Part shown: positions 1 to 64,000 of the stretch, piece by piece
Layout of the letters: every line of letters begins with the position of its first letter
Position numbering within the stretch: position 1 is the stretch's first letter
Origin: [Zimmermannella] faecalis ATCC 13722
Lineage (GTDB): Bacteria; Actinomycetota; Actinomycetes; Actinomycetales; Microbacteriaceae
Direction: 5' to 3'
Assembly: GCF_000381765.1 (NCBI RefSeq)
Contig: NZ_KB907078.1
Span: 124,001 to 188,000, forward strand
Length of the DNA: 64,000 bases
The notes under the pieces: generated by a model
Seen by the model: only the letters and a program-made list of their open reading frames with translations
The model's database searches: none
Told to the model about the DNA's origin: nothing
Made by a program: the position numbers and the translations under genes

Positions 1-864
1 GATTCGGAAGACGAGGAACGGCCCCTTCGCCCCGAGCGTCTGCGCGACGTCGAAGTATGAGCGAGGCACGCTGAGGATTCCGGCGCGGGTGAGCACGCTA
101 ATCGGGAACCAGACGCTGAGCGCGATCATGAACACGGCGCCGAGGTAGGCGGTTGGTACGAGCACGAACACGATCGGTACCCACGCGAGCGCCGGAATCG
201 GCCCGATAAAGATCAAGATCGGATGCACCCAGTAGTTCACGGCTTTGAACCAGCCGATCGTGATGCCGGTCGCGAGGCCCGCGATGAGTCCGACGACGAA
301 CCCGACCGCGAGCAGCAGCAGCGAGTTCCCGACGCTCTCGGCGAGAATGAGCCGCGAGTCCCAGAGCCGCTCCACGATCTCCTGCGGTGCCACGAGATAC
401 GGCGGCGCGAAGATCATGGTTTTCGCGGTCGTGAGTTCCCAGAAGAGCAGCCACACGGCCGCCCCGAAGTTCCAGGCGGCGCCGTGCGCGAGGCGCTGCG
501 TCGCCCAGCGTCCGACGCGCCCGCGCGTGGCGCTCGCAACCCAGAGTGCCACCGTTATCGCGGCGAGCACGAGCGCGGCCACCACGACGAACGGCGTCGC
601 GCGCTCGATGTAGCCGGCATCCCGCTGCGGCAGCGCGCTGCTGTCGGGCACGAACACGATCACCGCCGCCAGCGCCAACCACGCGATCGCGCCGGCCGCA
701 ATGAGCACGGCACCGGCGCGCACGGGCTGCGTGCTGCGCGAGAGCGCCTCGCCGACGCGATGCCGTAACGCGATCCGGGCGGAGCCTGCGTCATTCTCGT
801 CGCGCGCATCCACCCCGGCGGGAGAGTTCGCGAGGGCGGGCGCTACCTCGACCTGACTCGTCAT
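1..864 (-). CDS. ABC transporter permease, nitrate/sulfonate/taurine type (partial)
   Basis: This is the inner-membrane channel of an importer of the SsuC/TauC/NrtB class. The ATG at 864 follows GGAGGCGAAG, and the frame stays open through 288 codons to the left window edge, so the C-terminus is missing. The visible protein has a long cytoplasmic N-terminus, hydrophobic segments around residues 50-70 and 90-110, and then the core permease domain. The segment VPRSYFDVAQTLGAKG near the edge matches the EAA loop that docks the ATPase. It starts 9 bp after the substrate-binding gene and is co-transcribed with it. The matching ATPase is not in view and probably lies beyond the edge. The substrate cannot be read from sequence; the sulfur genes that follow make a sulfonate or sulfate ester a fair guess. 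Confidence 0.85.
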   Translation of the reverse strand, partial: MTSQVEVAPALANSPAGVDARDENDAGSARIALRHRVGEALSRSTQPVRAGAVLIAAGAIAWLALAAVIVFVPDSSALPQRDAGYIERATPFVVVAALVLAAITVALWVASATRGRVGRWATQRLAHGAAWNFGAAVWLLFWELTTAKTMIFAPPYLVAPQEIVERLWDSRLILAESVGNSLLLLAVGFVVGLIAGLATGITIGWFKAVNYWVHPILIFIGPIPALAWVPIVFVLVPTAYLGAVFMIALSVWFPISVLTRAGILSVPRSYFDVAQTLGAKGPFLVFRI

Positions 865-873
865 CTTCGCCTC

Positions 874-2082
874 CTAGAAGTTCAGGCCGAGGTCGACGAA
901 CACGTCAGACGCGAGGGCCTCGGCATCGGTGTCGGCGGGCAAGAAGCCGGTCTTGATGTACTTCTCGATGCCGGGCTTCAGCACGTTCTTGAGGTTCTGC
1001 GGCGACGGATCGAACGTGAGGGTCTGCAGCACGGGCAGAATTTCTTGCGGCGTGCCGGCCACGTAGTTCAGCCCCGATTCGAGCTCCGCGGTCTCTTCGA
1101 GGTTGGCACCCGCCCACCGCGAGCCTTCCGACCACGCGGTCACGAGCTTCCCGGCGGTCACCGGGTCTTCGCTCACGAACGTGTTGTTCAGCACGACCGC
1201 ACAGCACGGCTGGTCGGCGTTCGCGCTGAGGTTCTGGTTGTTTGACAGCACGCTGGCCCAGCCGGCCTCGACGCCCTCAATAATCGGCAGGTAGCCGCCC
1301 TCGGTCGCGATCGCGTCGACCTTGCCGGTCTTGAGCGCCTCGGGAAGCAGTGGTTGTTCGATGACGACCCATTCGACCTCGCCGGCCTCGGGGCTCGAGT
1401 TGATGCCGGCATCGAGCAGGTCGAGCGAGAAGAAGTTCGTCGCCGAGCCCTGCAGGTTGCTCACGCCGATTCGCTTGCCCTTGAGGTCGGCGACCTCGCT
1501 GATGCTGCCCTCGCTGAGGGTGTAAAGGTCGAGGCAGCCTTGGTGCAGGCCGCCGCTGAGCTTCACCGGCGCGCCGTTGTAGATCGGGCCGAGGTAGTTG
1601 AAAAAGATGCCGTTCGAGGCGGCGTACTTGCCGGAGCCGACCGCCTCGACCACGTTCTCGCCCGAGCCCGTCTTCTTCAGCACGACGTTGAGGCCCGCAT
1701 TCGCGAAGTAGCCCTTTTCGTAGGCCACGATGAGGGGCGCCTCACACACGCCGCTCGGCGCCGTGAGGGCGATCTCGCGATCGGCCCACGAGTTCGTCAC
1801 GGTGAGCCCACTTGCCGTTGCGGTTTCGCGGCTGCGAATGAACCACCAGCCACCGAACAGGCCCGCGGCGGCCACGGCCGCGCCGACACCGGCTCCCGTG
1901 AGCAGCGTTCGCCGTGAGAGCCCCCTCGACTCGTCGGCGTCGGCCGGTGCCGACTCGATGCGGGCGCCGCTCGGCAGCACCTTCTCGTCGGCTTCGGTCG
2001 CGTCAGCTTCGGCGCTCGCGTCGAGCTCGGATGCTGTGGGTTCGTCGTCGGGGGTTGGCTGGTTGGCCTCGTCTGTCGCCAT
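874..2082 (-). CDS. ABC transporter substrate-binding protein, NMT1/SsuA-like, Tat-exported
   Basis: This 402-residue protein should capture the substrate outside the membrane for the permease encoded next to it. An acidic N-terminal extension of about 50 residues precedes a twin-arginine signal (SRRTLLTG) and a hydrophobic stretch, so export by Tat is likely. The mature part has the NMT1/SsuA pattern: an early segment APLIVAYEKGYFANAGL, then DLKGKRIGVSNLQG, then a paired Cys-Cys at QPCCAV. The start at 2082 is preceded by AAGGAG. Homologues bind nitrate, sulfonates, taurine or pyrimidine precursors. Divergent cysK and the adjacent C-S lyase genes hint at organosulfur, but this is inference. 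Confidence 0.85.
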   Translation of the reverse strand: MATDEANQPTPDDEPTASELDASAEADATEADEKVLPSGARIESAPADADESRGLSRRTLLTGAGVGAAVAAAGLFGGWWFIRSRETATASGLTVTNSWADREIALTAPSGVCEAPLIVAYEKGYFANAGLNVVLKKTGSGENVVEAVGSGKYAASNGIFFNYLGPIYNGAPVKLSGGLHQGCLDLYTLSEGSISEVADLKGKRIGVSNLQGSATNFFSLDLLDAGINSSPEAGEVEWVVIEQPLLPEALKTGKVDAIATEGGYLPIIEGVEAGWASVLSNNQNLSANADQPCCAVVLNNTFVSEDPVTAGKLVTAWSEGSRWAGANLEETAELESGLNYVAGTPQEILPVLQTLTFDPSPQNLKNVLKPGIEKYIKTGFLPADTDAEALASDVFVDLGLNF

Positions 2083-2336
2083 CTCGGGTGCTCCTTACGA
2101 ATGCGGTGTCCTGCCACCGAGCAGTGGCAGTACCTCGAATTCTTCGCAGGGCCGACGGGGTACAAGAAGGCAAATTGCACACTGTGACCGCGGGTGACCG
2201 AAAGTTCGCGATTGTGAGGCCGTGTGACGCACACCTCTGGCCGAAGCAGCGCACCCGCGCCTAGCTTCGAGCCACACCAGCCCACAATCCACACCCACAC
2301 CCACACCACCCCACCGAGTTCTAGGGAGCGTCAATC
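2083..2336. promoter_or_regulatory. Divergent promoter region between importer and cysteine synthase
   Basis: This 254-bp gap must carry promoters for both directions. It contains a hairpin, CTGCCAC-N6-GTGGCAG at 2111-2130, in the likely 5' leader of the importer operon, and a run of CACACC units just before the cysteine synthase gene. AGGGAG precedes the GTG start at 2337. I recognise no known riboswitch. Confidence 0.4.
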
Positions 2337-3335
2337 GTGACGATCAACGAAACCGCAACCGCGCCCGCGGAAGCTACCGCCAGCCGCCCCATCGCGCGCA
2401 ACATCACCGACCTCATCGGCAACACCCCGCTGCTCGACCTCGACGCCTTCGCGCAGCGCCGCGGCGCGAAGGCGAGCCTCATCGCCAAGATCGAATTCTT
2501 CAACCCGCTGTCGAGTGTGAAAGACCGAATCGCCTGGGCGATCATCCGCGAGGCCGAGGAGTCGGGCGAACTCCGCACCGGCCAGCGGATCGTCGACATC
2601 ACGAGCGGTAACACGGGCGTGGCGTTGGCCGCCATCGCCACGTCGCGCGGATACCCGGTGAAGTTCTACCTCGGCGACAACACGAGCCCCGACAAGCGCA
2701 AGCTCCTCGAGACGCTCGGCGCGGAACTCGTCACCGTGCCGAACTCGATCTTCATCGACCCGGAGGGGCTCACCAAGCTGGTCGAGCAGATCGAGCGCGA
2801 GCATCCCGAGGCGTACTTCACCAATCAGCTCGGCAACCCTTCGAACCCGACCGAGCACTACCGCACGACCGGCCCCGAGATCTGGCGTGACACCGAGGGC
2901 GCCGTCGACGTGTTCGTCGCGGGCGTTGGCACGGGCGGCACGGTATCGGGCGCCGGCCGCTACCTGCGCGAGCAGAAGCCAGACGTGCGCATCGTCGTCG
3001 CCGAACCGGGCGACGCATCCCTGCCCACCGAGGAGCAGCCGTATCCGGCCGAGATCGATGGCGTGCACAAGGTCGCAGAGCTCGAGGACGACCAGCTCCC
3101 GCCGAACTACGATCGCGAGATCGCCGACGAGATCATCTCGATCGAGGCCGAAGCCGCCTACGCGGTGGCGCGCGACGTGCTGCGCGAGACCGGCTTGTTC
3201 GTTGGCGCCTCCGCCGGAGCGACCATCGGCGTTGCGTTGCAGCTTTCGCAGCGCGACGAGTTCGCTGGCAAGACGATCGTCGCGATCGTGCCCGACAGCG
3301 GTGAGCGGTACCTCTCTGCCGGGGTCTTCGGCTGA
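2337..3335 (+). CDS. cysK: Cysteine synthase A (O-acetylserine sulfhydrylase)
   Basis: This PLP enzyme of fold type II makes L-cysteine from O-acetylserine and sulfide in the cytoplasm. The 332 residues fit the usual family length. Visible signatures are NPLSSVKDR with the PLP lysine at residue 62, the substrate loop TSGNTGVALA, the phosphate-binding loop GTGGTVSGAGR and the C-terminal PDSGERYLS. The start is GTG at 2337 with AGGGAG upstream; no later ATG keeps the N-terminal strand. It is divergent from the importer and convergent with a C-S lyase/D-cysteine desulfhydrase pair, so cysteine synthesis and breakdown sit side by side. A cystathionine beta-synthase is less likely because no CBS regulatory domain follows. 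Confidence 0.88.
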   Translation: MTINETATAPAEATASRPIARNITDLIGNTPLLDLDAFAQRRGAKASLIAKIEFFNPLSSVKDRIAWAIIREAEESGELRTGQRIVDITSGNTGVALAAIATSRGYPVKFYLGDNTSPDKRKLLETLGAELVTVPNSIFIDPEGLTKLVEQIEREHPEAYFTNQLGNPSNPTEHYRTTGPEIWRDTEGAVDVFVAGVGTGGTVSGAGRYLREQKPDVRIVVAEPGDASLPTEEQPYPAEIDGVHKVAELEDDQLPPNYDREIADEIISIEAEAAYAVARDVLRETGLFVGASAGATIGVALQLSQRDEFAGKTIVAIVPDSGERYLSAGVFG

Positions 3336-3347
3336 CCAATCTTTGCC

Positions 3348-3388
3348 GGGGAGGGCCGCTGCGCGACGTTCGTGCAGCGGCCCTCCCC
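3348..3388. terminator. Hairpin terminator between convergent genes
   Basis: A perfect 15-bp stem, GGGGAGGGCCGCTGC pairing with GCAGCGGCCCTCCCC, encloses an 11-nt loop just after cysK and before the end of the convergent aminotransferase gene. No clear T run follows on either side, so it may act with Rho or as an RNA-stabilising end. Confidence 0.6.
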
Positions 3389-3429
3389 GTTGGTTCAGGC
3401 GGGACTCGGACCGCCCTCGGCATGAGCTG

Positions 3430-4593
3430 TCACGCCGCGCGAGGCAGCGCTCGCGCGATTCGTTCGACGGTTTCGGTGAGAATTGCCCGCGGCGTCGCGA
3501 AGTTGAGCCGGTAGTACCCGGCAAAGTCGCGGCCGCAGTGCAGGCCGTCGGTGCCGGCGACGCCCGCCTCGCGCAGCAGATACGACTGCAGACTGCCCGA
3601 GACCCCATACTCGCGCAGGTCGAGCCACGCGAGATACGTCGCCTCAGCGGGCACGAGTCGCGCTCGGGGCAGTAGGTCGGCCACGAGTCTCGTGAGCAGA
3701 TCACGGTTGCCCTGCAGGTGGGTCACCAGTTGGTCGAGCCAGTCTCGGCCCTGGTCGTACGCGGCGATCGTCGCGAGGATCCCGAGTGAGGCCGTGGTGT
3801 GCGCCGGCCAGCGGCCCACATCGCGCCAGCGGCGCGCATCATCAGGGTTGGTGAAGACAACCTGCGAGGTCTTCAGCCCGGCAATATTCCACCCCTTCGA
3901 GGCCGAGGTCGCGGTCACGGTGTGCGCCGCGGCGGCGTTAGAGAGCGACGCGTATGGCACGTGCTGCTTCCCATCGAACACAATCGGCGCGTGAATCTCA
4001 TCAGCCCACACGCGGCCGCCGTGCCGATCGACGATGTCGACGATGGGAAGTAGCTCGTCGCGCCCGAATACGGTGCCGGTCGGGTTGGCGGGGTTCACGA
4101 GCAGCAGCAGCTTCGCACCGCCGACAAATGCGCGCTCGATTGCCTCGATGTCGAGCACCCACGTCGCGCTCGAGCGCACGAGCGGGACCTCGATGATTTC
4201 GCGGCCGTGATCGCGAAGCACCTGAAAGAACGGCATATAGGCGGGCGTCGGCACCACGACGGGGCCCGGTTCGGCGAAGTGCTCGAGCGTGAGTTCGAGC
4301 GACGTCAGCACCTCGGGAAGCACGCCCACCTGCGCCGGGTCGATTACCCAGTCGTATCGGTCTGCCGTAAACCGGGCGAGCGCCTGACCGACCTCGGCCC
4401 GTTCGGCGAGCGTCGAATAGCCGAACGATGCGTCGGTCACGCGCCGCTGAACGGTCTCGAGCACGGCGGGCGCCGTGCCGTAGTCGCTCTCGGCGATAAA
4501 CGAACCGATTGCGTCGGGGAAGGTCACCCATTTCGAGTTGCCGATCGCGCGCAGCTGCTCGATGGTGAGCCGCTCAATTTCGTCGAACGTCAT
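3430..4593 (-). CDS. PLP-dependent C-S lyase / aminotransferase, PatB-MalY type
   Basis: This 387-residue fold-type-I PLP enzyme most resembles cystathionine beta-lyases of the PatB/MalY group, which split cystathionine or other cysteine S-conjugates to a thiol, pyruvate and ammonia. Key motifs are NPANPTGTVF, ADEIHAPIVF (the D-E-I-H pattern typical of this group) and the PLP-lysine segment SASKGWNIAGLK. It starts with the ATG at 4593, overlapping the stop of the D-cysteine desulfhydrase gene by 4 bp (ATGA), so the two are translationally coupled. The pairing with a second cysteine-degrading enzyme suggests sulfur release from cysteine conjugates. A plain transaminase activity cannot be excluded. 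Confidence 0.8.
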   Translation of the reverse strand: MTFDEIERLTIEQLRAIGNSKWVTFPDAIGSFIAESDYGTAPAVLETVQRRVTDASFGYSTLAERAEVGQALARFTADRYDWVIDPAQVGVLPEVLTSLELTLEHFAEPGPVVVPTPAYMPFFQVLRDHGREIIEVPLVRSSATWVLDIEAIERAFVGGAKLLLLVNPANPTGTVFGRDELLPIVDIVDRHGGRVWADEIHAPIVFDGKQHVPYASLSNAAAAHTVTATSASKGWNIAGLKTSQVVFTNPDDARRWRDVGRWPAHTTASLGILATIAAYDQGRDWLDQLVTHLQGNRDLLTRLVADLLPRARLVPAEATYLAWLDLREYGVSGSLQSYLLREAGVAGTDGLHCGRDFAGYYRLNFATPRAILTETVERIARALPRAA

Positions 4594-5681
4594 CGCGTGC
4601 TCCGCTCGGTGAGCGCCGTCGCGTGCGCGAACAGCGCGGGCGTGCCTCCGGTGTGCCAGAACAGCACGTCAGCGTCAGCGTCGATCGCGCCCGAGCGGAT
4701 GCTCGCGAGCAGCGCCGCTGCGGCCTTGGCCGTGTAGACCGGGTCGAGCAGAATGCCCTCGGTGCGGGCGAAGAGGTCGAGCGCCTCGACGCCGTCGTCG
4801 GTCAGCGCACCGTAGGCTTCGCCGACATGGTCGGGGTCGAGCTCGACGTCGACCGTGGCAGCTTCGCCGAACAGGGCGAGTGTGTCGCGCGTAAGTACCG
4901 CGATGTCTTCAGCCAGCTCCGCGGCGCCCGGCGCGACCGCGACACCTCGGATGCCCGGGCTCGCCCCGGCGAGCAGCGCACGCCCCGCAAGAATCCCGGC
5001 CTGCGTGCCGCCGCTCCCGCTCGCGACGACGATCTGCGAGAACTCGACCCGAGCATCCGCTGCCTGCTGCGCGAGCTCGGCGTACGCATTGACGTACCCG
5101 AGTGCGCCGATCGCGGTCGACCCGCCGCTCGGAATGAGGAAGGGTCGCCGCCCTTCCTCGCGCAGCCGCGCGGCGACCTGGTCGGCGGTAGCGCGCTCGG
5201 GATGCGGGTCGGCGTCGGTCTCGTCCACAAGCACGAGCTCGGCGCCAAAGAGCCGGTCGAGCAGCACGTTTCCCGAGGTGCGGTACTCGACCGAAGCGCC
5301 CTGCGGTACGCGCACCACGAGCGTGCTGCCGAGCCCCGCCTTGGCCGCGGCCGCCGCGGTTTGCCGGGCGTGGTTCGACTGCGCGGCACCGACCGTGATC
5401 AGCGTGTCGGCGCCCTCCTGGCGGGCCTGCGCCACGAGGTACTCGAGCTTGCGTGCCTTGTTGCCGCCGAGCGCGAAGCCCGTGAGGTCGTCACGTTTGA
5501 TCCAGATGCGCGGGCCGCCGCCGAGCGCGTCGCGGAGCCGGTCGAGCCGCTCCAGCGGGGTTGGCGCGGTGATGAGTCGCTCGCGATTGGCGTGCAATTG
5601 AGCGACGCGGCTGCGCGGGGTCTGGGTGACGAGCTCGTCAAATGGGCTGTGGTGAGGGGTCGAGCGGTCATCGGCGGGCAT
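4590..5681 (-). CDS. dcyD: D-cysteine desulfhydrase / ACC deaminase family
   Basis: This 363-residue fold-type-II PLP enzyme should convert D-cysteine to pyruvate, sulfide and ammonia; relatives deaminate 1-aminocyclopropane-1-carboxylate. Visible signatures are the PLP-lysine loop GGNKARKLEYL, the SNHARQTAAAAAK segment and the glycine-rich IPSGGSTAIGALGYVNA. The ATG at 5681 has GGAGGA upstream. It is the first gene of a two-gene operon with the C-S lyase. ACC deaminase and D-cysteine desulfhydrase cannot be told apart safely by eye; the sulfur neighbourhood favours the latter. Confidence 0.8.
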   Translation of the reverse strand: MPADDRSTPHHSPFDELVTQTPRSRVAQLHANRERLITAPTPLERLDRLRDALGGGPRIWIKRDDLTGFALGGNKARKLEYLVAQARQEGADTLITVGAAQSNHARQTAAAAAKAGLGSTLVVRVPQGASVEYRTSGNVLLDRLFGAELVLVDETDADPHPERATADQVAARLREEGRRPFLIPSGGSTAIGALGYVNAYAELAQQAADARVEFSQIVVASGSGGTQAGILAGRALLAGASPGIRGVAVAPGAAELAEDIAVLTRDTLALFGEAATVDVELDPDHVGEAYGALTDDGVEALDLFARTEGILLDPVYTAKAAAALLASIRSGAIDADADVLFWHTGGTPALFAHATALTERSTR

Positions 5682-5817
5682 TCGGTCTCCTCCAAGTCAG
5701 CGACGTATGGCGACCGTATGCCGAGCAGGTCGAAATCTGCTCGGGGTGTGCCCGCAGGTTACGGTTCACTACCGCGCGCGACGTCGTTGGCGCGGCCTCC
5801 GCGTTCATCGCCGCAGG

Positions 5818-5871
5818 GGTTGGCAGAAAGGCACGGTCACGAGGGGTCGCGACCGGGCCATTCTGCCAACC
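5818..5871 (-). terminator. Hairpin after the FrnE operon
   Basis: Perfect 11-bp arms, GGTTGGCAGAA and TTCTGCCAACC, enclose a GC-rich loop of 32 nt that can fold further. It lies 34 bp past the stop of the small gene at 5905 and is best read as the end of that operon. The rest of the gap 5682-5904 shows no gene. Confidence 0.45.
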
Positions 5872-5904
5872 TGTGGCGCCTGGATGCGCGGGGCGGGATG
5901 CGCG

Positions 5905-6126
5905 CTAGTCGCAGGTGCCGTCGATCGAGCAGGTGCGCGCGTCGACGCCGGTGCCGAGCAGCGCATCCAGGCCCTGCAGAGCGGGGATGCTCGGGGTTCC
6001 GGCCGGCGAGTTCGAAGCTGCGGACTCGCTCGTAGCGGGAGCCGCGCCCTCGGCGACCTGCGCGAGCAGCGCATCCGTCGCCGTGGTTGCCACGACCGAT
6101 GCGAGGCCTTCCGACCCGGCGCTCAC
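5905..6126 (-). CDS. Small protein with a C-terminal CSIDGTC motif, coupled to FrnE-like oxidoreductase
   Basis: This 73-residue frame overlaps the stop of the FrnE/DsbA gene by 4 bp (ATGA). It is rich in Ala and Ser, has no membrane segment and ends ARTCSIDGTCD. Many actinobacterial FrnE-like DsbA proteins end, as I recall them, in a linker followed by a CGPDGC-type tail; here a tail of that shape is on its own gene. It could therefore be a detached redox tail, made by coupled re-initiation or by a -1 frameshift at the overlap. It carries exactly two cysteines, both in the last ten residues. No other function can be assigned. Confidence 0.6.
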   Translation of the reverse strand: MSAGSEGLASVVATTATDALLAQVAEGAAPATSESAASNSPAGTPSIPALQGLDALLGTGVDARTCSIDGTCD

Positions 6127-6812
6127 TTTGCGTCCTCCGCGTCGCGCTCGGCGGCGAGCGACCGCACGACCTGCCGGAACGTGTCGAGCGGCAGCGCGCC
6201 GGGCGCCGTGTACTTGTGGTCGAACAAGAAGAAGGGCACGCCCTGGGCGCCGAGCATGCGGGCGCGCCGCACCTCGTCGGTCACCTCGCGGTCGAACTCG
6301 TCGCTCGCAACGACCTCGCGGGTGCGCGCCTCATCGAGGCCCTGCTTCGCCGCGGCCGCGACGATCTCGTCGACGTCGAACGGGTTCACCTCGCCGGCGA
6401 AGTAGCGGCGCTGCAGGTCGAGGAAGAACGCGTCGCCGTCGCCGCCCGCCTCGATGATCGCCTGCCGCACGCGGTGCAGTCGGCGCGTGTTCGCCATCGG
6501 GCGCTCGACGGCGTAGGGCCGGTCGAGCTCAGCCGCGAGCGCCTGCACCTGCGACTCCATCTGCTCGACCTGCTCGCGCGGCATGCCCTTGCGCTGCGCG
6601 AGGTGGTCAATGTTCGTCTCGCCGCCCGCGTTCTCGGGGGCTGACGGGTCGAGCTCGAATGCGTGCAGCTCGATCTTGAAGCGGTCGCTCAGGCCCTCGG
6701 CCTCGAGGGCGTCGTTGAGGCGCGATTCGCCGATGTAGCACCAGGGGCAGACAACGTCGGTCCAGATGTCGATGGCGATCGGGTCGGTGAAGGACGCAGT
6801 GCTCTCGGTCAT
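6123..6812 (-). CDS. FrnE/DsbA-family thiol oxidoreductase
   Basis: This 229-residue cytoplasmic protein (no signal peptide) has a thioredoxin fold with a helical insertion. The active site is CPWC at residues 22-25, as in FrnE proteins that act as thiol-disulfide isomerases and protect against oxidative stress. The C-terminal FFLFDHKYTAPGALPLDTF corresponds to the cis-Pro/GAQP region of the family. The ATG at 6812 is followed directly by this fold. It is short by the usual Cys-containing tail, which instead is encoded by the overlapping gene at 5905-6126. A function in polyketide isomerisation, as for the original FrnE, is not suggested by context. Confidence 0.85.
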   Translation of the reverse strand: MTESTASFTDPIAIDIWTDVVCPWCYIGESRLNDALEAEGLSDRFKIELHAFELDPSAPENAGGETNIDHLAQRKGMPREQVEQMESQVQALAAELDRPYAVERPMANTRRLHRVRQAIIEAGGDGDAFFLDLQRRYFAGEVNPFDVDEIVAAAAKQGLDEARTREVVASDEFDREVTDEVRRARMLGAQGVPFFLFDHKYTAPGALPLDTFRQVVRSLAAERDAEDAK

Positions 6813-6899
6813 ACGTGAGGAAACGCCGGATGCGCGCGGGTATTCCCTGACCCGACCTCCCTGGCCCGGCGTGCCCAGCCCGCCCTAGCCCCGCGTACT

Positions 6900-7007
6900 G
6901 GCCCTTGCCTATCCACCCCTGCCGTCACCGACCAGACCCGACAAACGCGACGAGACCTGATGGCACACCATCAGGTCTCGTCGCGTTGATCAGGGTTCGT
7001 CGGGTCT
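6900..7007. repeat. Intergenic palindromic repeat, copy 1 of 2
   Basis: A perfect 20-bp stem (6944-6963 with 6968-6987, loop CACA) is enclosed by a second stem, AGACCCGAC at 6934-6942 pairing with GTCGGGTCT at 6999-7007. The same element, with similar upstream sequence, recurs at 38762-38887. The 333-bp gap 6813-7145 holds no gene; apart from this element it must carry the divergent promoters of the FrnE operon and the sulfatase. Confidence 0.85.
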
Positions 7008-7145
7008 CGTCAGTGGCGTCGACAACATTCGCGATAAGAGGTACTTACAGCACCCCCAAGTGCCGGTGACATACCTGCCGAGGCGCGCCTCAGCCAAAAT
7101 GGAGCTGATGCCCGCACCGCAGCGGGCCGCAGTCTCGGAGGCACC

Positions 7146-8726
7146 ATGAACTCGCCATCGTCTCGCCCGAACTTGCTCGTCATCCTCGCCGACGACCTCG
7201 GGTTCTCTGACCTCGGCTGCTACGGCGGTGAGATTCCCACCCCGAACCTCGATGCCCTCGCCGCGCGCGGTACGCGCCTCTCGAGCTTCTACACGACCCC
7301 GCGCTGCAGCCCCACTCGCGCCTCGCTCATTACCGGCCGCCAGTCGCACGAGGTCGGCATTGGCGTGCTCACGCGCCCCGTCGGCTACCGCGGCTCGATC
7401 GACCCCGACGTGCCGACGATCGCAACCGTGCTGCGCGATGCCGGATACGCGACGAGCCTCACCGGCAAGTGGCACCTCGCCGCCGACGTCACCGAGCCGA
7501 ACGCGAGCTGGCCCACACGTCGGGGGTTTGAGGACTTCTACGGAATCCTCGGCGGCGGCACGAGCTACTTCAATCCGCAGGCGTTCTATGCGGGCGAGCA
7601 GCCAATCAGCGTGCCCGCCACCGACGACGAGTTTTACCTCACCAATGCCCTCACCGACCACGCGAAGGAATTCACGGCAAAGGCGGTCGGCCTCGGCGAT
7701 CCCTTCTTTCTCTACCTCGCGTACACCGCGCCGCACTGGCCGCTGCAGGCGCCGCAGCACGAGATCGACGCGCAGCGCGGCAACTACGCGCAGGGGTGGG
7801 ATGCGCTGCGCACTGCCCGGCACGAGCGGCAGGACGACCTCGGGCTGTTCCCCGAACCGGTCGCCCTCACCCCGCGGGATGCTGGTGAGCCCGCGTGGGA
7901 CGATGCGGCCGACCGCGACTGGCAGCAGTCGCGCATGGAGGTCTACGCCGCGCAGGTGGCCGCGCTCGACCGGAACGTCGGTGAGCTTCTCGAGCATCTC
8001 GACGAGCTCGGGGTGCGCGACAACACGTTCGTCCTGTTCCTCTCAGATAACGGCGCCGAGGCGTGGGAGCTCGCCCGCGGCAAGTTCCTCGCGCCGCACG
8101 TCACACCGAACACGACGCGCGCGGGCGACCCGGTCGAGATCGGCAATGCCTCGGATATCGCCCCGGGCGGCGAGGCGACCTTCACGAGCTACGGTCGCCC
8201 CTGGGCAAACGTGTCGATGACGCCGTTCCGCCTCTACAAGACGTGGGTGCACGAGGGCGGCATCGCGGCACCGCTCATCTGCTCGTGGCCGGCCGGCCGG
8301 CTCACGCAGGATCGCGTGCAGCATCAGCCGCAGCACGTGGTCGATCTGCTGCCAACCGCCCTCGACGCGCTCGGGGTCGCCGCACCGCAGCACCTCGCCG
8401 GCGAGAGTTTTCTCGATGCGCTTCGCGACGACTCACCCGACACGGCGGCGTCAGATCGGGCGCTGTGCTGGGAACACATCGGCAACGCGGCCGTCCGTCG
8501 CGGCCGGTACAAGCTCGTGCGCGAACAGGGTGAGCCGTGGGAGCTCTACGACGTGCTCACCGATCGCGCCGAGCTCACCAACCTCGCGGGCGAGCATCCT
8601 GAGGTCGTCACCGACCTCGCCGAGGTCTGGGAGACGTGGGCACGCAACCACGGCGTGCAGCCGTGGCCCGACGTCGTGAACGCATATGTTGAGCGCGGCC
8701 TCCCCGCGTGGCAGGCGAGGTCGTAG
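7146..8726 (+). CDS. Arylsulfatase-family sulfatase (formylglycine type)
   Basis: This 526-residue enzyme hydrolyses sulfate esters. The N-terminal ILADDLGFSDLGCYGG supplies metal-binding aspartates. The sulfatase signature CSPTRASLITGR begins at Cys54, which must be oxidised to formylglycine. Further motifs are GKWHLA, and LSDNGAEAWE, which adds Asp and Asn metal ligands. No signal peptide is visible, so it should act in the cytoplasm on imported substrate. GGAGGCACC precedes the ATG at 7146. The gene runs head-on into the formylglycine-generating enzyme gene with a 4-bp gap. Length and the insertion before LSDNG resemble class-I bacterial arylsulfatases; the natural substrate is unknown. 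Confidence 0.92.
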   Translation: MNSPSSRPNLLVILADDLGFSDLGCYGGEIPTPNLDALAARGTRLSSFYTTPRCSPTRASLITGRQSHEVGIGVLTRPVGYRGSIDPDVPTIATVLRDAGYATSLTGKWHLAADVTEPNASWPTRRGFEDFYGILGGGTSYFNPQAFYAGEQPISVPATDDEFYLTNALTDHAKEFTAKAVGLGDPFFLYLAYTAPHWPLQAPQHEIDAQRGNYAQGWDALRTARHERQDDLGLFPEPVALTPRDAGEPAWDDAADRDWQQSRMEVYAAQVAALDRNVGELLEHLDELGVRDNTFVLFLSDNGAEAWELARGKFLAPHVTPNTTRAGDPVEIGNASDIAPGGEATFTSYGRPWANVSMTPFRLYKTWVHEGGIAAPLICSWPAGRLTQDRVQHQPQHVVDLLPTALDALGVAAPQHLAGESFLDALRDDSPDTAASDRALCWEHIGNAAVRRGRYKLVREQGEPWELYDVLTDRAELTNLAGEHPEVVTDLAEVWETWARNHGVQPWPDVVNAYVERGLPAWQARS

Positions 8727-8730
8727 GCGC

Positions 8731-9633
8731 TCAAGCGAGGTCGCGCACGACGCGGAAACCGATGTGCGATGTCGCGGAATCCTCGGTCTGCGCCGAGCGA
8801 CCGGCGGGGCGATAGCGCAGGCAGTACTCGGGCGCGCAGAGGTGCGACCCGCCCTTCAGCACGCGCTCGGTACGTCCAGCCTCACCGCGAGCCCCACAGC
8901 CGCAGCCGCAGCCGCCCGTCGCGGGCGCCGCCGTGAGCAAGTCACGCCGATGCGAAGGACGATACTCGCTGCTCGTCCACTCCCAGACGTTCCCGATGCA
9001 GTCGACCGCGCCAAACCCGTTCGCGGCGAAGCTCCCGACCGGCGAGGTTCCCGTCGCCGCGAATGCCCCGTCGTTGCGGTAGGGAAACGCGCCACGCCAC
9101 GTGTTCGCGAGCGCGACGCCGTCGGGGTCCCGTTCGCTGCCCCAGGCATACGGCTCCGGGGTCGCGCCACCGCCGGCGAGATACTCGGCCTCGGCCTCGG
9201 TGGGGAGCCTGGCGCCGCACCACTGCGCGTAGGCGAGCGCGTCAGCATACGCGACGTGCACGACCGGATGCTCGAACCTCGCGCGGATGTCGGTGCCGGG
9301 GCCACCGGGCGCGCGCCAGGATGCGCCGGGCACCCAGCGCCACCACTGCCGCCAGTCGCGTAGGTCGACCGGCCCCGACGTCGGAGTAAAAACGAGCGAG
9401 CCGGGTGCTCGGTCACGTTCGTCGAGATCGGGATACTCACCCTCTGGAAGGGGCCGCTCGGCGATCGTGACGTACGCGGTTTCGTCAACGAACCGCGCGA
9501 ACTCCGCGTTCGTGACGGGCGCACGCGCAGCCTCAAACGAGGGGACCATGCGCTCGTGCGCCGGCGATTCTTCGGGGTAGAAGTCGTTCGACCCCATCAC
9601 GAACGTGCCGCCGGGCACCGAAATCCAGTGCAC
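8731..9633 (-). CDS. Formylglycine-generating enzyme (sulfatase-modifying factor, SUMF1 family)
   Basis: This enzyme oxidises the sulfatase active-site cysteine to formylglycine. I chose the GTG at 9633, 5 bp after the xylulokinase stop: it gives a 300-residue protein starting HWISVPGGTFVMGS, exactly where FGE domains begin, whereas a longer frame to 9735 only reads over xylB. Signatures are DFYPEESPAHE, VTNAEFARF, GNVWEWTSSEY and GGSHLCAPEYCLRYRPAGR. The two cysteines at residues 266 and 271 match in spacing the copper-binding pair of the Streptomyces enzyme. It is the last gene of the xylA-xylB operon and converges on its probable client sulfatase. Confidence 0.9.
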   Translation of the reverse strand: MHWISVPGGTFVMGSNDFYPEESPAHERMVPSFEAARAPVTNAEFARFVDETAYVTIAERPLPEGEYPDLDERDRAPGSLVFTPTSGPVDLRDWRQWWRWVPGASWRAPGGPGTDIRARFEHPVVHVAYADALAYAQWCGARLPTEAEAEYLAGGGATPEPYAWGSERDPDGVALANTWRGAFPYRNDGAFAATGTSPVGSFAANGFGAVDCIGNVWEWTSSEYRPSHRRDLLTAAPATGGCGCGCGARGEAGRTERVLKGGSHLCAPEYCLRYRPAGRSAQTEDSATSHIGFRVVRDLA

Positions 9634-9638
9634 GTCGC

Positions 9639-11087
9639 TCAGTCTTCCGCACTCTTCGGCACGTGCGCCCGGTACCGCTGTTGGATTTCCGGGCGGGTCG
9701 CGAGCGGCAGCGTCACGGCTCCCGGTGGCCGCCAATCGGGCGCGCGGCCCCGCAGCGCCACGGCTGCCTGCGCCGATGCGCCGAGCGCGACATACTCGGC
9801 GGCATTCGGCACCGTCACCCGCACATCGATCACTTCGCTCGCGACCTGACGAACCGCCGGACTCGCGGCGGCACCGCCGATGAGCAGGACGCGCTCGATG
9901 TCGACGCCGGCCGCACGAAGCGCGGCCAGCCCCTCCGCCAACCCGCAGAGCATCCCCTCGATCGCCGCGCGCGCGAAATTCTCTCGAGTCGCCGACTCGT
10001 GCGTCATGCCGAACATCGTTGCGGTCGCATCGGGCAGGTTTGGGGTGCGCTCCCCGGCGAAGTAGGGCTGCAGCACGAGCCCGCCAGCACCCGATGGCGC
10101 CGCGAGCGCCAACTCACTGAGCCCCGCGTGATCGACGCCGAGCAGGCTCGCGGTCGTATCGAGCACACGCGCCGCGTTCAACGTTGCGACGAGCGGCAGG
10201 TACCCGCCGTCGGCCGCCGCGAAGCCAGCAATCGTGCCCGTTGGATCAACGGTGGGGTGCTCGGTGCGCGCGAATGACGTCCCGCTCGTACCGATCGAGA
10301 CCACGGCGTCGCCAGGCCGGAGGTGGAGCCCGAGCGCGGCGCCGGCGTTGTCGCCGGCACCGGCGCCAACCACAAGGCCCTCGGGAATTCCCGAGTGCGA
10401 AGCCGTGCGCCCGGCACTCTCCCTGGGCGCAAGCACTCGGGGCAGCATGACGTCGTGGCCGAGCGTGGCGATCACGAGCTCGCGGTCCCAGTCACCGCAC
10501 ACGGAGTCCGGGTCGCTCCCCCGCCAGTAGCCGGTACCGGAGGCGTCCGAGCGGTCGGTCACGAGCTCGTCGAGGTCGGGGCGCTCTGGCCCGAACCCGC
10601 GCAGCCGCCAGGTGAGCCAGTCGTGCGGGAGCGCGACGGCGGCGACGCGCTCGGCCGCCTCGGGTTCGTGGTCACGCAACCAGCGAAGCTTCGAGATGGT
10701 GAACGAAGAAACGGGCACGAGCCCGGTGCGCCGGGCGAGCGATTCGGCACCGAACTCCTCGATGAGCGCGTCGGCCGCGGTCGCGGCGCGAGTGTCGTGC
10801 CACAGCATCGCCGGCCGCACGACCCGCCCTGCCCCGTCGAGCGCCACGAGCCCGTGCTGTTGCGCCGCGATCGACACTGCGGCGACGTCGTCGAGCCCGC
10901 CCGCCGCATCCACCGCGCCGAGCAGTGCCTGCCACCACGCCTCGGGGTCGACCTCGGTTCCGGGCGGATGCGCAGCGCTGCCGGTTCGGAGTATCGCGCC
11001 GGTCTCGAGGTCGCGCACGACGACCTTGCAGCTCTGCGTCGATGAGTCGATGCCGGCGACGGCGGTTTGGCGCATGTTAGCGAGCAT
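9639..11087 (-). CDS. xylB: Xylulokinase
   Basis: This FGGY-family kinase phosphorylates D-xylulose to xylulose 5-phosphate. The start is placed at the ATG at 11087, 7 bp after the xylA stop, giving 482 residues; an ATG at 11075 (478 residues) is equally possible, and both begin just before the ATP-binding GIDSSTQSCK. Other signatures are SIAAQQHGLV, PAMLWHDTRA, LPHDWLTWRL and the C-terminal LIGGAAASPAVRQ. It is the second gene of the xylA-xylB-FGE operon and should be controlled by the ROK regulator encoded at 12365. Confidence 0.92.
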   Translation of the reverse strand: MLANMRQTAVAGIDSSTQSCKVVVRDLETGAILRTGSAAHPPGTEVDPEAWWQALLGAVDAAGGLDDVAAVSIAAQQHGLVALDGAGRVVRPAMLWHDTRAATAADALIEEFGAESLARRTGLVPVSSFTISKLRWLRDHEPEAAERVAAVALPHDWLTWRLRGFGPERPDLDELVTDRSDASGTGYWRGSDPDSVCGDWDRELVIATLGHDVMLPRVLAPRESAGRTASHSGIPEGLVVGAGAGDNAGAALGLHLRPGDAVVSIGTSGTSFARTEHPTVDPTGTIAGFAAADGGYLPLVATLNAARVLDTTASLLGVDHAGLSELALAAPSGAGGLVLQPYFAGERTPNLPDATATMFGMTHESATRENFARAAIEGMLCGLAEGLAALRAAGVDIERVLLIGGAAASPAVRQVASEVIDVRVTVPNAAEYVALGASAQAAVALRGRAPDWRPPGAVTLPLATRPEIQQRYRAHVPKSAED

Positions 11088-11094
11088 CGACTTT

Positions 11095-12312
11095 TCAGCG
11101 AGCACCGAGGAGATGCTCGGTCGCGAGCTGCTGCAGACGCACGAATCCGGCCCCTTGCCCGTCGAAATATGACGCGTGATCGAAGTCCTCGTATGCCGAA
11201 CGGTCGGCAAGCAAGTCACTCACGCGCTCTCCTTCGGCAAGCGTGGGCTCCGCGAGCTCCGCCACCTTCGCCGCCGCGAGGGCCTCCTGCACCTCGGGGT
11301 CGGCACGGAATGCCTGCGCGCGCTCCTTGAGCAGCAGGTAGTTCCGCATGTTCGCGGCAGCCGACTCCCACACACCTCGCGAATCCTCGGTGCGCGAGGG
11401 CTTGTAGTCGAAGTGCCGCGGGCCGTCATACGCCTTGCCGCCGTGCACCCCGCCGTGCTCGAGCAGGTCGACGAGCGCGAAGGCGTTGTGCAGGTCGCCG
11501 TGGCCGAACACGAGGTCTTGGTCGTACTTGATGCCCCGCTGACCGTTGAGGTCGATGTGGAAAAGCTTCCCGTGCTCGAGTGCCTGCGCGATGCCTGCGG
11601 CGAAGTTGAGCCCGGCCATCTGCTCGTGCCCAACCTCGGGGTTGACGCCAACGAGTTCCGGGCGATCGAGGGTCGCGATGAACGCGAGTGCGTGCCCCAC
11701 GGTGGGAAGCAGGATGTCGCCGCGCGGCTCATTCGGCTTCGGCTCGATCGCGAATCGCAGGTCATAGCCGCGGTCGGCGACGTACTCGGTGAGCAGGTTC
11801 ACGGCCTCGCGGTAGCGCGCGAGCGCGCTACCGACATCCTTCGCGGCGTCGTACTCCGCGCCCTCGCGGCCGCCCCACATCACAAACGTTCGGGCACCGA
11901 GTTCGGCCGCGAGGTCAATATTGCGCAGCACCTTGCGCAGCGCGAAGCGTCGCACCTGTCGGTCGTTCGAGGTGAACCCGCCGTCTTTGAAGACGGGTGC
12001 CGAGAACAGGTTCGTCGTGACCATTGGCACGGTGAGGCCGGTCTCGGCGAGCACGCCGGCGAGTCGGGCAATCTGCGTGTCGCGGTGTGAGTCGGTCGCG
12101 GCAAACCCGAAGAGGTCGTCATCGTGAAAGGTGACGCCGGCGGCGCCGAGCTCGGCGAGACGGTGCACCGCGTCGACAACGTCGATTGGGCTGCGGGTGG
12201 GGCCGCCGAACGGGTCGGTCCCGTCATAGCCGATGGTCCATAGGCCGAACGTGAACTGGTCGGCGGGAGTGGGTGCGGGGGCGGGGGCGGGGATGGGGGC
12301 TGGGAGGGTCAT
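11095..12312 (-). CDS. xylA: Xylose isomerase
   Basis: This enzyme converts D-xylose to D-xylulose in the cytoplasm. The ATG at 12312 has AAGGAGTGCC upstream and gives 405 residues; a Pro/Ala-rich N-terminus of about 18 residues precedes the conserved [17 protein letters not shown]. The metal- and substrate-binding motifs are [39 protein letters not shown] and the [17 protein letters not shown] pair. It is of the shorter, actinobacterial class. It heads the xylA-xylB-FGE operon, divergent from the regulator gene, with a palindrome between them. Confidence 0.95.
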
Positions 12313-12330
12313 GGCACTCCTTCGTGCGAA

Positions 12331-12351
12331 TATGTTGTCCTGCACAACATA
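12331..12351. promoter_or_regulatory. Probable xyl operator in the xylA/xylR divergent promoter
   Basis: The palindrome TATGTTGT-N5-ACAACATA has perfect 8-bp arms. It lies 19 bp before the xylA start and 14 bp before the regulator start, in a 52-bp gap that must hold both promoters. It is the obvious binding site for the divergently encoded ROK repressor. Confidence 0.75.
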
Positions 12352-12364
12352 CTATGCTGGAGAC

Positions 12365-13561
12365 ATGGACGGAATGCTTCAGGCCACGCGAGGGCACGGC
12401 GGGCACTCGAGTCACGCCCGCGTGCTCAAGCTGGTGCACCGCGCCGGCCCCCACTCGCGAGCCGCGATTACGGAGCGCACGGGCCTGAATCGCTCGACCG
12501 TCGCGCACGTCGTCGCCGACCTTGCGAAGGCGGGTCTTGTCGCACAATCCGACCCCGCATCCACCGAGAATCGAGTCGGCCGCCCATCGCCCACCGTGTC
12601 GGCGATCGCCGACGTTGCCGTGCTTGCCGCGAACCCCGAAGTCGACGCCCTGACGCTCGCGGTCATCGGCCTCGACCGCAGCGTTCGCGCGAGGGCCCGG
12701 ATTCCCTTCCACGAGTCGCCGACGCCTGAGCAGGTTGTCGCCGCACTCACGACGCAGCTGGACACTTGGCGCGCAGGCGACCTGCGTGCAGTGCGATTCA
12801 TTGGGGTCGGGCTCGCAGTTCCCGGGCTGGTGCGCGAACCAGACGCGCTCGTGCGCGATGCGCCGCACCTCGGCTGGCGTGACGTCGCCCTGCGTGAACT
12901 GCTCGAGCCAATGTGCGGGCTCCCGGTGTCGCTCCGCAATGACGCGACGCTCGGCGTCTGGGCCGAGCGACTCTACGGCGCGGCGCGGGATGCCGACGAC
13001 GCGATCTATCTCAATGGCGGCGCGAGCGGTATCGGTGGCGGGCTCGTCATCGGCGGCGCGCTCGTGCACGGCGCGAACGGCTACGCGGGCGAGTTTGGCC
13101 ACAACCACCCGGGCGGCGCCCAGCCCGACGATCTTTCCACGGCCGGCGGCACCCTCGAGGACGAGGTAAACCGAGCGCGCCTCGTTCGCGCGCTCGGACT
13201 CCGAGATCTGGACGATCCCGCGCTCGCTGCTGCACTCGCATCAGCGCACGGCCCGGCGCTCGACGAGGCGAACCGACAGCGTCGCGTACTCGCGGCGGCG
13301 ATCGCGAACGCCGCGAACGTCCTCAACCCCACGCGCGTCGTGCTCGGCGGTTTTCTCGCAATGCTCGCCGAACTCGACCTGGACGAACTGCATCGCCTGG
13401 TAATCGCGTCGACACTCCCCGCAAACGGCGAGGCTCTCGACATCCGCCCCGCCGAACTCGCCGATGACCGCCTGCTCGTCGGCGCCGCCGAACTCGCGTT
13501 CGCGCGACTCCTCGACTCTCCACTGACCCACGCCGACGCCCCGGCGGCAGAATCCCCCTGA
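12365..13561 (+). CDS. xylR: ROK-family transcriptional regulator of xylose genes
   Basis: This 398-residue protein has an N-terminal winged helix (SSHARVLKLVHRAG to LAKAGLVAQ) and a C-terminal ROK sugar-kinase-like domain with NGGASGIGGGLVIGG. It should repress xylA-xylB-FGE and perhaps GH43 until xylose binds. The ATG at 12365 with GGAG just before it is preferred over a frame reaching back over xylA; an ATG at 12374 is an alternative. Odd point: the ROK zinc motif (CxCGxxGC) normally found after the GH-H-P segment is absent; the segment here reads GHNHPGGAQPDDLSTAGG with no cysteine. The GH43 gene follows 13 bp downstream and is probably co-transcribed. Confidence 0.85.
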   Translation: MDGMLQATRGHGGHSSHARVLKLVHRAGPHSRAAITERTGLNRSTVAHVVADLAKAGLVAQSDPASTENRVGRPSPTVSAIADVAVLAANPEVDALTLAVIGLDRSVRARARIPFHESPTPEQVVAALTTQLDTWRAGDLRAVRFIGVGLAVPGLVREPDALVRDAPHLGWRDVALRELLEPMCGLPVSLRNDATLGVWAERLYGAARDADDAIYLNGGASGIGGGLVIGGALVHGANGYAGEFGHNHPGGAQPDDLSTAGGTLEDEVNRARLVRALGLRDLDDPALAAALASAHGPALDEANRQRRVLAAAIANAANVLNPTRVVLGGFLAMLAELDLDELHRLVIASTLPANGEALDIRPAELADDRLLVGAAELAFARLLDSPLTHADAPAAESP

Positions 13562-13574
13562 CCCAGGAGCCAAC

Positions 13575-15050
13575 ATGAAGTTCCCGAATCCCCTTCTCCC
13601 GGGGTTCCACCCCGACCCGAGCATCGTGCGCGTCGACGACGACTATTACCTCGTCACTTCGACGATGGAGTATCTCCCCGGGTTCCCGATCTATCGCGGC
13701 CGCGGAGACCTGTTCGAGTGGGAACACATCGGCAACGTCGCCGATCGACCCGGACAACTCGACCTCGACGGCACGCCGACCGGCGGCGGCGGTTGGGCGC
13801 CGACGATTCGCCACCGAGACGGCACGTTCTACGTGGTCGTGACCGACCGCTGGGGTCGCGGCACGCTGCTGTTTACCGCGGCCGACCCAGCTGGCCCGTG
13901 GAGCGACGGAATCGTGCTCGACCTCGACAACGCGATCGACCCCGACATCACCTGGACCGACGACGGCACGTGCCTGCTCACCTACGCAGTCCTGCCGTTC
14001 GGAGGCGGAGAGGAGGGCATCTTCCAAGCGGCCCTCGATCCCGAGTCGGGCGCGCTCCTCGAGGCGCCCCGGCGCCTGTGGTCGGGCACCGGCATGATGC
14101 TCCCGGAGGCCCCGCACCTCTATCGCCGCAACGGCTGGTGGTACCTCGTTATCGCCGAGGGCGGCACGGCCCGCGGCCACTCGGTGAGCGTCGCCCGGAG
14201 CCGCAGGCCCGACGGTGCGTTCGAACCGGCGCCGCACAACCCCATCCTCACGGCCCGGAGCTCCGACCAGCCGGTGCAAAACGTCGGCCACGCCGATTTC
14301 GTCGAGACGCAAGACGGCGACTGGTTCGCGGTCGTGCTTGGCTCGCGCATCCGCGGCATGATGCCCGGTTTCTCGGCGCTCGGGCGCGAGACCTACGCCA
14401 CGTCAATCGCCTGGCACGATGACTGGCCGCATCTCGCACAGATCGAGCTTGCGCCTCAGCCTGAGGCCGTACAACGCTGGACTCCGGACCCCAGCGGGCT
14501 CGGCCCCGAATGGCTCGGCGTTCGGCGGCTCCCGACTGAGTTCACCGAAGTTGTCGACGGGCGGCTCCTCGTGCACGCGGACGGTGCCTCGCTCGATGAT
14601 CCCACTCCGACATTCGTCGGCCGCCGCGAGCGGCATCTCACCTCCCGAACGACGGCATGCCTCGACGTCTCGCGCGGCGAGGGCGGGCTCGTGCTGCGGT
14701 TCCGCGAGGGCGCGTGGTGCGAGATCGGCGTGCACGACGAACGCCTCGTCGCCACCGTGAGTGCGGCCGGGCTCCGACAGCAATGGCTGGCCGAATCACC
14801 GGTGACCGACGTCGTGCACCTCACGATTCGCACCCGGCGCCCGCGCGGGAACCCGTTCAACACCCTCGCGCCCGATTTCATCGACCTCGCGGTAGAAGTC
14901 GATGGCGAGCCCGAGGTCGTGGCCACGATCGACGGCCGCCTGCTCTCGGCCGAATTCGCCGCCTCAATGAGCGGCCGCATCATCGGTGTGGCCGCGACGA
15001 GCGGCGTCATCGGTGTCGACTGGATCGACACCGACGGCGACGACAGCTGA
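13575..15050 (+). CDS. Glycoside hydrolase family 43 (beta-xylosidase / arabinofuranosidase)
   Basis: This 491-residue enzyme has an N-terminal five-bladed propeller and a C-terminal beta-sandwich. The GH43 catalytic triad is visible: general base Asp in GFHPDPS (residue 14), pKa-modulating Asp in AIDPDITW and acid Glu in LPEAPHLY. There is no signal peptide, so it should cleave imported xylo-oligosaccharides to xylose for XylA. AGGAG precedes the ATG at 13575. It follows the regulator gene by 13 bp. Specificity between xylosidase and arabinofuranosidase cannot be settled by eye; the xylose locus favours the former. Confidence 0.88.
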   Translation: MKFPNPLLPGFHPDPSIVRVDDDYYLVTSTMEYLPGFPIYRGRGDLFEWEHIGNVADRPGQLDLDGTPTGGGGWAPTIRHRDGTFYVVVTDRWGRGTLLFTAADPAGPWSDGIVLDLDNAIDPDITWTDDGTCLLTYAVLPFGGGEEGIFQAALDPESGALLEAPRRLWSGTGMMLPEAPHLYRRNGWWYLVIAEGGTARGHSVSVARSRRPDGAFEPAPHNPILTARSSDQPVQNVGHADFVETQDGDWFAVVLGSRIRGMMPGFSALGRETYATSIAWHDDWPHLAQIELAPQPEAVQRWTPDPSGLGPEWLGVRRLPTEFTEVVDGRLLVHADGASLDDPTPTFVGRRERHLTSRTTACLDVSRGEGGLVLRFREGAWCEIGVHDERLVATVSAAGLRQQWLAESPVTDVVHLTIRTRRPRGNPFNTLAPDFIDLAVEVDGEPEVVATIDGRLLSAEFAASMSGRIIGVAATSGVIGVDWIDTDGDDS

Positions 15051-15051
15051 G

Positions 15052-15984
15052 CTACGCCGCGGAAACGCGGCGGCGCTCCGCCGCCGCGTCATCGTGCCGC
15101 TGGAACCAGTCGACCATGAAGTCGAGAAACTGGCGCACCCGCTCGGGGGTCTGCGCACCGGGTCCGTGCACAGCGTAGAGGGCGCGAGGCTCCGGCTCGA
15201 ACTCCGTGAGCACCTCAACGAACTCGCCCCGTTCGAGTTCGTCTTCGGCGAGCCGGCGGGGCACGATGCCGATGCCGAGGCCGCGGCGCACGGAGTCCTT
15301 GATCACGGCGTACGCGTTCGTCGTCAGCCTGGGCCGACTGATCTTTGCCAGTACGGGCGCCCGGCCGTCACGCACGAGCTTCCACGTCGTGTCACTCGCG
15401 TGCGTGAGACAGTCGTGCTCCACGAGCTCGCGAACATTTGTTGGCGCACCGTGTTCTGCGAGGTAGTCGCGAGACGAGACGAGCACGAAGTCGAGTACGG
15501 CGATCCGCCGCACCTTCACTCGGGAGTCGCGCAGCTCGCGCGCGTGAAACGCGATGTCGAAGCCGCGGTCGATGAAGTCATAGACGCGGTCGGAGATTCC
15601 ACCGAGCTGGAAGTTCACCTGGGCGCGCGGATGCGCTTCGAGGTAGTCGCCGATCGCGTCGCCAAGATCGAGGAGCCCGAACCACTTTGGGCTAATGATC
15701 GAGATCTTGCCCTCGTCCGCATCCTTGTCGACAACGAGCCGATCGTGTTCCGCCTCGATCTCGGCAAGGATGCGGTCGGCAAACGCCGCGTAGTCGGCCC
15801 CGGCCTCGGTGAGGCGCACGGCCCGCGGCGTGCGGTGCACGAGCTGCACGCCGACATCGGCCTCGACCGCGGCCACGTGCCGCGAGACGAGCGACGGCGA
15901 GATCGCGAGCTCGGCCGCCGCCGCGGTGAACGACGACGACCTCGCGACGGCGACGAACGTCCGCATGCCGGTAAATCGGTCCAT
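15052..15984 (-). CDS. LysR-family transcriptional regulator
   Basis: This 310-residue regulator has the N-terminal LysR helix-turn-helix (TAAAAELAISPSLVSRHV) and a periplasmic-binding-like effector domain. The ATG at 15984 has GGAGCTCCCG upstream. It starts 9 bp after the stop of the ABC transporter ATPase gene and is the last gene of the oligopeptide-type importer operon, which is an unusual place because most LysR genes are divergent from their targets. Its end converges with GH43, and a GC-rich hairpin near 15060-15085 lies inside its last codons. The effector is unknown. Confidence 0.85.
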   Translation of the reverse strand: MDRFTGMRTFVAVARSSSFTAAAAELAISPSLVSRHVAAVEADVGVQLVHRTPRAVRLTEAGADYAAFADRILAEIEAEHDRLVVDKDADEGKISIISPKWFGLLDLGDAIGDYLEAHPRAQVNFQLGGISDRVYDFIDRGFDIAFHARELRDSRVKVRRIAVLDFVLVSSRDYLAEHGAPTNVRELVEHDCLTHASDTTWKLVRDGRAPVLAKISRPRLTTNAYAVIKDSVRRGLGIGIVPRRLAEDELERGEFVEVLTEFEPEPRALYAVHGPGAQTPERVRQFLDFMVDWFQRHDDAAAERRRVSAA

Positions 15985-15993
15985 CGGGAGCTC

Positions 15994-16854
15994 CTATGCA
16001 GTGGCGCGCAGCGCCCGGGCTCGCTTGCGTTCCGCGCGGCGCTCGTCGCGACCCTCTGGTGTCGAGGCCGGGGTGGCACGCAGCAGCCGCTGCGTGTACG
16101 GGTCTTGCGGATGCTCGAACACGGTCTCGGTGTCGCCGAGCTCGACGAGGTGTCCCTGATTCATCACGCCAACCCTGTGCGCAATGTGCCGAACGAGGCC
16201 GAGATCGTGCGCAATAAAGAGGTAGCTCATGCCCGTCGCCTCCTGGAGGTCGGCGAGCAGGTTGATGATTTGCCCCTGGGTCGAGAGGTCGAGGGCGCTC
16301 ACCGCTTCATCACAGATCACGAGCTTCGGGTTGAGCACGAGCGCCCGGGCGATGCCGACGCGCTGCTGCTGCCCGCCCGAGAGCTCGTTCGGGAACCGGC
16401 CGAGGTGTGCCCGCGTGAGCCCGACCATTTCGATCGCCTCTTCGATGCGTCGGCGCCGTTCCTTGCGGTCGCGCACGCCGTGGCGCTGCAGTGAAAGCTG
16501 CAAGGTGTGCGAGATGAGGTGGCGCGGGTTGAGCGATGCCGACGGGTCTTGGAACACCGCCTGCACCTCGCGTCGGTAGCTCAGCGGCGTGCGCGCGCCC
16601 CACTTCGTGATGTCGACGCCGTCGAACTCGATCGCCCCGCTCACGGTCGGGAGAAGCCGCAGGATCGCGCGGCCGGTGGTGCTCTTGCCCGAGCCTGACT
16701 CGCCAACGATCGCGAGGGTCTCGCCCGTGCCGATGTCGAACGACACCTCGTGGATCGCCGGCACGACGGTCATTCCACCGAAGAAGTTGGCCTGCTTCGG
16801 ATACCCGGCGACGAGGTCGCGCACGCGTAGCAGCGGGGTGGTCGTACCGGTCAT
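15994..16854 (-). CDS. Oligopeptide-type ABC transporter ATP-binding protein (DppF/OppF-like)
   Basis: This 286-residue ATPase powers the importer together with the ATPase half of the preceding fusion protein. It shows Walker A GESGSGKSTTG, the signature LSGGQQQRVGIARAL, Walker B VICDEAVSALD and the C-terminal extension typical of oligopeptide transporter ATPases (EHPQDPYTQRLL). The ATG at 16854 overlaps the stop of the fusion gene (ATGA). Confidence 0.9.
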   Translation of the reverse strand: MTGTTTPLLRVRDLVAGYPKQANFFGGMTVVPAIHEVSFDIGTGETLAIVGESGSGKSTTGRAILRLLPTVSGAIEFDGVDITKWGARTPLSYRREVQAVFQDPSASLNPRHLISHTLQLSLQRHGVRDRKERRRRIEEAIEMVGLTRAHLGRFPNELSGGQQQRVGIARALVLNPKLVICDEAVSALDLSTQGQIINLLADLQEATGMSYLFIAHDLGLVRHIAHRVGVMNQGHLVELGDTETVFEHPQDPYTQRLLRATPASTPEGRDERRAERKRARALRATA

Positions 16855-18719
16855 CGGTTTGCTCCCGTCTCGTTGAGTTCATCGATCAGCGCATCGATCT
16901 CGGCGCGGGTGTCGCCGTCGATCGTTGGGAGGCGCCCCGAGGACTCCGCGTTGAGCGGGTTCGCCGCGAGGAGCGCCCGCGTGTAGGGGTGCTCGGGAGC
17001 GTCGAAGAGTTGCTGCACTGGCGCGGTCTCGACGAGATGGCCGCGGTAGAGCACGGCCGCCCGGTCGCACGCCTCGGCGACGACCCCGAGTGAGTGCGTG
17101 ATCATGAGCACGCCCATGCCGTACTCGTCGCGGAGATCCATGATGAGGTCGAGCACCTGCGACTGTGTCGTCACGTCGAGCGCGCTTGTCGCCTCGTCGG
17201 CGATGAGGAGTTCGGGCTCCGCGGCGAGCGCCATCGCGATCGCGACGCGCTGCGCCATGCCGCCCGAGAACTGGTGTGGGTAGTCGTCGAGCCGGCCGGC
17301 GGCGCCCCGAACGCCCACGCGCTCGAGCAGCTCAACGGCGCGCTCACGTGCCTGCTTGCGGTTCATCCCCTTGTGGAGCCGCAGCGGTTCGATGAGCTGC
17401 GTACCGACGGTGTGCACCGGCGACAGGGCGGTCATCGGGTCTTGGAACACCGCGCCCATCTTCGTGCCGCGCACGCGTCGCAGCACGCCCTGGTTCGCGC
17501 CGGCGAGCTGCACGCCATCGAGCTTGATCGACCCGTGGTCGAGCCAGGTTCCCGCGGGCAGCATGCCGAGCACCGCGCGGGCGAACGTCGACTTGCCCGA
17601 GCCGGATTCACCGAGAAGACCAACGATTTCGCCCTTCGCGACGTTGAGGGTCGCGTTGTTCACGATCTTCGTCGGCGTGCGCGAGGCCGTCGCGAGCGCG
17701 ACCGTCACCTCCCGCGCATCCAACACGAGGTCGGCGTCGTCGATCGTCGGCTCCGGAATCGCGGTGGTCGAAAGCGTCACCTGCTTCGGGTCGACGTCGG
17801 GCTGACGCACCACGCGAGGGCGTCGGCGCCGCTCACCCGTGAGCGCGTCGTTGAAGCCGTCGCCGAAGAGGTTGAACGCGAGCACGATGACGAGAATCGC
17901 AAGGCCGGGCGGCCACATGAGGTAGGCGGCCTGACTCTTGTTGTCGACGGCGAGGCTGAGCATGGACCCCCACGATGGCGTCTCTGAGTCGAGACCGATC
18001 CCGAGGAAGCTCATCGCCGACTCGATCATGATCGCCGAGCCGAAGTAGACCATGGCCTGCGTCACGATCGGGCCAATGAGGTTCGGTAGCACCTGCCCGA
18101 AGATAAGCTCGCGCTTCGACAGGCCGGCAACCTCGCCGGCCTCGACGTAGAGCTTGTTGCGCTCCACGAGCACGATCGCTCGCGTGAGTCGGGTGAACGC
18201 CATCGAGAAGATGAGCCCGATCGCGAACATGAGGATGAACATGTTGCGGCCGAGAATCGTGACGACAGTGAGGCCCGTGAGCATGCCGGGCAGTGACTGC
18301 AGCATGTCGACGAAGCGCATGCCGATGCGGTCCCACCAGCCGCCGAGGAAACCGAACAGGAGGCCGAGTGGGACGCCGATCACCATGGCGATGGCGACCG
18401 ACCCGACCGCAACCGTGAGCACGGCGCGGGCACCGAAGATCAAGCGCGAGAGCACATCATGGCCGAGGTCGTCGGTGCCGAGCGGATACGTGGCCGACGG
18501 GCTGGCGAAGACGGCGTCGAAGTGTGTCTCGTTCGGGTCCATCGGCGCAAGCACCGGCGCAAAGATTGCGGCGATCGCGGCAATGATGATGACGACGAGC
18601 GAGATGACGGTGATGGGCTGCTTGAGCAGCCGGGCGACGACTCGGCCGACGTTGCTCGCCTGCTTCTCTCGCGGCTGGGCCGCACTCGTACGGATCGCCG
18701 TGGTGGTGGTCTGGCTCAT
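16851..18719 (-). CDS. Fused ABC permease and ATP-binding protein (DppC-DppD fusion)
   Basis: This 622-residue protein joins two subunits that are usually separate. Residues 1 to about 290 form a DppC-type permease: an N-terminal membrane anchor (TVISLVVIIIAAIAAIFAPV), the conserved YPLGTDDLGHDVLSRLIFGAR and further helices. A linker leads to an ATPase from about residue 330, with Walker A GESGSGKST, signature FSGGMAQRVAIAMAL and Walker B LIADEATSALD. Such fusions are known in several actinobacteria. ATGA overlaps with both neighbours mark a tight operon. The fusion fixes the permease-to-ATPase ratio. Confidence 0.9.
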   Translation of the reverse strand: MSQTTTTAIRTSAAQPREKQASNVGRVVARLLKQPITVISLVVIIIAAIAAIFAPVLAPMDPNETHFDAVFASPSATYPLGTDDLGHDVLSRLIFGARAVLTVAVGSVAIAMVIGVPLGLLFGFLGGWWDRIGMRFVDMLQSLPGMLTGLTVVTILGRNMFILMFAIGLIFSMAFTRLTRAIVLVERNKLYVEAGEVAGLSKRELIFGQVLPNLIGPIVTQAMVYFGSAIMIESAMSFLGIGLDSETPSWGSMLSLAVDNKSQAAYLMWPPGLAILVIVLAFNLFGDGFNDALTGERRRRPRVVRQPDVDPKQVTLSTTAIPEPTIDDADLVLDAREVTVALATASRTPTKIVNNATLNVAKGEIVGLLGESGSGKSTFARAVLGMLPAGTWLDHGSIKLDGVQLAGANQGVLRRVRGTKMGAVFQDPMTALSPVHTVGTQLIEPLRLHKGMNRKQARERAVELLERVGVRGAAGRLDDYPHQFSGGMAQRVAIAMALAAEPELLIADEATSALDVTTQSQVLDLIMDLRDEYGMGVLMITHSLGVVAEACDRAAVLYRGHLVETAPVQQLFDAPEHPYTRALLAANPLNAESSGRLPTIDGDTRAEIDALIDELNETGANR

Positions 18720-19660
18720 TCTGGACGCGCCTTCGGATTGACGAGCCCGAAGATGATGTCGAGCACGATATTGACGAGGATGACGAGGCCGGCAACGATG
18801 AGCACGCCGGTCTGCACCACGGCGTAGTCCTTGCCCGTGACGCTGCGCAGCAGCAACGAACCGATGCCGGGCACCGAGAACACCTTCTCGACTGCGAAGC
18901 TCGCACCGAGCATGATGCTCACGGTGATGCCCATCGACGAGAGCACGGGCACGAGGGCGTTCTTGAGCCCGTACCTAAAGATGAGGCGTTGACGCGGCAC
19001 GCCTGCCGCGGTCAGCGAGTCGATGTAGCGCGACGACATGCTCTGCGCCATCGACGTGCGGGTCTGACGCGCGATCAGTGCCGCGCAGCAGATGCCGAGG
19101 GAGAGCGAGGGGAGGATCAGCCCGACGAACCAACCGCTGAGGCTCTGTTCGGGCGGCACCCACGACACGACGGGGAACAGCCCAAGCTGCACGGCGAAGA
19201 TCACCAGCAGGATGATGCCGAAGAAGAACTCGGGGATCGACATCGTGATCGCGGTGATGGCGGTGCTGATGCGGTCGCGGAGCGAGCCGGGCTTCGTGCC
19301 GCCGATGATGCCGAGTGCGAGCCCGACGAGGACGCCGACGATCACGCCGCCGACGAGGATGCTCAGGGTCGCGGGGAGTCGCTCGGCGAACATCTGCGTG
19401 ACGGGGCGGCCGGTGAGGTAGGACGTGCCGAGGTCACCCTGGAACAGATTGACGTAGTACTCGCCGAGCCGCACGAAGAACGGTCGGTCAAGGCCGAGCT
19501 GTGATTCAAGTTTCGCGATGCCATCGGGGGTCGCGCTCGCGCCGAGGATGGCCGCGGCGGGGCTTCCGGGGATGAGGTAGGTCAGGCAGAACACGAGCAG
19601 CGTGAGCAGCAGGAGCTGCGGCACGGCCAGGGCAATGCGCGAGACGGTGAGTTTGAACAC
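18716..19660 (-). CDS. Oligopeptide-type ABC transporter permease (DppB-like)
   Basis: This 314-residue membrane protein is the first permease of the importer. It has an N-terminal helix (LLLLTLLVFCLTYLIPG), the family region GLDRPFFVRLGEYYVNLFQGDLG, five further helices and the EAA-type loop before the last one (SLTAAGVPRQRLIFRYGLKN). It overlaps the fusion gene by 4 bp and follows the binding-protein gene by 77 bp, a gap filled by a hairpin. Confidence 0.9.
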   Translation of the reverse strand: MFKLTVSRIALAVPQLLLLTLLVFCLTYLIPGSPAAAILGASATPDGIAKLESQLGLDRPFFVRLGEYYVNLFQGDLGTSYLTGRPVTQMFAERLPATLSILVGGVIVGVLVGLALGIIGGTKPGSLRDRISTAITAITMSIPEFFFGIILLVIFAVQLGLFPVVSWVPPEQSLSGWFVGLILPSLSLGICCAALIARQTRTSMAQSMSSRYIDSLTAAGVPRQRLIFRYGLKNALVPVLSSMGITVSIMLGASFAVEKVFSVPGIGSLLLRSVTGKDYAVVQTGVLIVAGLVILVNIVLDIIFGLVNPKARPE

Positions 19661-19688
19661 GGTTTGGCTCCGGGATCGTGGGAGAGGG

Positions 19689-19725
19689 AGCGTGGGTGAC
19701 GCGGCTGGGCCACGTCACCCACGCT
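19689..19725 (-). promoter_or_regulatory. Intercistronic hairpin between binding-protein and permease genes
   Basis: A perfect 13-bp stem, AGCGTGGGTGACG with CGTCACCCACGCT, encloses an 11-nt loop. It lies downstream of the binding-protein stop and upstream of the permease start. Hairpins at this place commonly stabilise the 5' message or partly terminate, so that more binding protein than permease is made. Confidence 0.6.
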
Positions 19726-19737
19726 GAGTTGGTGTCG

Positions 19738-21264
19738 CTACGCGGTCGGGGTCAGGTCGCGGTAGTTGATCGACTGCGGCTCCCAGGGCTCGCTGGGTGC
19801 CGCGACGCCGCTGACGGTCGCCGGGTTGTAGGCGATGCTCTCGACGCCGGTTGCGAAGGCGCAGGTCAGGGCCTCGTCGGCGATGATGCCGGTGACGTCG
19901 GCCCACAGCGCGTCGGCCTCGTCGGAGTCGCCGGCGGCGATGGCCTTGTCGGCGGCCGCCTTGAGCTCGTCGCTCTCGACGCCCGACGGGTTACCCGGCG
20001 CATCAGCCGCGAACCACGACGAGTACCAGTCGTACGGGGTCAGTTCGTCGTTCGAGGCGAGACCGAGCGGGTACTGACCGCTCGCCCACGAGCTCGCAAA
20101 CTGGGGCGGGGGCATCGTCTCGACCGAGACACTGACGTTGCCGATCTGGCTCGCCTGTTCCATGTAGATCTTGATTTGCTGCTCGTTGTACGCGGCGGCG
20201 GGGATGGTCGCGCTCACCGACGGGCTGCCGGCCTCGGCGTAGAGTTCCTTGGCCTTGTCGAGGTCAGTCTCGTACGCATTGAGGTCGGGGTTGTACCCCT
20301 GCTCACCCTCCGCGAAGTGCTGCGTTGCGGCCCCACCGCTGCCGCGCACGTCGACCATTTCCTGCGGGTTCATCGCGTAGCACATGGCCTGACGGAGCTC
20401 CTGCGACGCGAACTGGCCGCCCTCACCACGGTCGAAGAAGATGAGGTTGTTGCGGATCGCGGGGTACTCGAGCAGCTCGAACTGGGTGCCCTCGTAGGCG
20501 GGCACGCCCTGGTCAGAGACCTCGCTGAGGTCAAGCTCACCGTTCTGAAGCGCCGCGAGCACCGAGTCGTCCTCTTCGATCGCAAAGATCTCAATGTTGG
20601 CGAAGCCGGGGGTCTCGCCCCAGTAGTCGGCGAACGAGCTGAAGTGCAGCTTCGTGCCAGTCACCGACAGGCTCTCGTCGTACATCCATGGCGAGGTGCC
20701 GACGGGGGTCTGCGCGATGCTGCCGTCTTCGATCGCGGCGGGGCTGCCGATTGGCAGCACGCGTGAGGCGAGCGTCGTGGGCAGCGACGGGGTGGGCTCG
20801 GTGAGATTGAGCTTCACCGTGGTGTCGTCGACCACGTCGACCGATTCGATGTGCGAGAGCGCCGACGCGTTCGCGGTTGCGCCATCGCGAACCGTCTCAA
20901 CGTTGACCTTGACGGCTTCGGCGTTGAAGTCGGTGCCGTCCTGGAACTTCACACCCTCCTGCAGCGTGAGCGTGAGCGCGTCGTCGGTGAGCTCCCAGTC
21001 GCTCGCGAGGAACGGTTCGAGCGAACCGTCGTCGGCGAATCCGATCAGGGTCTCGTAGGGCACGCGCATGAGGCCGCCCTCCATCTCCTGCCCGGGCGTC
21101 CAGTTCTCAGGGAATCCGTCGTAGTTCACTCGAAGCGTACTGTCGCCCGCCGCTGCGCTGGTGCCGCTCGTTCCCGAGCCGCCACCAGAGCAGCCGCTGA
21201 GCACGAGCGCTGCCCCAACGAGGGGAGCGACGATCCGCAAAATGGGGGGTTGTTTGCGCGGCAT
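19738..21264 (-). CDS. ABC transporter substrate-binding lipoprotein, family 5
   Basis: This 508-residue lipoprotein captures the substrate for the importer. It begins with a lipoprotein signal (VLSGCSGGGSG, lipobox Cys near residue 25) and continues as a family-5 extracellular solute-binding protein (DDALTLTLQEGVKFQDGTDFNAEAV spans the diagnostic stretch, here named in part). AAGGAGGCACAT precedes the ATG at 21264. Family-5 proteins bind peptides but also oligosaccharides, nickel and opines. Because the operon is divergent from a GH78 rhamnosidase gene, a plant oligosaccharide is a reasonable substrate; this is inference. Confidence 0.88.
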   Translation of the reverse strand: MPRKQPPILRIVAPLVGAALVLSGCSGGGSGTSGTSAAAGDSTLRVNYDGFPENWTPGQEMEGGLMRVPYETLIGFADDGSLEPFLASDWELTDDALTLTLQEGVKFQDGTDFNAEAVKVNVETVRDGATANASALSHIESVDVVDDTTVKLNLTEPTPSLPTTLASRVLPIGSPAAIEDGSIAQTPVGTSPWMYDESLSVTGTKLHFSSFADYWGETPGFANIEIFAIEEDDSVLAALQNGELDLSEVSDQGVPAYEGTQFELLEYPAIRNNLIFFDRGEGGQFASQELRQAMCYAMNPQEMVDVRGSGGAATQHFAEGEQGYNPDLNAYETDLDKAKELYAEAGSPSVSATIPAAAYNEQQIKIYMEQASQIGNVSVSVETMPPPQFASSWASGQYPLGLASNDELTPYDWYSSWFAADAPGNPSGVESDELKAAADKAIAAGDSDEADALWADVTGIIADEALTCAFATGVESIAYNPATVSGVAAPSEPWEPQSINYRDLTPTA

Positions 21265-21420
21265 ATGTGCCTCCTTGCATCATGCCTAAGTCGCGTCATG
21301 CATCCAAAAAGATATTTCAGACGATTTCGAGTGTAATCATTCGTGAAGGATCCTGCATTGCTTCATCTGCAACATTACCGTGCATGCATTGCACCGTCAG
21401 GATTTTCTAGGATTTCCTCT
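21265..21420. promoter_or_regulatory. Divergent regulatory region between importer and rhamnosidase
   Basis: This 156-bp gap is clearly richer in A+T than its surroundings. It contains a direct repeat TCATGC at 21280 and 21296 (16-bp period) close to the importer start and a palindrome GTGCA-N5-TGCAC at 21380-21394 nearer the rhamnosidase. Both look like sites for DNA-binding proteins; the local LysR protein is one candidate. Confidence 0.45.
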
Positions 21421-24228
21421 ATGACATTGACGTCGCATATTTCCTCCCTCCGCGCAGAGCTCCGTACGGATGCCCCGTGGCAGGCCACCCCGACCCCACG
21501 GCTCAGCTGGACGGTCGTGTCCGGCTCACCCAATTGGCAGCAAGACTGGGCCGAACTCCGCTGCGGTGCCGAGGTCGCGCGCATCGAAGGCGACGCGAGC
21601 CGCCTCGTCGCCTGGCCGTTCACCCCGCTGCGCGAAGGCGAGCGTCGCGAAGTGTCGGTGCGAGCCGCGTCCACCGCCAACGAGGTCACCGACTGGAGCG
21701 AGCCCCTCGACGTACGCGCCGGCTTCGTCGACCACTGGCACGGCGAACCGATCGCCCTCGCCAACCCTGAAACGGTCGCCCGCCCCGCGCGCTTCCGCAC
21801 GAGCATCCAGCTCGACAAGCCCGTGCGGCAGGCGCTGCTCTATTCGACCGCCCTCGGCGCCGCCGAGTTCCGCGTGAACGGCTCCCCCGTCGACGACTCC
21901 GTGCTCGGCCCGGGCTGGACCAGCTACGACCTGCGCACGCTGCACGACACGAACGACATCACGCCCCACCTCGTGCGGGGCGAGAACGTCATCGCCGCGC
22001 AGCTCGGCGGCTTTTGGTACACCGAGGAGTACCACGTGCTCACTCCCCCGAAGCGCCACTTCGGCGAACAGCCGGCCATCGCGGCCCAGCTCGTCGTGCG
22101 CTACGTCGATGGCACCGTCGAACACTTCGCCACCGGCCCCGGCTGGCGAGCGATCGCCGACCCCGAGGTGCTTGAAAGCGGGTTCTATTCGGGCGAGCGC
22201 ATCGACGCGTCGGGCGCGATTCCGGGCTGGGATGCTCCCGGCTTCGACGATCGCGACTGGCCGGCCGCGGTTGCGGCCCCGGTCGACCTGCCCCGGCCAT
22301 CCGCTCGCATCGCCGCGCCGGCCCGCCGCACCGAGACCCGACCGGTGCACGAGGTACGGCGCTTCGACGATCGGCTCCTCCTCGATTTCGGGCAAATTCT
22401 CGTCGGCCACCTGCGGCTGCGGGTGACCGGCCCCGCCGGAACCCGCATCGTCGCTCGGCACGCCGAGGTGCTCGACGGCGACGAACTCGCCGTGCGGCCG
22501 CTCCGACGCGCGACACAGACCGACGAGTTCGTGCTCGCGGGCGGCGCGCAGGACGTGGCGGGCGCTGAGGAGTTCGAGCCGAAGTTCACGGTGCACGGCT
22601 TCCGCTACGTCGAGCTCACGGGCTGGCCCGGCGAGTTCGACCCGAACGACGTCGTCGCAGTCATCATCGGCAGCGACCTTCGGCGCACCGGCTGGTTCGA
22701 CTGTTCCGACGCGTCGGTAAACCGGCTGCACGAGAACATCGTCTGGACCACGCGGGGCAACTACCTCGGCGTGCCGATGGACTGCCCGCAGCGGGACGAG
22801 CGCCTCGGTTGGACCGGCGACACGCAGCTGTTCGCGCCGACCGCGGCGTTTCTCTACGACACCGAGGCGTTCCTTCTCTCGTGGCTGCGCGACCTGCGGC
22901 TCGAGCAGCAGCGCGCGGAGGGCGTGGTGCCGCTGTTTGCTCCGACGGTGGTGCCCGACTTCGCCACGCGCGGCCCGGTTGCCGCATGGGGCGACGCGAT
23001 CGCCATCATTCCCGAGGTGCTCGCGCACGCCACCGGCGACCTCGCGTTACTCGACGAGTTCGCGCCGGCCGTCTTCGACTGGGTCGAGCGCGTGCAGGAG
23101 GAGCTCGACGACCTCGGGCTCTGGACCACCGGCCGCCAGCTCGGCGACTGGCTCGACCCGCTCGCCCCGGCGAACGCGCCGGCGCGAGGCCGCACCGACA
23201 CCGACCTCGTCGCGACGGCCTACGCCGTGCGCACGCTGCGCATCGCCGGCGATCTCGCGGAGCGCACGGGCGACGCCGAACGCGCCGAACGCTATCGGAT
23301 GCTTGCAGAACGTTCGCGAGCCGCGTTCGAGTCGTCGTTTGTAACGCCCGGCGGCCGCATGATGAACGACACCCAGACTGCGTACGCGATTGCGCTTCGC
23401 TTCGCCCTCATCGCCGACCCGGACACTCGCGCACGCGCCGCTGCCCGGCTCGCCGAAGTGGTGCGGCGCGACGGTTTCCACATCGCGACCGGCATCGTCG
23501 GCACCTCGATGATCGCGCCCGCGCTCACCGAGTCGGGCTCGCACGCTGAGGCCGAGCGCCTGTTCTTCCAGCCGGAGTCACCGTCGTGGCTGTTCCCCGT
23601 GCGGGTCGGCGCCACCACGATCTGGGAGCGCTGGGACGGGCTGCAAGAGGATGGCACGCTGAACCCCGGTGGAATGATCTCGTTCAATCACGTGGCGCTC
23701 GGCGCGGTCGGCCAGTGGCTGCACGAGCAGGTGGCGGGCCTCACCGCCGCCGAGCCCGGCTACAAGCGGCTGCGCATCCGCCCGTATCCCCTCGCCGGGC
23801 TCGACCACGCTTCGGTACGGCTCGAGACCCCGTACGGCGAGGCCGTCAGCGGCTGGCGTCGTGACGGGGCGGGCACACTCATCGTGCACACTCGCGTGCC
23901 CGCCAACACCACCGCCGAGATCGTCCTGCCCGACGGCGCGGAACACCGCGTAGGTTCTGGAGACCACGAATGGCGGGTCGAGCTCGCCGCACCCGCTGCG
24001 CCAGTGCCCGTGACGCTCGACTCGTCGATGGCCGACCTCGCCGACAACCCCGCCGCGTACGCCGCCTTCTACCGCGCGCTCGACGCGTCGCCGAACCGGT
24101 TCGTCGCCGGCTCGGTGCGCCGCAACGCGCTCTATCGCGAGGGCCTCCGCATTCGCGACGCCCTCGTGTTCGTCGATGCGTCGACGCTCGCTTCCATAGA
24201 GACGGCACTCGCCGAGGCGATCGCCTAA
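21421..24228 (+). CDS. Alpha-L-rhamnosidase, GH78
   Basis: This 935-residue enzyme releases terminal L-rhamnose from plant glycosides or rhamnogalacturonan pieces. The ATG at 21421 begins the conserved fibronectin-like N-domain; a GTG at 21343 would add 26 residues with no family match. Domains in order are N-terminal beta-sandwiches, a Bac_rhamnosid_N-like region, the (alpha/alpha)6 barrel with the catalytic loop PMDCPQRDERLGWTGD, and a C-terminal beta-sandwich followed by about 75 residues of unusual extra sequence ending in an Ala/Glu-rich helix. No signal peptide is present, so cleavage should be intracellular, after import by the divergent transporter. Confidence 0.92.
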   Translation: MTLTSHISSLRAELRTDAPWQATPTPRLSWTVVSGSPNWQQDWAELRCGAEVARIEGDASRLVAWPFTPLREGERREVSVRAASTANEVTDWSEPLDVRAGFVDHWHGEPIALANPETVARPARFRTSIQLDKPVRQALLYSTALGAAEFRVNGSPVDDSVLGPGWTSYDLRTLHDTNDITPHLVRGENVIAAQLGGFWYTEEYHVLTPPKRHFGEQPAIAAQLVVRYVDGTVEHFATGPGWRAIADPEVLESGFYSGERIDASGAIPGWDAPGFDDRDWPAAVAAPVDLPRPSARIAAPARRTETRPVHEVRRFDDRLLLDFGQILVGHLRLRVTGPAGTRIVARHAEVLDGDELAVRPLRRATQTDEFVLAGGAQDVAGAEEFEPKFTVHGFRYVELTGWPGEFDPNDVVAVIIGSDLRRTGWFDCSDASVNRLHENIVWTTRGNYLGVPMDCPQRDERLGWTGDTQLFAPTAAFLYDTEAFLLSWLRDLRLEQQRAEGVVPLFAPTVVPDFATRGPVAAWGDAIAIIPEVLAHATGDLALLDEFAPAVFDWVERVQEELDDLGLWTTGRQLGDWLDPLAPANAPARGRTDTDLVATAYAVRTLRIAGDLAERTGDAERAERYRMLAERSRAAFESSFVTPGGRMMNDTQTAYAIALRFALIADPDTRARAAARLAEVVRRDGFHIATGIVGTSMIAPALTESGSHAEAERLFFQPESPSWLFPVRVGATTIWERWDGLQEDGTLNPGGMISFNHVALGAVGQWLHEQVAGLTAAEPGYKRLRIRPYPLAGLDHASVRLETPYGEAVSGWRRDGAGTLIVHTRVPANTTAEIVLPDGAEHRVGSGDHEWRVELAAPAAPVPVTLDSSMADLADNPAAYAAFYRALDASPNRFVAGSVRRNALYREGLRIRDALVFVDASTLASIETALAEAIA

Positions 24229-24254
24229 GCGGAGCCGTCTCAACGACTCAGAAA

Positions 24255-24281
24255 CGCCGGCCCGCAGTCTGTGGGCCGGCG
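24255..24281. terminator. Bidirectional hairpin terminator
   Basis: CGCCGGCCC pairs with GGGCCGGCG around a short loop, with G-U pairs extending the stem. It is followed by CTTCTG on the plus side and preceded by GAAA on the minus side. It sits between the convergent rhamnosidase and fumarylacetoacetate hydrolase genes. Confidence 0.65.
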
Positions 24282-24295
24282 CTTCTGCGTCTTGG

Positions 24296-25141
24296 CTATT
24301 CCGCGACGATCTCGTTGCGCAGCGTGCCGAGGCCCTCGATCGAGGTTTCGACGACGTCGCCGACGCGAAGGAACTGCCCCTTCGGCGCGCCGATACCCTT
24401 CGGCGTGCCCGTCGCGATGAGGTCGCCCGGCATCAGGGTCATCACGGTCGTGAGCTCGACGATCTGGTCGTAGATGTCGTAGATCATGTCGTCGGTGAGG
24501 TCATTCTGCCGTTCCTCGCCGTTCACGGTGAGGCGCATCCGCAGCGCGTGCGGGTCGGCGACCTCGTCGGCGGTCGTCAGCCACGGCCCGATCGGCCCGT
24601 GGGTGTCGAACGATTTCCCGAGCGTGAACGTCGGCGAGCGCTTGTTCAGCCAGTCGCGCACCGAGAAGTCGTTCGTCACGAGATAACCGGCGATCACGCT
24701 GGCGGCGTCTTCACGGGTGACGTGCTTGCACTCGCGGCCGATCACGACGCCGAGCTCGGCCTCGTAGTCGAGCGCGTCAGAGACCTCGGGCTTGACGACG
24801 TCGCCGTTCGGCGCATTCAGGCACGACACCTGCTTGTTGAACCAGAACTGGTTCTTCGGCGTCGGAATCCCGTCGCGCGCCGCCTCCTCGGCGTGCTCGC
24901 GATAATTCATGCCAATCGCGAGGTACTTCTGCGGGTCATCGATCGGCGCAAGGAGCTCGACCTCGGCGAGCGGATACGCGGAGCCATCCGCCGCCGCGAG
25001 CTCGGCACCGCGCTCGGCAAGCTGCGGCAGCAGCGCCTTCACCGACTGCCCGGCCACCTCGGTGACGTCGACGAGCCGGTCGCCATCGACGCGCCCCACG
25101 CGAACCTCGGAATCAGCAACGCGGAATCGTGCGAGTTTCAT
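24296..25141 (-). CDS. Fumarylacetoacetate hydrolase family protein
   Basis: This 281-residue enzyme belongs to the FAH superfamily, which hydrolyses or decarboxylates acylpyruvates and oxo-dioates made after aromatic ring cleavage. The ATG at 25141 overlaps the NTF2-like gene stop (ATGA) and has GAGGAGG upstream. The metal site shows as DYEAELGVVIG (E-x-E) and later TNDFSVRDW. The C-terminal PGDLIATGTPKGIG is the family signature. As the last gene of the dienelactone hydrolase/hydroxylase operon it is a likely late step of aromatic breakdown, such as acylpyruvate hydrolysis or HpaG-type decarboxylation. Confidence 0.88.
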   Translation of the reverse strand: MKLARFRVADSEVRVGRVDGDRLVDVTEVAGQSVKALLPQLAERGAELAAADGSAYPLAEVELLAPIDDPQKYLAIGMNYREHAEEAARDGIPTPKNQFWFNKQVSCLNAPNGDVVKPEVSDALDYEAELGVVIGRECKHVTREDAASVIAGYLVTNDFSVRDWLNKRSPTFTLGKSFDTHGPIGPWLTTADEVADPHALRMRLTVNGEERQNDLTDDMIYDIYDQIVELTTVMTLMPGDLIATGTPKGIGAPKGQFLRVGDVVETSIEGLGTLRNEIVAE

Positions 25142-25614
25142 GCCTGCGCCTCCTCGTTCTTGTTTTGCTGTTCGGTTTCGGCCTGCTGCTCGGAGGCGAG
25201 CTTGCCCCACACCTGCTCGGTGAGCGGGGTGAGCTGGAAGCTCACGAACCGCCAGGCGCCGTCGTCGTCACGGTGCACGACCTGCGTGACCACACCATCC
25301 ATCGTGCGTTCCGACCCGTCGGGGTTGCCGAGACGATTGCGGATGCTGCCGGTCACTACCGCGACGTCGTCACCGATGGCATTCACCGTGAGCTCGCCGC
25401 GGCTGATCTCGCGGTAGGCGCGTCGCGTCGCTGTGTGCTCGAGAAGTTGCGCCTTGTTCTGCACGAGCCCGGGCGCATGCACGTGCACGAGCCGCTCGTC
25501 GTAGATCGCGTCGAGCGCGGGCAAGTCGACCTCGATCAGGGCACGGATGCGCTCAGCCTCGAGCGCCTCGATTGCGTCGACCAGCTCGGCCGACGCGACG
25601 CTAACGCTGCTCAC
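25138..25614 (-). CDS. NTF2-like / SnoaL-like protein (DUF4440 type)
   Basis: The GTG at 25614, with GGAGG 6 nt upstream, gives 158 residues; longer frames only read over the hydroxylase gene. The protein is a single cone-shaped NTF2-like domain: an N-terminal helix (LVDAIEALEAERIRALIEV), DLPALDAIYDERLVHVHAPG, NKAQLLEHT, and paired strands including VAVVTGSIRNRL and WRFVSFQLTPL. Relatives are small hydratases, isomerases or binding proteins in aromatic and polyketide pathways. It overlaps the hydroxylase gene by 14 bp and the FAH gene by 4 bp, so it is made with both. The exact reaction is unknown. Confidence 0.75.
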   Translation of the reverse strand: MSSVSVASAELVDAIEALEAERIRALIEVDLPALDAIYDERLVHVHAPGLVQNKAQLLEHTATRRAYREISRGELTVNAIGDDVAVVTGSIRNRLGNPDGSERTMDGVVTQVVHRDDDGAWRFVSFQLTPLTEQVWGKLASEQQAETEQQNKNEEAQA

Positions 25615-26881
25615 CGACGACCTCCCAGGTACGGAACCCCGTAGTCTCGCCGTCGCTGTAGCCCGGCCGCGGCTGCCCCGCGAGCGCGTGGTACTTCGCG
25701 AAAATCTCGTCGGCTTCGGCCATCGGCAGCACCTGCTCGATGTCGTCGAACGGCTGCGCGTCGGTACGGTCCTGCACGAGCCGACGAATGACCTCATACG
25801 CTTCGCCGCGGTTGGCGAGCACGAGGCGGTTGACCGACTCGAGGCGCTCGGCCTCGAATTCGTGCAGCGCCGCCTCGGGGTCGTCTTGGTGCGCCGCGAG
25901 GCGCTCAGCGATTACCCGACCGTCGACGATCGACTGGCAGGCACCGTTGCCACCGCGCGGATACATCGCGTGCGCGGCGTCGCCGATGAGCACGACGCGG
26001 CCATCGACCCAGCTGTCGAGCGGGTCGTGGTCGATGAGCGGATAGAGGTACACCTCTTTCGCCTCGCGAAGCATGCGCTGCACGTCAATGAAGTCGATCT
26101 TCGTGTCGTCGAAGAGTGGGATGAGCTCGTCGGCCGAACCGGGGTGGTTCCAGTCTTCTTCGACGAGTTCGTCGGCCTCGGTCTCGACGACCCAGTTCAC
26201 GAGCGTCTTGCCGGTGCCCTCGAAGTCGTGCTTGAGCGGGTACACGATCATCGAGGCGATGCGGGGTGCGCCGATGTGAAGAATCGTGTGCCCGTCGCGG
26301 TAGGGCTCCATGAGCGTCACGCCCCGGTACATGCGAATGCCCGAGTACTTCGGGGTCGCCTCGTCGGGGTGCATCTGTGCGCGCACCTGCGACTTGATGC
26401 CGTCGGCGGCGATGACGACATCGACGGTGGTTTCAGAGGTCGTGCCGTCGCGGTGGGTGAACTCGAGGCGCACCTTGTCGCCGACGTTCTCGTAGTGGTT
26501 GAGCACGCGGCCGAGCTGCACCGCATCTTCGCCGAGGCGCTCGAGCACCGTGCGGTAGAGCAGCATCTGCAGGTAGCCGCGGTGCACGAAGCGCTGGTCG
26601 TAGACGTAGCCCATGTGCTTGCCGCACTTTTCGGCGTAGATCTCTTGGCCGTGGTTGTTGAAGAAGATGGAGTCGACGGCCTCGTTCGAGATCTCCTCAA
26701 ACTGCTCGAGCAGCCCGAGTTCGTCGAGCTCCTTCACGCCGTAGACCTTGATGTCGAGGCCGACGCCGAGGGGCTTCAGCTCTTGCACCTTCTCGTAGAT
26801 GACGGGGCTGAACCCCTGCTGGTGCAGGCGGAGCGCAGCGGCGAGACCCGCCGGGCCGGCACCGATGATCGCGATGTCCAT
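25601..26881 (-). CDS. FAD-dependent aromatic hydroxylase (salicylate/3-hydroxybenzoate hydroxylase family)
   Basis: This 426-residue flavoprotein monooxygenase should hydroxylate an aromatic acid or phenol with NAD(P)H and oxygen. It has the N-terminal FAD loop IGAGPAGLAAALRLHQQG, the middle DG-type motif (VIAADGIKS) and the second FAD motif GDAAHAMYPRGGNGACQS. AAGGAGTCACC precedes the ATG at 26881. It follows the dienelactone hydrolase gene by 21 bp. The substrate is not evident. A decarboxylating hydroxylation, as in salicylate hydroxylase, would fit an island that also handles methoxy groups. Confidence 0.85.
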   Translation of the reverse strand: MDIAIIGAGPAGLAAALRLHQQGFSPVIYEKVQELKPLGVGLDIKVYGVKELDELGLLEQFEEISNEAVDSIFFNNHGQEIYAEKCGKHMGYVYDQRFVHRGYLQMLLYRTVLERLGEDAVQLGRVLNHYENVGDKVRLEFTHRDGTTSETTVDVVIAADGIKSQVRAQMHPDEATPKYSGIRMYRGVTLMEPYRDGHTILHIGAPRIASMIVYPLKHDFEGTGKTLVNWVVETEADELVEEDWNHPGSADELIPLFDDTKIDFIDVQRMLREAKEVYLYPLIDHDPLDSWVDGRVVLIGDAAHAMYPRGGNGACQSIVDGRVIAERLAAHQDDPEAALHEFEAERLESVNRLVLANRGEAYEVIRRLVQDRTDAQPFDDIEQVLPMAEADEIFAKYHALAGQPRPGYSDGETTGFRTWEVVGEQR

Positions 26882-26902
26882 AGTGGTGACTCCTTTGTCT
26901 TG

Positions 26903-27643
26903 CTAGTCGAGAGTGTCGAGTTGGGGGAACAGTTCGGTGAGAAAGTCGATGCCACGGCGCCAGGCTCGGGCGGCGTTGCGCTCGTGGAAGCCGACGACCG
27001 GGTTTTCGGGAGCTCCGCGCAGGCCCTCACTGGTGAAGCCGTGCTTGGTGGCGCCGTAGAGGTCGAGCTCCCAGTCGACGCCGACGCCCGTCAGGGCGGT
27101 GTCGAGCCGTGCGCGATCTTCGGCCGAGGCCATGGGGTCGCTCGCGCCGGCGAGCACGAGCACGCGAGCATCACGTTCGGGCCAGTCGAAGTCGAGCAGG
27201 TCGAGGCCGGGGTGCACCGCGATCGTGCCGATGACGTCGCCGTGCAGCCGCAGGTGTTCGAGCGCCGACGAGCCGCCGAAGCAGTAGCCCATGTTGACGA
27301 GCTTGGCCCCGTCGACTTCGGGCTGTGCTCGGGCGGCGTCATGGGCGGCGGCGATACGGCCGAGCCAGTCGTTCCGGTCGGCCCGGATGCTCCCGAGTAG
27401 CTCGCCGACCTCATCCTCTCCCGCGGGCACGCGGCGGCCGCCCCAGACGTCGGCGGCGAACACCGCGAGGCCGATGGCCGCGAGCCGTTCGGCGGTGGCG
27501 ATCATCTGGCCGCCAAGGCCGAACGCGTCGTGAATCAGCACGACGGCGGGAAGATTCGACGCGCCCGCTGGCGCGATAAGCAGGCCGGACATGGTGGTGC
27601 CGGCGTGGCGATAGTCGACGTCACGACGAACGAGCTGCGTCAT
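26903..27643 (-). CDS. Dienelactone hydrolase family protein
   Basis: This 246-residue alpha/beta hydrolase resembles carboxymethylenebutenolidase. The ATG at 27643 has AAGGAGGCACTGC upstream. The nucleophile elbow is GYCFGG with Cys as nucleophile, as in true dienelactone hydrolases, with Asp in AGASDPMAS and His in TKHGFT completing the triad. It is the first gene of the operon hydrolase - FAD hydroxylase - NTF2-like - FAH. Confidence 0.87.
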   Translation of the reverse strand: MTQLVRRDVDYRHAGTTMSGLLIAPAGASNLPAVVLIHDAFGLGGQMIATAERLAAIGLAVFAADVWGGRRVPAGEDEVGELLGSIRADRNDWLGRIAAAHDAARAQPEVDGAKLVNMGYCFGGSSALEHLRLHGDVIGTIAVHPGLDLLDFDWPERDARVLVLAGASDPMASAEDRARLDTALTGVGVDWELDLYGATKHGFTSEGLRGAPENPVVGFHERNAARAWRRGIDFLTELFPQLDTLD

Positions 27644-27818
27644 GCAGTGCCTCCTTGCGGCGTTCGGGAGTTCGGTGCGAGCTGCGGTGCTCGACCCTTC
27701 GTAGCGTAATCGCAAACGATCTTTCGCGCGATCACTTCACTTGATTTCCTTTAGGATTTCTTGCACGATATCACCACGCGGTGTGACGACGCACCGCCGG
27801 TAGGCAAGGAGACCCCTC
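27644..27818. promoter_or_regulatory. Divergent promoter region of the two aromatic operons
   Basis: This 175-bp gap separates the hydrolase/hydroxylase operon from the amidohydrolase operon. It has an A+T-rich core (27738-27770) and an imperfect palindrome, TCACCACG/CGGTGTGA at 27771-27786. AAGGAGACCCCTC precedes the amidohydrolase start. The GTTTCA-N6-TGAAAC motif found in the O-demethylase promoters is not present here. Confidence 0.4.
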
Positions 27819-28871
27819 ATGACGGTTGTCGACATCAACATCCACCACCTCCCCGAAGACCTCTTCACGAACCGCAAGATCTTGAACGGGTTCTTGAACA
27901 GCGCACCGCGCGGCTTCGGCGAGATCGCGAGCGTGTTCACCATGGAGAACGGCAAGCAGCAGCTCGTGCTCGAGAAGCCAAAGGGCTTCCAGAACCTCAA
28001 CTACGTTGAGGGCGACTACTCCGCCGAGGCAAAGCTCGCCGCGATGGACGAGGCCGGCGTCGACTACGGCATCATGCGCGTCCCGGTGTGGCAGGAATGG
28101 CTCGACCTCGAGACCTGCAAGGCCGTGAACGACAACGCCGCCTCAATCGTCGAGCGCTCGGGCGGGCGACTGTTCGCGACCGCGGCGGTGCCGCCGTGGG
28201 GCGGCGAAGAGAACATCGCCGAGCTGAAGCGCTGCGTTGAAGAACTCGGCTTTGTCGGCGTGCAGCTCGCCTGCCACTACGGCCAGCTCTACCTCGACGA
28301 CGAGGTCTTCGAGCCTTACCTGCGCGAGATCGAGAAGCTCGGAGTGCCGGTCATCGTGCACCACACTCCCCTGCCGGTCGAGTACCGGTCGATCATCGAC
28401 TACACGAACCTTCGCCGCGAGTTCGGTCGCATCGTCGACCAGGGCGTGGCCGTCGGCCGCGAGCTGTTCAGCGGCATGTTCGATCGCATGCCGAACCTTC
28501 GCTTCATCCACACGATGTTCGGTGGCAACTGGTTCGCGAACCAGGCGCTGCTCACGCCGCACAAGTCGAACAAGAAGGAGGCGATGCAGCGCCTCGACGC
28601 AACCGGCGCCGAGAAGATCCAGCAGTACCTCAACGAGAACATCTTCTACGACATGACCCACCCGCACTCGTGGGGCAAGCAGCAGGTCGAGGCGGCGATC
28701 GGCATCAGCGGCGCCGACCACTACCTGTTCGGTTCGTCGTTCCCGGTTTTCTACGGCTGGATGGGCCAGGGCGTTGACTTCGTCGAGAACACCCTCGACA
28801 TCACCGCCGAAGAGCGCGCCGCCGTGCTCTCGGGCAACGCAAAGCGACTGTTCAACCTCCCGATCGATTAA
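27819..28871 (+). CDS. Amidohydrolase-2 / ACMSD-like protein with altered metal site
   Basis: This 350-residue TIM-barrel protein belongs to the ACMSD/gamma-resorcylate decarboxylase group, zinc enzymes that decarboxylate or hydrolyse aromatic acids and ring-cleavage products. The expected ligands are only partly kept: the N-terminal HxH is NIH (residues 7-9); His near 180 (IVHHTPLP) and His near 230 (FIHTMFGGNWF) are present; the Asp of the usual GTDYP strand is replaced in FGSSFPVF (near 305). Either another residue serves, the metal chemistry differs, or the protein is non-catalytic. It is the first gene of an operon with the DUF3500 gene 2 bp downstream. Confidence 0.8.
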   Translation: MTVVDINIHHLPEDLFTNRKILNGFLNSAPRGFGEIASVFTMENGKQQLVLEKPKGFQNLNYVEGDYSAEAKLAAMDEAGVDYGIMRVPVWQEWLDLETCKAVNDNAASIVERSGGRLFATAAVPPWGGEENIAELKRCVEELGFVGVQLACHYGQLYLDDEVFEPYLREIEKLGVPVIVHHTPLPVEYRSIIDYTNLRREFGRIVDQGVAVGRELFSGMFDRMPNLRFIHTMFGGNWFANQALLTPHKSNKKEAMQRLDATGAEKIQQYLNENIFYDMTHPHSWGKQQVEAAIGISGADHYLFGSSFPVFYGWMGQGVDFVENTLDITAEERAAVLSGNAKRLFNLPID

Positions 28872-28873
28872 CC

Positions 28874-30181
28874 ATGGCGAACGACATCGACGAGTTCTTC
28901 TCGAGCGATCGCACGGCGGCGTCGGGCGAGGCAATTGCCCTGCCCGACGCCGACTATCGAGAGTTTGTCTACGACCTCGATGACCCCATCGTCGCGAACT
29001 ATCGCGAGATGAACCCCGAGGAGTTCACCGAGGATCGGCAGCGCGCGCCGTTCCTGCGCGAGCTGCTTGAGTACTGGAACGGCCTCTACGCCGAACCGTT
29101 CGTCGGCATCACCACCGACGGTCGCGTGCGCGAGGGCGTCTACCAGCTCCCCGCGCCTGCGGAAAGCAACCGCGCCGAACCGATCGCTGCGGCCCTCGCG
29201 CTCCTCGAGGCGCTCTCGCCAGAGCAGCGCGCCCAGGTGCGCCACGACATCGAGGCACCCGAGTGGCGCGGCTGGAGCAACCCGGAGTTCATCTTCCACC
29301 GCATCGGCCTGCGACTCGAACAGCTCGACGCGGCACAGGTCACCGCCGTGCACGACCTCCTGCGGGCATCACTGAGCGAGGTCGGCTACGAGCGAGTCGC
29401 CGAGGCGATGGCACTGAACGGTTACCTCGGCGAGCTCACCGAACTGCCGAAGATCATGAACGACCGCAGCTACTGGTTCGCCATCTACGGCACGCCGGGC
29501 GCCGACTCCCCCTGGGGATGGCAGCTGTTCGGCCACCACGTCGCGGTGCACTTCGTCGCGGTCGGCGGGCGCGAGGTCATCGCACCCGTGTTCATCGGCG
29601 CCGAGCCGGCGATCTCCGACCCAGAGCATCCGCCCGTGTTCGAGCAGCGCGAGCGGCTCGCGCTCGAGCTTGCCGCCTCGTTCACGCCCGAGCAGCGCGA
29701 ACGGGCCGTCGTGTACGACTCGGTGCTCGACGACGCGATGCCCGAGGGGCGCATCCACCCCGCCGACGAGCGACACGTCGCCGGCGCGTTCCGCGACAAC
29801 CGCGTCGTGCCCACCGAGGGCATTCGCGTGCGCGAACTGGATGCGCGCCAGCAGCAAGTCGTGCGCGACATCGTTCGCGACAGCCTCGCGCTACTCGACG
29901 ATGCGGAGCTCGCGCGCACCCTCGCCGAGTACGACGCCGTCGTCGACGACACCTGGGTGAGCTGGTACGGCGCGACGGATGGGTCGACGCCGTCGTACCT
30001 GCGCGTGCAGGGCCCGTCGGTGCTCACCGAGCTCGATCACCACGCGGGCGTGTGGCTGAGTAATCGAACCCCGGCCCGTTTCCACGTGCACTCGACCCTG
30101 CGTCATCCGAATGGCAATGACTACGGCAAGGAGCTGCTGCGCCAGTGGCGGGCACAGCAGGAGCAGCCCGCCGACGCCTAG
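28874..30181 (+). CDS. DUF3500 family protein
   Basis: This 435-residue protein carries the DUF3500 pattern: an N-terminal helical part, then WFAIYGTPGADSPWGWQLFG followed by HHVAVHFVAVGG, a central PVFIGAEPA, and near the end FHVHSTLRHPNGNDYGKEL. No signal peptide or membrane segment is visible. It begins 2 bp after the amidohydrolase stop and has no good ribosome site of its own, so it depends on coupling. Function is unknown. The many conserved His, Trp and Asp residues and the operon with an amidohydrolase suggest an enzyme acting on the same aromatic or ring-opened compound. Confidence 0.8.
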   Translation: MANDIDEFFSSDRTAASGEAIALPDADYREFVYDLDDPIVANYREMNPEEFTEDRQRAPFLRELLEYWNGLYAEPFVGITTDGRVREGVYQLPAPAESNRAEPIAAALALLEALSPEQRAQVRHDIEAPEWRGWSNPEFIFHRIGLRLEQLDAAQVTAVHDLLRASLSEVGYERVAEAMALNGYLGELTELPKIMNDRSYWFAIYGTPGADSPWGWQLFGHHVAVHFVAVGGREVIAPVFIGAEPAISDPEHPPVFEQRERLALELAASFTPEQRERAVVYDSVLDDAMPEGRIHPADERHVAGAFRDNRVVPTEGIRVRELDARQQQVVRDIVRDSLALLDDAELARTLAEYDAVVDDTWVSWYGATDGSTPSYLRVQGPSVLTELDHHAGVWLSNRTPARFHVHSTLRHPNGNDYGKELLRQWRAQQEQPADA

Positions 30182-30217
30182 TTTCATAGTATTGATACTG
30201 TTTCAATGCTTTGATAC
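30181..30217. promoter_or_regulatory. Tandem operator-like sites GTTTCA-N6-TGATAC before the first O-demethylase gene
   Basis: Two sites of identical form lie head to tail: 30181-30186/30193-30198 and 30200-30205/30212-30217, with a 19-bp period. A TTGATA (30192-30197) and a GATACT (30213-30218) could be promoter elements inside them. The same motif, GTTTCA-N6-TGAAAC, covers the purU promoter at 36588-36605. Confidence 0.65.
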
Positions 30218-30267
30218 TCTCGCTCGTGATCCGCAACGCTGCGGGTCACGAGCGAGAGGCGTTTTCC

Positions 30268-31650
30268 ATGACCATCACCGCAGTTTCCAACGCATCACTG
30301 CAGCACGAGATCGACGCGGCCGGCGGGCCGCTCGCACTGCTCCGCGACGGCCGGAGCGGCACCTTCCCCTTCCCGATTGCCCCCGAATTCACAAACTGGC
30401 GTGACGAGCAGGAGGCGTGGCGCAACTCGGCCGCCCTCATGGACCTCTCGCATCACATGACCGACCTCGTGATCTCGGGCCCCGACGTCGTAAGGCTCCT
30501 CAGCCACGTGGGCGCCAACGGCTTCAAGGGCTTTGGCGCAATGAAGGCGAAGCAGCTCATCGCGGTGAGCCCCGACGGCTACATGATCGGCGACGCGATC
30601 CTCTTCGGCCTCGCCGATGACGTCGTGCGGGTCGTCGGCCGCCCGCCGGCACTGAACTGGGTGCAGTACCAGGCCGAAATCGGCGAGTACGACGTCTCGC
30701 TGCGCCGCGACGAGCGCACGGTACAGAACCCGAACGGCCGCGAGCTCTACCGCCTGCAGCTGCAGGGGCCGACCGCCGGGCCCATCTACGAGAAGGTGAA
30801 TGGCGGCCCGCTGCCCGAGATCCCGTTCTTCCACATGGGCAAGTTCAAGGTCGGCAATTACGAGGTCACCGCGCTCAACCACCGCATGAGCGGCTTCCCG
30901 GGCTTCGAGTTCTTTGGCCCCTATGCCGAGCTCGAGGGCGTGCGGCAAACGCTCCTCGAGGCGGGCGCCGAGTACGGCATTCGCCAGGTTGGCGGCCGCG
31001 CCTACGCCTCGGTGGCCACCGAGTCGGGCTGGATCGCCAATACGCTGCCCGCCTACTACTCGTCGGAGGCCACCCGCGGCTTCCGCGAGTGGCAGTCGCG
31101 CCGCTCGTTCGAGGCGAACCTGCAGCTCGGCGGGTCGTTCGTGAGCGACCGCATCGAGGACTACTACCTCACCCCGTACGATCTCGGCTACGACCGCATG
31201 ATTCGCTTCGACCACGAGTTCATGGGCCGCGAGGCGCTCGAGGGCCTTCGGGACGCCCCGCACCGCAAGAAGGTGTGGATTCAGTGGGAGCCGAGCGAGG
31301 CGGCGCGCATCGTCGAGAGTTACACGCTGGAGGGCGACGCCCGCCACAAGTACCTCGAGATGCCGGCCGCGTTCTACACGGGCGCTCACTTCGACCGCGT
31401 CGAAGACACCGACGGCAACCTCATCGGGTTCGCCATGCTCACGAGCTATACCGCGAACGTGCGCGGCTGGATCTCCCTCGCGGTCGTCGACGAGTCTGCC
31501 GCGGTCGAGGGCGCCGAGGTTCGGGTGATCTGGGGCGAGCCGAATGGCGCGACGAACAACCCGCAGGTGGAAGCGCACACCCTCACGGCGGTACGTGGGC
31601 GCATCAGCGACCGCCCGTTCCGTGAGGGCACGCAGGGGTCGGGCGCCTAA
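30268..31650 (+). CDS. ligM: Tetrahydrofolate-dependent aromatic O-demethylase, LigM/DesA-like (copy 1)
   Basis: This 460-residue GcvT-like protein matches in length and layout the vanillate O-demethylase LigM and syringate O-demethylase DesA of Sphingobium, which move the aromatic methyl group to tetrahydrofolate. The N-terminal LLRDGRSGTFPFPIAPEFTN, the SALMDLSHHMTDLVI strand and the GcvT barrel (SYTANVRGWISLAVVD at the C-terminus) are visible. The ATG at 30268 with GAGAGG upstream is chosen over an upstream frame that begins in the operator region. It has its own promoter after DUF3500 and converges on ridA. The exact substrate (vanillate, syringate or another methoxyarene) is not known; a dimethylglycine/sarcosine-type activity is less likely without partner subunits. 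Confidence 0.8.
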   Translation: MTITAVSNASLQHEIDAAGGPLALLRDGRSGTFPFPIAPEFTNWRDEQEAWRNSAALMDLSHHMTDLVISGPDVVRLLSHVGANGFKGFGAMKAKQLIAVSPDGYMIGDAILFGLADDVVRVVGRPPALNWVQYQAEIGEYDVSLRRDERTVQNPNGRELYRLQLQGPTAGPIYEKVNGGPLPEIPFFHMGKFKVGNYEVTALNHRMSGFPGFEFFGPYAELEGVRQTLLEAGAEYGIRQVGGRAYASVATESGWIANTLPAYYSSEATRGFREWQSRRSFEANLQLGGSFVSDRIEDYYLTPYDLGYDRMIRFDHEFMGREALEGLRDAPHRKKVWIQWEPSEAARIVESYTLEGDARHKYLEMPAAFYTGAHFDRVEDTDGNLIGFAMLTSYTANVRGWISLAVVDESAAVEGAEVRVIWGEPNGATNNPQVEAHTLTAVRGRISDRPFREGTQGSGA

Positions 31651-31660
31651 GCGCGCTGGC

Positions 31661-32053
31661 TTACTGGCTCACTGGCTCGAGCACGGCCTCAAAATCAACA
31701 TGGATGCGCGCCCCGCCGCCAAGCGTCGATGCGATGACTTGGCGCGCGGGGCGATTCTCCGCGTCGGGGTACAGCTCGAGCCAACACCTGTTGAGGTCGT
31801 CACGATCGGTGGCATCGGAGAGCCGCACGGTCACTTTGAGCACGTCGTCGGGCGTCGCGTCGGCCGCGGCGAGCACGTCGCGGATGCGCGCAAACACGGC
31901 GTCGCACTGCGCGGCGAGCGAGTCGGGCATCTCCCCCGTTGCGGGGTCGCGTCCCGTGAGCACGCCCGTGCGCAGGAACGGCCCAATCTGCGCCGCGACG
32001 GGAATCGGGTTTCGATGCCCGAACGAGTCAAGGTAGATGCTGCGCCGCGCCAT
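31661..32053 (-). CDS. RidA/YjgF-family enamine/imine deaminase
   Basis: This 130-residue protein has the chorismate-mutase-like RidA fold: YLDSFGHRNPIPVAAQIG at the N-terminus, FLRTGVLTGRDPATGEMP, and the substrate arginine in NRPARQVIAS. RidA proteins hydrolyse reactive enamines; relatives in aromatic pathways act on 2-aminomuconate-type intermediates. It starts 18 bp after the GntR gene and shares its transcript. Confidence 0.82.
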   Translation of the reverse strand: MARRSIYLDSFGHRNPIPVAAQIGPFLRTGVLTGRDPATGEMPDSLAAQCDAVFARIRDVLAAADATPDDVLKVTVRLSDATDRDDLNRCWLELYPDAENRPARQVIASTLGGGARIHVDFEAVLEPVSQ

Positions 32054-32071
32054 GGATGGTGTTCCGCCCCG

Positions 32072-32791
32072 CTAGGCGACGCTGCTGTCGGTGAAGGTCG
32101 CGACGCGGTGCTGCACGTCCTGCGTCTCGACCGCGGTGAGCGTGTGCACCTCGTGGGCGCGCGCCGTGGCCTCAATCTCGTCGAAGTCGGCGCCCGACTC
32201 GATGAGGGTGACGAGCTCGTCGTGCTCCTCGAGAGCCTTCAGTGCGCGGCCCGGCGCCGACCAGAACGCCGAGCGACGAATCACTTGCATGCGCATCCAC
32301 TCCGCCTCGAGCAGCGCAAGCAGGTGGTCGTCGTCACACTTCGCGTACAGCACGGCGTGGAACTGCCGGTTGAGCTGCCCGAACGTCGTCGTGTCGAAGT
32401 TCTGCAGCGCCTCGCGCATTTGCTCGTTCAGCTCCCGCGCCGCGGTAAGGTCGTCGGCCGTGAGGTTCGGCGCCGAAAGTGCGGTCGCGAGGCCCTCGAG
32501 CCGCGAGAGGAGCCGCAGCGTGCGATGCCACGCCCCGCCGTCGAAGCGGCGCACGATGGCACCGACGTTCGGAATGATCTCGACCCAGCCCTCGGCCTCG
32601 AGGCGGCGCAGCGACTCACGCCACGGGCCCGAGCTGATGCCGTACTCGCGCGAGACCTGATCGATCACGAGCCGAAAGCCGGGCACGAAGGTACCGTCGG
32701 CAATGCGAGCCTTGAGAATCTCATAGGCCTGTTCCGACTTGCTTTTCGCGGGTTCCGACTTCTTCGTCTCGCCGGCTTCTTGAATCGCCAT
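32072..32791 (-). CDS. GntR-family regulator, FCD/FadR type
   Basis: This 239-residue regulator has a winged helix (SEQAYEILKARIADGTF to EGWVEII) with the arginine-containing motif GPWRESLRRLEAEGW and an all-helical FCD effector domain with metal-binding His/Asp positions. It should sense an organic acid. No ribosome site is visible; TATGAT lies exactly 6 nt before the ATG at 32791, so the message is probably leaderless. It is one of three regulators able to control the island. Confidence 0.87.
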   Translation of the reverse strand: MAIQEAGETKKSEPAKSKSEQAYEILKARIADGTFVPGFRLVIDQVSREYGISSGPWRESLRRLEAEGWVEIIPNVGAIVRRFDGGAWHRTLRLLSRLEGLATALSAPNLTADDLTAARELNEQMREALQNFDTTTFGQLNRQFHAVLYAKCDDDHLLALLEAEWMRMQVIRRSAFWSAPGRALKALEEHDELVTLIESGADFDEIEATARAHEVHTLTAVETQDVQHRVATFTDSSVA

Positions 32792-32797
32792 GCCCAG

Positions 32798-32803
32798 ATC
32801 ATA
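32798..32803 (-). promoter_or_regulatory. -10 element of a leaderless promoter (GntR gene)
   Basis: TATGAT on the minus strand is followed by 6 nt and the ATG at 32791. An A+T-rich stretch, 32800-32825, covers this promoter and could hold an autoregulatory site. Confidence 0.6.
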
Positions 32804-32904
32804 ATAGATATTTCAAGAGATTTTGCAGGCAACGTGGCCGCCGAGCGCTGCGGGCAAGCCTGGCACACTGATCTCGCCACCACCAAACGACCCCGTGGAG
32901 CACC

Positions 32905-33375
32905 GTGACCACTATTCCCGGCTGGACCGACGGCCTTCCCTACAAGGTATTTCGCGCGCACCAGGTGCTTCGGCGCCTCGTCGATGAGGCATTCGCCGAG
33001 ATCGGCGTGACCGCGAGCCAGCTCGGCGTCGTCGTGCACCTTGCGGAGCTCGGGCGGCTCTCGGGCTCCGACGTCGCGCGTTCGCTGCACATCTCACCGC
33101 AGGCCGCCTCGACGTCGCTGTCGGCGCTCGAACGCCTCGAGTGGGTGCGCCGCGTGCCGCACCCGTCGCACGGTCGCATCATTCTCTACGAACTCACCGA
33201 CGCCGGCGTTGAAGGTGGCCGCCACGGGCTCGAGATTCTCGCCGCACTCCACACCGACCTCGAGGCGAAGGTGGGCGAGCAGCAGATCGATGAGACGAAG
33301 CGACTGCTCACCGAGCTCGTCGAACACGTCGAGGGGCCACAACCGGAGTACACCCCGGTGTGGCCCCTGCCCTGA
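32905..33375 (+). CDS. MarR-family transcriptional regulator
   Basis: This 156-residue protein has the MarR layout: dimerisation helices at both ends and a winged helix (SGSDVARSLHISPQAASTSL, then RVPHPSHGRIILYELT as the wing). The GTG at 32905 follows GGAGCACC. It is divergent from the GntR gene and convergent with the second O-demethylase gene. MarR proteins often repress aromatic-acid genes through 16-20 bp palindromes, so this protein is a good candidate for the GTTTCA-N6-TGAAAC sites; that link is inference. Confidence 0.87.
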   Translation: MTTIPGWTDGLPYKVFRAHQVLRRLVDEAFAEIGVTASQLGVVVHLAELGRLSGSDVARSLHISPQAASTSLSALERLEWVRRVPHPSHGRIILYELTDAGVEGGRHGLEILAALHTDLEAKVGEQQIDETKRLLTELVEHVEGPQPEYTPVWPLP

Positions 33376-33385
33376 CCTGCTTGCG

Positions 33386-34726
33386 TCAGGCCATGTGCGC
33401 CGCGCGGTACTGCGTACGCGCGTAGTCGTCGTACGGCGACGGGCGCACGACACCGCGAATCCGGGCAAAGCCGAGGTCGGCCTCGGGATCGGTGCCGTGA
33501 CCCGGGTGCTCGCCATAGACGAGCGTGACCTCGGTACCCGGCGTCGCCGCCCGGTCATCGACGATCGACAGGGCGAGCACCCGGTCGAGCGGCGCGATAT
33601 GCGCCGTCCAGAAGGTCATCCCCACGAGCCCCTGCGCATCTTCGAGCCGGAACCGGCCGTAGCTGTTGAAGTAGCCGAGCCCCTCGCCAAGTACCCGCGC
33701 GACGTCGTCGCGATCGAGCTCGACCGTGACCCGGGTGCGGTGCGTCTCGTCCTTCGCCGCCGCGAGCGCGTCGCGGCCAATGAAGTCGTGCCCAAGGTGC
33801 ACCGAACGCCCATACCCGAGCTCCCACGGGGTGAGGTAGTAGTCGGCGATATCGTCGGAGTAGTAGCTCCCGCTGAGCGGCCGCTTGCCCTCGAACGAGA
33901 ACTCGCTGATCGACTCGCGGTAGTCACGCAGTCGCTCGTCGAGGTAGATCGCCGGCGTCGGCGTCGGAATCCAGCCGCTCTCAACCCCGTTCGTGAAGTA
34001 CGCGAGCCCGCCCACCTGCGCGAGCCCGCTCGGCTCACCCGCCGCGAGCAGCGCATCCTTCACCGCCTGGTAGTCGCCGAAGTCGCCGATGAGTTCGAAT
34101 CCCGCCTGCCCGGCCATGCCGTGGCGCAGCGCCCGCACCGGGCGGTCGGCGATCGACACGATTGCCGAGTGGAAGAACTTCACATCGGGCGCGGCGCCGC
34201 CGATCGCCCGCTCGACGACCTCGAGCGCGCGCGGCCCCTGCACCTGAAAACGGAAGTGCCGACGGGTGCCGTCGCGCTTGACCGACGAGTCGGGCTCGAT
34301 CTCGACGCGAACGTCGTAGTTGCCGGTACGGGCGTGGTAGTTCACCCAGGTGTGGGATGCGGGCGGCCCCGCGAGCACGTACCGGTGCGTGTCGGTTCGG
34401 AGCAGGATGCCGTCGGTGATGATGTTCCCGTCGTAGGCGACGGGAATGAACTGCTTCGCCTGGCCGACCGCGAACTTCTCGTAGTTGTTCGCACTCACGC
34501 GCTCGAGGAGGGCGGTCGCGTCGGCGCCCTCGATGACGGTGTCGAACATGTGGAACGAGAGGTCGAAGATCGCGACACGATCGCGCCAGGATGCCTGCTC
34601 GGCGCCCCAGCCCTCGAACTCGGGTTCAACGACGGGCACAGCCCAGGCGGGTGCGCCGGGTTTCCAGAGCAGTTGGATTGGCGATCCGGCTGCGTCGATG
34701 GCCTCTTGGAGATTGCGTCCTTGCAT
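33386..34726 (-). CDS. Tetrahydrofolate-dependent aromatic O-demethylase, LigM/DesA-like (copy 2)
   Basis: This 446-residue GcvT-like protein is a diverged paralogue of the one at 30268: both share the ASWRDRVAIFDLSFHM-type strand, the FRFQVQGP core and a YYLTPWELGYGR segment. Differences in the pocket regions suggest a different methoxyarene. GGAACC lies upstream of the ATG at 34726. It is the third gene of the purU-metF-ligM operon, so its methyl product, 5-methyl-tetrahydrofolate, is handled by enzymes from the same transcript. Confidence 0.8.
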   Translation of the reverse strand: MQGRNLQEAIDAAGSPIQLLWKPGAPAWAVPVVEPEFEGWGAEQASWRDRVAIFDLSFHMFDTVIEGADATALLERVSANNYEKFAVGQAKQFIPVAYDGNIITDGILLRTDTHRYVLAGPPASHTWVNYHARTGNYDVRVEIEPDSSVKRDGTRRHFRFQVQGPRALEVVERAIGGAAPDVKFFHSAIVSIADRPVRALRHGMAGQAGFELIGDFGDYQAVKDALLAAGEPSGLAQVGGLAYFTNGVESGWIPTPTPAIYLDERLRDYRESISEFSFEGKRPLSGSYYSDDIADYYLTPWELGYGRSVHLGHDFIGRDALAAAKDETHRTRVTVELDRDDVARVLGEGLGYFNSYGRFRLEDAQGLVGMTFWTAHIAPLDRVLALSIVDDRAATPGTEVTLVYGEHPGHGTDPEADLGFARIRGVVRPSPYDDYARTQYRAAHMA

Positions 34727-34759
34727 GATGTGGTTCCTTTGCGGAGGTGAGTCGCCAGG

Positions 34760-35605
34760 TCAGGCGAGGTAGTTATGCACCCACTGCGACGTCGCTTCGA
34801 CGCCCCCGAAGGTGTAGAAGTGCACGGCGACGTCGCCGTGCACGGTTGGGTCGAGCCCGTCGGCGAGCTGATCAATGAGTCGCTCGGGCCCAGCGGTACC
34901 GACGAGATTCGCGAGCGAGAACCCGTATTTCTTGACGATGCCGGCGCTCGACGAGATGCCGAAGCGGCGAGCGAAGCCGAGTAACCGCTTCACCCCGGCG
35001 GGCCCGGGGAGCCCGAGTCGCACCGGCGCACTGATTCCGCGAGCGCGGAGCTCGCGCAACCATTCGAGAATCGGCGCCTCGTCGAAGCCGAACTGGGTGA
35101 TGATCGTCGACTCGATCCCCTGCTCGGCAAGCGCGGCCGACTTTGCCTCGAGCTCACGCCAGAGCACGTCGTCGGGGATATCGGGGTGCCCTTCGGGATA
35201 CCCGCTGATCGAGACGTGCGTGACGCCAAATTCGGGGAGCAAGCCGGTCTCGATGACGTCGCGGGCAGAGGCGAACGGGCCCTCGGGAGTGGCGGGATCG
35301 CCGCCCACGACGAAGACGCTGCCGCTCGCGTTCGCGTCGCGCAGCGCGCCGAGCACCTGCCGCAGCTCGTCGGTGCTCGTCAGCCGCCGGGCGGCGATGT
35401 GCGGCACGGGGGTCAGCCCGGCAGCAAGTACCGCCTTCGCGCCGGCGACGCGCTCGGCGAGCGATTCGGTCGCGAGAAAGGTCACGTTGACGCGAGTGTG
35501 GGCGGGCAGCACTTTGGCCGCCCCCGGAAGCTCGGGGGCGTCGCGCGCGGTCATCTCGAGCGAGAAGTTGTCGAGGAGGGCAGCGGCCCCGGTGGTGAGA
35601 GTCAT
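34760..35605 (-). CDS. metF: Methylenetetrahydrofolate reductase
   Basis: This 281-residue TIM-barrel flavoprotein interconverts 5-methyl- and 5,10-methylene-tetrahydrofolate. It begins NFSLEMTARD (the conserved Glu of MetF), and contains PVPHIAARRL, VFVVGGDP, HVSISGYPEGHPD, TIITQFGFD and HFYTFGG. Placed between purU and an O-demethylase gene it should run in the oxidative direction, as MetF does in Sphingobium vanillate degradation. It is slightly shorter than the E. coli protein. The ribosome site before 35605 is weak. Confidence 0.87.
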   Translation of the reverse strand: MTLTTGAAALLDNFSLEMTARDAPELPGAAKVLPAHTRVNVTFLATESLAERVAGAKAVLAAGLTPVPHIAARRLTSTDELRQVLGALRDANASGSVFVVGGDPATPEGPFASARDVIETGLLPEFGVTHVSISGYPEGHPDIPDDVLWRELEAKSAALAEQGIESTIITQFGFDEAPILEWLRELRARGISAPVRLGLPGPAGVKRLLGFARRFGISSSAGIVKKYGFSLANLVGTAGPERLIDQLADGLDPTVHGDVAVHFYTFGGVEATSQWVHNYLA

Positions 35606-35628
35606 GGTTTGAACCTGTTCCGTGGGGG

Positions 35629-36537
35629 TCAGTCGGCAAACACGACGGTTTCGGTGCCGTTGAGCATGACGCGGTCTTGGCAGTGCCAGGTGACGGCACG
35701 AGAGAGTACCTGACGCTCGACGTCAGAGCCGCGCCGCTGCAGGTCGGCGGCGGTGTCGGCGTGGGTGACGCGCACGACGTTCTGGTCGATAATCGGCCCC
35801 TCGTCGAGGTCGGCCGTGACGTAGTGCGCGGTGGCGCCGATGAGCTTGACGCCCCGCTCCTTCGCCTTTCGGTAGGGGGCGGCGCCGATGAAGGCGGGCA
35901 GGAACGAGTGGTGGATGTTGATGATCGGCACGCCGACCCGGTCGAGGAAGTCCTCCGAGAGGATCTGCATGTATCGCGCGAGCACGATGAGATCGGCGTT
36001 GCCGTCGAGCAGCTTCACGATTTCCGCTTCGGCTTCGCTCTTGTCGGCGCCTTTCGCGGAGGGGACGTGGAAGAAGGGCACCCCGAACTGCCGAACGTCG
36101 TCGGCGACGTCGACATGGTTCGAGATGACCATTGCGACGGTCATGGGGATGTCGCCGCGACGCTGGCGCCAGAGCAGATCGAGCAGGCAGTGGTCGGCCT
36201 TCGAGGCGAGAATCGCGACGCGCTTGACGTCGGAGGCGGGAACGAGTTGCCATGTGAGCTCCAGTTCTTCGCCCACCTTGCGCTCGAGGTCAGCCTCGAG
36301 GTCGGGGCGCTTCGCCGCGAAGTCGGTGATTGTGAGCACGGTGCGCTGAAAGAAGTTCCCACCGACCGGGTCGTCGCTGTACTGGTCGAGCGACACGACG
36401 TTCGCGTCGTACTTCGCGAGCACCGACGAGATCGCGGTGACAAGCCCGGGGCGGTCGGCACCACTGACGAGCAGGGTTGCTCGGTCGCGGCGTACGGCGA
36501 TGGGCAGCTGCCCGGTGGTCGGCTGCGTGGCGCTCAA
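35629..36537 (-). CDS. purU: Formyltetrahydrofolate deformylase
   Basis: This 302-residue enzyme splits 10-formyl-tetrahydrofolate to formate and free tetrahydrofolate. An N-terminal ACT domain (VSGADRPGLVTAISSVLAKYD) precedes the formyltransferase domain with INIHHSFLPAFIGAAPY and TADLDEGPIIDQ; the catalytic His and Asp are present. The start is TTG at 36537 with GAGGAG 5-6 nt upstream. It is the first gene of the purU-metF-ligM operon and would recycle folate for the O-demethylases. Confidence 0.93.
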   Translation of the reverse strand: MSATQPTTGQLPIAVRRDRATLLVSGADRPGLVTAISSVLAKYDANVVSLDQYSDDPVGGNFFQRTVLTITDFAAKRPDLEADLERKVGEELELTWQLVPASDVKRVAILASKADHCLLDLLWRQRRGDIPMTVAMVISNHVDVADDVRQFGVPFFHVPSAKGADKSEAEAEIVKLLDGNADLIVLARYMQILSEDFLDRVGVPIINIHHSFLPAFIGAAPYRKAKERGVKLIGATAHYVTADLDEGPIIDQNVVRVTHADTAADLQRRGSDVERQVLSRAVTWHCQDRVMLNGTETVVFAD

Positions 36538-36584
36538 TTCGACTCCTCATTGTGGCGAAATGATTCCGGTCACCTTCGACCGGC

Positions 36585-36632
36585 ATGGTTTCAACGTACT
36601 GAAACCATGCCTGAGTGTCAACTATCTGAAAC
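36585..36632 (-). promoter_or_regulatory. purU-metF-ligM promoter with two overlapping operator-like sites
   Basis: On the minus strand TTGACA (36616-36621) is separated by exactly 17 bp from TACGTT (36593-36598), a near-ideal sigma-70-type promoter. The palindrome GTTTCA-N6-TGAAAC at 36588-36605, extended to 11-bp arms at 36583-36610, covers the -10. A second site, GTGTCA-N6-TGAAAC at 36615-36632, covers the -35. This layout is that of a repressed promoter. Confidence 0.75.
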
Positions 36633-36688
36633 TGAGCATGTGGGACGAGCCCCTGACGACCCGCCGCCGGTCTCCTTACTCCACCGAC

Positions 36689-37606
36689 CTACTCCGAGAG
36701 CGCGAGGAACTGCTCGACCACCGGGTTCCACTCGCGCGTACGCCGGGAAACCAGCAGGGCGTGCAGCGGCGGCAGCGCCGGCTCGAGTGGGCGCGCGACG
36801 AGTCCCGACCGGGCGAACACGTCGCCACCGGGATCGGGCAGGACGCTCGCGGCGAGACCCGCCTGAATCAGCGGCAGACTCACCTGGATCGTCGAGACCG
36901 TGCGCAGACGCGCCGGCTGCACCCCCGCATCCGCGAGCCCCCGCTCGACCAGCTCGGGAAGGCTCTCGAGCGCCGTCGTGCGCTGCGGCTGCACGAGCTC
37001 ACGGTGCGCGAACTCTGCCAACTCGACGGTGCCATCGGGGGCATCATCAGCTGGAAAAACCCCGACGAGCGGCATCGGCCGCCAGCGCTGAATGACGAAC
37101 TCGTCACCGTATCGACGAGTGAAGTCGTCCGTGTCGGCCACCATGATGGCCGACACGTCGACGCTGTGCTGGCGGAGATCGTCGATCGCATCCCACGGCG
37201 GCGGGTCAAATAGCCGCACCTCGAGCTCACGAGTCGAGGTGAAGGCGCGCAGCCGGACCGGCAGGTGGTGCCACATGAGCACGGGCACGGCCGCGATCGT
37301 GAGTGTGCCGCGCGCCCCGTCGCGAAACGCCGCCACGGCATCGATGAGATCGTCGACGTCGCCAAGAATCCGCGCCGCGGATCCGACAAGGTGACGCCCC
37401 ACCGCGGTGGGACGCACGCCGCGCGTCGACCGCTCGAGGAGCTCAATGCCGAACATCGACTCGAGCTTCGTGATCGCCATGCTCAGTGCCGGCTGCGAAA
37501 GATGAAGCCGCTCCGCCGCCGCGGAAAACGAGCCCGCATCGACCACCTCGAGGTAGTACCGCAGCAGTCGCAGCTCTGGTGTTGGACGTATACCTGGACC
37601 CTCCAT
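36689..37606 (-). CDS. LysR-family transcriptional regulator
   Basis: This 305-residue regulator has an N-terminal helix-turn-helix (FSAAAERLHLSQPALSMAI) and the usual LysR effector domain. The ATG at 37606 is chosen because it begins the family-length protein; upstream frames are low-complexity. It is divergent from the extradiol dioxygenase gene at 37753 and upstream of, but 151 bp away from, purU. It is the natural candidate to control the dioxygenase. A typical LysR box overlaps its own start. Confidence 0.85.
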   Translation of the reverse strand: MEGPGIRPTPELRLLRYYLEVVDAGSFSAAAERLHLSQPALSMAITKLESMFGIELLERSTRGVRPTAVGRHLVGSAARILGDVDDLIDAVAAFRDGARGTLTIAAVPVLMWHHLPVRLRAFTSTRELEVRLFDPPPWDAIDDLRQHSVDVSAIMVADTDDFTRRYGDEFVIQRWRPMPLVGVFPADDAPDGTVELAEFAHRELVQPQRTTALESLPELVERGLADAGVQPARLRTVSTIQVSLPLIQAGLAASVLPDPGGDVFARSGLVARPLEPALPPLHALLVSRRTREWNPVVEQFLALSE

Positions 37607-37621
37607 ATCAGTAGAGCTTAT
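37605..37621. promoter_or_regulatory. LysR-type box ATA-N11-TAT
   Basis: The inverted repeat ATA-N11-TAT, the general LysR T-N11-A motif, lies at the start of the LysR gene and 132 bp before the dioxygenase gene. It suggests negative autoregulation and perhaps activation of the divergent gene. Confidence 0.45.
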
Positions 37622-37752
37622 ACCGACGCGAGGCGACTGCCCGGTTCCGCACCCCGCGCCACCCACGAAGACTGGCGGCACGGGTGAGGGTGGCGTGAAT
37701 CCCCTCCGCCACCCTCACCCGCCCATCCGCCCCGCCCGACTAGGAGTCGACG

Positions 37753-38748
37753 ATGCTTCCCGTCACGAATTTCGATACCCCCTTCCAGCTCACCCGCGCG
37801 AGCCACGTGCGGCTCGGCGTCACCGACCTCGAACGCAGCGTGGCGTTCTACCGCGACACGATCGGCCTCGTCGTCACCGAGGTCACCGACGACGTTGCGT
37901 ACCTGCGCGGCCTCGAGGAGGCGGCCCACCACTCACTCGTGCTCGAACGCACCGCCGACGCCAAGGCTCACGCCGTCGGCCTGCGCGTGCGCAGCGACGC
38001 CGACATCGTCGCCGCCGAGAAATACTTCGGCGAAAACGACATCGAGTTCGAGCGCGTCGAGGCCGACCACCAGGGCCCGACCATCCGATTCCGGGATGCC
38101 GTCGGTACCCACATCGAACTCACGAGCGAGTTCGACCTCGTCGACCGACGCATGCAGCACTACGACGAGTACCGCGCCGGATTCCCGCAGCGCATCGACC
38201 ACTACCAGTGCGTCACGCACGACGTGCAGAAGGCGACCGACTTCTGGACCGGCCTCGGCATGCGCCTCACCGAGTACACCGCGAAGGACGGCACCGACGA
38301 GCTGTGGGGCACGTGGATGGAGGTGAAGGGCAACACGCACGACCTCGTATTCACGAACGGTCGCGGGCCGCGCCTGCACCACTTCGCGTACGCCGTGCCC
38401 GACGGCGCCTCGCTCCTGCACGCCGCCGACGTCGCGGGGGCGACCGGATTCGGCAACGAGATCGACCGCGGGCCCGGGCGCCACGGCATCAGCAACGCCC
38501 TGTTCCTCTACCTTCGCGACCCCGACCAGCACCGAATCGAGCTGTTCAACACGCACTACCAGTTCATCGACCTCGAGACCCCGCCGATTCGCTGGGACGT
38601 CTCGAACCCTCGCCGCGCCCAGCTCTGGGGCCTGCCCGCGTCGAGCCGCTGGTTCTTCGAGGCGAGCGAGTTCCCGAACGAGCCGACGCACGAGCCGCTA
38701 CTCAAGGCCTCGCCCGAGACGCTCGAGGAGTACCTCGGGCTGCACTAA
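37753..38748 (+). CDS. hpaD: Extradiol ring-cleavage dioxygenase, homoprotocatechuate 2,3-dioxygenase-like
   Basis: This 331-residue type-I extradiol dioxygenase has two VOC domains and opens a catechol ring next to the hydroxyls. Metal ligands are His150 (RIDHYQCV), His209 or 210 (RLHHFAYAV) and Glu263 (DQHRIELFN), close to His155, His214 and Glu267 of the Brevibacterium fuscum homoprotocatechuate enzyme; the C-terminal IRWDVSNPRRAQLWG also fits that group. TAGGAGTC precedes the ATG. It is divergent from a LysR gene and monocistronic. The metal (Fe or Mn) and the exact catechol cannot be told from sequence. Confidence 0.85.
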   Translation: MLPVTNFDTPFQLTRASHVRLGVTDLERSVAFYRDTIGLVVTEVTDDVAYLRGLEEAAHHSLVLERTADAKAHAVGLRVRSDADIVAAEKYFGENDIEFERVEADHQGPTIRFRDAVGTHIELTSEFDLVDRRMQHYDEYRAGFPQRIDHYQCVTHDVQKATDFWTGLGMRLTEYTAKDGTDELWGTWMEVKGNTHDLVFTNGRGPRLHHFAYAVPDGASLLHAADVAGATGFGNEIDRGPGRHGISNALFLYLRDPDQHRIELFNTHYQFIDLETPPIRWDVSNPRRAQLWGLPASSRWFFEASEFPNEPTHEPLLKASPETLEEYLGLH

Positions 38749-38761
38749 CTCCCGGCCCTAC

Positions 38762-38887
38762 CGGCCCTTGCCCATCCAGCCCGCCCCGCCTATCCACCCC
38801 TGACCTCCCCGACCAGACCTGACAAACGCGACGAGACCTGATGGCATGCCATCAGGTCTCGTCGCGTTGATCAGGGTTCGTCGGGCT
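38762..38887. repeat. Intergenic palindromic repeat, copy 2 of 2
   Basis: The same element as at 6900-7007. Its 20-bp stem (38825-38844 with 38849-38868) and loop CATG make one uninterrupted 44-bp palindrome. It lies between the convergent dioxygenase and MetE-like genes, where it could end transcription from both sides. Confidence 0.85.
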
Positions 38888-38907
38888 GACCAGGGCCCGC
38901 GCAGGCG

Positions 38908-40116
38908 CTAGATGCGGGCAACCGCGCGGCGCGCACCCTCACCGAGCGACTCGAGCTTCGCCCAGGCGATCTGCGAGTGGATGCGGCCGCCGAGGCCACA
39001 GTCGGTCGAGGCGATGACGCGCTCGGGGCCGACGATCTTCGCGAAGCGAGCGATGCGCTGCGCGACGAGGTCAGGATGCTCGACAAGGTTGGTCGAGTGG
39101 CTCACGACGCCGGGCACGAGCACGAGGTCGTCGGGGATGATCGACTTGTTCTCTTCCCAGATCTCCCACTCGTGCTCGTGGCGCGCGTTCGCGGCCTCGA
39201 ACGACACCTGGCCGACGTTTGCCGAGAGCACGGTCTTGAGGATGTGCTTCAGCTCGATGTCGGTCGTGTGCGGGCCGTGCCACGAGCCCCAGCAGAGGTG
39301 CAGGCGCACGAGTTCCTTCGGCAGACCCTTGATTGCCTCGTTGATCGCGTCGATGCGGATCTGCGTGAACGCGAGGTAGTCCTCGACGCTCGGCTCGGGG
39401 TTGATCTGGTCCCAGTTCTCGGCGAGCGACGGGTCGTCGAGCTGCACGATGAGGCCGGCGTCGGTGACCGCCTTGTACTCCTCGTGGAGGGCGGGCACCC
39501 ACGCGTCGATGTGCTCCTGCTCCGAGGCGTAGAAGGCGTTCTGGATGCGCGCGGCCGAGCCGGGCGCGATGGCGGTGAGGAAGCCGCGCTCCCCCGGTTC
39601 GAGCGCCGCGTTGAGGTTGCGCACGTCGGCCGCGATCGCGTCCTGGCCGGTGTAGCGAATCTCGCCGGTCGTCGCGGGCCACTCGGTGGCGTTCTTGCCG
39701 GTGCCCATGCCGCTGTCGGGGTCGGCGTAGGCCTCGGCGAACTTGGTCCAGTCGCGGCGGTCGGGGAACGAGGTGAGCTGCACGTTGCCGGGCGTCGAGC
39801 GCACGGGCTCCTGCGTGAACGGGTTGTCGCCCGTGAGCGAGAGGCCGTCGTTGCGCTGGAACGAGTAGGTCCACCACGCGCCGTAGTCGACCGCGTTCGA
39901 CATGGCCTTGCCGAACTCGCCGTCGCCGGGCTGGGTGATGCCGCGCTCGCGCTGGCGTTCGACGACGTCGCGCACCGCCTCGGTGACGAGGGCGTCGTAC
40001 TCGGGCGTCGACTCGAGCGTGAAGCCGTCGTCGGCGAGCTTGCGCGAGGCGTTCGCCTCGATGAGGGCCTGGGTACGGGGCAGGCTGCCCGCGGTGGTCG
40101 TTTCGATCTGCGTCAT
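38908..40116 (-). CDS. Cobalamin-independent methionine synthase family protein (MetE C-domain only)
   Basis: This 402-residue protein corresponds to the catalytic half of MetE. The zinc ligands are visible as HLCWGSWHGPH (H-x-C), SFEAANARHEHEW (Glu) and STDCGLGGR (Cys). It lacks the N-terminal MetE half, as do archaeal core-MetE proteins and coenzyme M methyltransferase-like relatives. The ATG at 40116 starts the QIETTTAGSLPRT segment. The role may be methyl transfer from methyl-folate or a corrinoid to homocysteine, or another thiol alkyl transfer. Lying just past the O-demethylase island it could be an extra sink for methyl groups, but it has its own promoter and no shared operator. Confidence 0.8.
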   Translation of the reverse strand: MTQIETTTAGSLPRTQALIEANASRKLADDGFTLESTPEYDALVTEAVRDVVERQRERGITQPGDGEFGKAMSNAVDYGAWWTYSFQRNDGLSLTGDNPFTQEPVRSTPGNVQLTSFPDRRDWTKFAEAYADPDSGMGTGKNATEWPATTGEIRYTGQDAIAADVRNLNAALEPGERGFLTAIAPGSAARIQNAFYASEQEHIDAWVPALHEEYKAVTDAGLIVQLDDPSLAENWDQINPEPSVEDYLAFTQIRIDAINEAIKGLPKELVRLHLCWGSWHGPHTTDIELKHILKTVLSANVGQVSFEAANARHEHEWEIWEENKSIIPDDLVLVPGVVSHSTNLVEHPDLVAQRIARFAKIVGPERVIASTDCGLGGRIHSQIAWAKLESLGEGARRAVARI

Positions 40117-40273
40117 AGTGCTCAAAAAGTATCGAAGAACCCCTGATTTGCTGCGGAATGTGACGCAGTGCGACGTTGCGCGGCGGTTGGGGGTGCGGCC
40201 GCGACCATGACGCGCAGGTGAACATTGCGCGACATCTGGCGGCGCATCCGCTCGCCCGTGCTGGGATGGAGGC

Positions 40274-41011
40274 ATGAGCACCGTCGATCCCGACGCCGCG
40301 CGACGCGAGCGGCAGGCTCGCACGACCACCGCATCCGACCTCATCTTGCCCGCGCTGGGCATGCTGCTGCTTCCCGCGATCACCACGCTGCTGATTGTGC
40401 GGATGATCAAGGCCTCGATCGCGATGCATGCCCCCGGCTGGAACATTTTCCTCGCGATGACGGTGATGACCGTATCGGCGGCTGTCGTGCTCTTCTGCCT
40501 CGCGCGGTGGTACTCGGTCGTGCGCCGCAATCAGCGCCTGCCGGGCGTGCTCGTGCCGATCGCTCTCGCGGTGCTCGGGGTCGGCGCCGGCTTTGGCTTC
40601 TCGCCGGAACCGCCGGCGTGGGTGGCATCGTTCGAACCGCGCATGGATGCGCTGATTCTCATCGCGATTGGGGTGGTGCTGCTCGTGCTGAGCGGCTGGA
40701 CCCGCGCCCGTCGCATCGCCCGGAACGAGCTCGGGGCGGAGCTCATGCGTGCCGCGCCGCCGGTGCCGGGGTACGTCTCGAATCAGGGTTACGACCTCAT
40801 GGACCCCGACGCGGTCACGCTCCTCACCACCGTGACGTTCACGTTCCTGGACGCCGACGGCGTGCGCCGGTTCGTGCAGAAGTACCAGACGATTCCCCGC
40901 GCCGACCCGATCGTGAACGGCGAACGCGTCGACCTCTGGTTCGACCGCGCCGAGCCGTCGAACACGAAGCGCATCATCGTGCGGCGGCGAGCGGCCGGGC
41001 AGCGGGCGTAG
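40274..41011 (+). CDS. Conserved membrane protein of unknown function
   Basis: This 245-residue protein has about four membrane helices in its first 150 residues (LGMLLLPAITTLLIV; MTVMTVSAAVVLFCL; LVPIALAVLGVGAG; LILIAIGVVLLVLSGW) and a soluble C-terminal domain rich in beta-strands (AVTLLTTVTFTFLDADGVRRF). GGAGGC precedes the ATG. I do not recognise the family. It is probably monocistronic. Confidence 0.75.
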   Translation: MSTVDPDAARRERQARTTTASDLILPALGMLLLPAITTLLIVRMIKASIAMHAPGWNIFLAMTVMTVSAAVVLFCLARWYSVVRRNQRLPGVLVPIALAVLGVGAGFGFSPEPPAWVASFEPRMDALILIAIGVVLLVLSGWTRARRIARNELGAELMRAAPPVPGYVSNQGYDLMDPDAVTLLTTVTFTFLDADGVRRFVQKYQTIPRADPIVNGERVDLWFDRAEPSNTKRIIVRRRAAGQRA

Positions 41012-41093
41012 GCCGGATGCGCGCGGGCTGGCTGTTGCGCGCGGGTTGGCTGCGCGTCCGGTTACGCCTGGGCGTCCGGTCACGCCTGGCGGC

Positions 41094-41099
41094 TAGCAT
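41094..41099 (+). promoter_or_regulatory. -10 element of a leaderless promoter (S4 gene)
   Basis: TAGCAT is followed by 6 nt and the ATG at 41106; there is no purine-rich ribosome site. Confidence 0.6.
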
Positions 41100-41105
41100 T
41101 TGGGC

Positions 41106-41339
41106 ATGAGCAGTAGCGACCCGATCGACGATGTCCAGATCGATGGCGACATGATTCGGCTCGGGCAGTTCCTGAAGTTCTCGGGGCTGCTCGACACGGG
41201 CAGCGATGCGAAAGAGATCATCGGCGAGGGCCACGTGCGAGTGAACGGCGAGCGCGAGACGCGCCGCGGCCGGCAGCTGCACGACGGCGACGTTGTCGAG
41301 CTCGGCGGACACGAAGTGCGGGTGCGCGCCGGGACGTGA
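41106..41339 (+). CDS. Small S4-domain RNA-binding protein (YaaA/RlbA-like)
   Basis: This 77-residue protein is a single S4 fold: IRLGQFLKFSGLLDTGSDAK, then EGHVRVNGERETRRGRQL and DVVELGG. Such proteins bind structured RNA, often the ribosome. The ATG at 41106 is preferred over a TTG two codons earlier because the -10 spacing marks it as the leaderless 5' end. Confidence 0.82.
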   Translation: MSSSDPIDDVQIDGDMIRLGQFLKFSGLLDTGSDAKEIIGEGHVRVNGERETRRGRQLHDGDVVELGGHEVRVRAGT

Positions 41340-41384
41340 GCGGCGGCCAGCCCCGCGTATCCGGGCTCGCTGGGCTCGTGCGCT

Positions 41385-41475
41385 GACAACTGGCGCCGCT
41401 GCGAACAACTGGCGCTGCTGCGGACAACTGGCGCCGTCAAAACGGCGCCAGTTGTCGCTGGCGGCGCCAATTGCG
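41385..41475. repeat. GGCGCCAGTTGTC intergenic repeat, copy 1 of 3
   Basis: It contains a perfect 15-bp hairpin, GACAACTGGCGCCGT (41423-41437) with its complement at 41442-41456 and loop CAAA, plus two further ACAACTGGCGC units upstream and a GGCGCCAATTG unit downstream. It lies between the S4 and VOC genes. Confidence 0.85.
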
Positions 41476-41504
41476 CGGCCCCGCGGGAAGTCGGAGGCGC
41501 GGCC

Positions 41505-41510
41505 TACACT
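41505..41510 (+). promoter_or_regulatory. -10 element of a leaderless promoter (VOC gene)
   Basis: TACACT is followed by 6 nt and the ATG at 41517. Confidence 0.6.
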
Positions 41511-41516
41511 TTCGCC

Positions 41517-41873
41517 ATGACGACACTTGGTATTGGTGGGCTGTTTTTTCGCAGCCGCGACCCCGACGCCCGCGCGGCCTGGTACCGCGAGCACCTCGGC
41601 ATTGACGCCGGCCACGACGCGATTTGGAAGCAGGACGCTGGGATGACGGTCTTCGCGCCGTTCCCCTCCGACAGCGACTACTTTGCCGACGACCAGTCGT
41701 TCATGCTGAACCTCCGCGTCACCAATCTCGACCACCTCGTAGCGCGGCTCACCGCGGCCGGCATCGACGTCGACGCCCGCCCCGAGTGGGACACCGAGAT
41801 TGGCCGCTTCGTGCGCATCCACGACCCCGAGGGTCTGCCGCTCGAGCTGTGGGAACTCCCGGCCGACAGCTGA
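41517..41873 (+). CDS. VOC/glyoxalase-fold protein
   Basis: This 118-residue protein is a single-chain VOC pair: IGGLFFRSRDPDARAAWYREHLG and FVRIHDPEGLPLELWEL, the latter with the Glu common in metal-binding members. It forms a dimer in most relatives. Function (lyase, dioxygenase-like or resistance protein) is not evident. Its message appears leaderless. Confidence 0.82.
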   Translation: MTTLGIGGLFFRSRDPDARAAWYREHLGIDAGHDAIWKQDAGMTVFAPFPSDSDYFADDQSFMLNLRVTNLDHLVARLTAAGIDVDARPEWDTEIGRFVRIHDPEGLPLELWELPADS

Positions 41874-41967
41874 CGTTTCGTCGCCGCGCATCCACGCCCA
41901 GCGGCGAACGCCCCCACGGCCGCGAGCGGATACGCGGCCGCGAGCGGATACGCGCGACATACAGCCC

Positions 41968-42047
41968 ACGACTGGCGCCGCTGCGAACAACTGGCGCTGT
42001 CATAACGGCGCCAGTTGTCGCTGGCGGCGCCACTTGTCGCTGGCGGT
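41968..42047. repeat. GGCGCCAGTTGTC intergenic repeat, copy 2 of 3
   Basis: The hairpin arms are 41987-42000 and 42005-42018, with one G-T pair and loop CATA. It sits between the convergent VOC and PPOX genes. A core of about 40 bp is identical to copy 3. Confidence 0.85.
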
Positions 42048-42110
42048 GACGGTGGCGTCGACGAGCACGACGACGCCCGCCCCGGATTCCCCGGCGCGGC
42101 GAAGCCGCCG

Positions 42111-42596
42111 CTACAGCTCGGTGGTCGCCGAGGTGCCGGGGCCGTCGGTGCCCCGGATCTTGGCGGCCAGGATCTTCACCGCCGCGATCGTCTTATTGCC
42201 CTCAACGCCCCAGAACTGGGCTGACTCGGGCACGACCTTGAGCAGCCCGAGATTGGGGTCGTCCTTGCCACCATCGAAGTACGAGGAGACCTGGCCGTCC
42301 CAGAGCTCCTCGACCTTGGCTCGGTCGTCCACGAATTCGGCGGTGCCTGCGACCGAGAGCCACGACCCGGTCTCCGCGAAGGCGAGGTTCACCTGCGGGT
42401 TCTCGCGGATCGCATCCGCTTGATCGCCCTGCAGTCCGATGAAGAACCAGGCGACGGCGTCGTCATCAACCGCCTGCGCAGTCATCGGATGCGAGACAAT
42501 CTTGCCTTCCTTCGTTGCAGTGGAGAGCATGAGGATCTGCTCGCCTCGCATGATCTCGAGGACCTGCTCCCTGCTCAACTCATCCTTCGTACCCAT
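42111..42596 (-). CDS. Pyridoxamine 5'-phosphate oxidase family / general stress protein 26-like
   Basis: This 161-residue protein has the split-barrel flavin-binding fold of general stress protein 26 and F420/FMN PPOX-class proteins: ILMLSTATKEGKIVSHPMT, VAWFFIGLQGDQADAIREN and SWLSVAGTAEFVDD. GGGAGGCCCC lies before the ATG at 42596, which is preferred over a longer frame entering the intergenic repeat. The cofactor and substrate are unknown. Confidence 0.83.
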   Translation of the reverse strand: MGTKDELSREQVLEIMRGEQILMLSTATKEGKIVSHPMTAQAVDDDAVAWFFIGLQGDQADAIRENPQVNLAFAETGSWLSVAGTAEFVDDRAKVEELWDGQVSSYFDGGKDDPNLGLLKVVPESAQFWGVEGNKTIAAVKILAAKIRGTDGPGTSATTEL

Positions 42597-42747
42597 GGGG
42601 CCTCCCTCGCCATCGAAGTTCCGCCGATCGTACGTAGACGGCCTGACCGGGCACTCAGGCACTGACCGACTGGTTTCAGAGCCTCGGGGCGACCAATTGC
42701 CCGGTCGTGGCCGCGCGATCGAGGTGCCGGCGCAGTTCACAACCCGC

Positions 42748-42831
42748 GACTGGCGCTGCTACGAACAACTGGCGCTGTCATAACGGCGCCAGTTGTCGCT
42801 GGCTGCGCCGGTTGTCGCTGGCGGCGCCAGC
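42748..42831. repeat. GGCGCCAGTTGTC intergenic repeat, copy 3 of 3
   Basis: The hairpin arms are 42765-42778 and 42783-42796 with loop CATA, flanked by further GGTTGTCGCTGGCGGCGCC units. The 352-bp gap 42597-42948 holds this repeat and the tRNA terminator; no gene is seen. Confidence 0.85.
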
Positions 42832-42900
42832 GCGGCCGGGCACCCCCGCGCAGCAGTGGCCCACCGGCCGGCGCAGCAGCGACCGCACCCGGGAACGACA

Positions 42901-42943
42901 AAGGCCCCGACTCCTCAGCGTTTTGCTGAGAACTCGGGGCCTT
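42901..42943 (-). terminator. Terminator of the tRNA-Ser gene
   Basis: AAGGCCCCGA pairs with TCGGGGCCTT and CTCAGC with GCTGAG inside it; on the minus strand the stem is followed by TTTGTCG. Confidence 0.7.
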
Positions 42944-42948
42944 CGACC

Positions 42949-43038
42949 TGGCGGTGACGGTGGGATTTGAACCCACGGTGGAGTCGCCCCCACACAACAT
43001 TTCGAGTGTTGCACCTTCGGCCGCTCGGACACGTCACC
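42949..43038 (-). tRNA. tRNA-Ser (anticodon CGA)
   Basis: Read on the minus strand the gene starts GGTGACG at 43038 and closes with CGTCACC, discriminator G at 42952 and an encoded CCA at 42951-42949. The T arm reads GGGTTCAAATCCC, the anticodon stem CAACA/TGTTG encloses CTCGAAA, and a long variable arm marks a class-II serine tRNA for the UCG codon. Confidence 0.95.
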
Positions 43039-43107
43039 AGCGTCAATTTTAATCACATTTCTCGCAGCCCGCGCAACTTTTTCTTTCCTCGGTACGATTC
43101 GCACGAG

Positions 43108-44832
43108 ATGACTCCCGACCGAACCCCCGCATCCGACCGCAACGCCAAACGCCTCGCCTGGATCACCGCAGCGGCCGCCGCCGTCATCCTCGCGATCGTC
43201 GCCGCCATCGCGTTCCTCCCCCGCGAGACCAGCACGACGACCGCCACGACCTCCGCCCCCGAGAGCACGACCCCCACGCCAACCCCGACGCCGAGCGCCG
43301 CCGAGACCCTCGACGCCCCCGGCTTCGACCCGAACCCGGGCGCATTCACCCTGCCCGACGCATCCGGCACACCCATCGAGGCAAGCTTCGCCCTCGCCGA
43401 CGACGCGACGCCGTGGGGCGGCACCGTCGGCTTCAGCTTCGAGGCCACCGAGCTCGCGAACCCCGCCTGGAACTCCGACAACTCGAACCTCACGGTCATG
43501 CTCGCGGGAGTCGAGCATCCTGCCCTGCGCTTCGGCGGGAACAAGGTCGACCGCCGCATGTGGTGGACCACCTCAGACGAGCCCGCCCCGAGCTGGGCCG
43601 AGGCGACCGTGACCCCCGCCGACCTCGAGCGCGTCGCGGCCGTCGCCCACGAGATCGACGCCGAGGTGACGCTCGTCGTCGACCTCGGCCACGACGACCC
43701 CGACCGCGCCGCCGACATGGTGAAGCACGCGTACGCGGCGTTCGGCGACTCGCTGCTCGCGATCACGATCGGCAACGAACCAAACGGCTACTCCCCCGAG
43801 GCGCAGCCCGACCTCGCGGTGCGCGGCGACGACTGGGACACCGACGCCTACCAAGACGCGCTCGAGGAGTACGGCGACGCGATCGAGGCGGCCGCCCCCG
43901 GCACGACGTTCGCCGGCCCGGGCGCCTACGACACGACCTGGATGCGCGCCTACGTCGAATCATCGCTGCCGAACAAGGTCGCGGTGACGCAGCATTGGTA
44001 CCCGCTGTGGCGGTGCGACGGGCCCGACTCGGCACCGTCGAATCCGACGATCGAAGACATGACCGCGCCGACGCTGCGTGAGACGACGCGCAAGATCATC
44101 GGCCAGGGCGCGAAGGTCGCCGCCGAGGCGAACCTGCCGCTGTGGATCGAAGAAACCGGCCCCACCTCATGCTCGGGCGGCAACGAAACGTCGCGCACGC
44201 ACGCCCAGGCACTCTGGACCGCCGACTACTCCCTCACCGCAGCCGAGACCGGGGCCGAGCGCATCGCGTTCCACTCGATGCTCGGCGCGTGCGATGGCGG
44301 CGCGCCCATGAGCCCGGTGTGCGCGACGGGCAACGTGAACGACCCGGGCGAGCTCATCCAGGGCCGAACCTCGTACCTCGCGCTCATGCAGCTGAGCTGG
44401 ATCCCCGCCGGTCACCTCCTCACGCCCACCGTCTCGGGCAACGGCGAGACGACGGTGCACGCGGTCGCGGGCGACGACGGCTCGCTCACGTTCGTCATCG
44501 TCGACCTGCGTGACCCAGCCGACGGCGGCGACGCCGTGCCGGTCGAGATCTCGGCACCGACGGGGCTCGACGGCGGCTCGGATGCGCCAACCGCCTGGGC
44601 GCCCGAGTCGGGTTCGACTCTTTCGGGCGCATCCCTCGACGCGACGGCGAGTTCGCTGCCGGCGATGGCTCCCGTGGAGTCGAAGCTCGCTCAGCTCACG
44701 CTGACGGCCGATTCGCCGGTGACGCTCTCGAGCGCGCCGGGATCGACGACGGTGGTGACGTTTGATCCGGTCGGTGGCGGCCACGCCGCGCCGGATGCGC
44801 CGACGGCGTCGCCCTCCGCGACCGCCGAGTGA
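43108..44832 (+). CDS. Membrane-anchored glycoside hydrolase, GH79-like
   Basis: This 574-residue protein has one N-terminal membrane segment (WITAAAAAVILAIVAAIAFL), a Thr/Pro/Ser linker and an extracellular TIM barrel of clan GH-A. ALRFGGNKVDRRMWW is typical of GH79 (beta-glucuronidase/heparanase); the acid/base Glu is in TIGNEPNGY and the nucleophile Glu in LWIEETGP. A beta-sandwich and a Pro/Ser/Thr tail follow. The ATG at 43108 begins just before the membrane anchor; the frame upstream runs through the tRNA gene. Substrates could be plant glucuronides or arabinogalactan. It stands alone on its strand. Confidence 0.78.
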   Translation: MTPDRTPASDRNAKRLAWITAAAAAVILAIVAAIAFLPRETSTTTATTSAPESTTPTPTPTPSAAETLDAPGFDPNPGAFTLPDASGTPIEASFALADDATPWGGTVGFSFEATELANPAWNSDNSNLTVMLAGVEHPALRFGGNKVDRRMWWTTSDEPAPSWAEATVTPADLERVAAVAHEIDAEVTLVVDLGHDDPDRAADMVKHAYAAFGDSLLAITIGNEPNGYSPEAQPDLAVRGDDWDTDAYQDALEEYGDAIEAAAPGTTFAGPGAYDTTWMRAYVESSLPNKVAVTQHWYPLWRCDGPDSAPSNPTIEDMTAPTLRETTRKIIGQGAKVAAEANLPLWIEETGPTSCSGGNETSRTHAQALWTADYSLTAAETGAERIAFHSMLGACDGGAPMSPVCATGNVNDPGELIQGRTSYLALMQLSWIPAGHLLTPTVSGNGETTVHAVAGDDGSLTFVIVDLRDPADGGDAVPVEISAPTGLDGGSDAPTAWAPESGSTLSGASLDATASSLPAMAPVESKLAQLTLTADSPVTLSSAPGSTTVVTFDPVGGGHAAPDAPTASPSATAE

Positions 44833-44884
44833 GGCTGCGCGCGACGTGCGTCGTGGCGCCGCGGCCGACGACGCTGCTGAATGA

Positions 44885-45032
44885 GTGCATCCTGCGGCGA
44901 GCGGCATGACGGCACACCATGCACCCGGTCACCGTTCGATGCACCCACTCGGCGAGGAGGTGCATCCTGCGGCGAAGGGCGGTACCGCGCACCATGCGGC
45001 CGCTCGCCGTGCGATACCGCCACTCGCGAAGG
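44885..45032. repeat. Two direct copies of a GTGCATCCTGCGGCGA repeat
   Basis: Units of about 73 bp begin at 44885 and 44960 (75-bp period). They share GTGCATCCTGCGGCGA at the start, CACCATGC in the middle and CCACTC near the end; internal arms differ but can still pair, for example GGCGGTA with TACCGCC in the second. An inverted relative lies at 51178-51233. The 299-bp gap 44833-45131 holds these and the radA promoter. Confidence 0.75.
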
Positions 45033-45119
45033 GCAGCGATCAATGACGGCCGGCGCAAGAGCCGCCGTTCGCGAGGACCCACCCCTGTGGACAACGCCGC
45101 CCGTGTCGGAGGCCGCGCC

Positions 45120-45125
45120 TAGGCT
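45120..45125 (+). promoter_or_regulatory. -10 element of a leaderless promoter (radA)
   Basis: TAGGCT is followed by 6 nt and the ATG at 45132. Confidence 0.6.
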
Positions 45126-45131
45126 GGTCGT

Positions 45132-46493
45132 ATGGCCACGAAAAGCAAGCAGCGCAACACGTTTGAGTGCACCGAGTGCGGCGCCGAGACCGTGAAGTGG
45201 GTCGGCCGCTGCCCCGAGTGCCAGGCGTGGGGGTCCGTGGTCGAGAAGGGCACGAAGTCGGGCATCGCGGCGCGCGCCTCGGCAATCGCGCCGTCGCATC
45301 CGGCCCTCCCGATCACCGAGATTCCGCACGATAGCGCGGCGCAGCACCACGCAACCGGCATCGGCGAGTTCGACCGCGTGCTCGGCGGCGGCATCGTGCC
45401 GGGCGCGGCGATTCTGCTCTCGGGCGAGCCCGGCGTCGGCAAGTCGACGCTGCTGCTCGAGACCGCCTCGCGCATCGCGGCGACCGGCGCGCGAGTGCTC
45501 TACGTGTCGGGCGAAGAGTCGGTGACGCAGGTTCGGATGCGCGCCGAGCGCACCGACGCGCTGCAGCCGACGCTGTTCCTCGCGGCCGAGACCGACCTCG
45601 AAACGGTGCTCGGCCACATCGAGCAGACTGATCCGGCGCTGCTCATCGTCGACTCGGTGCAGACCGTCTCGTCGGCGAACATCGACTCGCTCGCGGGGCA
45701 GCCGAGCCAGGTGCGAGAGGTCGCGTCGGCGATCATCCGGGCGGCGAAGACCCGCAACATGCCCGCGATTCTCGTCGGCCACGTCACGAAAGACGGCAAC
45801 GTCGCGGGCCCGCGCCTGCTCGAACACCTCGTCGACGTCGTCGCCCACGTCGAGGGCGACCGGCAGACAGCGCTGCGCTTCGTGCGCACGCTGAAGAACC
45901 GCTTCGGGCCGACCGACGAGGTCGGCTGCTTCGAGATGTCGGGCGAGGGCATGACCGAGGTGCCCGACCCCTCGTCACTCTTCGTGAGCGAGCGCGACAA
46001 CCCCGTCGCCGGCTCGGCGATCACGATCGCCCTCGAGGGCAAGCGCGCGCTTCCCGTCGAGGTGCAGGCGCTCGTCGTGCCGACCCAGGCGCCGAACCCC
46101 CGCCGCATCACGAACGGCGTCGACTCGAGCCGCGTCGCGATGATCCTCGCCGTGCTCGAGCGCCGCTGCGGCACCGCCCTGAGCGACCACGACGTCTACG
46201 TCTCGACGGTCGGCGGGGTGCGCCTCACCGAGCCCGCGGCCGACCTCGCGATCGCGGTCGCGCTGCAGTCGGCGAAGCGCGGCGTCTCGACGGCACCAAA
46301 CACGGTCGTCGTCGGCGAGATCAGCCTCGTCGGCGAGATTCGGCACGTCGCCGCAGAAGACCAGCGGTTCACCGAAGCGCAGCGGCTCGGATATACGAAG
46401 CGCTTCGGCCCCGAGCGTGGCACCGTGCGCCGGGCGCTCGACTTCGCGCTCGCGACGATCAGCCCGGCCGAGCCGCCGAAGCTGCGCCGGTAG
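45132..46493 (+). CDS. radA: DNA repair protein RadA/Sms
   Basis: This 453-residue protein works in branch migration and processing of recombination intermediates. Domains in order are a C4 zinc finger (ECTECGAETVKWVGRCPECQ), a RecA-like ATPase with Walker A GEPGVGKST, the RadA-specific KNRFG motif (TLKNRFGPTDEVG) and a C-terminal Lon-protease-like domain (SSRVAMILAVLERRCG; GEISLVGEIRHV). Length is normal. The message appears leaderless. Confidence 0.96.
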   Translation: MATKSKQRNTFECTECGAETVKWVGRCPECQAWGSVVEKGTKSGIAARASAIAPSHPALPITEIPHDSAAQHHATGIGEFDRVLGGGIVPGAAILLSGEPGVGKSTLLLETASRIAATGARVLYVSGEESVTQVRMRAERTDALQPTLFLAAETDLETVLGHIEQTDPALLIVDSVQTVSSANIDSLAGQPSQVREVASAIIRAAKTRNMPAILVGHVTKDGNVAGPRLLEHLVDVVAHVEGDRQTALRFVRTLKNRFGPTDEVGCFEMSGEGMTEVPDPSSLFVSERDNPVAGSAITIALEGKRALPVEVQALVVPTQAPNPRRITNGVDSSRVAMILAVLERRCGTALSDHDVYVSTVGGVRLTEPAADLAIAVALQSAKRGVSTAPNTVVVGEISLVGEIRHVAAEDQRFTEAQRLGYTKRFGPERGTVRRALDFALATISPAEPPKLRR

Positions 46494-46551
46494 CCGCGCG
46501 GGCCTCGCGCGCAGCAGCCGGCTGCGTCGCGGTCCGCGCCCCGCGCATCCG

Positions 46552-47265
46552 CTACTGCAGGTCGAAGTACGTCGGCTCCGACGCGACCCCGCCGATCGAC
46601 ACGCTCAGTGAGTAGTACGCGCCACCGCCGACCGCGGCGGGCCGCGAATCGGAGTCGCACGTGTCGGGCGACGAGCGTTCCCGCACCCACTCGATCTCGG
46701 GGGCGGTCACCTCTTTGCCCGGCGTGAGCTCAACGACCTGGCTCGTGCCGCCGGTCTGGCAGTGCGTCGACACCCAGATCGTGTCGCTGCCCGACATGAT
46801 CGTGTACACCTGCGCCGACGTTCCGACGTCCATGATGCAGGGCGCATCGCTCGTGTTCACGACCTTGAGCGACAGCTTCGGCAGCGCGTCGGCCGCGTAG
46901 CTCTCCGCGTCGGTGATCGCGGTGACGGTGACGTCGTCCTCGGTGCAGACGGGGGTGGATGTTTCGGTCGGCTCGGGCGACTCGGTCGGTTCCGGCGTCG
47001 GCTCGGGTGTCGCGGTGTCGCCCGGGTTCGCGGGCGTCGCGTCGGTGGAGGAGGTCGGCGCGACCTGCGCGCCCGTCTCAACCGGCGTATCCCCGCCCCG
47101 CAGCGCGCCGACGAGCGCGGCAACACCCCACCACACGAGCAGCACGACCACGACGACTAGCAGCGCCGCTACGAGTCGCCGACGGCGATACACCGCCGCG
47201 CTCGGCTTCTTGCCTGCGCCCCGCTGTTCACTGCCCTGCCCCGTGTCACCACCCTGCCCGCTCAT
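46552..47265 (-). CDS. Single-pass membrane protein with extracellular beta domain, unknown function
   Basis: This 237-residue protein has a short basic cytoplasmic N-terminus, one membrane helix (LVAALLVVVVVLLVWWGVAAL), a linker rich in Thr, Pro and Glu and a C-terminal extracellular domain of about 120 residues with four cysteines (SDAPCIMDVG, STHCQTGG, DTCDSD and an earlier VCTEDD). The pattern is common in Micrococcales envelope proteins. The gene is followed, 58 bp away and in convergent sense, by radA. A -10 TAGGCT lies 7 nt before the ATG. Confidence 0.75.
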   Translation of the reverse strand: MSGQGGDTGQGSEQRGAGKKPSAAVYRRRRLVAALLVVVVVLLVWWGVAALVGALRGGDTPVETGAQVAPTSSTDATPANPGDTATPEPTPEPTESPEPTETSTPVCTEDDVTVTAITDAESYAADALPKLSLKVVNTSDAPCIMDVGTSAQVYTIMSGSDTIWVSTHCQTGGTSQVVELTPGKEVTAPEIEWVRERSSPDTCDSDSRPAAVGGGAYYSLSVSIGGVASEPTYFDLQ

Positions 47266-47272
47266 GCGCTCA

Positions 47273-47278
47273 AGCCTA
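47273..47278 (-). promoter_or_regulatory. -10 element of a probably leaderless promoter (membrane protein gene)
   Basis: TAGGCT on the minus strand is followed by 7 nt and the ATG at 47265. Confidence 0.5.
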
Positions 47279-47282
47279 AACG

Positions 47283-47320
47283 GCCACGGCGGGCGAAGCC
47301 GGAGCCTCGCCCGCCGTGGC
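47283..47320 (-). terminator. Terminator of the nucleotidase gene
   Basis: A perfect 14-bp stem, GCCACGGCGGGCGA with TCGCCCGCCGTGGC, encloses a 10-nt loop just after the nucleotidase stop. Confidence 0.65.
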
Positions 47321-47351
47321 GGTGTGTTGCGTTGTGCCTAGTGCGTGTTGC

Positions 47352-49988
47352 CTACGCGTCGCCGCGGCGGCGCACCAGCATGAGCGTCAGGCCGAGCGCG
47401 AGGGCGAGCACGCCCGCCGCGATACCCGCGAACATCGCGGTCTCGTTCGCACCGGTCACGGCGAGCCCGTCGTTCGAGCCGTTGTCGCCGTCACCCTTGC
47501 CGGGGATGTCACCCGAGTCGCCTTCGGTCGGGGAGGCCCCGCCGTCGTCATCGCCGACCGTGAAGGTCACCGACGCGGCGAGCTCGCCCTGGGTCGCCGA
47601 CACCGTGTAGGTGCCGGCCGGCCACTCGAGGTTGTCCTCGATGACGGCGCCCGTGTCGGCGTCGACCGTGCGGTACGTGAGGGTGCCGCCGAACATGCCG
47701 TCAGCATCCGCCTGCACCTCCTCGACCTCCGAGGTCGCGCCCGAGGCGTCGGTGATCGAGATCGTCACGGCCTCGTTCGGGGTGAAGTACGCGCCGGCGT
47801 ACTGGATGCCCTCGGCCGACTCCGCGAACGTGTAGTGCTCCTGCTCGGTGACGATCGTCGGGTCCTGCACCTGCGTCTCGGTCGGCGACTGCGTCGGGTC
47901 GGTCTGCGACGGCGACGGCGACGGGGTCGGTGGCGTGGTCTGCGCCTCGGTGACGGTGAGCGGCAGGTTCACGGTCGAGCCCGAGGGCTGCGCGACGAGC
48001 TGCACCGTGTAGTCACCGGCGGCGGTGTCGGCCGGGACCGTGAGGGTGACGGCGGCGGCCGTGCCCTCGTCGCCCGCTTCGAGCGTGCCCTCGCCGATGA
48101 CCTGACCGTCGAGCTGCACCTCGACCGAGGTGTTCTCGACCGCGTCGAGCGACGTGAGGTCGGTGTCGCTCACGGTGAACTCAAGCGAGTCGCCCGCGGC
48201 GACCGACGGGGTCGTGCCCGCTTCGCCGAAGTAGTCGGCTACCTGGAAGTTGCCGCGCGTCTGGTTCGGCACGAGTTCCTGGTTCGGCTGGCTCTGCACG
48301 TACTGCACGAACGCGTCGAGGTCGACCGAACCGGTGTCGTAGACACCCTCGTTGTTGTTGATCGAGAAGAAGTTGTCGCCGCCCGCTGCGAGGAACGACG
48401 GCATGACGACCTTGTAGACCTGGTCGTCGACGAGCGCCTCACCGTCGATGTACACCGACGTGATGTGGCTGCCCTGCGTCGTGAGCGGGTCGTCGGAGGT
48501 CGAGCCGGTGTAGGTGTAGTCGACGTTCGACGACACCCCGAGCTGCAGGTACGGACGCGACGGCACGGCGCCCTCGGCGTCGACCTGCCACTGCTCCTCG
48601 AGCACGTTCTTCAGCTCGGCGCCGGTGAGCGACACGACCGAGAGGTTGTTCACGAACGGGAGCACGACCTGCGCATCCTTGTACGTGAGCACACCGTCGC
48701 CGGCGATGTCGGCGCGCAGGCCGCCCGGGTTCATGATCGACAGGTCGGCGTCGAGCGCCTCGGTACCGACGCTCTGCGCCCAGCCGACCATCGAGTCGGC
48801 GATGAGCGTGCCGAGCGTCGACGTCGCGGCACGGTTGTCTTCAACCGTCACGTTGCCGTTCTCGTCGTAGGTCTTGCCGCGGGTGATGTCGTCGTTCACG
48901 ACGCCGATCTGCTCAGCGCCGAGCACCTCGGCCTCTTCGAGCGCGGCCTCCTGAATCGCGACGACCTCGTCGTAGGTCGCGCGCGAGGCGTCAGAGAGGG
49001 TCGTGTAGTCGACGCGCGGGGCGCTCTCGCCCTCGGCGTCCTCCACGAACGTCGGAATCACCGACGACGACGAGGCGACGACGTTGCCGTCGGCGTCAAC
49101 GTCGAGCACGATCTGCCCGACGTTCTCGGCGTACTGGCCGGCCTGCACGACCTGGCGGGTCTTGCCGTCAACCGTGGTCTCGTAGTTGTAGGCCTGGTGC
49201 GTGTGGGCCTCGTAGATCGCGTCGACGTCGGTCGAGGTCTCCTCGGCCATCTTCACGAACGTCGCGTTCGAGGCGTTCGAGTCGTAGCTGCCGCTCGTCG
49301 GGCCGCCCTCGTGGTACGAGGCGATGATGATGTCGGCTTCGCCGTTCGAGTCATCGCCGTCGGAAAGCTCGGCGGCGACCTCGTTGACCGCGTCAACCGG
49401 GTCGGTGAACGTGAGGCCCTCGATGCCCGCGGGGCTCACGCCCGACGCGGTCGACTCCGTCACGGCGCCGATCACGGCGACCGTGAAGCCCTCGATTTCG
49501 AAGGTGTTGTAGGCGTCGAGCAGCAGCGTGCCGTCTTCCTTGACGACGTTCGCCGCGAGCAGCGACCCGAACTCCTCCTGGATCGCGAGCGCATCCTCTT
49601 GGCCCTTGTCGAACTCGTGGTTGCCCGAGGTGAACGAGTCGACGCCGAGCGCGACGAGCGCGTCCTTCGTGGGCTGGTCACCGGCGACCGACGACTCGAA
49701 CTCCGACGCGCCAACCTGGTCACCGTTGCCGATGATGAGGCTGTTGTCGGCGCCGAAGGTGTCCTGCACCTGCAGCACGTTCGCGGCGAACGCGTCGACC
49801 TGCGTGATGCGGCCGTGGAAGTCGTTAAAGCCGATGAGGTTGATCTGGGTGGTGCCGGCGGTGGGCTGAATAACCTCGCCGGTCGACAGGGCATCGGCCT
49901 GCGCCGGTGCCACGAACGCGGTGACGGCGAGTGCGCAGCCGGCAGTGGCTGCGACACCGCCCTTCACCATCTTGGACTTGTGAGCCAC
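47352..49988 (-). CDS. Cell-wall-anchored 5'-nucleotidase / 2',3'-cyclic phosphodiesterase, UshA family
   Basis: This 878-residue secreted enzyme dephosphorylates nucleotides. After a signal peptide (AGCALAVTAFVAPAQADA) come the calcineurin-like metallophosphatase domain (GFNDFHGRI, IGNGDQVGASEF, SGNHEFDKG, ASYHEGGP, EAHTHQAYN), the UshA C-terminal domain (MNPGGLRADI; AAGGDNFFSI), Ig-like domains and a sorting tail LAVTG, hydrophobic helix and RRRGDA for an actinobacterial sortase. The GTG at 49988 has AGGAGG upstream. The protein is longer than E. coli UshA because of the extra wall-proximal domains. Its promoter carries Pho-box-like repeats. Confidence 0.9.
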   Translation of the reverse strand: MAHKSKMVKGGVAATAGCALAVTAFVAPAQADALSTGEVIQPTAGTTQINLIGFNDFHGRITQVDAFAANVLQVQDTFGADNSLIIGNGDQVGASEFESSVAGDQPTKDALVALGVDSFTSGNHEFDKGQEDALAIQEEFGSLLAANVVKEDGTLLLDAYNTFEIEGFTVAVIGAVTESTASGVSPAGIEGLTFTDPVDAVNEVAAELSDGDDSNGEADIIIASYHEGGPTSGSYDSNASNATFVKMAEETSTDVDAIYEAHTHQAYNYETTVDGKTRQVVQAGQYAENVGQIVLDVDADGNVVASSSSVIPTFVEDAEGESAPRVDYTTLSDASRATYDEVVAIQEAALEEAEVLGAEQIGVVNDDITRGKTYDENGNVTVEDNRAATSTLGTLIADSMVGWAQSVGTEALDADLSIMNPGGLRADIAGDGVLTYKDAQVVLPFVNNLSVVSLTGAELKNVLEEQWQVDAEGAVPSRPYLQLGVSSNVDYTYTGSTSDDPLTTQGSHITSVYIDGEALVDDQVYKVVMPSFLAAGGDNFFSINNNEGVYDTGSVDLDAFVQYVQSQPNQELVPNQTRGNFQVADYFGEAGTTPSVAAGDSLEFTVSDTDLTSLDAVENTSVEVQLDGQVIGEGTLEAGDEGTAAAVTLTVPADTAAGDYTVQLVAQPSGSTVNLPLTVTEAQTTPPTPSPSPSQTDPTQSPTETQVQDPTIVTEQEHYTFAESAEGIQYAGAYFTPNEAVTISITDASGATSEVEEVQADADGMFGGTLTYRTVDADTGAVIEDNLEWPAGTYTVSATQGELAASVTFTVGDDDGGASPTEGDSGDIPGKGDGDNGSNDGLAVTGANETAMFAGIAAGVLALALGLTLMLVRRRGDA

Positions 49989-50036
49989 TTGGCCTCCTGT
50001 TGCTGGAAGTTGAACTCGGCAAGAGTTTCACTCCCA

Positions 50037-50064
50037 AGTAACGATCAGGTAAAGCTCAGGCAAT
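50037..50064 (-). promoter_or_regulatory. Pho-box-like 11-bp direct repeats upstream of the nucleotidase gene
   Basis: On the plus strand AGTAAC (50037), GGTAAA (50048) and the weaker GGCAAT (50059) recur every 11 bp, about 50-75 bp before the start. The gap 49989-50111 holds no gene. Confidence 0.55.
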
Positions 50065-50111
50065 AGCAAGCCCTTGACGTCGGTTGACGCCGAATTCGTG
50101 CCGAACTGCGG

Positions 50112-51077
50112 CTACTTCGCGCCCTCCGGCTGCCAGGTTGACACCTCGGTGAGCGAGGCAAGCTCGTCGTCGCTCAGGGTGAGGGTGGCGGATGCGATGA
50201 GGTCGGGCAGCTGCTCGGCGCGCGACACGCTCGCGATCGGCGCGGCGACGGCGGGCTGCTGGCGCAGCCAGGCGAGGCCGGTCGACGTGATGCTCGCGTC
50301 GTGGGCGGCACCGATGCGCTCGAGCTCGTCGATGATGCGCAGGCCCTGCTCGGTGGCGAACTTCGAGGCGCCGCCGGCGCGGGGCGAGTCGCCCTGCTCG
50401 ACCTGCTCGCGGTACTTGCCGGTGAGGAAGCCGCTCGCGAGCGAGCCCCAGGGCAGGATGCTCAGGTTGTGGCGCAGCGCGACCGGCTGCACGTCGTCCT
50501 CGACATCGTTGCGGTGCACGAGGTTGTATTGCGGCTGCAGCGCGACCGGCTTCGCGGCGCCGGTGCGCTCGGCGATGTCGAGCCAGCGCTCGGTCTCGGC
50601 GCCCGAGTAGTTCGAGAGGCCGATGTTCGCGATGATGCCGTCGCGCACGAGCGCGTCGAACGCCGCGACGGTGTCTTGGAGCGGCGTTTCGGGGTCGGGC
50701 TGGTGCGCGTAGAAGAGGTCGATCTGTTCGACGCCGAGGCGCTCGCGCGACTGCTCGGCGACCGCGCGCACGTTCTCGGCGGTGAGCGACGTCGCGCCGG
50801 GGAGCATCCCCACCTTCGTCGCGATCTGTACGCCCTCGGGCTTGCGGTCGGCGAGCCAGGCGCCGATGACGCGCTCGCTCTCGCCGCCCTCGTGGCCCGG
50901 AACCCAGGCGCTGTACGAGTCGGCGGTGTCGATGAGGGTGCCACCGGCGGCGACGAAGGCGTCGAGGATCTCGAAGCTTGCGGCCTCGTCGGCGGTCCAG
51001 CCGAAGACGTTGCCGCCGAGCACGAGCGGGAAGATTTCGAGGTTGCTGTCGCCGAGACGGATGCGTGAAGTAGTCAT
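50112..51077 (-). CDS. Aldo/keto reductase
   Basis: This 321-residue NADPH-dependent oxidoreductase has the (beta/alpha)8 fold and catalytic tetrad: Asp and Tyr in LIDTADSYSAW, Lys in IATKVGM and His in FYAHQPD; the cofactor loop SLASGFLTGKYRE is also clear. The ATG at 51077 starts the RLGDSNLEIFPLVLGGNVFGW segment; upstream sequence belongs to a repeat. It lies between the nuclease and nucleotidase genes on the same strand but shows no functional link to them. Confidence 0.9.
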   Translation of the reverse strand: MTTSRIRLGDSNLEIFPLVLGGNVFGWTADEAASFEILDAFVAAGGTLIDTADSYSAWVPGHEGGESERVIGAWLADRKPEGVQIATKVGMLPGATSLTAENVRAVAEQSRERLGVEQIDLFYAHQPDPETPLQDTVAAFDALVRDGIIANIGLSNYSGAETERWLDIAERTGAAKPVALQPQYNLVHRNDVEDDVQPVALRHNLSILPWGSLASGFLTGKYREQVEQGDSPRAGGASKFATEQGLRIIDELERIGAAHDASITSTGLAWLRQQPAVAAPIASVSRAEQLPDLIASATLTLSDDELASLTEVSTWQPEGAK

Positions 51078-51177
51078 GTGGGCGACAACCGACGGTGTTG
51101 CGTGGGTATTCCGGCGGGTTGCTGAAGTGTTGCTGGGTGCTACGCGCGGGTGCCGCTGCGTCGCGACGGCAGCGGGT

Positions 51178-51233
51178 GCATCCTGCGGTGGGTGGGTGCA
51201 TGGTGTGCCATACACCCGCCCGCCGCAGGATGC
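51178..51233. repeat. Inverted relative of the 44.9-kb repeat, long hairpin
   Basis: Arms 51178-51198 and 51213-51233 pair over 21 bp with two G-T pairs. Read on the minus strand its second half matches the first unit at 44885. It lies between the reductase start and the nuclease stop; no gene is seen in 51078-51275. Confidence 0.75.
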
Positions 51234-51275
51234 TCCCGTTCGAGGCCGGGACCGCCGGGTTCGGAGCAGCCTGGA

Positions 51276-54236
51276 CTAAGCGCGTCGGCGGGCGATCACG
51301 AGGCCCATCCCCGCGAGCACCAGCACGAGGGCCGCCGCGGCGCCGATGAGGAGCGCGTCGTCGGCACCGGTCTCGGCGAGGCCGCCGCCGTTCCCGCCAG
51401 CGTCGACGCCGTCAACGCCGCCGCTGCCACTGCCGTTTCCGCTGCCGGTCGTGCCGTCGCCCGGCGCGGCTGGGTCGGTCGCTGCCGGATCCGTCGTCAC
51501 CGGATCGCTCGGCGCCGGAGTCGCGCCAGGCGCATCCGTGTCGCCAGGCGCGTCCGTGTCACCAGGCGTCTCACCGGGTGCGTCCGTGTCGCCAGGCCCA
51601 TCCGTGTCGCCGGGCGTCTCACCGGGTGCGTCCGTGTCGCCAGGCCCATCCGTGTCGCCGGGCGTCTCACCGGGTGCGTCCGTGTCGCCAGGCCCATCCG
51701 TGTCACCAGGCCCATCCGTGTCGCCCGGCTCCTCGTCGGCGACCGACATGCCGACGATGATCGGGTTGTGGTCGGATGCGCGGAACGGCGACTCGTCGTA
51801 TAGCTGCGTCACGTTGTAGTTGAAGCGGCTGTACTCGAGGGCGATGGGCTCGTAGGCGTTGATGGTCCAGATGTCGGCGGCGTCCATGCGCTCGGCCGCG
51901 GCGGGCGAGAGCAGCAGGTGGTCGAGCGAGCCGACCGTGCCGATCTTGCCGCCGGTCGCGAGCTCTGACGTGTAGAGGTAGCTGTAGTCGCCGTCGTCGG
52001 TGGCCGGAACGTATCCGGCGTCGGTGAGCGTCGTCACCGGCGCCTCCATGGAGTACGAGTTGAGGTCGCCCGTGATGAAGAGGAGATCGGTGCCGGCCGC
52101 CTCCTGCTGCGCGTCGGCGAACTCGAGCAGGGCCTCGGCCTGGCGCACGCGGTCGCCGTTCCAGCCACCGACGGCGCTCGCCGGGTTGCCGGCGTCGAGG
52201 TTCTCGTTGTCGCCCTCGCCCGAACCACCCTTCGACTTGAAGTGGTTCGCGATCACGACGAAGTAGTCGTCGACGTCGGCGACCGGGGCGAACGTCGCGG
52301 CGAGCGGGGCGCGCGCGTCGGCGAACGCCGGGTCGTCGAGCAGCACGGTGCTGCCGTCGAGGTAGGTGACCTCGGCGGGCTGGTAGATGAACGCGGTGCG
52401 GATCACGTCGTCGCCCGTCGCCGGAATCACCTCGGGCGAGGGCACGTAGGCCCACTTCTCGGAGCCCGCGGCCTCGTTCAGCGCGTCGACGAGCTGCGCG
52501 AGCGCGGCGTCGCGGTCATCGCCGAAGTCCGACGAGTCTTCGATCTCTTCGAGCCCGATCACCGACGCGTCGAGCGCGCTGATCGCCGTGACGATCTTCT
52601 GCTGCTGGCGCTCGAAGTTCGCCTCGTCGTAGGCGCCGCGCGGCGTGCAGTAGTCGGCTGTCGTGGGGTTGCCCTCGCGGTCGGGGTAGTACTCGCAGCC
52701 CTCTTCGGTGTTGCCGAGGGTCGTGAAGTAGTTGAGCACGTTGAACGAGGCGACCGTGTAGTCAGAGCCCGAGAAGTCGGCGGGCGCGTGCTCGCGGGCG
52801 TCGCTGAACGACGCGGGCGCGTTCTCGGTGCCGACGACCTGCTCCTGCGGCTGCAGGCGCCACATGTCGTAGCCGTACGACACGATCACCGGCTGGCTGA
52901 ACGTCGTCGTCGCGCCGACCGTCACGGGCGAGTCGAGGTCGAGGTACGGCAGCGGCGAGTTCTTCGCGGTGTCGTTGCTCGAGTAGTCCCAGCTCGCGCC
53001 GTCGTCGAGCAGCACGGCGCGGGCCGTGTTCTCGTCGACCTGCGCCTGCGCCTCGGCCGAGCCGGGGGCGCCGACCTCGGTCGCGTTCACGAGCGGACCG
53101 TCGCCGAACGCGAGCCCGATCTCGCCGAAGCGGTTGAGCGAGTAGTTGTCGGTCACCGTGTAGGTGCCCTGCGGCGCGACGAGCATGCCCTCGTACTGCT
53201 CGCGCTCGGCCTCGGTTGCGGGCCACTCGTCAAGTTCGAGCGCCTCGACCGAGCCGATCGACTCGGGTAGCTCGGCCACGGTTGGGTTCGTGAGCTGCGT
53301 GAGGCCGTTGTACTCGTCGGGGGTGCCGGTGACGGCGACCGAGTCGCCGATCTCGACCGAGGGCGCTGAGCCCGTGTAAACGAAGATGCCGGTGGATGAG
53401 CCGTCGACGGCCTCGACGGGCGCGCCGGCCGCGTCGGTGGTCGGGGTCTGCAGGTAGAAGCCGTTGAGCCCGCCGGTCGGGTACGCCGCGGTGACGATGC
53501 CGCAGGCGGTGACCGGGGTGTCGCCCGGCAGCTCGGTCGCGTTGCCAGTTCCCTGAATCTCGGCGATCTCGATGTCGCACTCGGCCGGCTCGACCGGGTC
53601 GGGCGACGGCGGCGTCGACCCGTCGCCCGTCGTGACCTCACCCGGCGTGGGCTCGGCCGCCACGAAGTCGGCGGAGTTGTCGTCGGTGTCGGTGCCCTCG
53701 GCGTCGCGCTGCGCCGAAACGGCGTTGCCGAGCGCAGGTGCCGGAGCGGTCTCGTAGGCGTTGCCGCCCACCGTGCCGAAGCCGACGAGGTCGACAATCT
53801 CGCCCTGCGCATCCTGCAGGTGCACTGCCCCGTTCGATGCCCCGAGCGCGAAGTTACCGTCGACGTCAACCTCAACGTCGGCCGCGTCGGTGTTGTTGCC
53901 GTAGGCGCCGCCCACGACGAGCGTCTCGCCCGGCGCGATCGTCGTGCCCGCCGGCAGCGTGACGGCGTCGTCTTGCGGGTTACCGCTGCCCGAGTACCGC
54001 ACGACCTGGTAGCTGCTGAGGTCAATTGCCGCGTCGGTCGGGTTGTAGAGCTCGACATAGTCGCGGTTGACGGGGGCGCCGCTGTTGCCGCCACCGCCGT
54101 AGACCTCGCTAATCACGACCGCGGTGCCGTCGGGCGCGGCCGCCGCCGAGCCGGGCTGGCCGAGCACGGCAACGCTGCCGGCTCCGAGTGCCACCGCGAG
54201 CGCCGCGGCGCCAAGTTGCTTGAAGGGGTTTCGCAC
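51276..54236 (-). CDS. Cell-wall-anchored extracellular nuclease, ExeM/NucH family
   Basis: This 986-residue secreted nuclease degrades extracellular DNA. Domains in order are a signal peptide (LAVALGAGSVAVLGQPGSAA), a lamin-tail domain (VVISEVYGGGGNSGAPVNRD), an OB-fold region (IAEIQGTGNATELPG), an endonuclease/exonuclease/phosphatase domain (VASFNVLNYF, IGLEEIEDSS, FITGDLNSYS, GSLDHLLLS, RASDHNPIIVG), an acidic Asp/Gly/Pro/Thr repeat stalk and the sorting tail LAETG, helix, ARRRA. The start is GTG at 54236 with GAGGAAG upstream. It shares tail type and promoter repeats with the nucleotidase, with which it could liberate phosphate from DNA. Confidence 0.92.
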   Translation of the reverse strand: MRNPFKQLGAAALAVALGAGSVAVLGQPGSAAAAPDGTAVVISEVYGGGGNSGAPVNRDYVELYNPTDAAIDLSSYQVVRYSGSGNPQDDAVTLPAGTTIAPGETLVVGGAYGNNTDAADVEVDVDGNFALGASNGAVHLQDAQGEIVDLVGFGTVGGNAYETAPAPALGNAVSAQRDAEGTDTDDNSADFVAAEPTPGEVTTGDGSTPPSPDPVEPAECDIEIAEIQGTGNATELPGDTPVTACGIVTAAYPTGGLNGFYLQTPTTDAAGAPVEAVDGSSTGIFVYTGSAPSVEIGDSVAVTGTPDEYNGLTQLTNPTVAELPESIGSVEALELDEWPATEAEREQYEGMLVAPQGTYTVTDNYSLNRFGEIGLAFGDGPLVNATEVGAPGSAEAQAQVDENTARAVLLDDGASWDYSSNDTAKNSPLPYLDLDSPVTVGATTTFSQPVIVSYGYDMWRLQPQEQVVGTENAPASFSDAREHAPADFSGSDYTVASFNVLNYFTTLGNTEEGCEYYPDREGNPTTADYCTPRGAYDEANFERQQQKIVTAISALDASVIGLEEIEDSSDFGDDRDAALAQLVDALNEAAGSEKWAYVPSPEVIPATGDDVIRTAFIYQPAEVTYLDGSTVLLDDPAFADARAPLAATFAPVADVDDYFVVIANHFKSKGGSGEGDNENLDAGNPASAVGGWNGDRVRQAEALLEFADAQQEAAGTDLLFITGDLNSYSMEAPVTTLTDAGYVPATDDGDYSYLYTSELATGGKIGTVGSLDHLLLSPAAAERMDAADIWTINAYEPIALEYSRFNYNVTQLYDESPFRASDHNPIIVGMSVADEEPGDTDGPGDTDGPGDTDAPGETPGDTDGPGDTDAPGETPGDTDGPGDTDAPGETPGDTDAPGDTDAPGATPAPSDPVTTDPAATDPAAPGDGTTGSGNGSGSGGVDGVDAGGNGGGLAETGADDALLIGAAAALVLVLAGMGLVIARRRA
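51529..51726. repeat. In-frame 48-bp tandem repeats encoding the nuclease stalk
   Basis: Three near-identical 48-bp units begin at 51571, 51619 and 51667 and encode 16-residue DGPGDTDAPGETPGDT repeats, flanked by shorter GDTDxPG units. Such identical units change copy number easily and would vary stalk length. Confidence 0.85.
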
Positions 54237-54270
54237 GAACGCTTCCTCACGTCAGGAACAAGTTGTCCCG

Positions 54271-54313
54271 ACCCTAGGCCAACCCAGCGACACGAAGGTA
54301 ACGCGCGGGTAAC
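54271..54313 (-). promoter_or_regulatory. Nuclease promoter with Pho-box-like repeats
   Basis: On the plus strand GGTAACGCG occurs at 54297 and again at 54308, an 11-bp period with 9 identical bases. A possible -10, TAGGGT on the minus strand, lies at 54271-54276, placing the repeats over the -35 region where a PhoP-type activator would bind. Confidence 0.6.
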
Positions 54314-54394
54314 GCGGCGGATGCGCGTGGGCGGGCTGGGCGATCGTCGTGCGGTGGCGTGTGGGCGGTCGTCGTGCGGTGGTGTGTGGCGGCG

Positions 54395-54901
54395 TCAGCG
54401 CGAGAAGGTGAGCAGCATGCGCGTGTTGCCGAGCGTGTTCGGCTTCACCCACGGCAGGTCGAGGAACTCGGCCGTACCCGCGTCGGGCGAGTGCATGATC
54501 TCGCTGTAGGTGGCCTCGTCGACGACGTGCTCGCCGACGGCTTCGAAGCCGTGGCGGCCGAAGAATTCGGTCTCGAACGTGAGGCAGAACAGGCGCTCGA
54601 GGCCGAGGTCGCGGGCGCGGTCGATGAGGTCGGCGAGCATCGCGTGGCCGACGCCCTTGCCACGCACCGCGTCGGTGGTCGCGATCGAGCGGACCTCGCC
54701 GAGGTCGCGCCAGAGCACGTGGAGCGCGCCGCAGCCGACGATCTCGCCGTCGAGTTCGGCGACGACGAACTCCTGCACCGCTTCGTAGAGCACCACGAGG
54801 TCTTTTCGGAGCAGGACATTGGTCGCCATCATGGGCTGCAAGACGTCGCGAATCGCGACCACGTCATCTGTGCGCGCGCGGCGCACGACCAAATTCTGCA
54901 T
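54395..54901 (-). CDS. argA: N-acetylglutamate synthase, single-domain mycobacterial type
   Basis: This 168-residue GNAT acetyltransferase matches the short ArgA of Mycobacterium (Rv2747 type): DLVVLYEAVQEFVVAELDG, GCGALHVLWRDLGEVRSI, the acetyl-CoA loop RGKGVGHAMLADLI, LTFETEFFGRHGF and the ending FLDLPWVKPNTLGNTRMLL. It makes N-acetylglutamate, the first step of arginine synthesis. TAGACT lies exactly 6 nt before the ATG at 54901, so the message is probably leaderless. Confidence 0.9.
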   Translation of the reverse strand: MQNLVVRRARTDDVVAIRDVLQPMMATNVLLRKDLVVLYEAVQEFVVAELDGEIVGCGALHVLWRDLGEVRSIATTDAVRGKGVGHAMLADLIDRARDLGLERLFCLTFETEFFGRHGFEAVGEHVVDEATYSEIMHSPDAGTAEFLDLPWVKPNTLGNTRMLLTFSR

Positions 54902-54907
54902 CCCCCA

Positions 54908-54913
54908 AGTCTA
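54908..54913 (-). promoter_or_regulatory. -10 element of a leaderless promoter (argA)
   Basis: TAGACT on the minus strand is followed by 6 nt and the ATG at 54901. Confidence 0.6.
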
Positions 54914-54959
54914 CGAGCGTCGTGGCCCCGCCCGCTGGCCGCACGCCGAGCCGCGGATG

Positions 54960-55110
54960 ACCTGGGCACAGCCGGGCCACCCGGGCACACTTGGCCACGA
55001 CACCCGACCCCGCCCACTGCATCCGAGGCCCGAGCCGGGAACGACGTGGGCACAGCCGGGGCCCGTGGGCACACTTGCCCACGACACCCAGCTACACCCA
55101 CTGCATCCGG
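54960..55110. repeat. Pair of direct repeats between argA and ppx
   Basis: Two units of about 68 bp begin with TGGGCACAGCCGGG at 54963 and 55047 (84-bp period) and end with CCCACTGCATCCG. Each can fold; the second contains GTGGGC-N6-GCCCAC. The 345-bp gap 54902-55246 holds these repeats and the two divergent leaderless promoters; no gene is seen. Confidence 0.8.
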
Positions 55111-55234
55111 ATGCGCGGGGGCACGCGGAAGCGCATCCGGCCGCGGCGCCTGGCAGCGCCCCCGCGACGCCCGCCCCACCCCACCGAGACCGAAACGTGG
55201 CCGGCGACTCCGGCGCAACACGCGCACCGTCGCC

Positions 55235-55240
55235 TAGGCT
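55235..55240 (+). promoter_or_regulatory. -10 element of a leaderless promoter (ppx)
   Basis: TAGGCT is followed by 6 nt and the ATG at 55247. Confidence 0.6.
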
Positions 55241-55246
55241 GTGGAG

Positions 55247-56197
55247 ATGCGATTGGGCGTTCTCGATGTCGGTTCGAACACGGTACACCTTTTGGTCGTT
55301 GACGCTCATCCGGGCGCGCGACCGGTGCACAAGACGTCCACGAAGTCGGTGTTGCGGCTCATGAAGTACCTGCAGCCTGACGGCTCGATCTCGAAGGCGG
55401 GCGTCGAGCGCATCATGGAGACGATGCACGCTGCGGCCGCGCACATTGAGGCGGCGAACCTCGACGAGCTGCTCCCGATGGCGACGAGCGCGCTGCGCGA
55501 GGCGAAGAACGGCCCGAAGCTGCTGAAGCGCATCCGCAAGGAGTGCGGCATCGACCTGCAGGTGATGAGCGGCGCCGACGAGGCCCGCGTGACTTTCCTC
55601 GCGGTGCGTCGCTGGTTCGGTTGGAACGCCGGCCGCATCCTCCTCGTCGACATCGGCGGCGGCTCGCTCGAGCTCGCGGTCGGCACCGACGAGCTACCCG
55701 AGCTCGCGCTTTCGCTGCCGCTCGGCGCGGGCCGCATGACGAAGCAGTTCCTCACCGACGACCCGCCCTCCGACTCCGAGCTCGAGACCCTGCAGGCACA
55801 CATCGACGAGGTGCTGCCCGAGGCCGTCGAGCGCCTCGGCGAGCTGCGCCACGCCGACCAGGTCGTCGGCTCGTCGAAGACCATCCGCTCGCTCGCACGC
55901 CTGGCCGGCTCGCAGGCCGAGGGCCTCGGCGGCAACACCCGCACCCGCCTGTACCGCTGGCAGCTCGAAGACTGGCTCCCCCGCCTCGCCGAGCTCCCCT
56001 CGAAGGCGCGCAGCGCGCTGCCGGGCATCACGCAAGACCGCGCCTTCCAGATCGTCGGCGGCGGCACCGTGCTGCTGTCGGTGATGCGCGCGCTCGACAT
56101 CGAACGCCTCGACATCTCGCCGTGGGCCATGCGCGAGGGCGTGCTGCTCGACTACCTCGACCGGCTGCCGAACGACCCCGAGAAGAAGCGCAAGTAG
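55247..56197 (+). CDS. ppx: Ppx/GppA phosphatase family protein
   Basis: This 316-residue protein of the ASKHA fold hydrolyses polyphosphate or pppGpp. Signatures are LDVGSNTVHLLVVDA, the phosphate-2 loop LLVDIGGGSLELAVG and QIVGGGTVLLSVMRAL. It is the short form, lacking the C-terminal HD domain, like mycobacterial PPX1. I chose the ATG at 55247 over a GTG two codons earlier because it matches the leaderless spacing and the conserved first strand. Confidence 0.9.
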   Translation: MRLGVLDVGSNTVHLLVVDAHPGARPVHKTSTKSVLRLMKYLQPDGSISKAGVERIMETMHAAAAHIEAANLDELLPMATSALREAKNGPKLLKRIRKECGIDLQVMSGADEARVTFLAVRRWFGWNAGRILLVDIGGGSLELAVGTDELPELALSLPLGAGRMTKQFLTDDPPSDSELETLQAHIDEVLPEAVERLGELRHADQVVGSSKTIRSLARLAGSQAEGLGGNTRTRLYRWQLEDWLPRLAELPSKARSALPGITQDRAFQIVGGGTVLLSVMRALDIERLDISPWAMREGVLLDYLDRLPNDPEKKRK

Positions 56198-56286
56198 CGA
56201 CACGGGGCCGGATACGCGCCCCACGCCGCGCACGACGCCCAGCACCTGGCACCCAACCACCCGCCGACAACCGGCCGTGACCCCGC

Positions 56287-57573
56287 CTATCCGTCGCCGC
56301 GCGGCAGATACTTCGGCACGTACCGCCAAAGCAACCAGGCGCCGAAAATCCCGAGCACGCCGAACGTTCCGGCGGTCGCGGCGAGCCCCGCGACAACCTG
56401 GATTCCGGCGATGAGGAACGGCACGATCGAGCCCGCGCCGTCGCTCACGGTTCGCCAGGCGGCGAGGAACGGGGCCGGATGCTCGCGGTCGGCGAGGTCG
56501 GCGCTGAGCGTCATGTTGATGCCCGAGCCGACGCCGTTCGCGACGCCGAGCCAGAGCGTGATCGCGACGAACCAGGCGGCCGACGACGGCAGCTCGTGCG
56601 TAAACGCGAGCACGATGAACCCGACGCCGAGCCCGAGCATGGCGGGGAGTCCGCTCGCGAGGCGACCCCACTTATCCATGATCCAGCCCGACGTGAAGAA
56701 CAGCGCGAAGTCGATCGCGCCGGCGATGCCGATGATGAGGGTCGTGAACGCGTCGTCGAGCCCGATCGAGATGCCCCACAGCGGCAGCAGAATCTGCCGG
56801 GCCGAGCGCAGCATCATGAGGATGCCCGCCCCTGCGCCCACGGTGAGCAGCACGTCGCCGCGGGTGCGAAACACCTGCCACACCGACTCGCGCACGTACG
56901 GGGTCTCGTCGGAGGGCAGCTGCACGGCGCCGGTCGCGGTGTCGTTCGCCGCGTCGAGGTCGATCTCGCTGCGGGGCCGCGTACCGGCGAGCTTTTCGAC
57001 GTCGGGCAGCACCGACACGACGATCGCCGAGAGCGCGGCGCAGGTGATGAACACCCAGAAGTTCGTTTGCACGTCGCCGGTCGAGGCGATGAGCCAGGTC
57101 GCGAGGAACGGCCCCACGAACATGCCCGAGCGGAACACCCCGCCGAGCGTCGACATCGCCCGCGCCCGGTATTCAAACGGCACGTAGGTGCTGAGGAACG
57201 CCTGCCGCGCGAGCGCGAACGTCGCCGCCATAAGCCCCTGCAGGAACACGCCGGCGAGGAGCATCCAGGCGTTCACCGCGAACACCGAGATGAGGGCGCC
57301 GACGATCGTCGCGAGCGCCGAGATCACCATGGCGCGCCGCTCCCCCACGCGGCTCACGACGCCGCCGGCGGGCAGGTTGCCGAGCGCCTGGCCGATCACG
57401 AGTGAGCCCGCGATGAAGCCCGCGAAGCCGAGGTCGGCTCCGAGCGAGGTCGCGACGGCCGGGATCACCGGCACGATTGCGCCCTGCCCGACCGAGTACG
57501 TGAAGGTCGGCAGCAGGGCGATGACGAGGATGCGCCAGAGCGGCGGCTGCGCGCCATTCGTCTTGCTCGCCAT
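56287..57573 (-). CDS. MFS transporter
   Basis: This 428-residue membrane protein has about twelve helices in two halves, a long middle loop (residues about 195-230, acidic) and the motif VVSRVGERRAM between helices 2 and 3, a variant of the MFS loop motif. GAGGAGTGCG precedes the ATG at 57573. The family is that of drug or metabolite exporters; the substrate is unknown. Confidence 0.88.
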   Translation of the reverse strand: MASKTNGAQPPLWRILVIALLPTFTYSVGQGAIVPVIPAVATSLGADLGFAGFIAGSLVIGQALGNLPAGGVVSRVGERRAMVISALATIVGALISVFAVNAWMLLAGVFLQGLMAATFALARQAFLSTYVPFEYRARAMSTLGGVFRSGMFVGPFLATWLIASTGDVQTNFWVFITCAALSAIVVSVLPDVEKLAGTRPRSEIDLDAANDTATGAVQLPSDETPYVRESVWQVFRTRGDVLLTVGAGAGILMMLRSARQILLPLWGISIGLDDAFTTLIIGIAGAIDFALFFTSGWIMDKWGRLASGLPAMLGLGVGFIVLAFTHELPSSAAWFVAITLWLGVANGVGSGINMTLSADLADREHPAPFLAAWRTVSDGAGSIVPFLIAGIQVVAGLAATAGTFGVLGIFGAWLLWRYVPKYLPRGDG

Positions 57574-57712
57574 CGCACTCCTCTGATTTCGCCGTGCCTA
57601 GTGCACGCTACTCCGTTCGCGACGCGCGTCGTGAATCGGCGAGGTCAGCGAGATGCGCGAGGTCAGGATGCGCGGGGCAGGCGGGATGCGCGGGGCAAGC
57701 AGCGCCCCAACC

Positions 57713-58330
57713 TCAGTGACACTTCACGGCGCTCTCGAACACGGCCTTCACGATGGCGGCGTTCTCGTAGACGAGCTCCTCGGCCCATTCGCCGGGCGTC
57801 AGCTCGGTGGGCGCGACCTCGACGTCGACGCGGGTACCGGCGGGCAGGCACTGCGAGAACACGTACTTCGCCCGGAACGCGTGGGGGCGGTCGGTGACGA
57901 GCAGCACGCTCGTCCACTCGTGCTCGATCAGCAGCTCTCGTAGCGCGAGCGCCTCGCCGAGGGTGCTGTCTTCAACGGGCTCGAAGCAGAAGAGGTTCGC
58001 GTCGGCGTTCCGCTCGCACACGCTCGTCTGCAGCACGATGCGCGAGTAGCGGTCGGTGTCAGAGAGCAGGGCGTCGTCGGCGATCCACGACACCGCGAGG
58101 TGCTCGGCGACGCCGCCCGACTCGTAGAGGTCGAGCGCGGTCGGCAGCCGGAACTCGCCCGGCGCGAGCGACACGATGACGTCGTAGCGCCCATCCACGC
58201 CGTGCTGCGGGAAGGCGATGTTCACCGAGACGAGGCTGCACCAGGCGACGGCGCTGCAGAGGGTGGTGATGAGCGCGAGCCGCAGCCAGCCGAGGGCCGA
58301 CCGGCGCTTCGACGCCGCCGACGCCGCCAC
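57713..58330 (-). CDS. DUF218 (YdcF/SanA/ElyC-like) membrane-anchored protein
   Basis: The GTG at 58330, 4 bp after the epimerase stop, gives 205 residues; a longer frame only reads over the epimerase gene. One N-terminal anchor (LRLALITTLCSAVAWCSLV) precedes a DUF218 domain: DVIVSLAPGEFRLPTALDLY, EDSTLGEALALRELL and VLLVTDRPHAFRAKYVF. DUF218 proteins act in envelope or polysaccharide metabolism. It ends the epimerase transcript. Confidence 0.75.
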   Translation of the reverse strand: MAASAASKRRSALGWLRLALITTLCSAVAWCSLVSVNIAFPQHGVDGRYDVIVSLAPGEFRLPTALDLYESGGVAEHLAVSWIADDALLSDTDRYSRIVLQTSVCERNADANLFCFEPVEDSTLGEALALRELLIEHEWTSVLLVTDRPHAFRAKYVFSQCLPAGTRVDVEVAPTELTPGEWAEELVYENAAIVKAVFESAVKCH

Positions 58331-58334
58331 TACC

Positions 58335-59441
58335 TCACGCGAACTTCGCGAGTTCGCGCTCGGTGACGCTGTCGGCGACCGCATCGTCGTGGGTCGCGCC
58401 GAGCGCGCGCACGGGCGCGAGCTCGCGCGTGGCCTCGGGCCGGTACTCGAGGTACCAGTCGACGAACGCCTGCACGCCCTGCTCGATGGGGGTCGCGGGC
58501 ACGAATCCGGTGAGCGCGGTGAGAAGTTCGGGGCTCGCAAAGGTGTCGACGACGTCGCCGGCCTGCATCGGGAGCATCCGCTTGCGCGCCTCGGTGCCGA
58601 GGCTCGCCTCGATCGCGCTGATGAAGCGCATGAGCGGAATCGGCTGCCCACCCGCGATGTTCACGACGCGCCACGCGGCGACGGGCGACACCGAGTCGGC
58701 GACGCCGGCGGCGGCCGCGAAGTCGCCCGCGGTCGGCACGACATCGCCGAGCCGCACGATGCCCTCGACGAGGTCGTCGATGTACGTGAAGTCGCGCGAC
58801 ATCTCGCCGTTGCCGTACACGTCGATCGCCTCGCCGCGGCGGATGCGGTCGACGAACTTGAACATCGCCATGTCGGGCCGACCCCACGGGCCGTACACCG
58901 TGAAGAAGCGGAAGCAGGTGGTGGGAATCTCGAACAGGTGGGCGTACGAGTGGCTGATCGCCTCGGTCGCGCTCTTCGTCGCCGCGTAGAGCGACACGGG
59001 GAACGCGGTGCGCGAGGTCTCGGCGAACGGGAACACCGTGTTCCCGCCGTACACCGACGAGGTGGATGCGAGCAGCAGGTGCCGGGGCGGGTGGTGACGC
59101 AGCGCCTCGAGCAGGTTGAAGGTGCCCTGCACGTTCGCGCTGAGGTAGGCCCGCGGGTTGTCGATGCTGTACCGCACGCCGGCCTGGGCGGCGAGGTGGA
59201 TCACGAGCTCGGGCCGCTCGGCCGCGATGACGCCCGAGAGGAGTTCGAAGTTTTCGAGCTCGCCATGAATTGACGTGAATTGCGAATAGCCGGAAAGCAC
59301 TTCTTCGCGGCGACGCTTCAATTCGGGGTCGTAATACTCGGTAAAGGCGTCAAATCCAATTACCGTGTGCCCCGCTTCGAGATACCGACGGGCGGTGTGG
59401 AATCCGATAAATCCGGCGGCACCGGTAATCAAGACCTTCAT
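58335..59441 (-). CDS. Nucleotide-sugar 4-epimerase (UDP-glucuronate 4-epimerase-like)
   Basis: This 368-residue extended short-chain dehydrogenase interconverts nucleotide sugars for polysaccharide synthesis. It has the NAD loop TGAAGFIGFHTARRYLEAGH, HLAAQAGVRYSI, the catalytic SSVYG with YAATKSATE (Y-x3-K) and RFFTVYGPWGRPDMAMFKF, the last typical of UDP-glucuronate 4-epimerases. The ATG at 59441 starts the Rossmann strand. The gap 59442-59589 holds its promoter and a small CCCCG/CGGGG hairpin. Confidence 0.88.
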   Translation of the reverse strand: MKVLITGAAGFIGFHTARRYLEAGHTVIGFDAFTEYYDPELKRRREEVLSGYSQFTSIHGELENFELLSGVIAAERPELVIHLAAQAGVRYSIDNPRAYLSANVQGTFNLLEALRHHPPRHLLLASTSSVYGGNTVFPFAETSRTAFPVSLYAATKSATEAISHSYAHLFEIPTTCFRFFTVYGPWGRPDMAMFKFVDRIRRGEAIDVYGNGEMSRDFTYIDDLVEGIVRLGDVVPTAGDFAAAAGVADSVSPVAAWRVVNIAGGQPIPLMRFISAIEASLGTEARKRMLPMQAGDVVDTFASPELLTALTGFVPATPIEQGVQAFVDWYLEYRPEATRELAPVRALGATHDDAVADSVTERELAKFA

Positions 59442-59589
59442 CGAGATATGCCCTTCCACTCCGCGGCCGATGCGAGTACATATTCCGGCGCCGAACGCGC
59501 GCGGAACATCTCTCACGCTAGCCACGAGGCGCGTTTCACAGCAGGGGCAAATTCCGGGTCAACGGGGGCGATGAATCCCCGCCGCGGGG

Positions 59590-60189
59590 TTAACTTTCAG
59601 GGGGAAACCGAGAAACGCTGCGGCGCAGGAAATCCGCGATCGAATTCACCGCCGGCACGACCTCGGCGGCGGCGCGCTCGTGCACGCGCGGGGGCCGGCG
59701 GTACGGGTCGATGACGTCGAGGTTCGCCGGATCGGTCGGCGGCAGGGTGCCGCGACGCGAGGCGACGACGGCGAGCGCCGCGCGCATCCGTTCGCGGGGG
59801 TCGGTGTCAGACCCGACGCCCGGCAGCGCCTCGTCGGGCAGCTTGTCGACGATGCGCGCGAGCTCGCGCAGCGTGTACGTGTACCGCGTCGCGGCGGGGG
59901 CGAGCTCGACGATCTGCCGCCGGTGCTCGAGCGTGAGCGCGAGCACGAGGTCAGACTCGGCGAGCAGCTCCTTCGTGAGCTGCTGGGCGACGTGCTCGCG
60001 CGTATCCGCGACCCCGAGGCGCTCGGCGACCTGCTGCGATTCGGGGTCCATGGGCGCGCCGACAACGGCCGCGACGCCCGCGCTGGAGAGCGTGAACTCG
60101 CGCGGGTCGAGCTGGCGCCGCAGCAGCTGCATGGCGAGGGGGGAACGGCAGATGTTGCCGGTACACACGGGGAGGATGCGCACCGTCAT
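59590..60189 (-). CDS. Low-molecular-weight protein tyrosine phosphatase (Wzb-like)
   Basis: This 199-residue protein carries the P-loop VCTGNICRS with nucleophile Cys9 and Arg15, and the general-acid Asp in VIDPYRRPP. It is longer than the usual 150 residues because of an insertion between the two. It starts 12 bp after the tyrosine autokinase gene and should reset that kinase. Confidence 0.87.
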   Translation of the reverse strand: MTVRILPVCTGNICRSPLAMQLLRRQLDPREFTLSSAGVAAVVGAPMDPESQQVAERLGVADTREHVAQQLTKELLAESDLVLALTLEHRRQIVELAPAATRYTYTLRELARIVDKLPDEALPGVGSDTDPRERMRAALAVVASRRGTLPPTDPANLDVIDPYRRPPRVHERAAAEVVPAVNSIADFLRRSVSRFPPES

Positions 60190-60201
60190 GTCGGGGGTGT
60201 C

Positions 60202-61716
60202 CTATCTCTCGGTCGAGGCGGTTGCTCCAGCATCGGCCGGCTCGTCGGCGGCGGTGCCAGCGCTGGCACGCCGGGCCGACGCGGGCCTCGACTCGGTGGG
60301 TTTGGGGTCGGTGGGTTCCTTCGCGTCCGGCAGCGGCGCGGCGGGGTCGCCGTACGTCTGCGCCGAGCCGTACGCCCCGTAGGCGCCGCCCGCGAGGCCC
60401 TTGAGCGGCATCTTCGTGAGCACGACGCCGAGCAGCTTGCTGCCCGCGCGGTCGAGCGCCTGCACGGCGCCCGTGAGCTCGAGGCGCTTCGTCGACCCGG
60501 CGGCCGCGACGAGCACGACGCCGTTCGCGTGCTGGGCGGCGACCGCGGCGTCGGTCACGAGCAGCAGCGGCGAGCTGTCGATGAGCACGTAGTCGGCGTC
60601 GATCGCGAGCTCGCGCAGCACGCTCGCCATCGCCTCCGAGCCGAGCAGCTCGCTCGGGTTCGGCGGGATGCGCCCGGCCGGCAGCACGCGCAGGTCGGAG
60701 CTGCCCCACGGCTGCACAACATCGTCGAGCTCCGCGTTGCCGATGAGCACGTCGGTGAGGCCGACGGCGCCCTCGATGCCCATGTAGTCGGCGATGCGCG
60801 GCCGGCGCAGGTCGCCGTCGACGAGCACGACGCGGGCCCCCGCCTCGGCGAGCGCGATCGCGAGGTTCGCGGTCGTCACCGACTTGCCCTCGCCCGGCAC
60901 GGCACTCGTGACGACGAAGATCTTGCTGCCCTCGTCGGGCGTCACGAACTGGAGGTTCGTGCGCAGCGTGCGGTACCGCTCGGCGCGCGGGTTACGCGGT
61001 TCGGCGTGCACGATTAGCGGGCGCTGCTTCGCCTCGGGGTCGGTGTTGATGCCGCCGAGCACGGGCGCGTTCGTCGCGCGCTGCACGTCCTTCGGCGAGT
61101 GGATGCGGTTGTCGTTCACCTCGCGCAGCACCGCGAGCGCGATGCCGACGAGCAGCCCGAGTGTGAGCCCGAGGCCGATGTTGATCGGGTAGTTCGGGGT
61201 GACCGGGTCGGTCGGCACGGTAGCCGGCTGGATCGTGATGATCTGCACGCGGCTCACGCCACTCGCATCCGGAATCTCGATCTCGGTTGCGACCGTGTCG
61301 GCAAACACCGTGCCGGTCGTGTTCGCGAGGTCGGTGACCTCCTGCGGGTCGGTGCCCGAGGCGGTGATGTTGATGAGCACCGAGTCGGTCGGGCTCTCGG
61401 CCCGCACGTCGTTCTTGAGCTGGGCGGCGGTCGCGTCGATGCCGAGCTCGCTCGCGACCTCGTCGAGCACGATCGCGCTCGTGACGACGTCGACGTAGCT
61501 CACGACGGCCTGCCGCGCGAAGGTCGTGCCCTGTACGAGGTCGCTCGCGCCCTGGTCAGAGCTCGTGCGCACCGCAACGTAGAGCTGGGTCGTCGATTCG
61601 TACTTCGGCGTCGTGAGCATCGCGAGCCCACCGCCGACGATGACCCCGAGCAGTGTGCACGCCACGATGAGCAGCCAGCGCTTCCGCAGCACGCGCGCGT
61701 AGTCACGCAAATCCAA
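60202..61716 (-). CDS. Polysaccharide co-polymerase / tyrosine autokinase (Wzz-BY-kinase)
   Basis: This 504-residue protein sets chain length and export of exopolysaccharide. The Wzz domain (first helix WLLIVACTLLGVIVGGGLAM, second helix INIGLGLTLGLLVGIALAV) is followed by the cytoplasmic BY-kinase domain: Walker A SAVPGEGKSVTTANL, Walker A' VVLVDGDLRRPRI and Walker B YVLIDSSPLLL. A short Tyr-containing stretch (GGAYGAYGSAQTYG) lies before a Pro/Ala-rich tail and is the likely autophosphorylation site. The start is TTG at 61716, inside a 14-bp palindrome. Confidence 0.92.
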   Translation of the reverse strand: MDLRDYARVLRKRWLLIVACTLLGVIVGGGLAMLTTPKYESTTQLYVAVRTSSDQGASDLVQGTTFARQAVVSYVDVVTSAIVLDEVASELGIDATAAQLKNDVRAESPTDSVLINITASGTDPQEVTDLANTTGTVFADTVATEIEIPDASGVSRVQIITIQPATVPTDPVTPNYPINIGLGLTLGLLVGIALAVLREVNDNRIHSPKDVQRATNAPVLGGINTDPEAKQRPLIVHAEPRNPRAERYRTLRTNLQFVTPDEGSKIFVVTSAVPGEGKSVTTANLAIALAEAGARVVLVDGDLRRPRIADYMGIEGAVGLTDVLIGNAELDDVVQPWGSSDLRVLPAGRIPPNPSELLGSEAMASVLRELAIDADYVLIDSSPLLLVTDAAVAAQHANGVVLVAAAGSTKRLELTGAVQALDRAGSKLLGVVLTKMPLKGLAGGAYGAYGSAQTYGDPAAPLPDAKEPTDPKPTESRPASARRASAGTAADEPADAGATASTER

Positions 61717-61728
61717 GGTAGCTACCTT
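61715..61728 (-). promoter_or_regulatory. Palindrome across ribosome site and start codon of the autokinase gene
   Basis: The perfect palindrome AAGGTAGCTACCTT contains the ribosome-site bases AAGG and reaches into the TTG start. It may form a small stem that lowers initiation, or be a protein-binding site in the 140-bp divergent promoter region. Confidence 0.4.
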
Positions 61729-61856
61729 CTCTCGTCCCCCGATGTTTCGATCAGACTACTCACACGTATCCACCCCAGATCGGGCCGATTTCGGCCGCGT
61801 ACCCCCTGCATATGATGACCGCAGTTAGTTCCACGACCGGCGAAGAAAGAGGCACG

Positions 61857-63215
61857 ATGCGGGCGTTGCAGGTCTCTGTGCTCGGCCTTGCGTGCATGAT
61901 GTACATCGTGTTCCGGCCGGTGTCGTCGGGCAACATCCTCTACCCGGTGCTCGCGCTGCTCGCGGCGCTGTCGCTCGCCGACCTGCTCGGCCTCACGTCG
62001 CTGCGCGGCCGCCGCCTTGAGCCCCGGTACGTGCTCGCCGTGCTGCTGCTCAGCGCCTCGATTCTCATCGCCTCGCTCGTCGGCATGGTGCGCGATACGC
62101 CCGGGTTCACGCACCAGTTCCTCGTGTGGTTTGGCGGCACGCTCATCTGGTCGGTGTGGGCCGCGGCGATTCGTGCCGAGCACATCCGCCGCCTACTCAC
62201 CGCGATTACCGCGGCGGCCGGCGTGCTCGCGGCGCTCATCGTGCTCTACGTCGGCGCGAACCTCGGCTGGCTGCCCGAGATCATCCCGTCGGAGCTGCTC
62301 GAGGAACAGGGCGCCGGCTTCGACGGCACGTCGGGCTCGGCCATTCGGCTCTACGGCCTCTCGTCGCTCGTCATCGCGGGGCCGCTCGCGGTTGCCGGCG
62401 CGCTCTCGCCGCGCAACCGGTACCTGCCGAACCGCTGGCTGCTCGTCGGCGTCGCGGTGCTCGCCGCCCTCGCGTCGTTCGTCGCCGGACGCCGCGCGAT
62501 CACCCTCGTCATCGTGCTCACGCCGCTACTCATGCTGCTCGTGCGCTGGGCCCTCGCACCCCGCCGCGAGCGCACGCAGCCGCGTCGCGTGCGCATCCCG
62601 GTGTGGGCCGTCGTAGTTTTCCCCCTGCTGATTCCCCTCCTCGCGTGGTTCGTCACCACCCCGCTCGCCCGCCAGGTGAGCCAGGCATTCGTGAGTGTGC
62701 TCGACCTGCTCGGTATTCTGCAGACCGGCACCGACTCGGCCGACCTGCGCACCGAACAGGCCGGCGAGCTGCTCGTGGGCTGGTCGCAGCATCCGCTGCT
62801 CGGCGCGGGGCTCGGGGCCGAGCTCGCGAGCGGATACACGCGGTCAGACGAGCGCTCCTGGTCGTTCGAGTTGCAGTATCACCAGTTCTTGTTCAACTAC
62901 GGCGCGGTCGGCGTCGTGCTGCTCGTCGCCGCGGCCGTGCTGGTCGTCTCGCTCGCTCGGAAGGCCGCCGCCGCGCATCCCGAGAACCTGCCGGTGCTCG
63001 TCGTCGTCGGCACGGCCGCGCTCGCGCTGCTCATCGCGAACGCGACGAACCCGTACCTGCAGGCGACCGGACACCATTGGGGCCTGGCGCTCGCGATCGG
63101 GGTCGCGCACGCGCTCGCGCTCGGGCGGGGTTTGGATGCTGATGATGCGGGGCCCGAGGTGGCTTCGGCTGGGGCTGGGGCTGGTCTGGATGCTCGGTCG
63201 GAGGCCCGCGCATGA
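61857..63215 (+). CDS. O-antigen ligase/polymerase family membrane protein
   Basis: This 452-residue protein has about ten to twelve membrane helices and the Wzy/WaaL-type extracellular loop: GSAIRLYGLSSLVIAGPLA, RRAITLVIVLTPLLM and GWSQHPLLGAGLGAELASGY followed by YHQFLFNYGAVGVVLL. It should polymerise or attach repeat units outside the membrane. AGAGGCACG precedes the ATG at 61857. Divergent from the autokinase gene; the next gene overlaps by 4 bp. Confidence 0.87.
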   Translation: MRALQVSVLGLACMMYIVFRPVSSGNILYPVLALLAALSLADLLGLTSLRGRRLEPRYVLAVLLLSASILIASLVGMVRDTPGFTHQFLVWFGGTLIWSVWAAAIRAEHIRRLLTAITAAAGVLAALIVLYVGANLGWLPEIIPSELLEEQGAGFDGTSGSAIRLYGLSSLVIAGPLAVAGALSPRNRYLPNRWLLVGVAVLAALASFVAGRRAITLVIVLTPLLMLLVRWALAPRRERTQPRRVRIPVWAVVVFPLLIPLLAWFVTTPLARQVSQAFVSVLDLLGILQTGTDSADLRTEQAGELLVGWSQHPLLGAGLGAELASGYTRSDERSWSFELQYHQFLFNYGAVGVVLLVAAAVLVVSLARKAAAAHPENLPVLVVVGTAALALLIANATNPYLQATGHHWGLALAIGVAHALALGRGLDADDAGPEVASAGAGAGLDARSEARA

Positions 63216-64000
63216 CCGACCTCACCGTCGTCGCGTCGTACGGACGCACCGCCGGCAGCGCGCGCGTGCGCATGTACGACTGGCTCGATCACCTGGGTCT
63301 GCGCGCCCGCGAGTACGCGTATCTCGGCACGTCGCGCCTTGGGCTCGGGGCGCTCGCGCGGCGGCCGCTCGACGTCGCGCGCGCCGAGGCGGGTCTGCGC
63401 CGAATCGGCTCGGGCGATGGGCCCGTGCTGCTCTCGCGCCGGGCGAGCCCGCTGAGTCGAGGTGGCCTCGAGGCGCGGATACTCGGGCGCGCCCGACGCG
63501 GCGTCTACGACTTCGACGATGCGCTCGCGGTCGATTCGCGCGGTCCGTTCCCGATCGCGACCATCTGGCGTCGCGCGGTCAGCGCCGCCGATGTCGTCAT
63601 CGCGGGCAACGAGCTGCTCGCGGAGCAAGCGCGGGAGCATTCCGACCGGGTGGTCATGATTCCAAGCTGCATCGAACCCGGCCTCTACCGCGCGAAGACC
63701 GACTACCGGCTCGGCGAGCCGACGGCGGTGTGGATCGGCAGCCCGAGCACCGAGTCGTACCTGGAGGCGATCGCCCGCCCGCTGCTCGAGGCGCATCGGC
63801 GCACCGGGCTGCGGCTGCGGCTCGTGAGCGCGGGCGAGGCGTCGCTCGGCGAGCTCGACGCCATGATCGACCGCGTCGCCTGGACCCCCACCGGCTTCGC
63901 TGCCGCCCTCGAGTCGGCTGATTTCGGCGTCATGCCGCTGCCCGACGACGAGTGGAGCCGCGGCAAGTGCGCCTACAAGCTGCTGCAGTACGCGGCGACG
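63212..64000 (+). CDS. Glycosyltransferase, GT4-like (partial)
   Basis: The ATG at 63212 overlaps the ligase stop (ATGA) and the frame stays open for 263 codons to the window end. The protein starts TVVASYGRTAGSARVRMYDW, has RRGVYDFDDALAVD and SAADVVIAGNELLAEQAREH as seen in GT4-like enzymes, and near the edge DFGVMPLPDDEWSRGKCAYK, the donor-binding region of family 4. It would add a sugar to the polysaccharide repeat in the cytoplasm. Confidence 0.85.
   Translation, partial: MTDLTVVASYGRTAGSARVRMYDWLDHLGLRAREYAYLGTSRLGLGALARRPLDVARAEAGLRRIGSGDGPVLLSRRASPLSRGGLEARILGRARRGVYDFDDALAVDSRGPFPIATIWRRAVSAADVVIAGNELLAEQAREHSDRVVMIPSCIEPGLYRAKTDYRLGEPTAVWIGSPSTESYLEAIARPLLEAHRRTGLRLRLVSAGEASLGELDAMIDRVAWTPTGFAAALESADFGVMPLPDDEWSRGKCAYKLLQYAAT

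Follow-up and report, generated by a model that had tools for sequence, protein, structure and literature searches.

Candidate variant PHO box half-sites ahead of neighboring nuclease and 5'-nucleotidase genes in [Zimmermannella] faecalis

INTRODUCTION

Within the window analyzed here (the whole stretch of DNA, 64 kb in length), a gene for an extracellular nuclease and one for a 5'-nucleotidase are both preceded by short direct repeats. The initial annotation read these repeats as variant PHO boxes, through which the response regulator PhoP would place both enzymes in the phosphate-starvation response. Do such repeats belong to the phosphate regulon of this genus, or are they better explained by a related regulator with a similar site, or by chance? 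In Streptomyces, the operators of PhoP, called PHO boxes, consist of direct repeats with an 11-nt unit (GTTCACC) in which seven positions are conserved and four loose; at glpQ1 and glpQ2, they overlap the -35 region (passages of PMC7866108 and PMC4415409). In Corynebacterium glutamicum, nucH and ushA are phosphate-starvation genes that are induced late and whose promoters are bound by PhoR~P, the best PhoR binding unit being CCTGTGAA (excerpts of PMC3353115).

RESULTS

A nuclease and a nucleotidase encoded close together on one strand

The enzyme identities given by the initial annotation were upheld. The nuclease reaches 548 bits with the ExeM/NucH model NF033681, above its cut-off of 300, and carries PF00932 and PF03372 domains. 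The nucleotidase combines PF02872 (5_nucleotid_C, 1.1e-31) with PF00149 (Metallophos); its best NCBIfam model is the UshA equivalog NF007109, and since the score of 154 bits falls under the cut-off of 600, we call it UshA-like. Both proteins may be anchored to the cell wall, as their C termini, read by eye, show an LAVTG or LAETG motif, a hydrophobic stretch, and an arginine tail. The aldo/keto reductase gene lying between them is probably outside the system (Table 1).

In the 11 genomes of the genus (G000 to G010), exeM and ushA invariably lie on one strand and at most 3.6 kb apart, and a single reading frame joins the two in 13 of 60 genomes. A contig search with the nuclease as the query returned a single relative, a Cellulomonas contig, and PADLOC gave no match for the nuclease or the nucleotidase.

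TABLE 1 Genes, half-sites, and predicted promoter elements of the locus (positions in the window)
Feature	Position	Strand	Remarks
exeM/nucH-type extracellular nuclease	51276..54236	minus	986 aa; LTD domain; LAETG-type C-terminal tail
ushA-like 5'-nucleotidase	47352..49988	minus	878 aa; LAVTG-type C-terminal tail
Aldo/keto reductase gene	50112..51077	minus	between both enzyme genes; PF00248, 4.6e-64
Nuclease half-site CGTTACC, slot 31	54308..54314	minus	ends 31 nt ahead of the -10
Nuclease half-site CGTTACC, slot 20	54297..54303	minus	
Nuclease slot 9, degenerate TGTCGCT	54286..54292	minus	
Nuclease predicted -10, TAGGGT	54271..54276	minus	sole window match of the half-site model built on pstS and phoU
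Nucleotidase half-site CTTTACC, slot 20	50048..50054	minus	TTnACC kept in 8 genomes
Nucleotidase half-site CGTTACT, slot 9	50037..50043	minus	kept in 8 genomes
Nucleotidase predicted extended -10, TGA-AACTCT	50022..50030	minus	hexamer 9 nt past the second half-site
Third nucleotidase repeat, TATTGCC	50059..50065	minus	not conserved

The repeats are probable spelling variants of the PHO box

The repeats themselves are present where the initial annotation had placed them, with GGTAACGCG at 54297-54305 and 54308-54316 before the nuclease and AGTAAC (50037), GGTAAA (50048), and GGCAAT (50059) before the nucleotidase, and the 11-bp period ascribed to them is right, being that of the direct repeats of a PhoP operator. 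They had been spelled on the given strand; since the minus strand encodes both genes, the motif is to be read as GTTACC/CGTTACC. Thus, the coding strand carries CGTTACC-N4-CGTTACC ahead of the nuclease and CTTTACC-N4-CGTTACT ahead of the nucleotidase. Two half-sites of the nucleotidase triplet stand, but GGCAAT is unconserved in the seven other genomes that bear the site, which leaves a doublet. A full-consensus site precedes the nucleotidase gene in 8 of the 11 genomes.

As had been stated, the bases depart from the Streptomyces GTTCACC consensus: the half-sites at the two promoters are CGTTACC, CTTTACC, and CGTTACT, and a GTTCACC half-site occurs at neither. With a matrix built from the pstS boxes of 15 promoters, all of them plus-strand matches, pstS reaches 20.7, the nuclease pair 5.8, and the best position ahead of the nucleotidase 0.2. 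Because the half-sites differ and these scores are low, we term the sites variant rather than classical boxes. The genome does have a classical GTTCACC-type PHO box, at pstS.

The motif is rare, and its occurrences favor phosphoesterase genes

Allowing up to two mismatches, GGTAAC-N5-GGTAAC occurs five times in the window against 1.12 expected, a count reached in none of 100 shuffles. Without mismatches, the window contains just the nuclease pair, which is also the sole exact occurrence genome-wide. The pattern KTTACC-N5-GTTACY, which was widened after relatives had been inspected, has exactly two matches in the 2.85-Mb genome, namely the nuclease and nucleotidase promoters (reversed control, 0), and 16 matches over the 11 genomes (reversed control, 1). 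Ten of these 16 exact sites are at phosphoesterase genes and one is at an amtB. A chance resemblance without function could point to a short and degenerate motif and to the strict GGTAAC pair, which, with one mismatch allowed, is no commoner in this genome than its reversed control (2 matches versus 3). Against this stand the fall of both widened-pattern sites on these two promoters, a block conserved in eight genomes, and a motif score at the nuclease, nucleotidase, and phoA promoters that none of 300 shuffles attained, so that we hold chance to be highly improbable. The KTNACC score alone is not specific, since pstS promoters without the full site also beat all shuffles (81 versus 69.3).

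The loci taken were 30 of the matched nuclease loci and likewise 30 of the matched pstS loci. In other genera, the full KTNACC site was found in none of 21 nuclease promoters and a PHO match of 12/13 in only 3, a match of 12 being reached by 1 of 940 shuffles. On these counts, we do not regard the nuclease site as general.

Half-sites of this type recur at core phosphate genes, in a fixed position at pstS

The initial annotation had named the lack of such repeats at pst or phoA as an argument against its reading. At pstS, a TANNNT -10 hexamer lies exactly 31 nt past the box in all 11 genomes of the genus (10/10, with the eleventh as a fresh test). Of 20 other genomes, 3 have no box, and in the 17 with a box the hexamer is always at this distance; overall, the 31-nt rule is true of all 28 pstS promoters that have a box, 31 having been examined. 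Nine nucleotides ahead of the -10, in slot 9, these promoters carry a GTnA half-site (CGTCACC, CGTTACC, and the like) in 11/11 genomes of the genus and 11/17 others, or 22/28 in total. At the phoU promoter, divergent from the genes for the sensor kinase and PhoP, slot 20 is filled by GTTnAC and slot 9 by GTnA in 5 of 10 aligned cases; counting slot 9 by itself, GTnA is there in 7 of the 10. The alignment was made by hand, no such site was seen in G004, and the divergent gene is putatively phoU in three of the ten (G001, G002, and G008). Full-consensus pairs are found upstream of phoA in 4/7 cases. The half-site is hence shared by the core targets pst, phoU, and phoA of the genus, which supports the variant-box interpretation, with PhoP as the presumed reader.

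These promoters share one register, in which half-sites end 42, 31, 20, or 9 nt ahead of the -10. Both enzyme genes have this pstS-like geometry, the nucleotidase only by way of an extended -10 identified post hoc, after looking; TGn-nAnnnT occurs at exactly that offset in 6 of 8 genomes, and between 3 and 35 every other offset gives fewer than two. The pstS phase is repeated at eight nuclease, phoA, and second-nucleotidase promoters, although it is missed by phoA of G003 (30 nt) and G009 (CAACTT), by the nuclease of G007 and G009, and by a purple-acid-phosphatase-like gene.

A model trained only on the pstS and phoU half-sites gave a single match on both strands of the window, the nuclease promoter, and none in the control (threshold 8, with the slot pair 31 and 9 also allowed). 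Across 276 same-genus loci (0.93 Mb; threshold 10), partly chosen since they held the motif, it gave 15 untrained matches versus 1 control match. Twelve of the 15 belong to the nuclease (7, of 11 genomes), the alkaline phosphatase phoA (3, of 7), and the second nucleotidase (2). The model matched none of 13 amtB and 10 mtrA loci, and it misses 4/11 nuclease, 4/7 phoA, and all 11 nucleotidase promoters.

Promoter phase separates many phosphate genes from cell-wall genes

The most serious competitor is MtrA: the sites might be those of the envelope system MtrAB, which would then control these surface enzymes along with cell-wall hydrolases. They fit the Streptomyces MtrA consensus fully, given as K-T-R-A-C-C-N5-G-T-K-A-C-N in the available text of PMC5650626 and as GtnAcC-n5-GTnAcn in that of PMC13189361; a site GTAACC-N5-GTAACC, with phoA and phoP among the named targets, is described in a portion of PMC12323332. 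An MtrA gene is present in the genome (NF040689, 378 bits; cut-off, 300), as it is above cut-off in 10 of the 11 genomes. The segment TRLVNVHVQRLRAKVE of its product, which we take to be the recognition helix, is identical to its counterpart in PDB 2gwr. Moreover, full-consensus sites precede genes for two M23 peptidases, two SLT transglycosylases, and DivIVA-like proteins.

The position of the -10 speaks against MtrA. Around 88 noncoding KTNACC-N5-GTNACY matches, TANNNT occurs at offsets 9, 20, and 31 five, four, and three times, compared with a mean of 0.34 and a maximum of 3 at any other offset; around 65 coding sites, the counts at these offsets are 1, 0, and 1. The two classes are approximate, as our own gene finder placed some starts too far inside; the second-nucleotidase site of G009 (L322), absent from its noncoding list, was read by hand. 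Nine of the 12 noncoding sites in phase are at phosphate genes, whereas the full-consensus sites of the M23 peptidase, transglycosylase, and DivIVA-like genes are out of phase with TANNNT. The proximal half-site of pstS is, besides, of the same type as the sites that MtrA would claim, and the mtrA promoter itself has a full match in 0/10 genomes (the closest site agreeing at 7 to 9 of the 10 informative positions). Because the -10 phase marks off many of the phosphate genes from those of the cell wall, MtrA no longer stands as the leading explanation, and we regard it as unlikely. That PhoP and MtrA both read the same sites would agree with their overlapping consensus sequences and with the sites shared by PhoP, GlnR, and MtrA that are described for Streptomyces (part of PMC6988585); in our estimate, it is more doubtful still.

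Another OmpR-family binder could also be invoked, either L145, a receiver-less winged-helix protein (GlnR-like, with a role in nitrogen), or L141 and L142, which match Mycobacterium tuberculosis PhoP structures (E values of 6e-77 and 8e-75). The GlnR box of Streptomyces venezuelae is GTnAC-n6-GTnAC (excerpt of PMC10704036), with spacing and half-site as here, and one exact site is that at an amtB. Seven proteins of the genome have a Trans_reg_C domain. The best PDB matches of L145 are 8hml, 8hig, and 8hih (E value, 7.4e-15), presumably GlnR entries; the other six have no GlnR entry as their best match, and a full-length GlnR was found among none of the seven. GlnR was set aside, as no full-length protein was recognized and no glnA was seen, by eye, among the neighbors listed for 153 distinct sites of 176. 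The share of exact sites at phosphoesterases and a phase equal to that of pstS likewise argue against other binders of this family, which we consider very unlikely.

DISCUSSION

PhoP control thus appears to us the probable basis of the repeats, and from sequence we infer that the nuclease and nucleotidase genes would both fall under PhoP-controlled phosphate scavenging. The genome encodes a RegX3-type regulator (PDB 2oqr, E value of 3.7e-97) whose gene adjoins that of a histidine kinase, and a PhoU-like gene starts divergently from the latter. Under low phosphate, this kinase-adjacent RegX3-type PhoP would bind head-to-tail on the 11-nt repeats and, once bound, may recruit RNA polymerase where the distance between a half-site and the -10 is 9, 20, or 31 nt. 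The half-sites come in two spellings within one register: GTTnACC is the distal one at pstS, and [C/G]GTnACC takes the -10-proximal slot of pstS, is often present at phoU, and also precedes the genes for the nuclease, the alkaline phosphatase, and the second nucleotidase in several genomes, this one among them. Outside the cell, the nuclease, once secreted, would then cut DNA and RNA, the nucleotidase would strip phosphate off the nucleotides, and Pst would import the phosphate.

More tentatively, and with slightly less than even confidence, we speculate that actinobacterial PhoP reads the two spellings by position, with the distal GTTnACC setting affinity and C[G/T]TnACC lying near the polymerase. 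The 42/31/20/9 grammar might in that case hold order-wide, and secreted scavenging enzymes, with sites largely of the proximal type, might make up a tier of the regulon that responds later and more weakly and is predictable from sequence alone.

Our sites share with the Streptomyces PHO boxes the 11-nt head-to-tail repeats and the division into core and less conserved units. They differ in that the units ahead of the nuclease, phoA, and second-nucleotidase genes are [C/G]GTnACC, with the GT moved by one base in the same register, and in the fixed -10 phase found here. The enzymes are of the same kinds as in the PhoR regulon of C. glutamicum (nucH, ushA, and phoC); here, in contrast, both genes are close together, and in related genera they are fused. 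With the MtrA sites described for Streptomyces, in the texts available, they have in common the K-T-n-A-C-C-N5-G-T-n-A-C consensus and phoA as a target, but many phosphate-gene sites here keep the pstS -10 phase, which the full-consensus cell-wall sites do not. Unlike GlnR boxes, they are found mainly at phosphoesterase genes. What we describe appears to be a spelling variant of an already known actinobacterial phosphate-starvation signal.

A search for classical GTTCACC pairs overlooks the nuclease and nucleotidase genes in this genome, and a concrete ambiguity, PhoP or MtrA, is exposed. The phase rule (at pstS, the -10 at 31 nt and GTnA at 9 nt) would allow a sharper prediction of the Pho regulon in this order. 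A nuclease and a nucleotidase that related genera join in one frame may thereby be tied to the scavenging of phosphate from extracellular nucleic acids.

Paired repeats upstream of the nuclease and nucleotidase genes

The minus-strand genes for an ExeM/NucH-type nuclease (51276-54236; NF033681, 548 bits) and a UshA-like nucleotidase (47352-49988; Metallophos and 5_nucleotid_C domains, scoring under the UshA cut-off) are preceded by the repeats that the initial annotation had reported, at the same positions. The window spans C5:124001-188000 of this genome, G000. An exact GGTAAC-N5-GGTAAC pair occurs once in the whole 2.85-Mb genome. With up to two mismatches, the 64-kb window holds 5 matches versus 1.12 expected; with one mismatch, the genome holds 2 versus 3 for the reversed control, showing no excess. 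The form suggested by the relatives' sequences, KTTACC-N5-GTTACY, matches the genome twice, exactly at the nuclease and nucleotidase promoters, and yields 16 matches across the 11 genomes of the genus, versus 1 for the reversed control.

Seven of these 16 sites precede the nucleotidase (G000, G001, G003, G005, G007, G008, and G009), and one each lies upstream of the nuclease, an alkaline phosphatase, a purple-acid-phosphatase-like enzyme, and amtB; thus, 10 of the 16 sites are at genes for secreted phosphoester hydrolases. Of the remaining five, two have surface-protein genes nearby on the opposite strand, one has a gene for an NMT1-type ABC substrate-binding protein, one has an opposite-strand ABC ATPase gene, and one has no clear neighbor. 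In 8 genomes, the nucleotidase promoter keeps an unchanged TTnACCT-N4-GTTAC block, the upstream remainder having mostly diverged. When 150-bp upstream regions were scored for KTNACC, the sets of 9 nuclease, 11 nucleotidase, and 7 phoA promoters each exceeded all of 300 shuffles, with full-consensus sites in 1/9, 8/11, and 4/7 promoters, respectively. The 10 pstS promoters likewise exceeded all 300, but contained no full site.

Table. Features discussed (window positions unless a contig is named)
Feature	Position	Strand	Sequence or remark
Nuclease site	61-78 nt upstream of GTG start at 54236	minus	CGTTACC-CGCG-CGTTACC (own sense)
Predicted nuclease -10	54276-54271	minus	model match
Nucleotidase site	49-66 nt upstream of GTG start at 49988	minus	CTTTACC-TGAT-CGTTACT (own sense)
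Aldo/keto reductase gene	50112-51077		between nuclease and nucleotidase
Nuclease C-terminal linker	51530-51740		DNA-level tandem repeat
Ppx/GppA-family gene	55247-56197	opposite to nuclease	close to nuclease promoter
17-mer, two copies	8470-8486; 13720-13736	same	identical
Triple 11-bp repeat	G000:C8:56508-56535		upstream of DivIVA-like coiled-coil gene
Winged-helix protein (L145)	G000:C3:184498-185265		receiver-less
Glycerophosphoryl diester phosphodiesterase family gene (L274)	G006:C14 near 35868		full-consensus site immediately upstream

The two genes lie on the same strand, at most 3.6 kb apart, in 11/11 genus genomes. A search of 60 genomes found them joined in one open frame of ∼1340 to 2330 amino acids, as judged by equal frame lengths, in 13 (G012, G016, G017, G018, G021, G027, G029, G030, G033, G034, G035, G049, and G059), and this fusion supports a joint function. 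In Corynebacterium glutamicum, nucH, ushA, and phoC are reported to be induced late in phosphate starvation, their promoters being bound by PhoR~P (PMC3353115); the nuclease and nucleotidase are enzymes of the same kinds as the products of nucH and ushA.

An aldo/keto reductase gene separates the pair in the window and, as judged by eye from upstream sequence, in G007 and G009. The repeat in the nuclease linker encodes GDTDGPGDTDAPGETP-like units. Elsewhere in the window, the 17-mers GGGAACACATCGGCAAC, 5250 bp apart, may mark a duplicated stretch.

A -10 phase shared with pstS and phoU

In the 10 genus genomes initially compared, pstS is always preceded by a PHO box of 12 or 13/13 matches, with TANNNT exactly 31 nt past it. 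Outside the genus, 20 genomes from its family and order were compared; 3 have no box, and the other 17 all show this spacing. A GTnA half-site occupies slot 9, that is, ends 9 nt before the -10, in 10/10 genus genomes and 11/17 others (CGTCACC, CGTTACC, TGTCACC, GGTCACC, and similar), and TTnA does so in a further 5/17. The eleventh genus genome, G002, was fetched only once these rules were written down; its pstS shows a PHO box (14/14 to the longer form) with TACCGT 31 nt past it, and its slot 9 reads CGTCACC. The initial annotation proposed to seek GGTAAC pairs near pst genes; half-sites of this type occupy slot 9 of pstS in all 11 genomes. Among the 10 of 11 phoU promoters that could be aligned by hand (G004 was left out), slot 20 reads GTTnAC in 5 and slot 9 reads GTnA in 7.

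At the scavenging genes, the distance from the second half-site to a downstream TANNNT is 20 nt for the nuclease in three genomes (G000, G001, and G008) and for G000 phoA; it is 31 nt for phoA in G001 and G007 and for the second nucleotidase in G007 and G009. In G001, related half-sites occupy all four slots (42, 31, 20, and 9) of the phoA and nuclease promoters. The phase is not kept by phoA in G003 and G009, by the nuclease in G007 and G009, by the G001 purple-acid-phosphatase-like gene, or by amtB. The nucleotidase promoter has no in-phase TANNNT; an extended -10, TGn-nAnnnT, stands at offset 9 in 6/8 genomes, any other offset from 3 to 35 occurring in fewer than 2/8.

MtrA or PhoP as the probable regulator

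MtrA was our first candidate for the protein binding these sites. The genome encodes this protein, its DNA-binding segment being identical to that of M. tuberculosis MtrA. The Streptomyces MtrA site is given as KTRACC-N5-GTKACN (PMC5650626), GtnAcC-n5-GTnAcn (PMC13189361), or GTAACC-N5-GTAACC, with targets including phoA and phoP (PMC12323332). The pattern KTNACC-N5-GTNACY gave 176 matches versus 76 for the reversed control across the genus; of 153 distinct matches examined, 65 are coding and 88 lie outside called genes. The latter include sites at M23 peptidases (G000, G003), SLT transglycosylases (G000, overlapping the called gene start, and G006), DivIVA-like genes (G000, G007, G009), amtB (G009), a purF-like gene (5 genomes, opposite strand), and a GDPD-family gene (G006), as well as phoU (4 genomes), alkaline phosphatase (4), and the nucleotidase (8), a mixture of targets that suits MtrA.

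However, the -10 element made MtrA the less likely binder, because of the phase at pstS, phoU, and the scavenging genes. Among the 88 non-coding matches, TANNNT stands at offsets 9, 20, and 31 in 5, 4, and 3 cases (mean, 0.34, and maximum, 3, at remaining offsets), versus 1, 0, and 1 among the 65 coding matches. Nine of these 12 in-phase sites precede the nuclease, phoA, phoU, or the second nucleotidase; the others lie upstream of an NMT1-type substrate-binding protein (also matching, more weakly, the phosphonate-binding family), an Hsp70-family gene, and a Mur-ligase-family gene. The M23, SLT, DivIVA-like, and amtB full-consensus sites are absent from the 12.

Several related observations were made. 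The triple repeat before the DivIVA-like gene (loci L177, L236; also L216, L323), common to G000, G007, and G009, is a candidate MtrA operator. In 5 genus genomes (L332, L263, L292, L305, and L269), an opposite-strand block, TTYACC-ATTCT-GTCACY, is conserved 38 to 56 nt ahead of the purF-like gene. The DNA-binding domain of L145 best matches PDB 8hml/8hig/8hih, and partial matches to the MtrA model, comparable in extent, are listed for 11/11 genus genomes.

The PhoP reading was further examined with a matrix of 50 half-sites from pstS and phoU promoters only, applied with the slot and -10 rule. On both strands of the window, its single match was the nuclease promoter (reversed control, 0). Applied to 276 loci of the genus (0.93 Mb, overlaps included), it gave 36 distinct matches, 21 in training loci (reversed control, 1). 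The 15 outside comprise the nuclease in 7/11 genomes, phoA in 3/7, the second nucleotidase in 2, and 3 others, and 0/13 amtB, 0/10 mtrA, and 0/11 nucleotidase loci matched. Since some loci were picked for holding the motif, the fair test is limited to the window and the nuclease, phoA, amtB, and mtrA loci, fetched by family. Slot 20 reads GTTCACG, GTTCACT, or GTTTACC in the matched nuclease promoters of G002, G004, G005, and G010, and CGTTACC in G000.

Relation to known Pho operators

The nuclease and nucleotidase promoters are best described as putative Pho operators with units mostly spelled CGTnACC. The variant-box idea of the initial annotation agrees with this spelling and with the phase shared with pstS, PhoP being the binder predicted from sequence and MtrA or another of the genome's OmpR-family regulators a less likely candidate. 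Streptomyces Pho operators are described as built from repeated 11-nt units, not all of them well conserved, and at glpQ1 and glpQ2 PhoP overlaps the -35 region (PMC7866108), and PHO sequences are reported to differ among promoters within one species (PMC4415409). The candidate operators are alike in their 11-nt array, and, since both kinds of variation are documented, their spelling variation is of an already known kind. In the literature surveyed, which excludes most subscription papers, we found no description of the CGTnACC spelling, of where it stands at pstS, or of a -10 phase rule. The glycerophosphoryl diester phosphodiesterase family gene at L274 is expected to be another Pho gene. 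A graded phosphate response was proposed for C. glutamicum (PMC3353115), and we would guess, by analogy, that the preference of scavenging genes for the proximal spelling reflects such a response.
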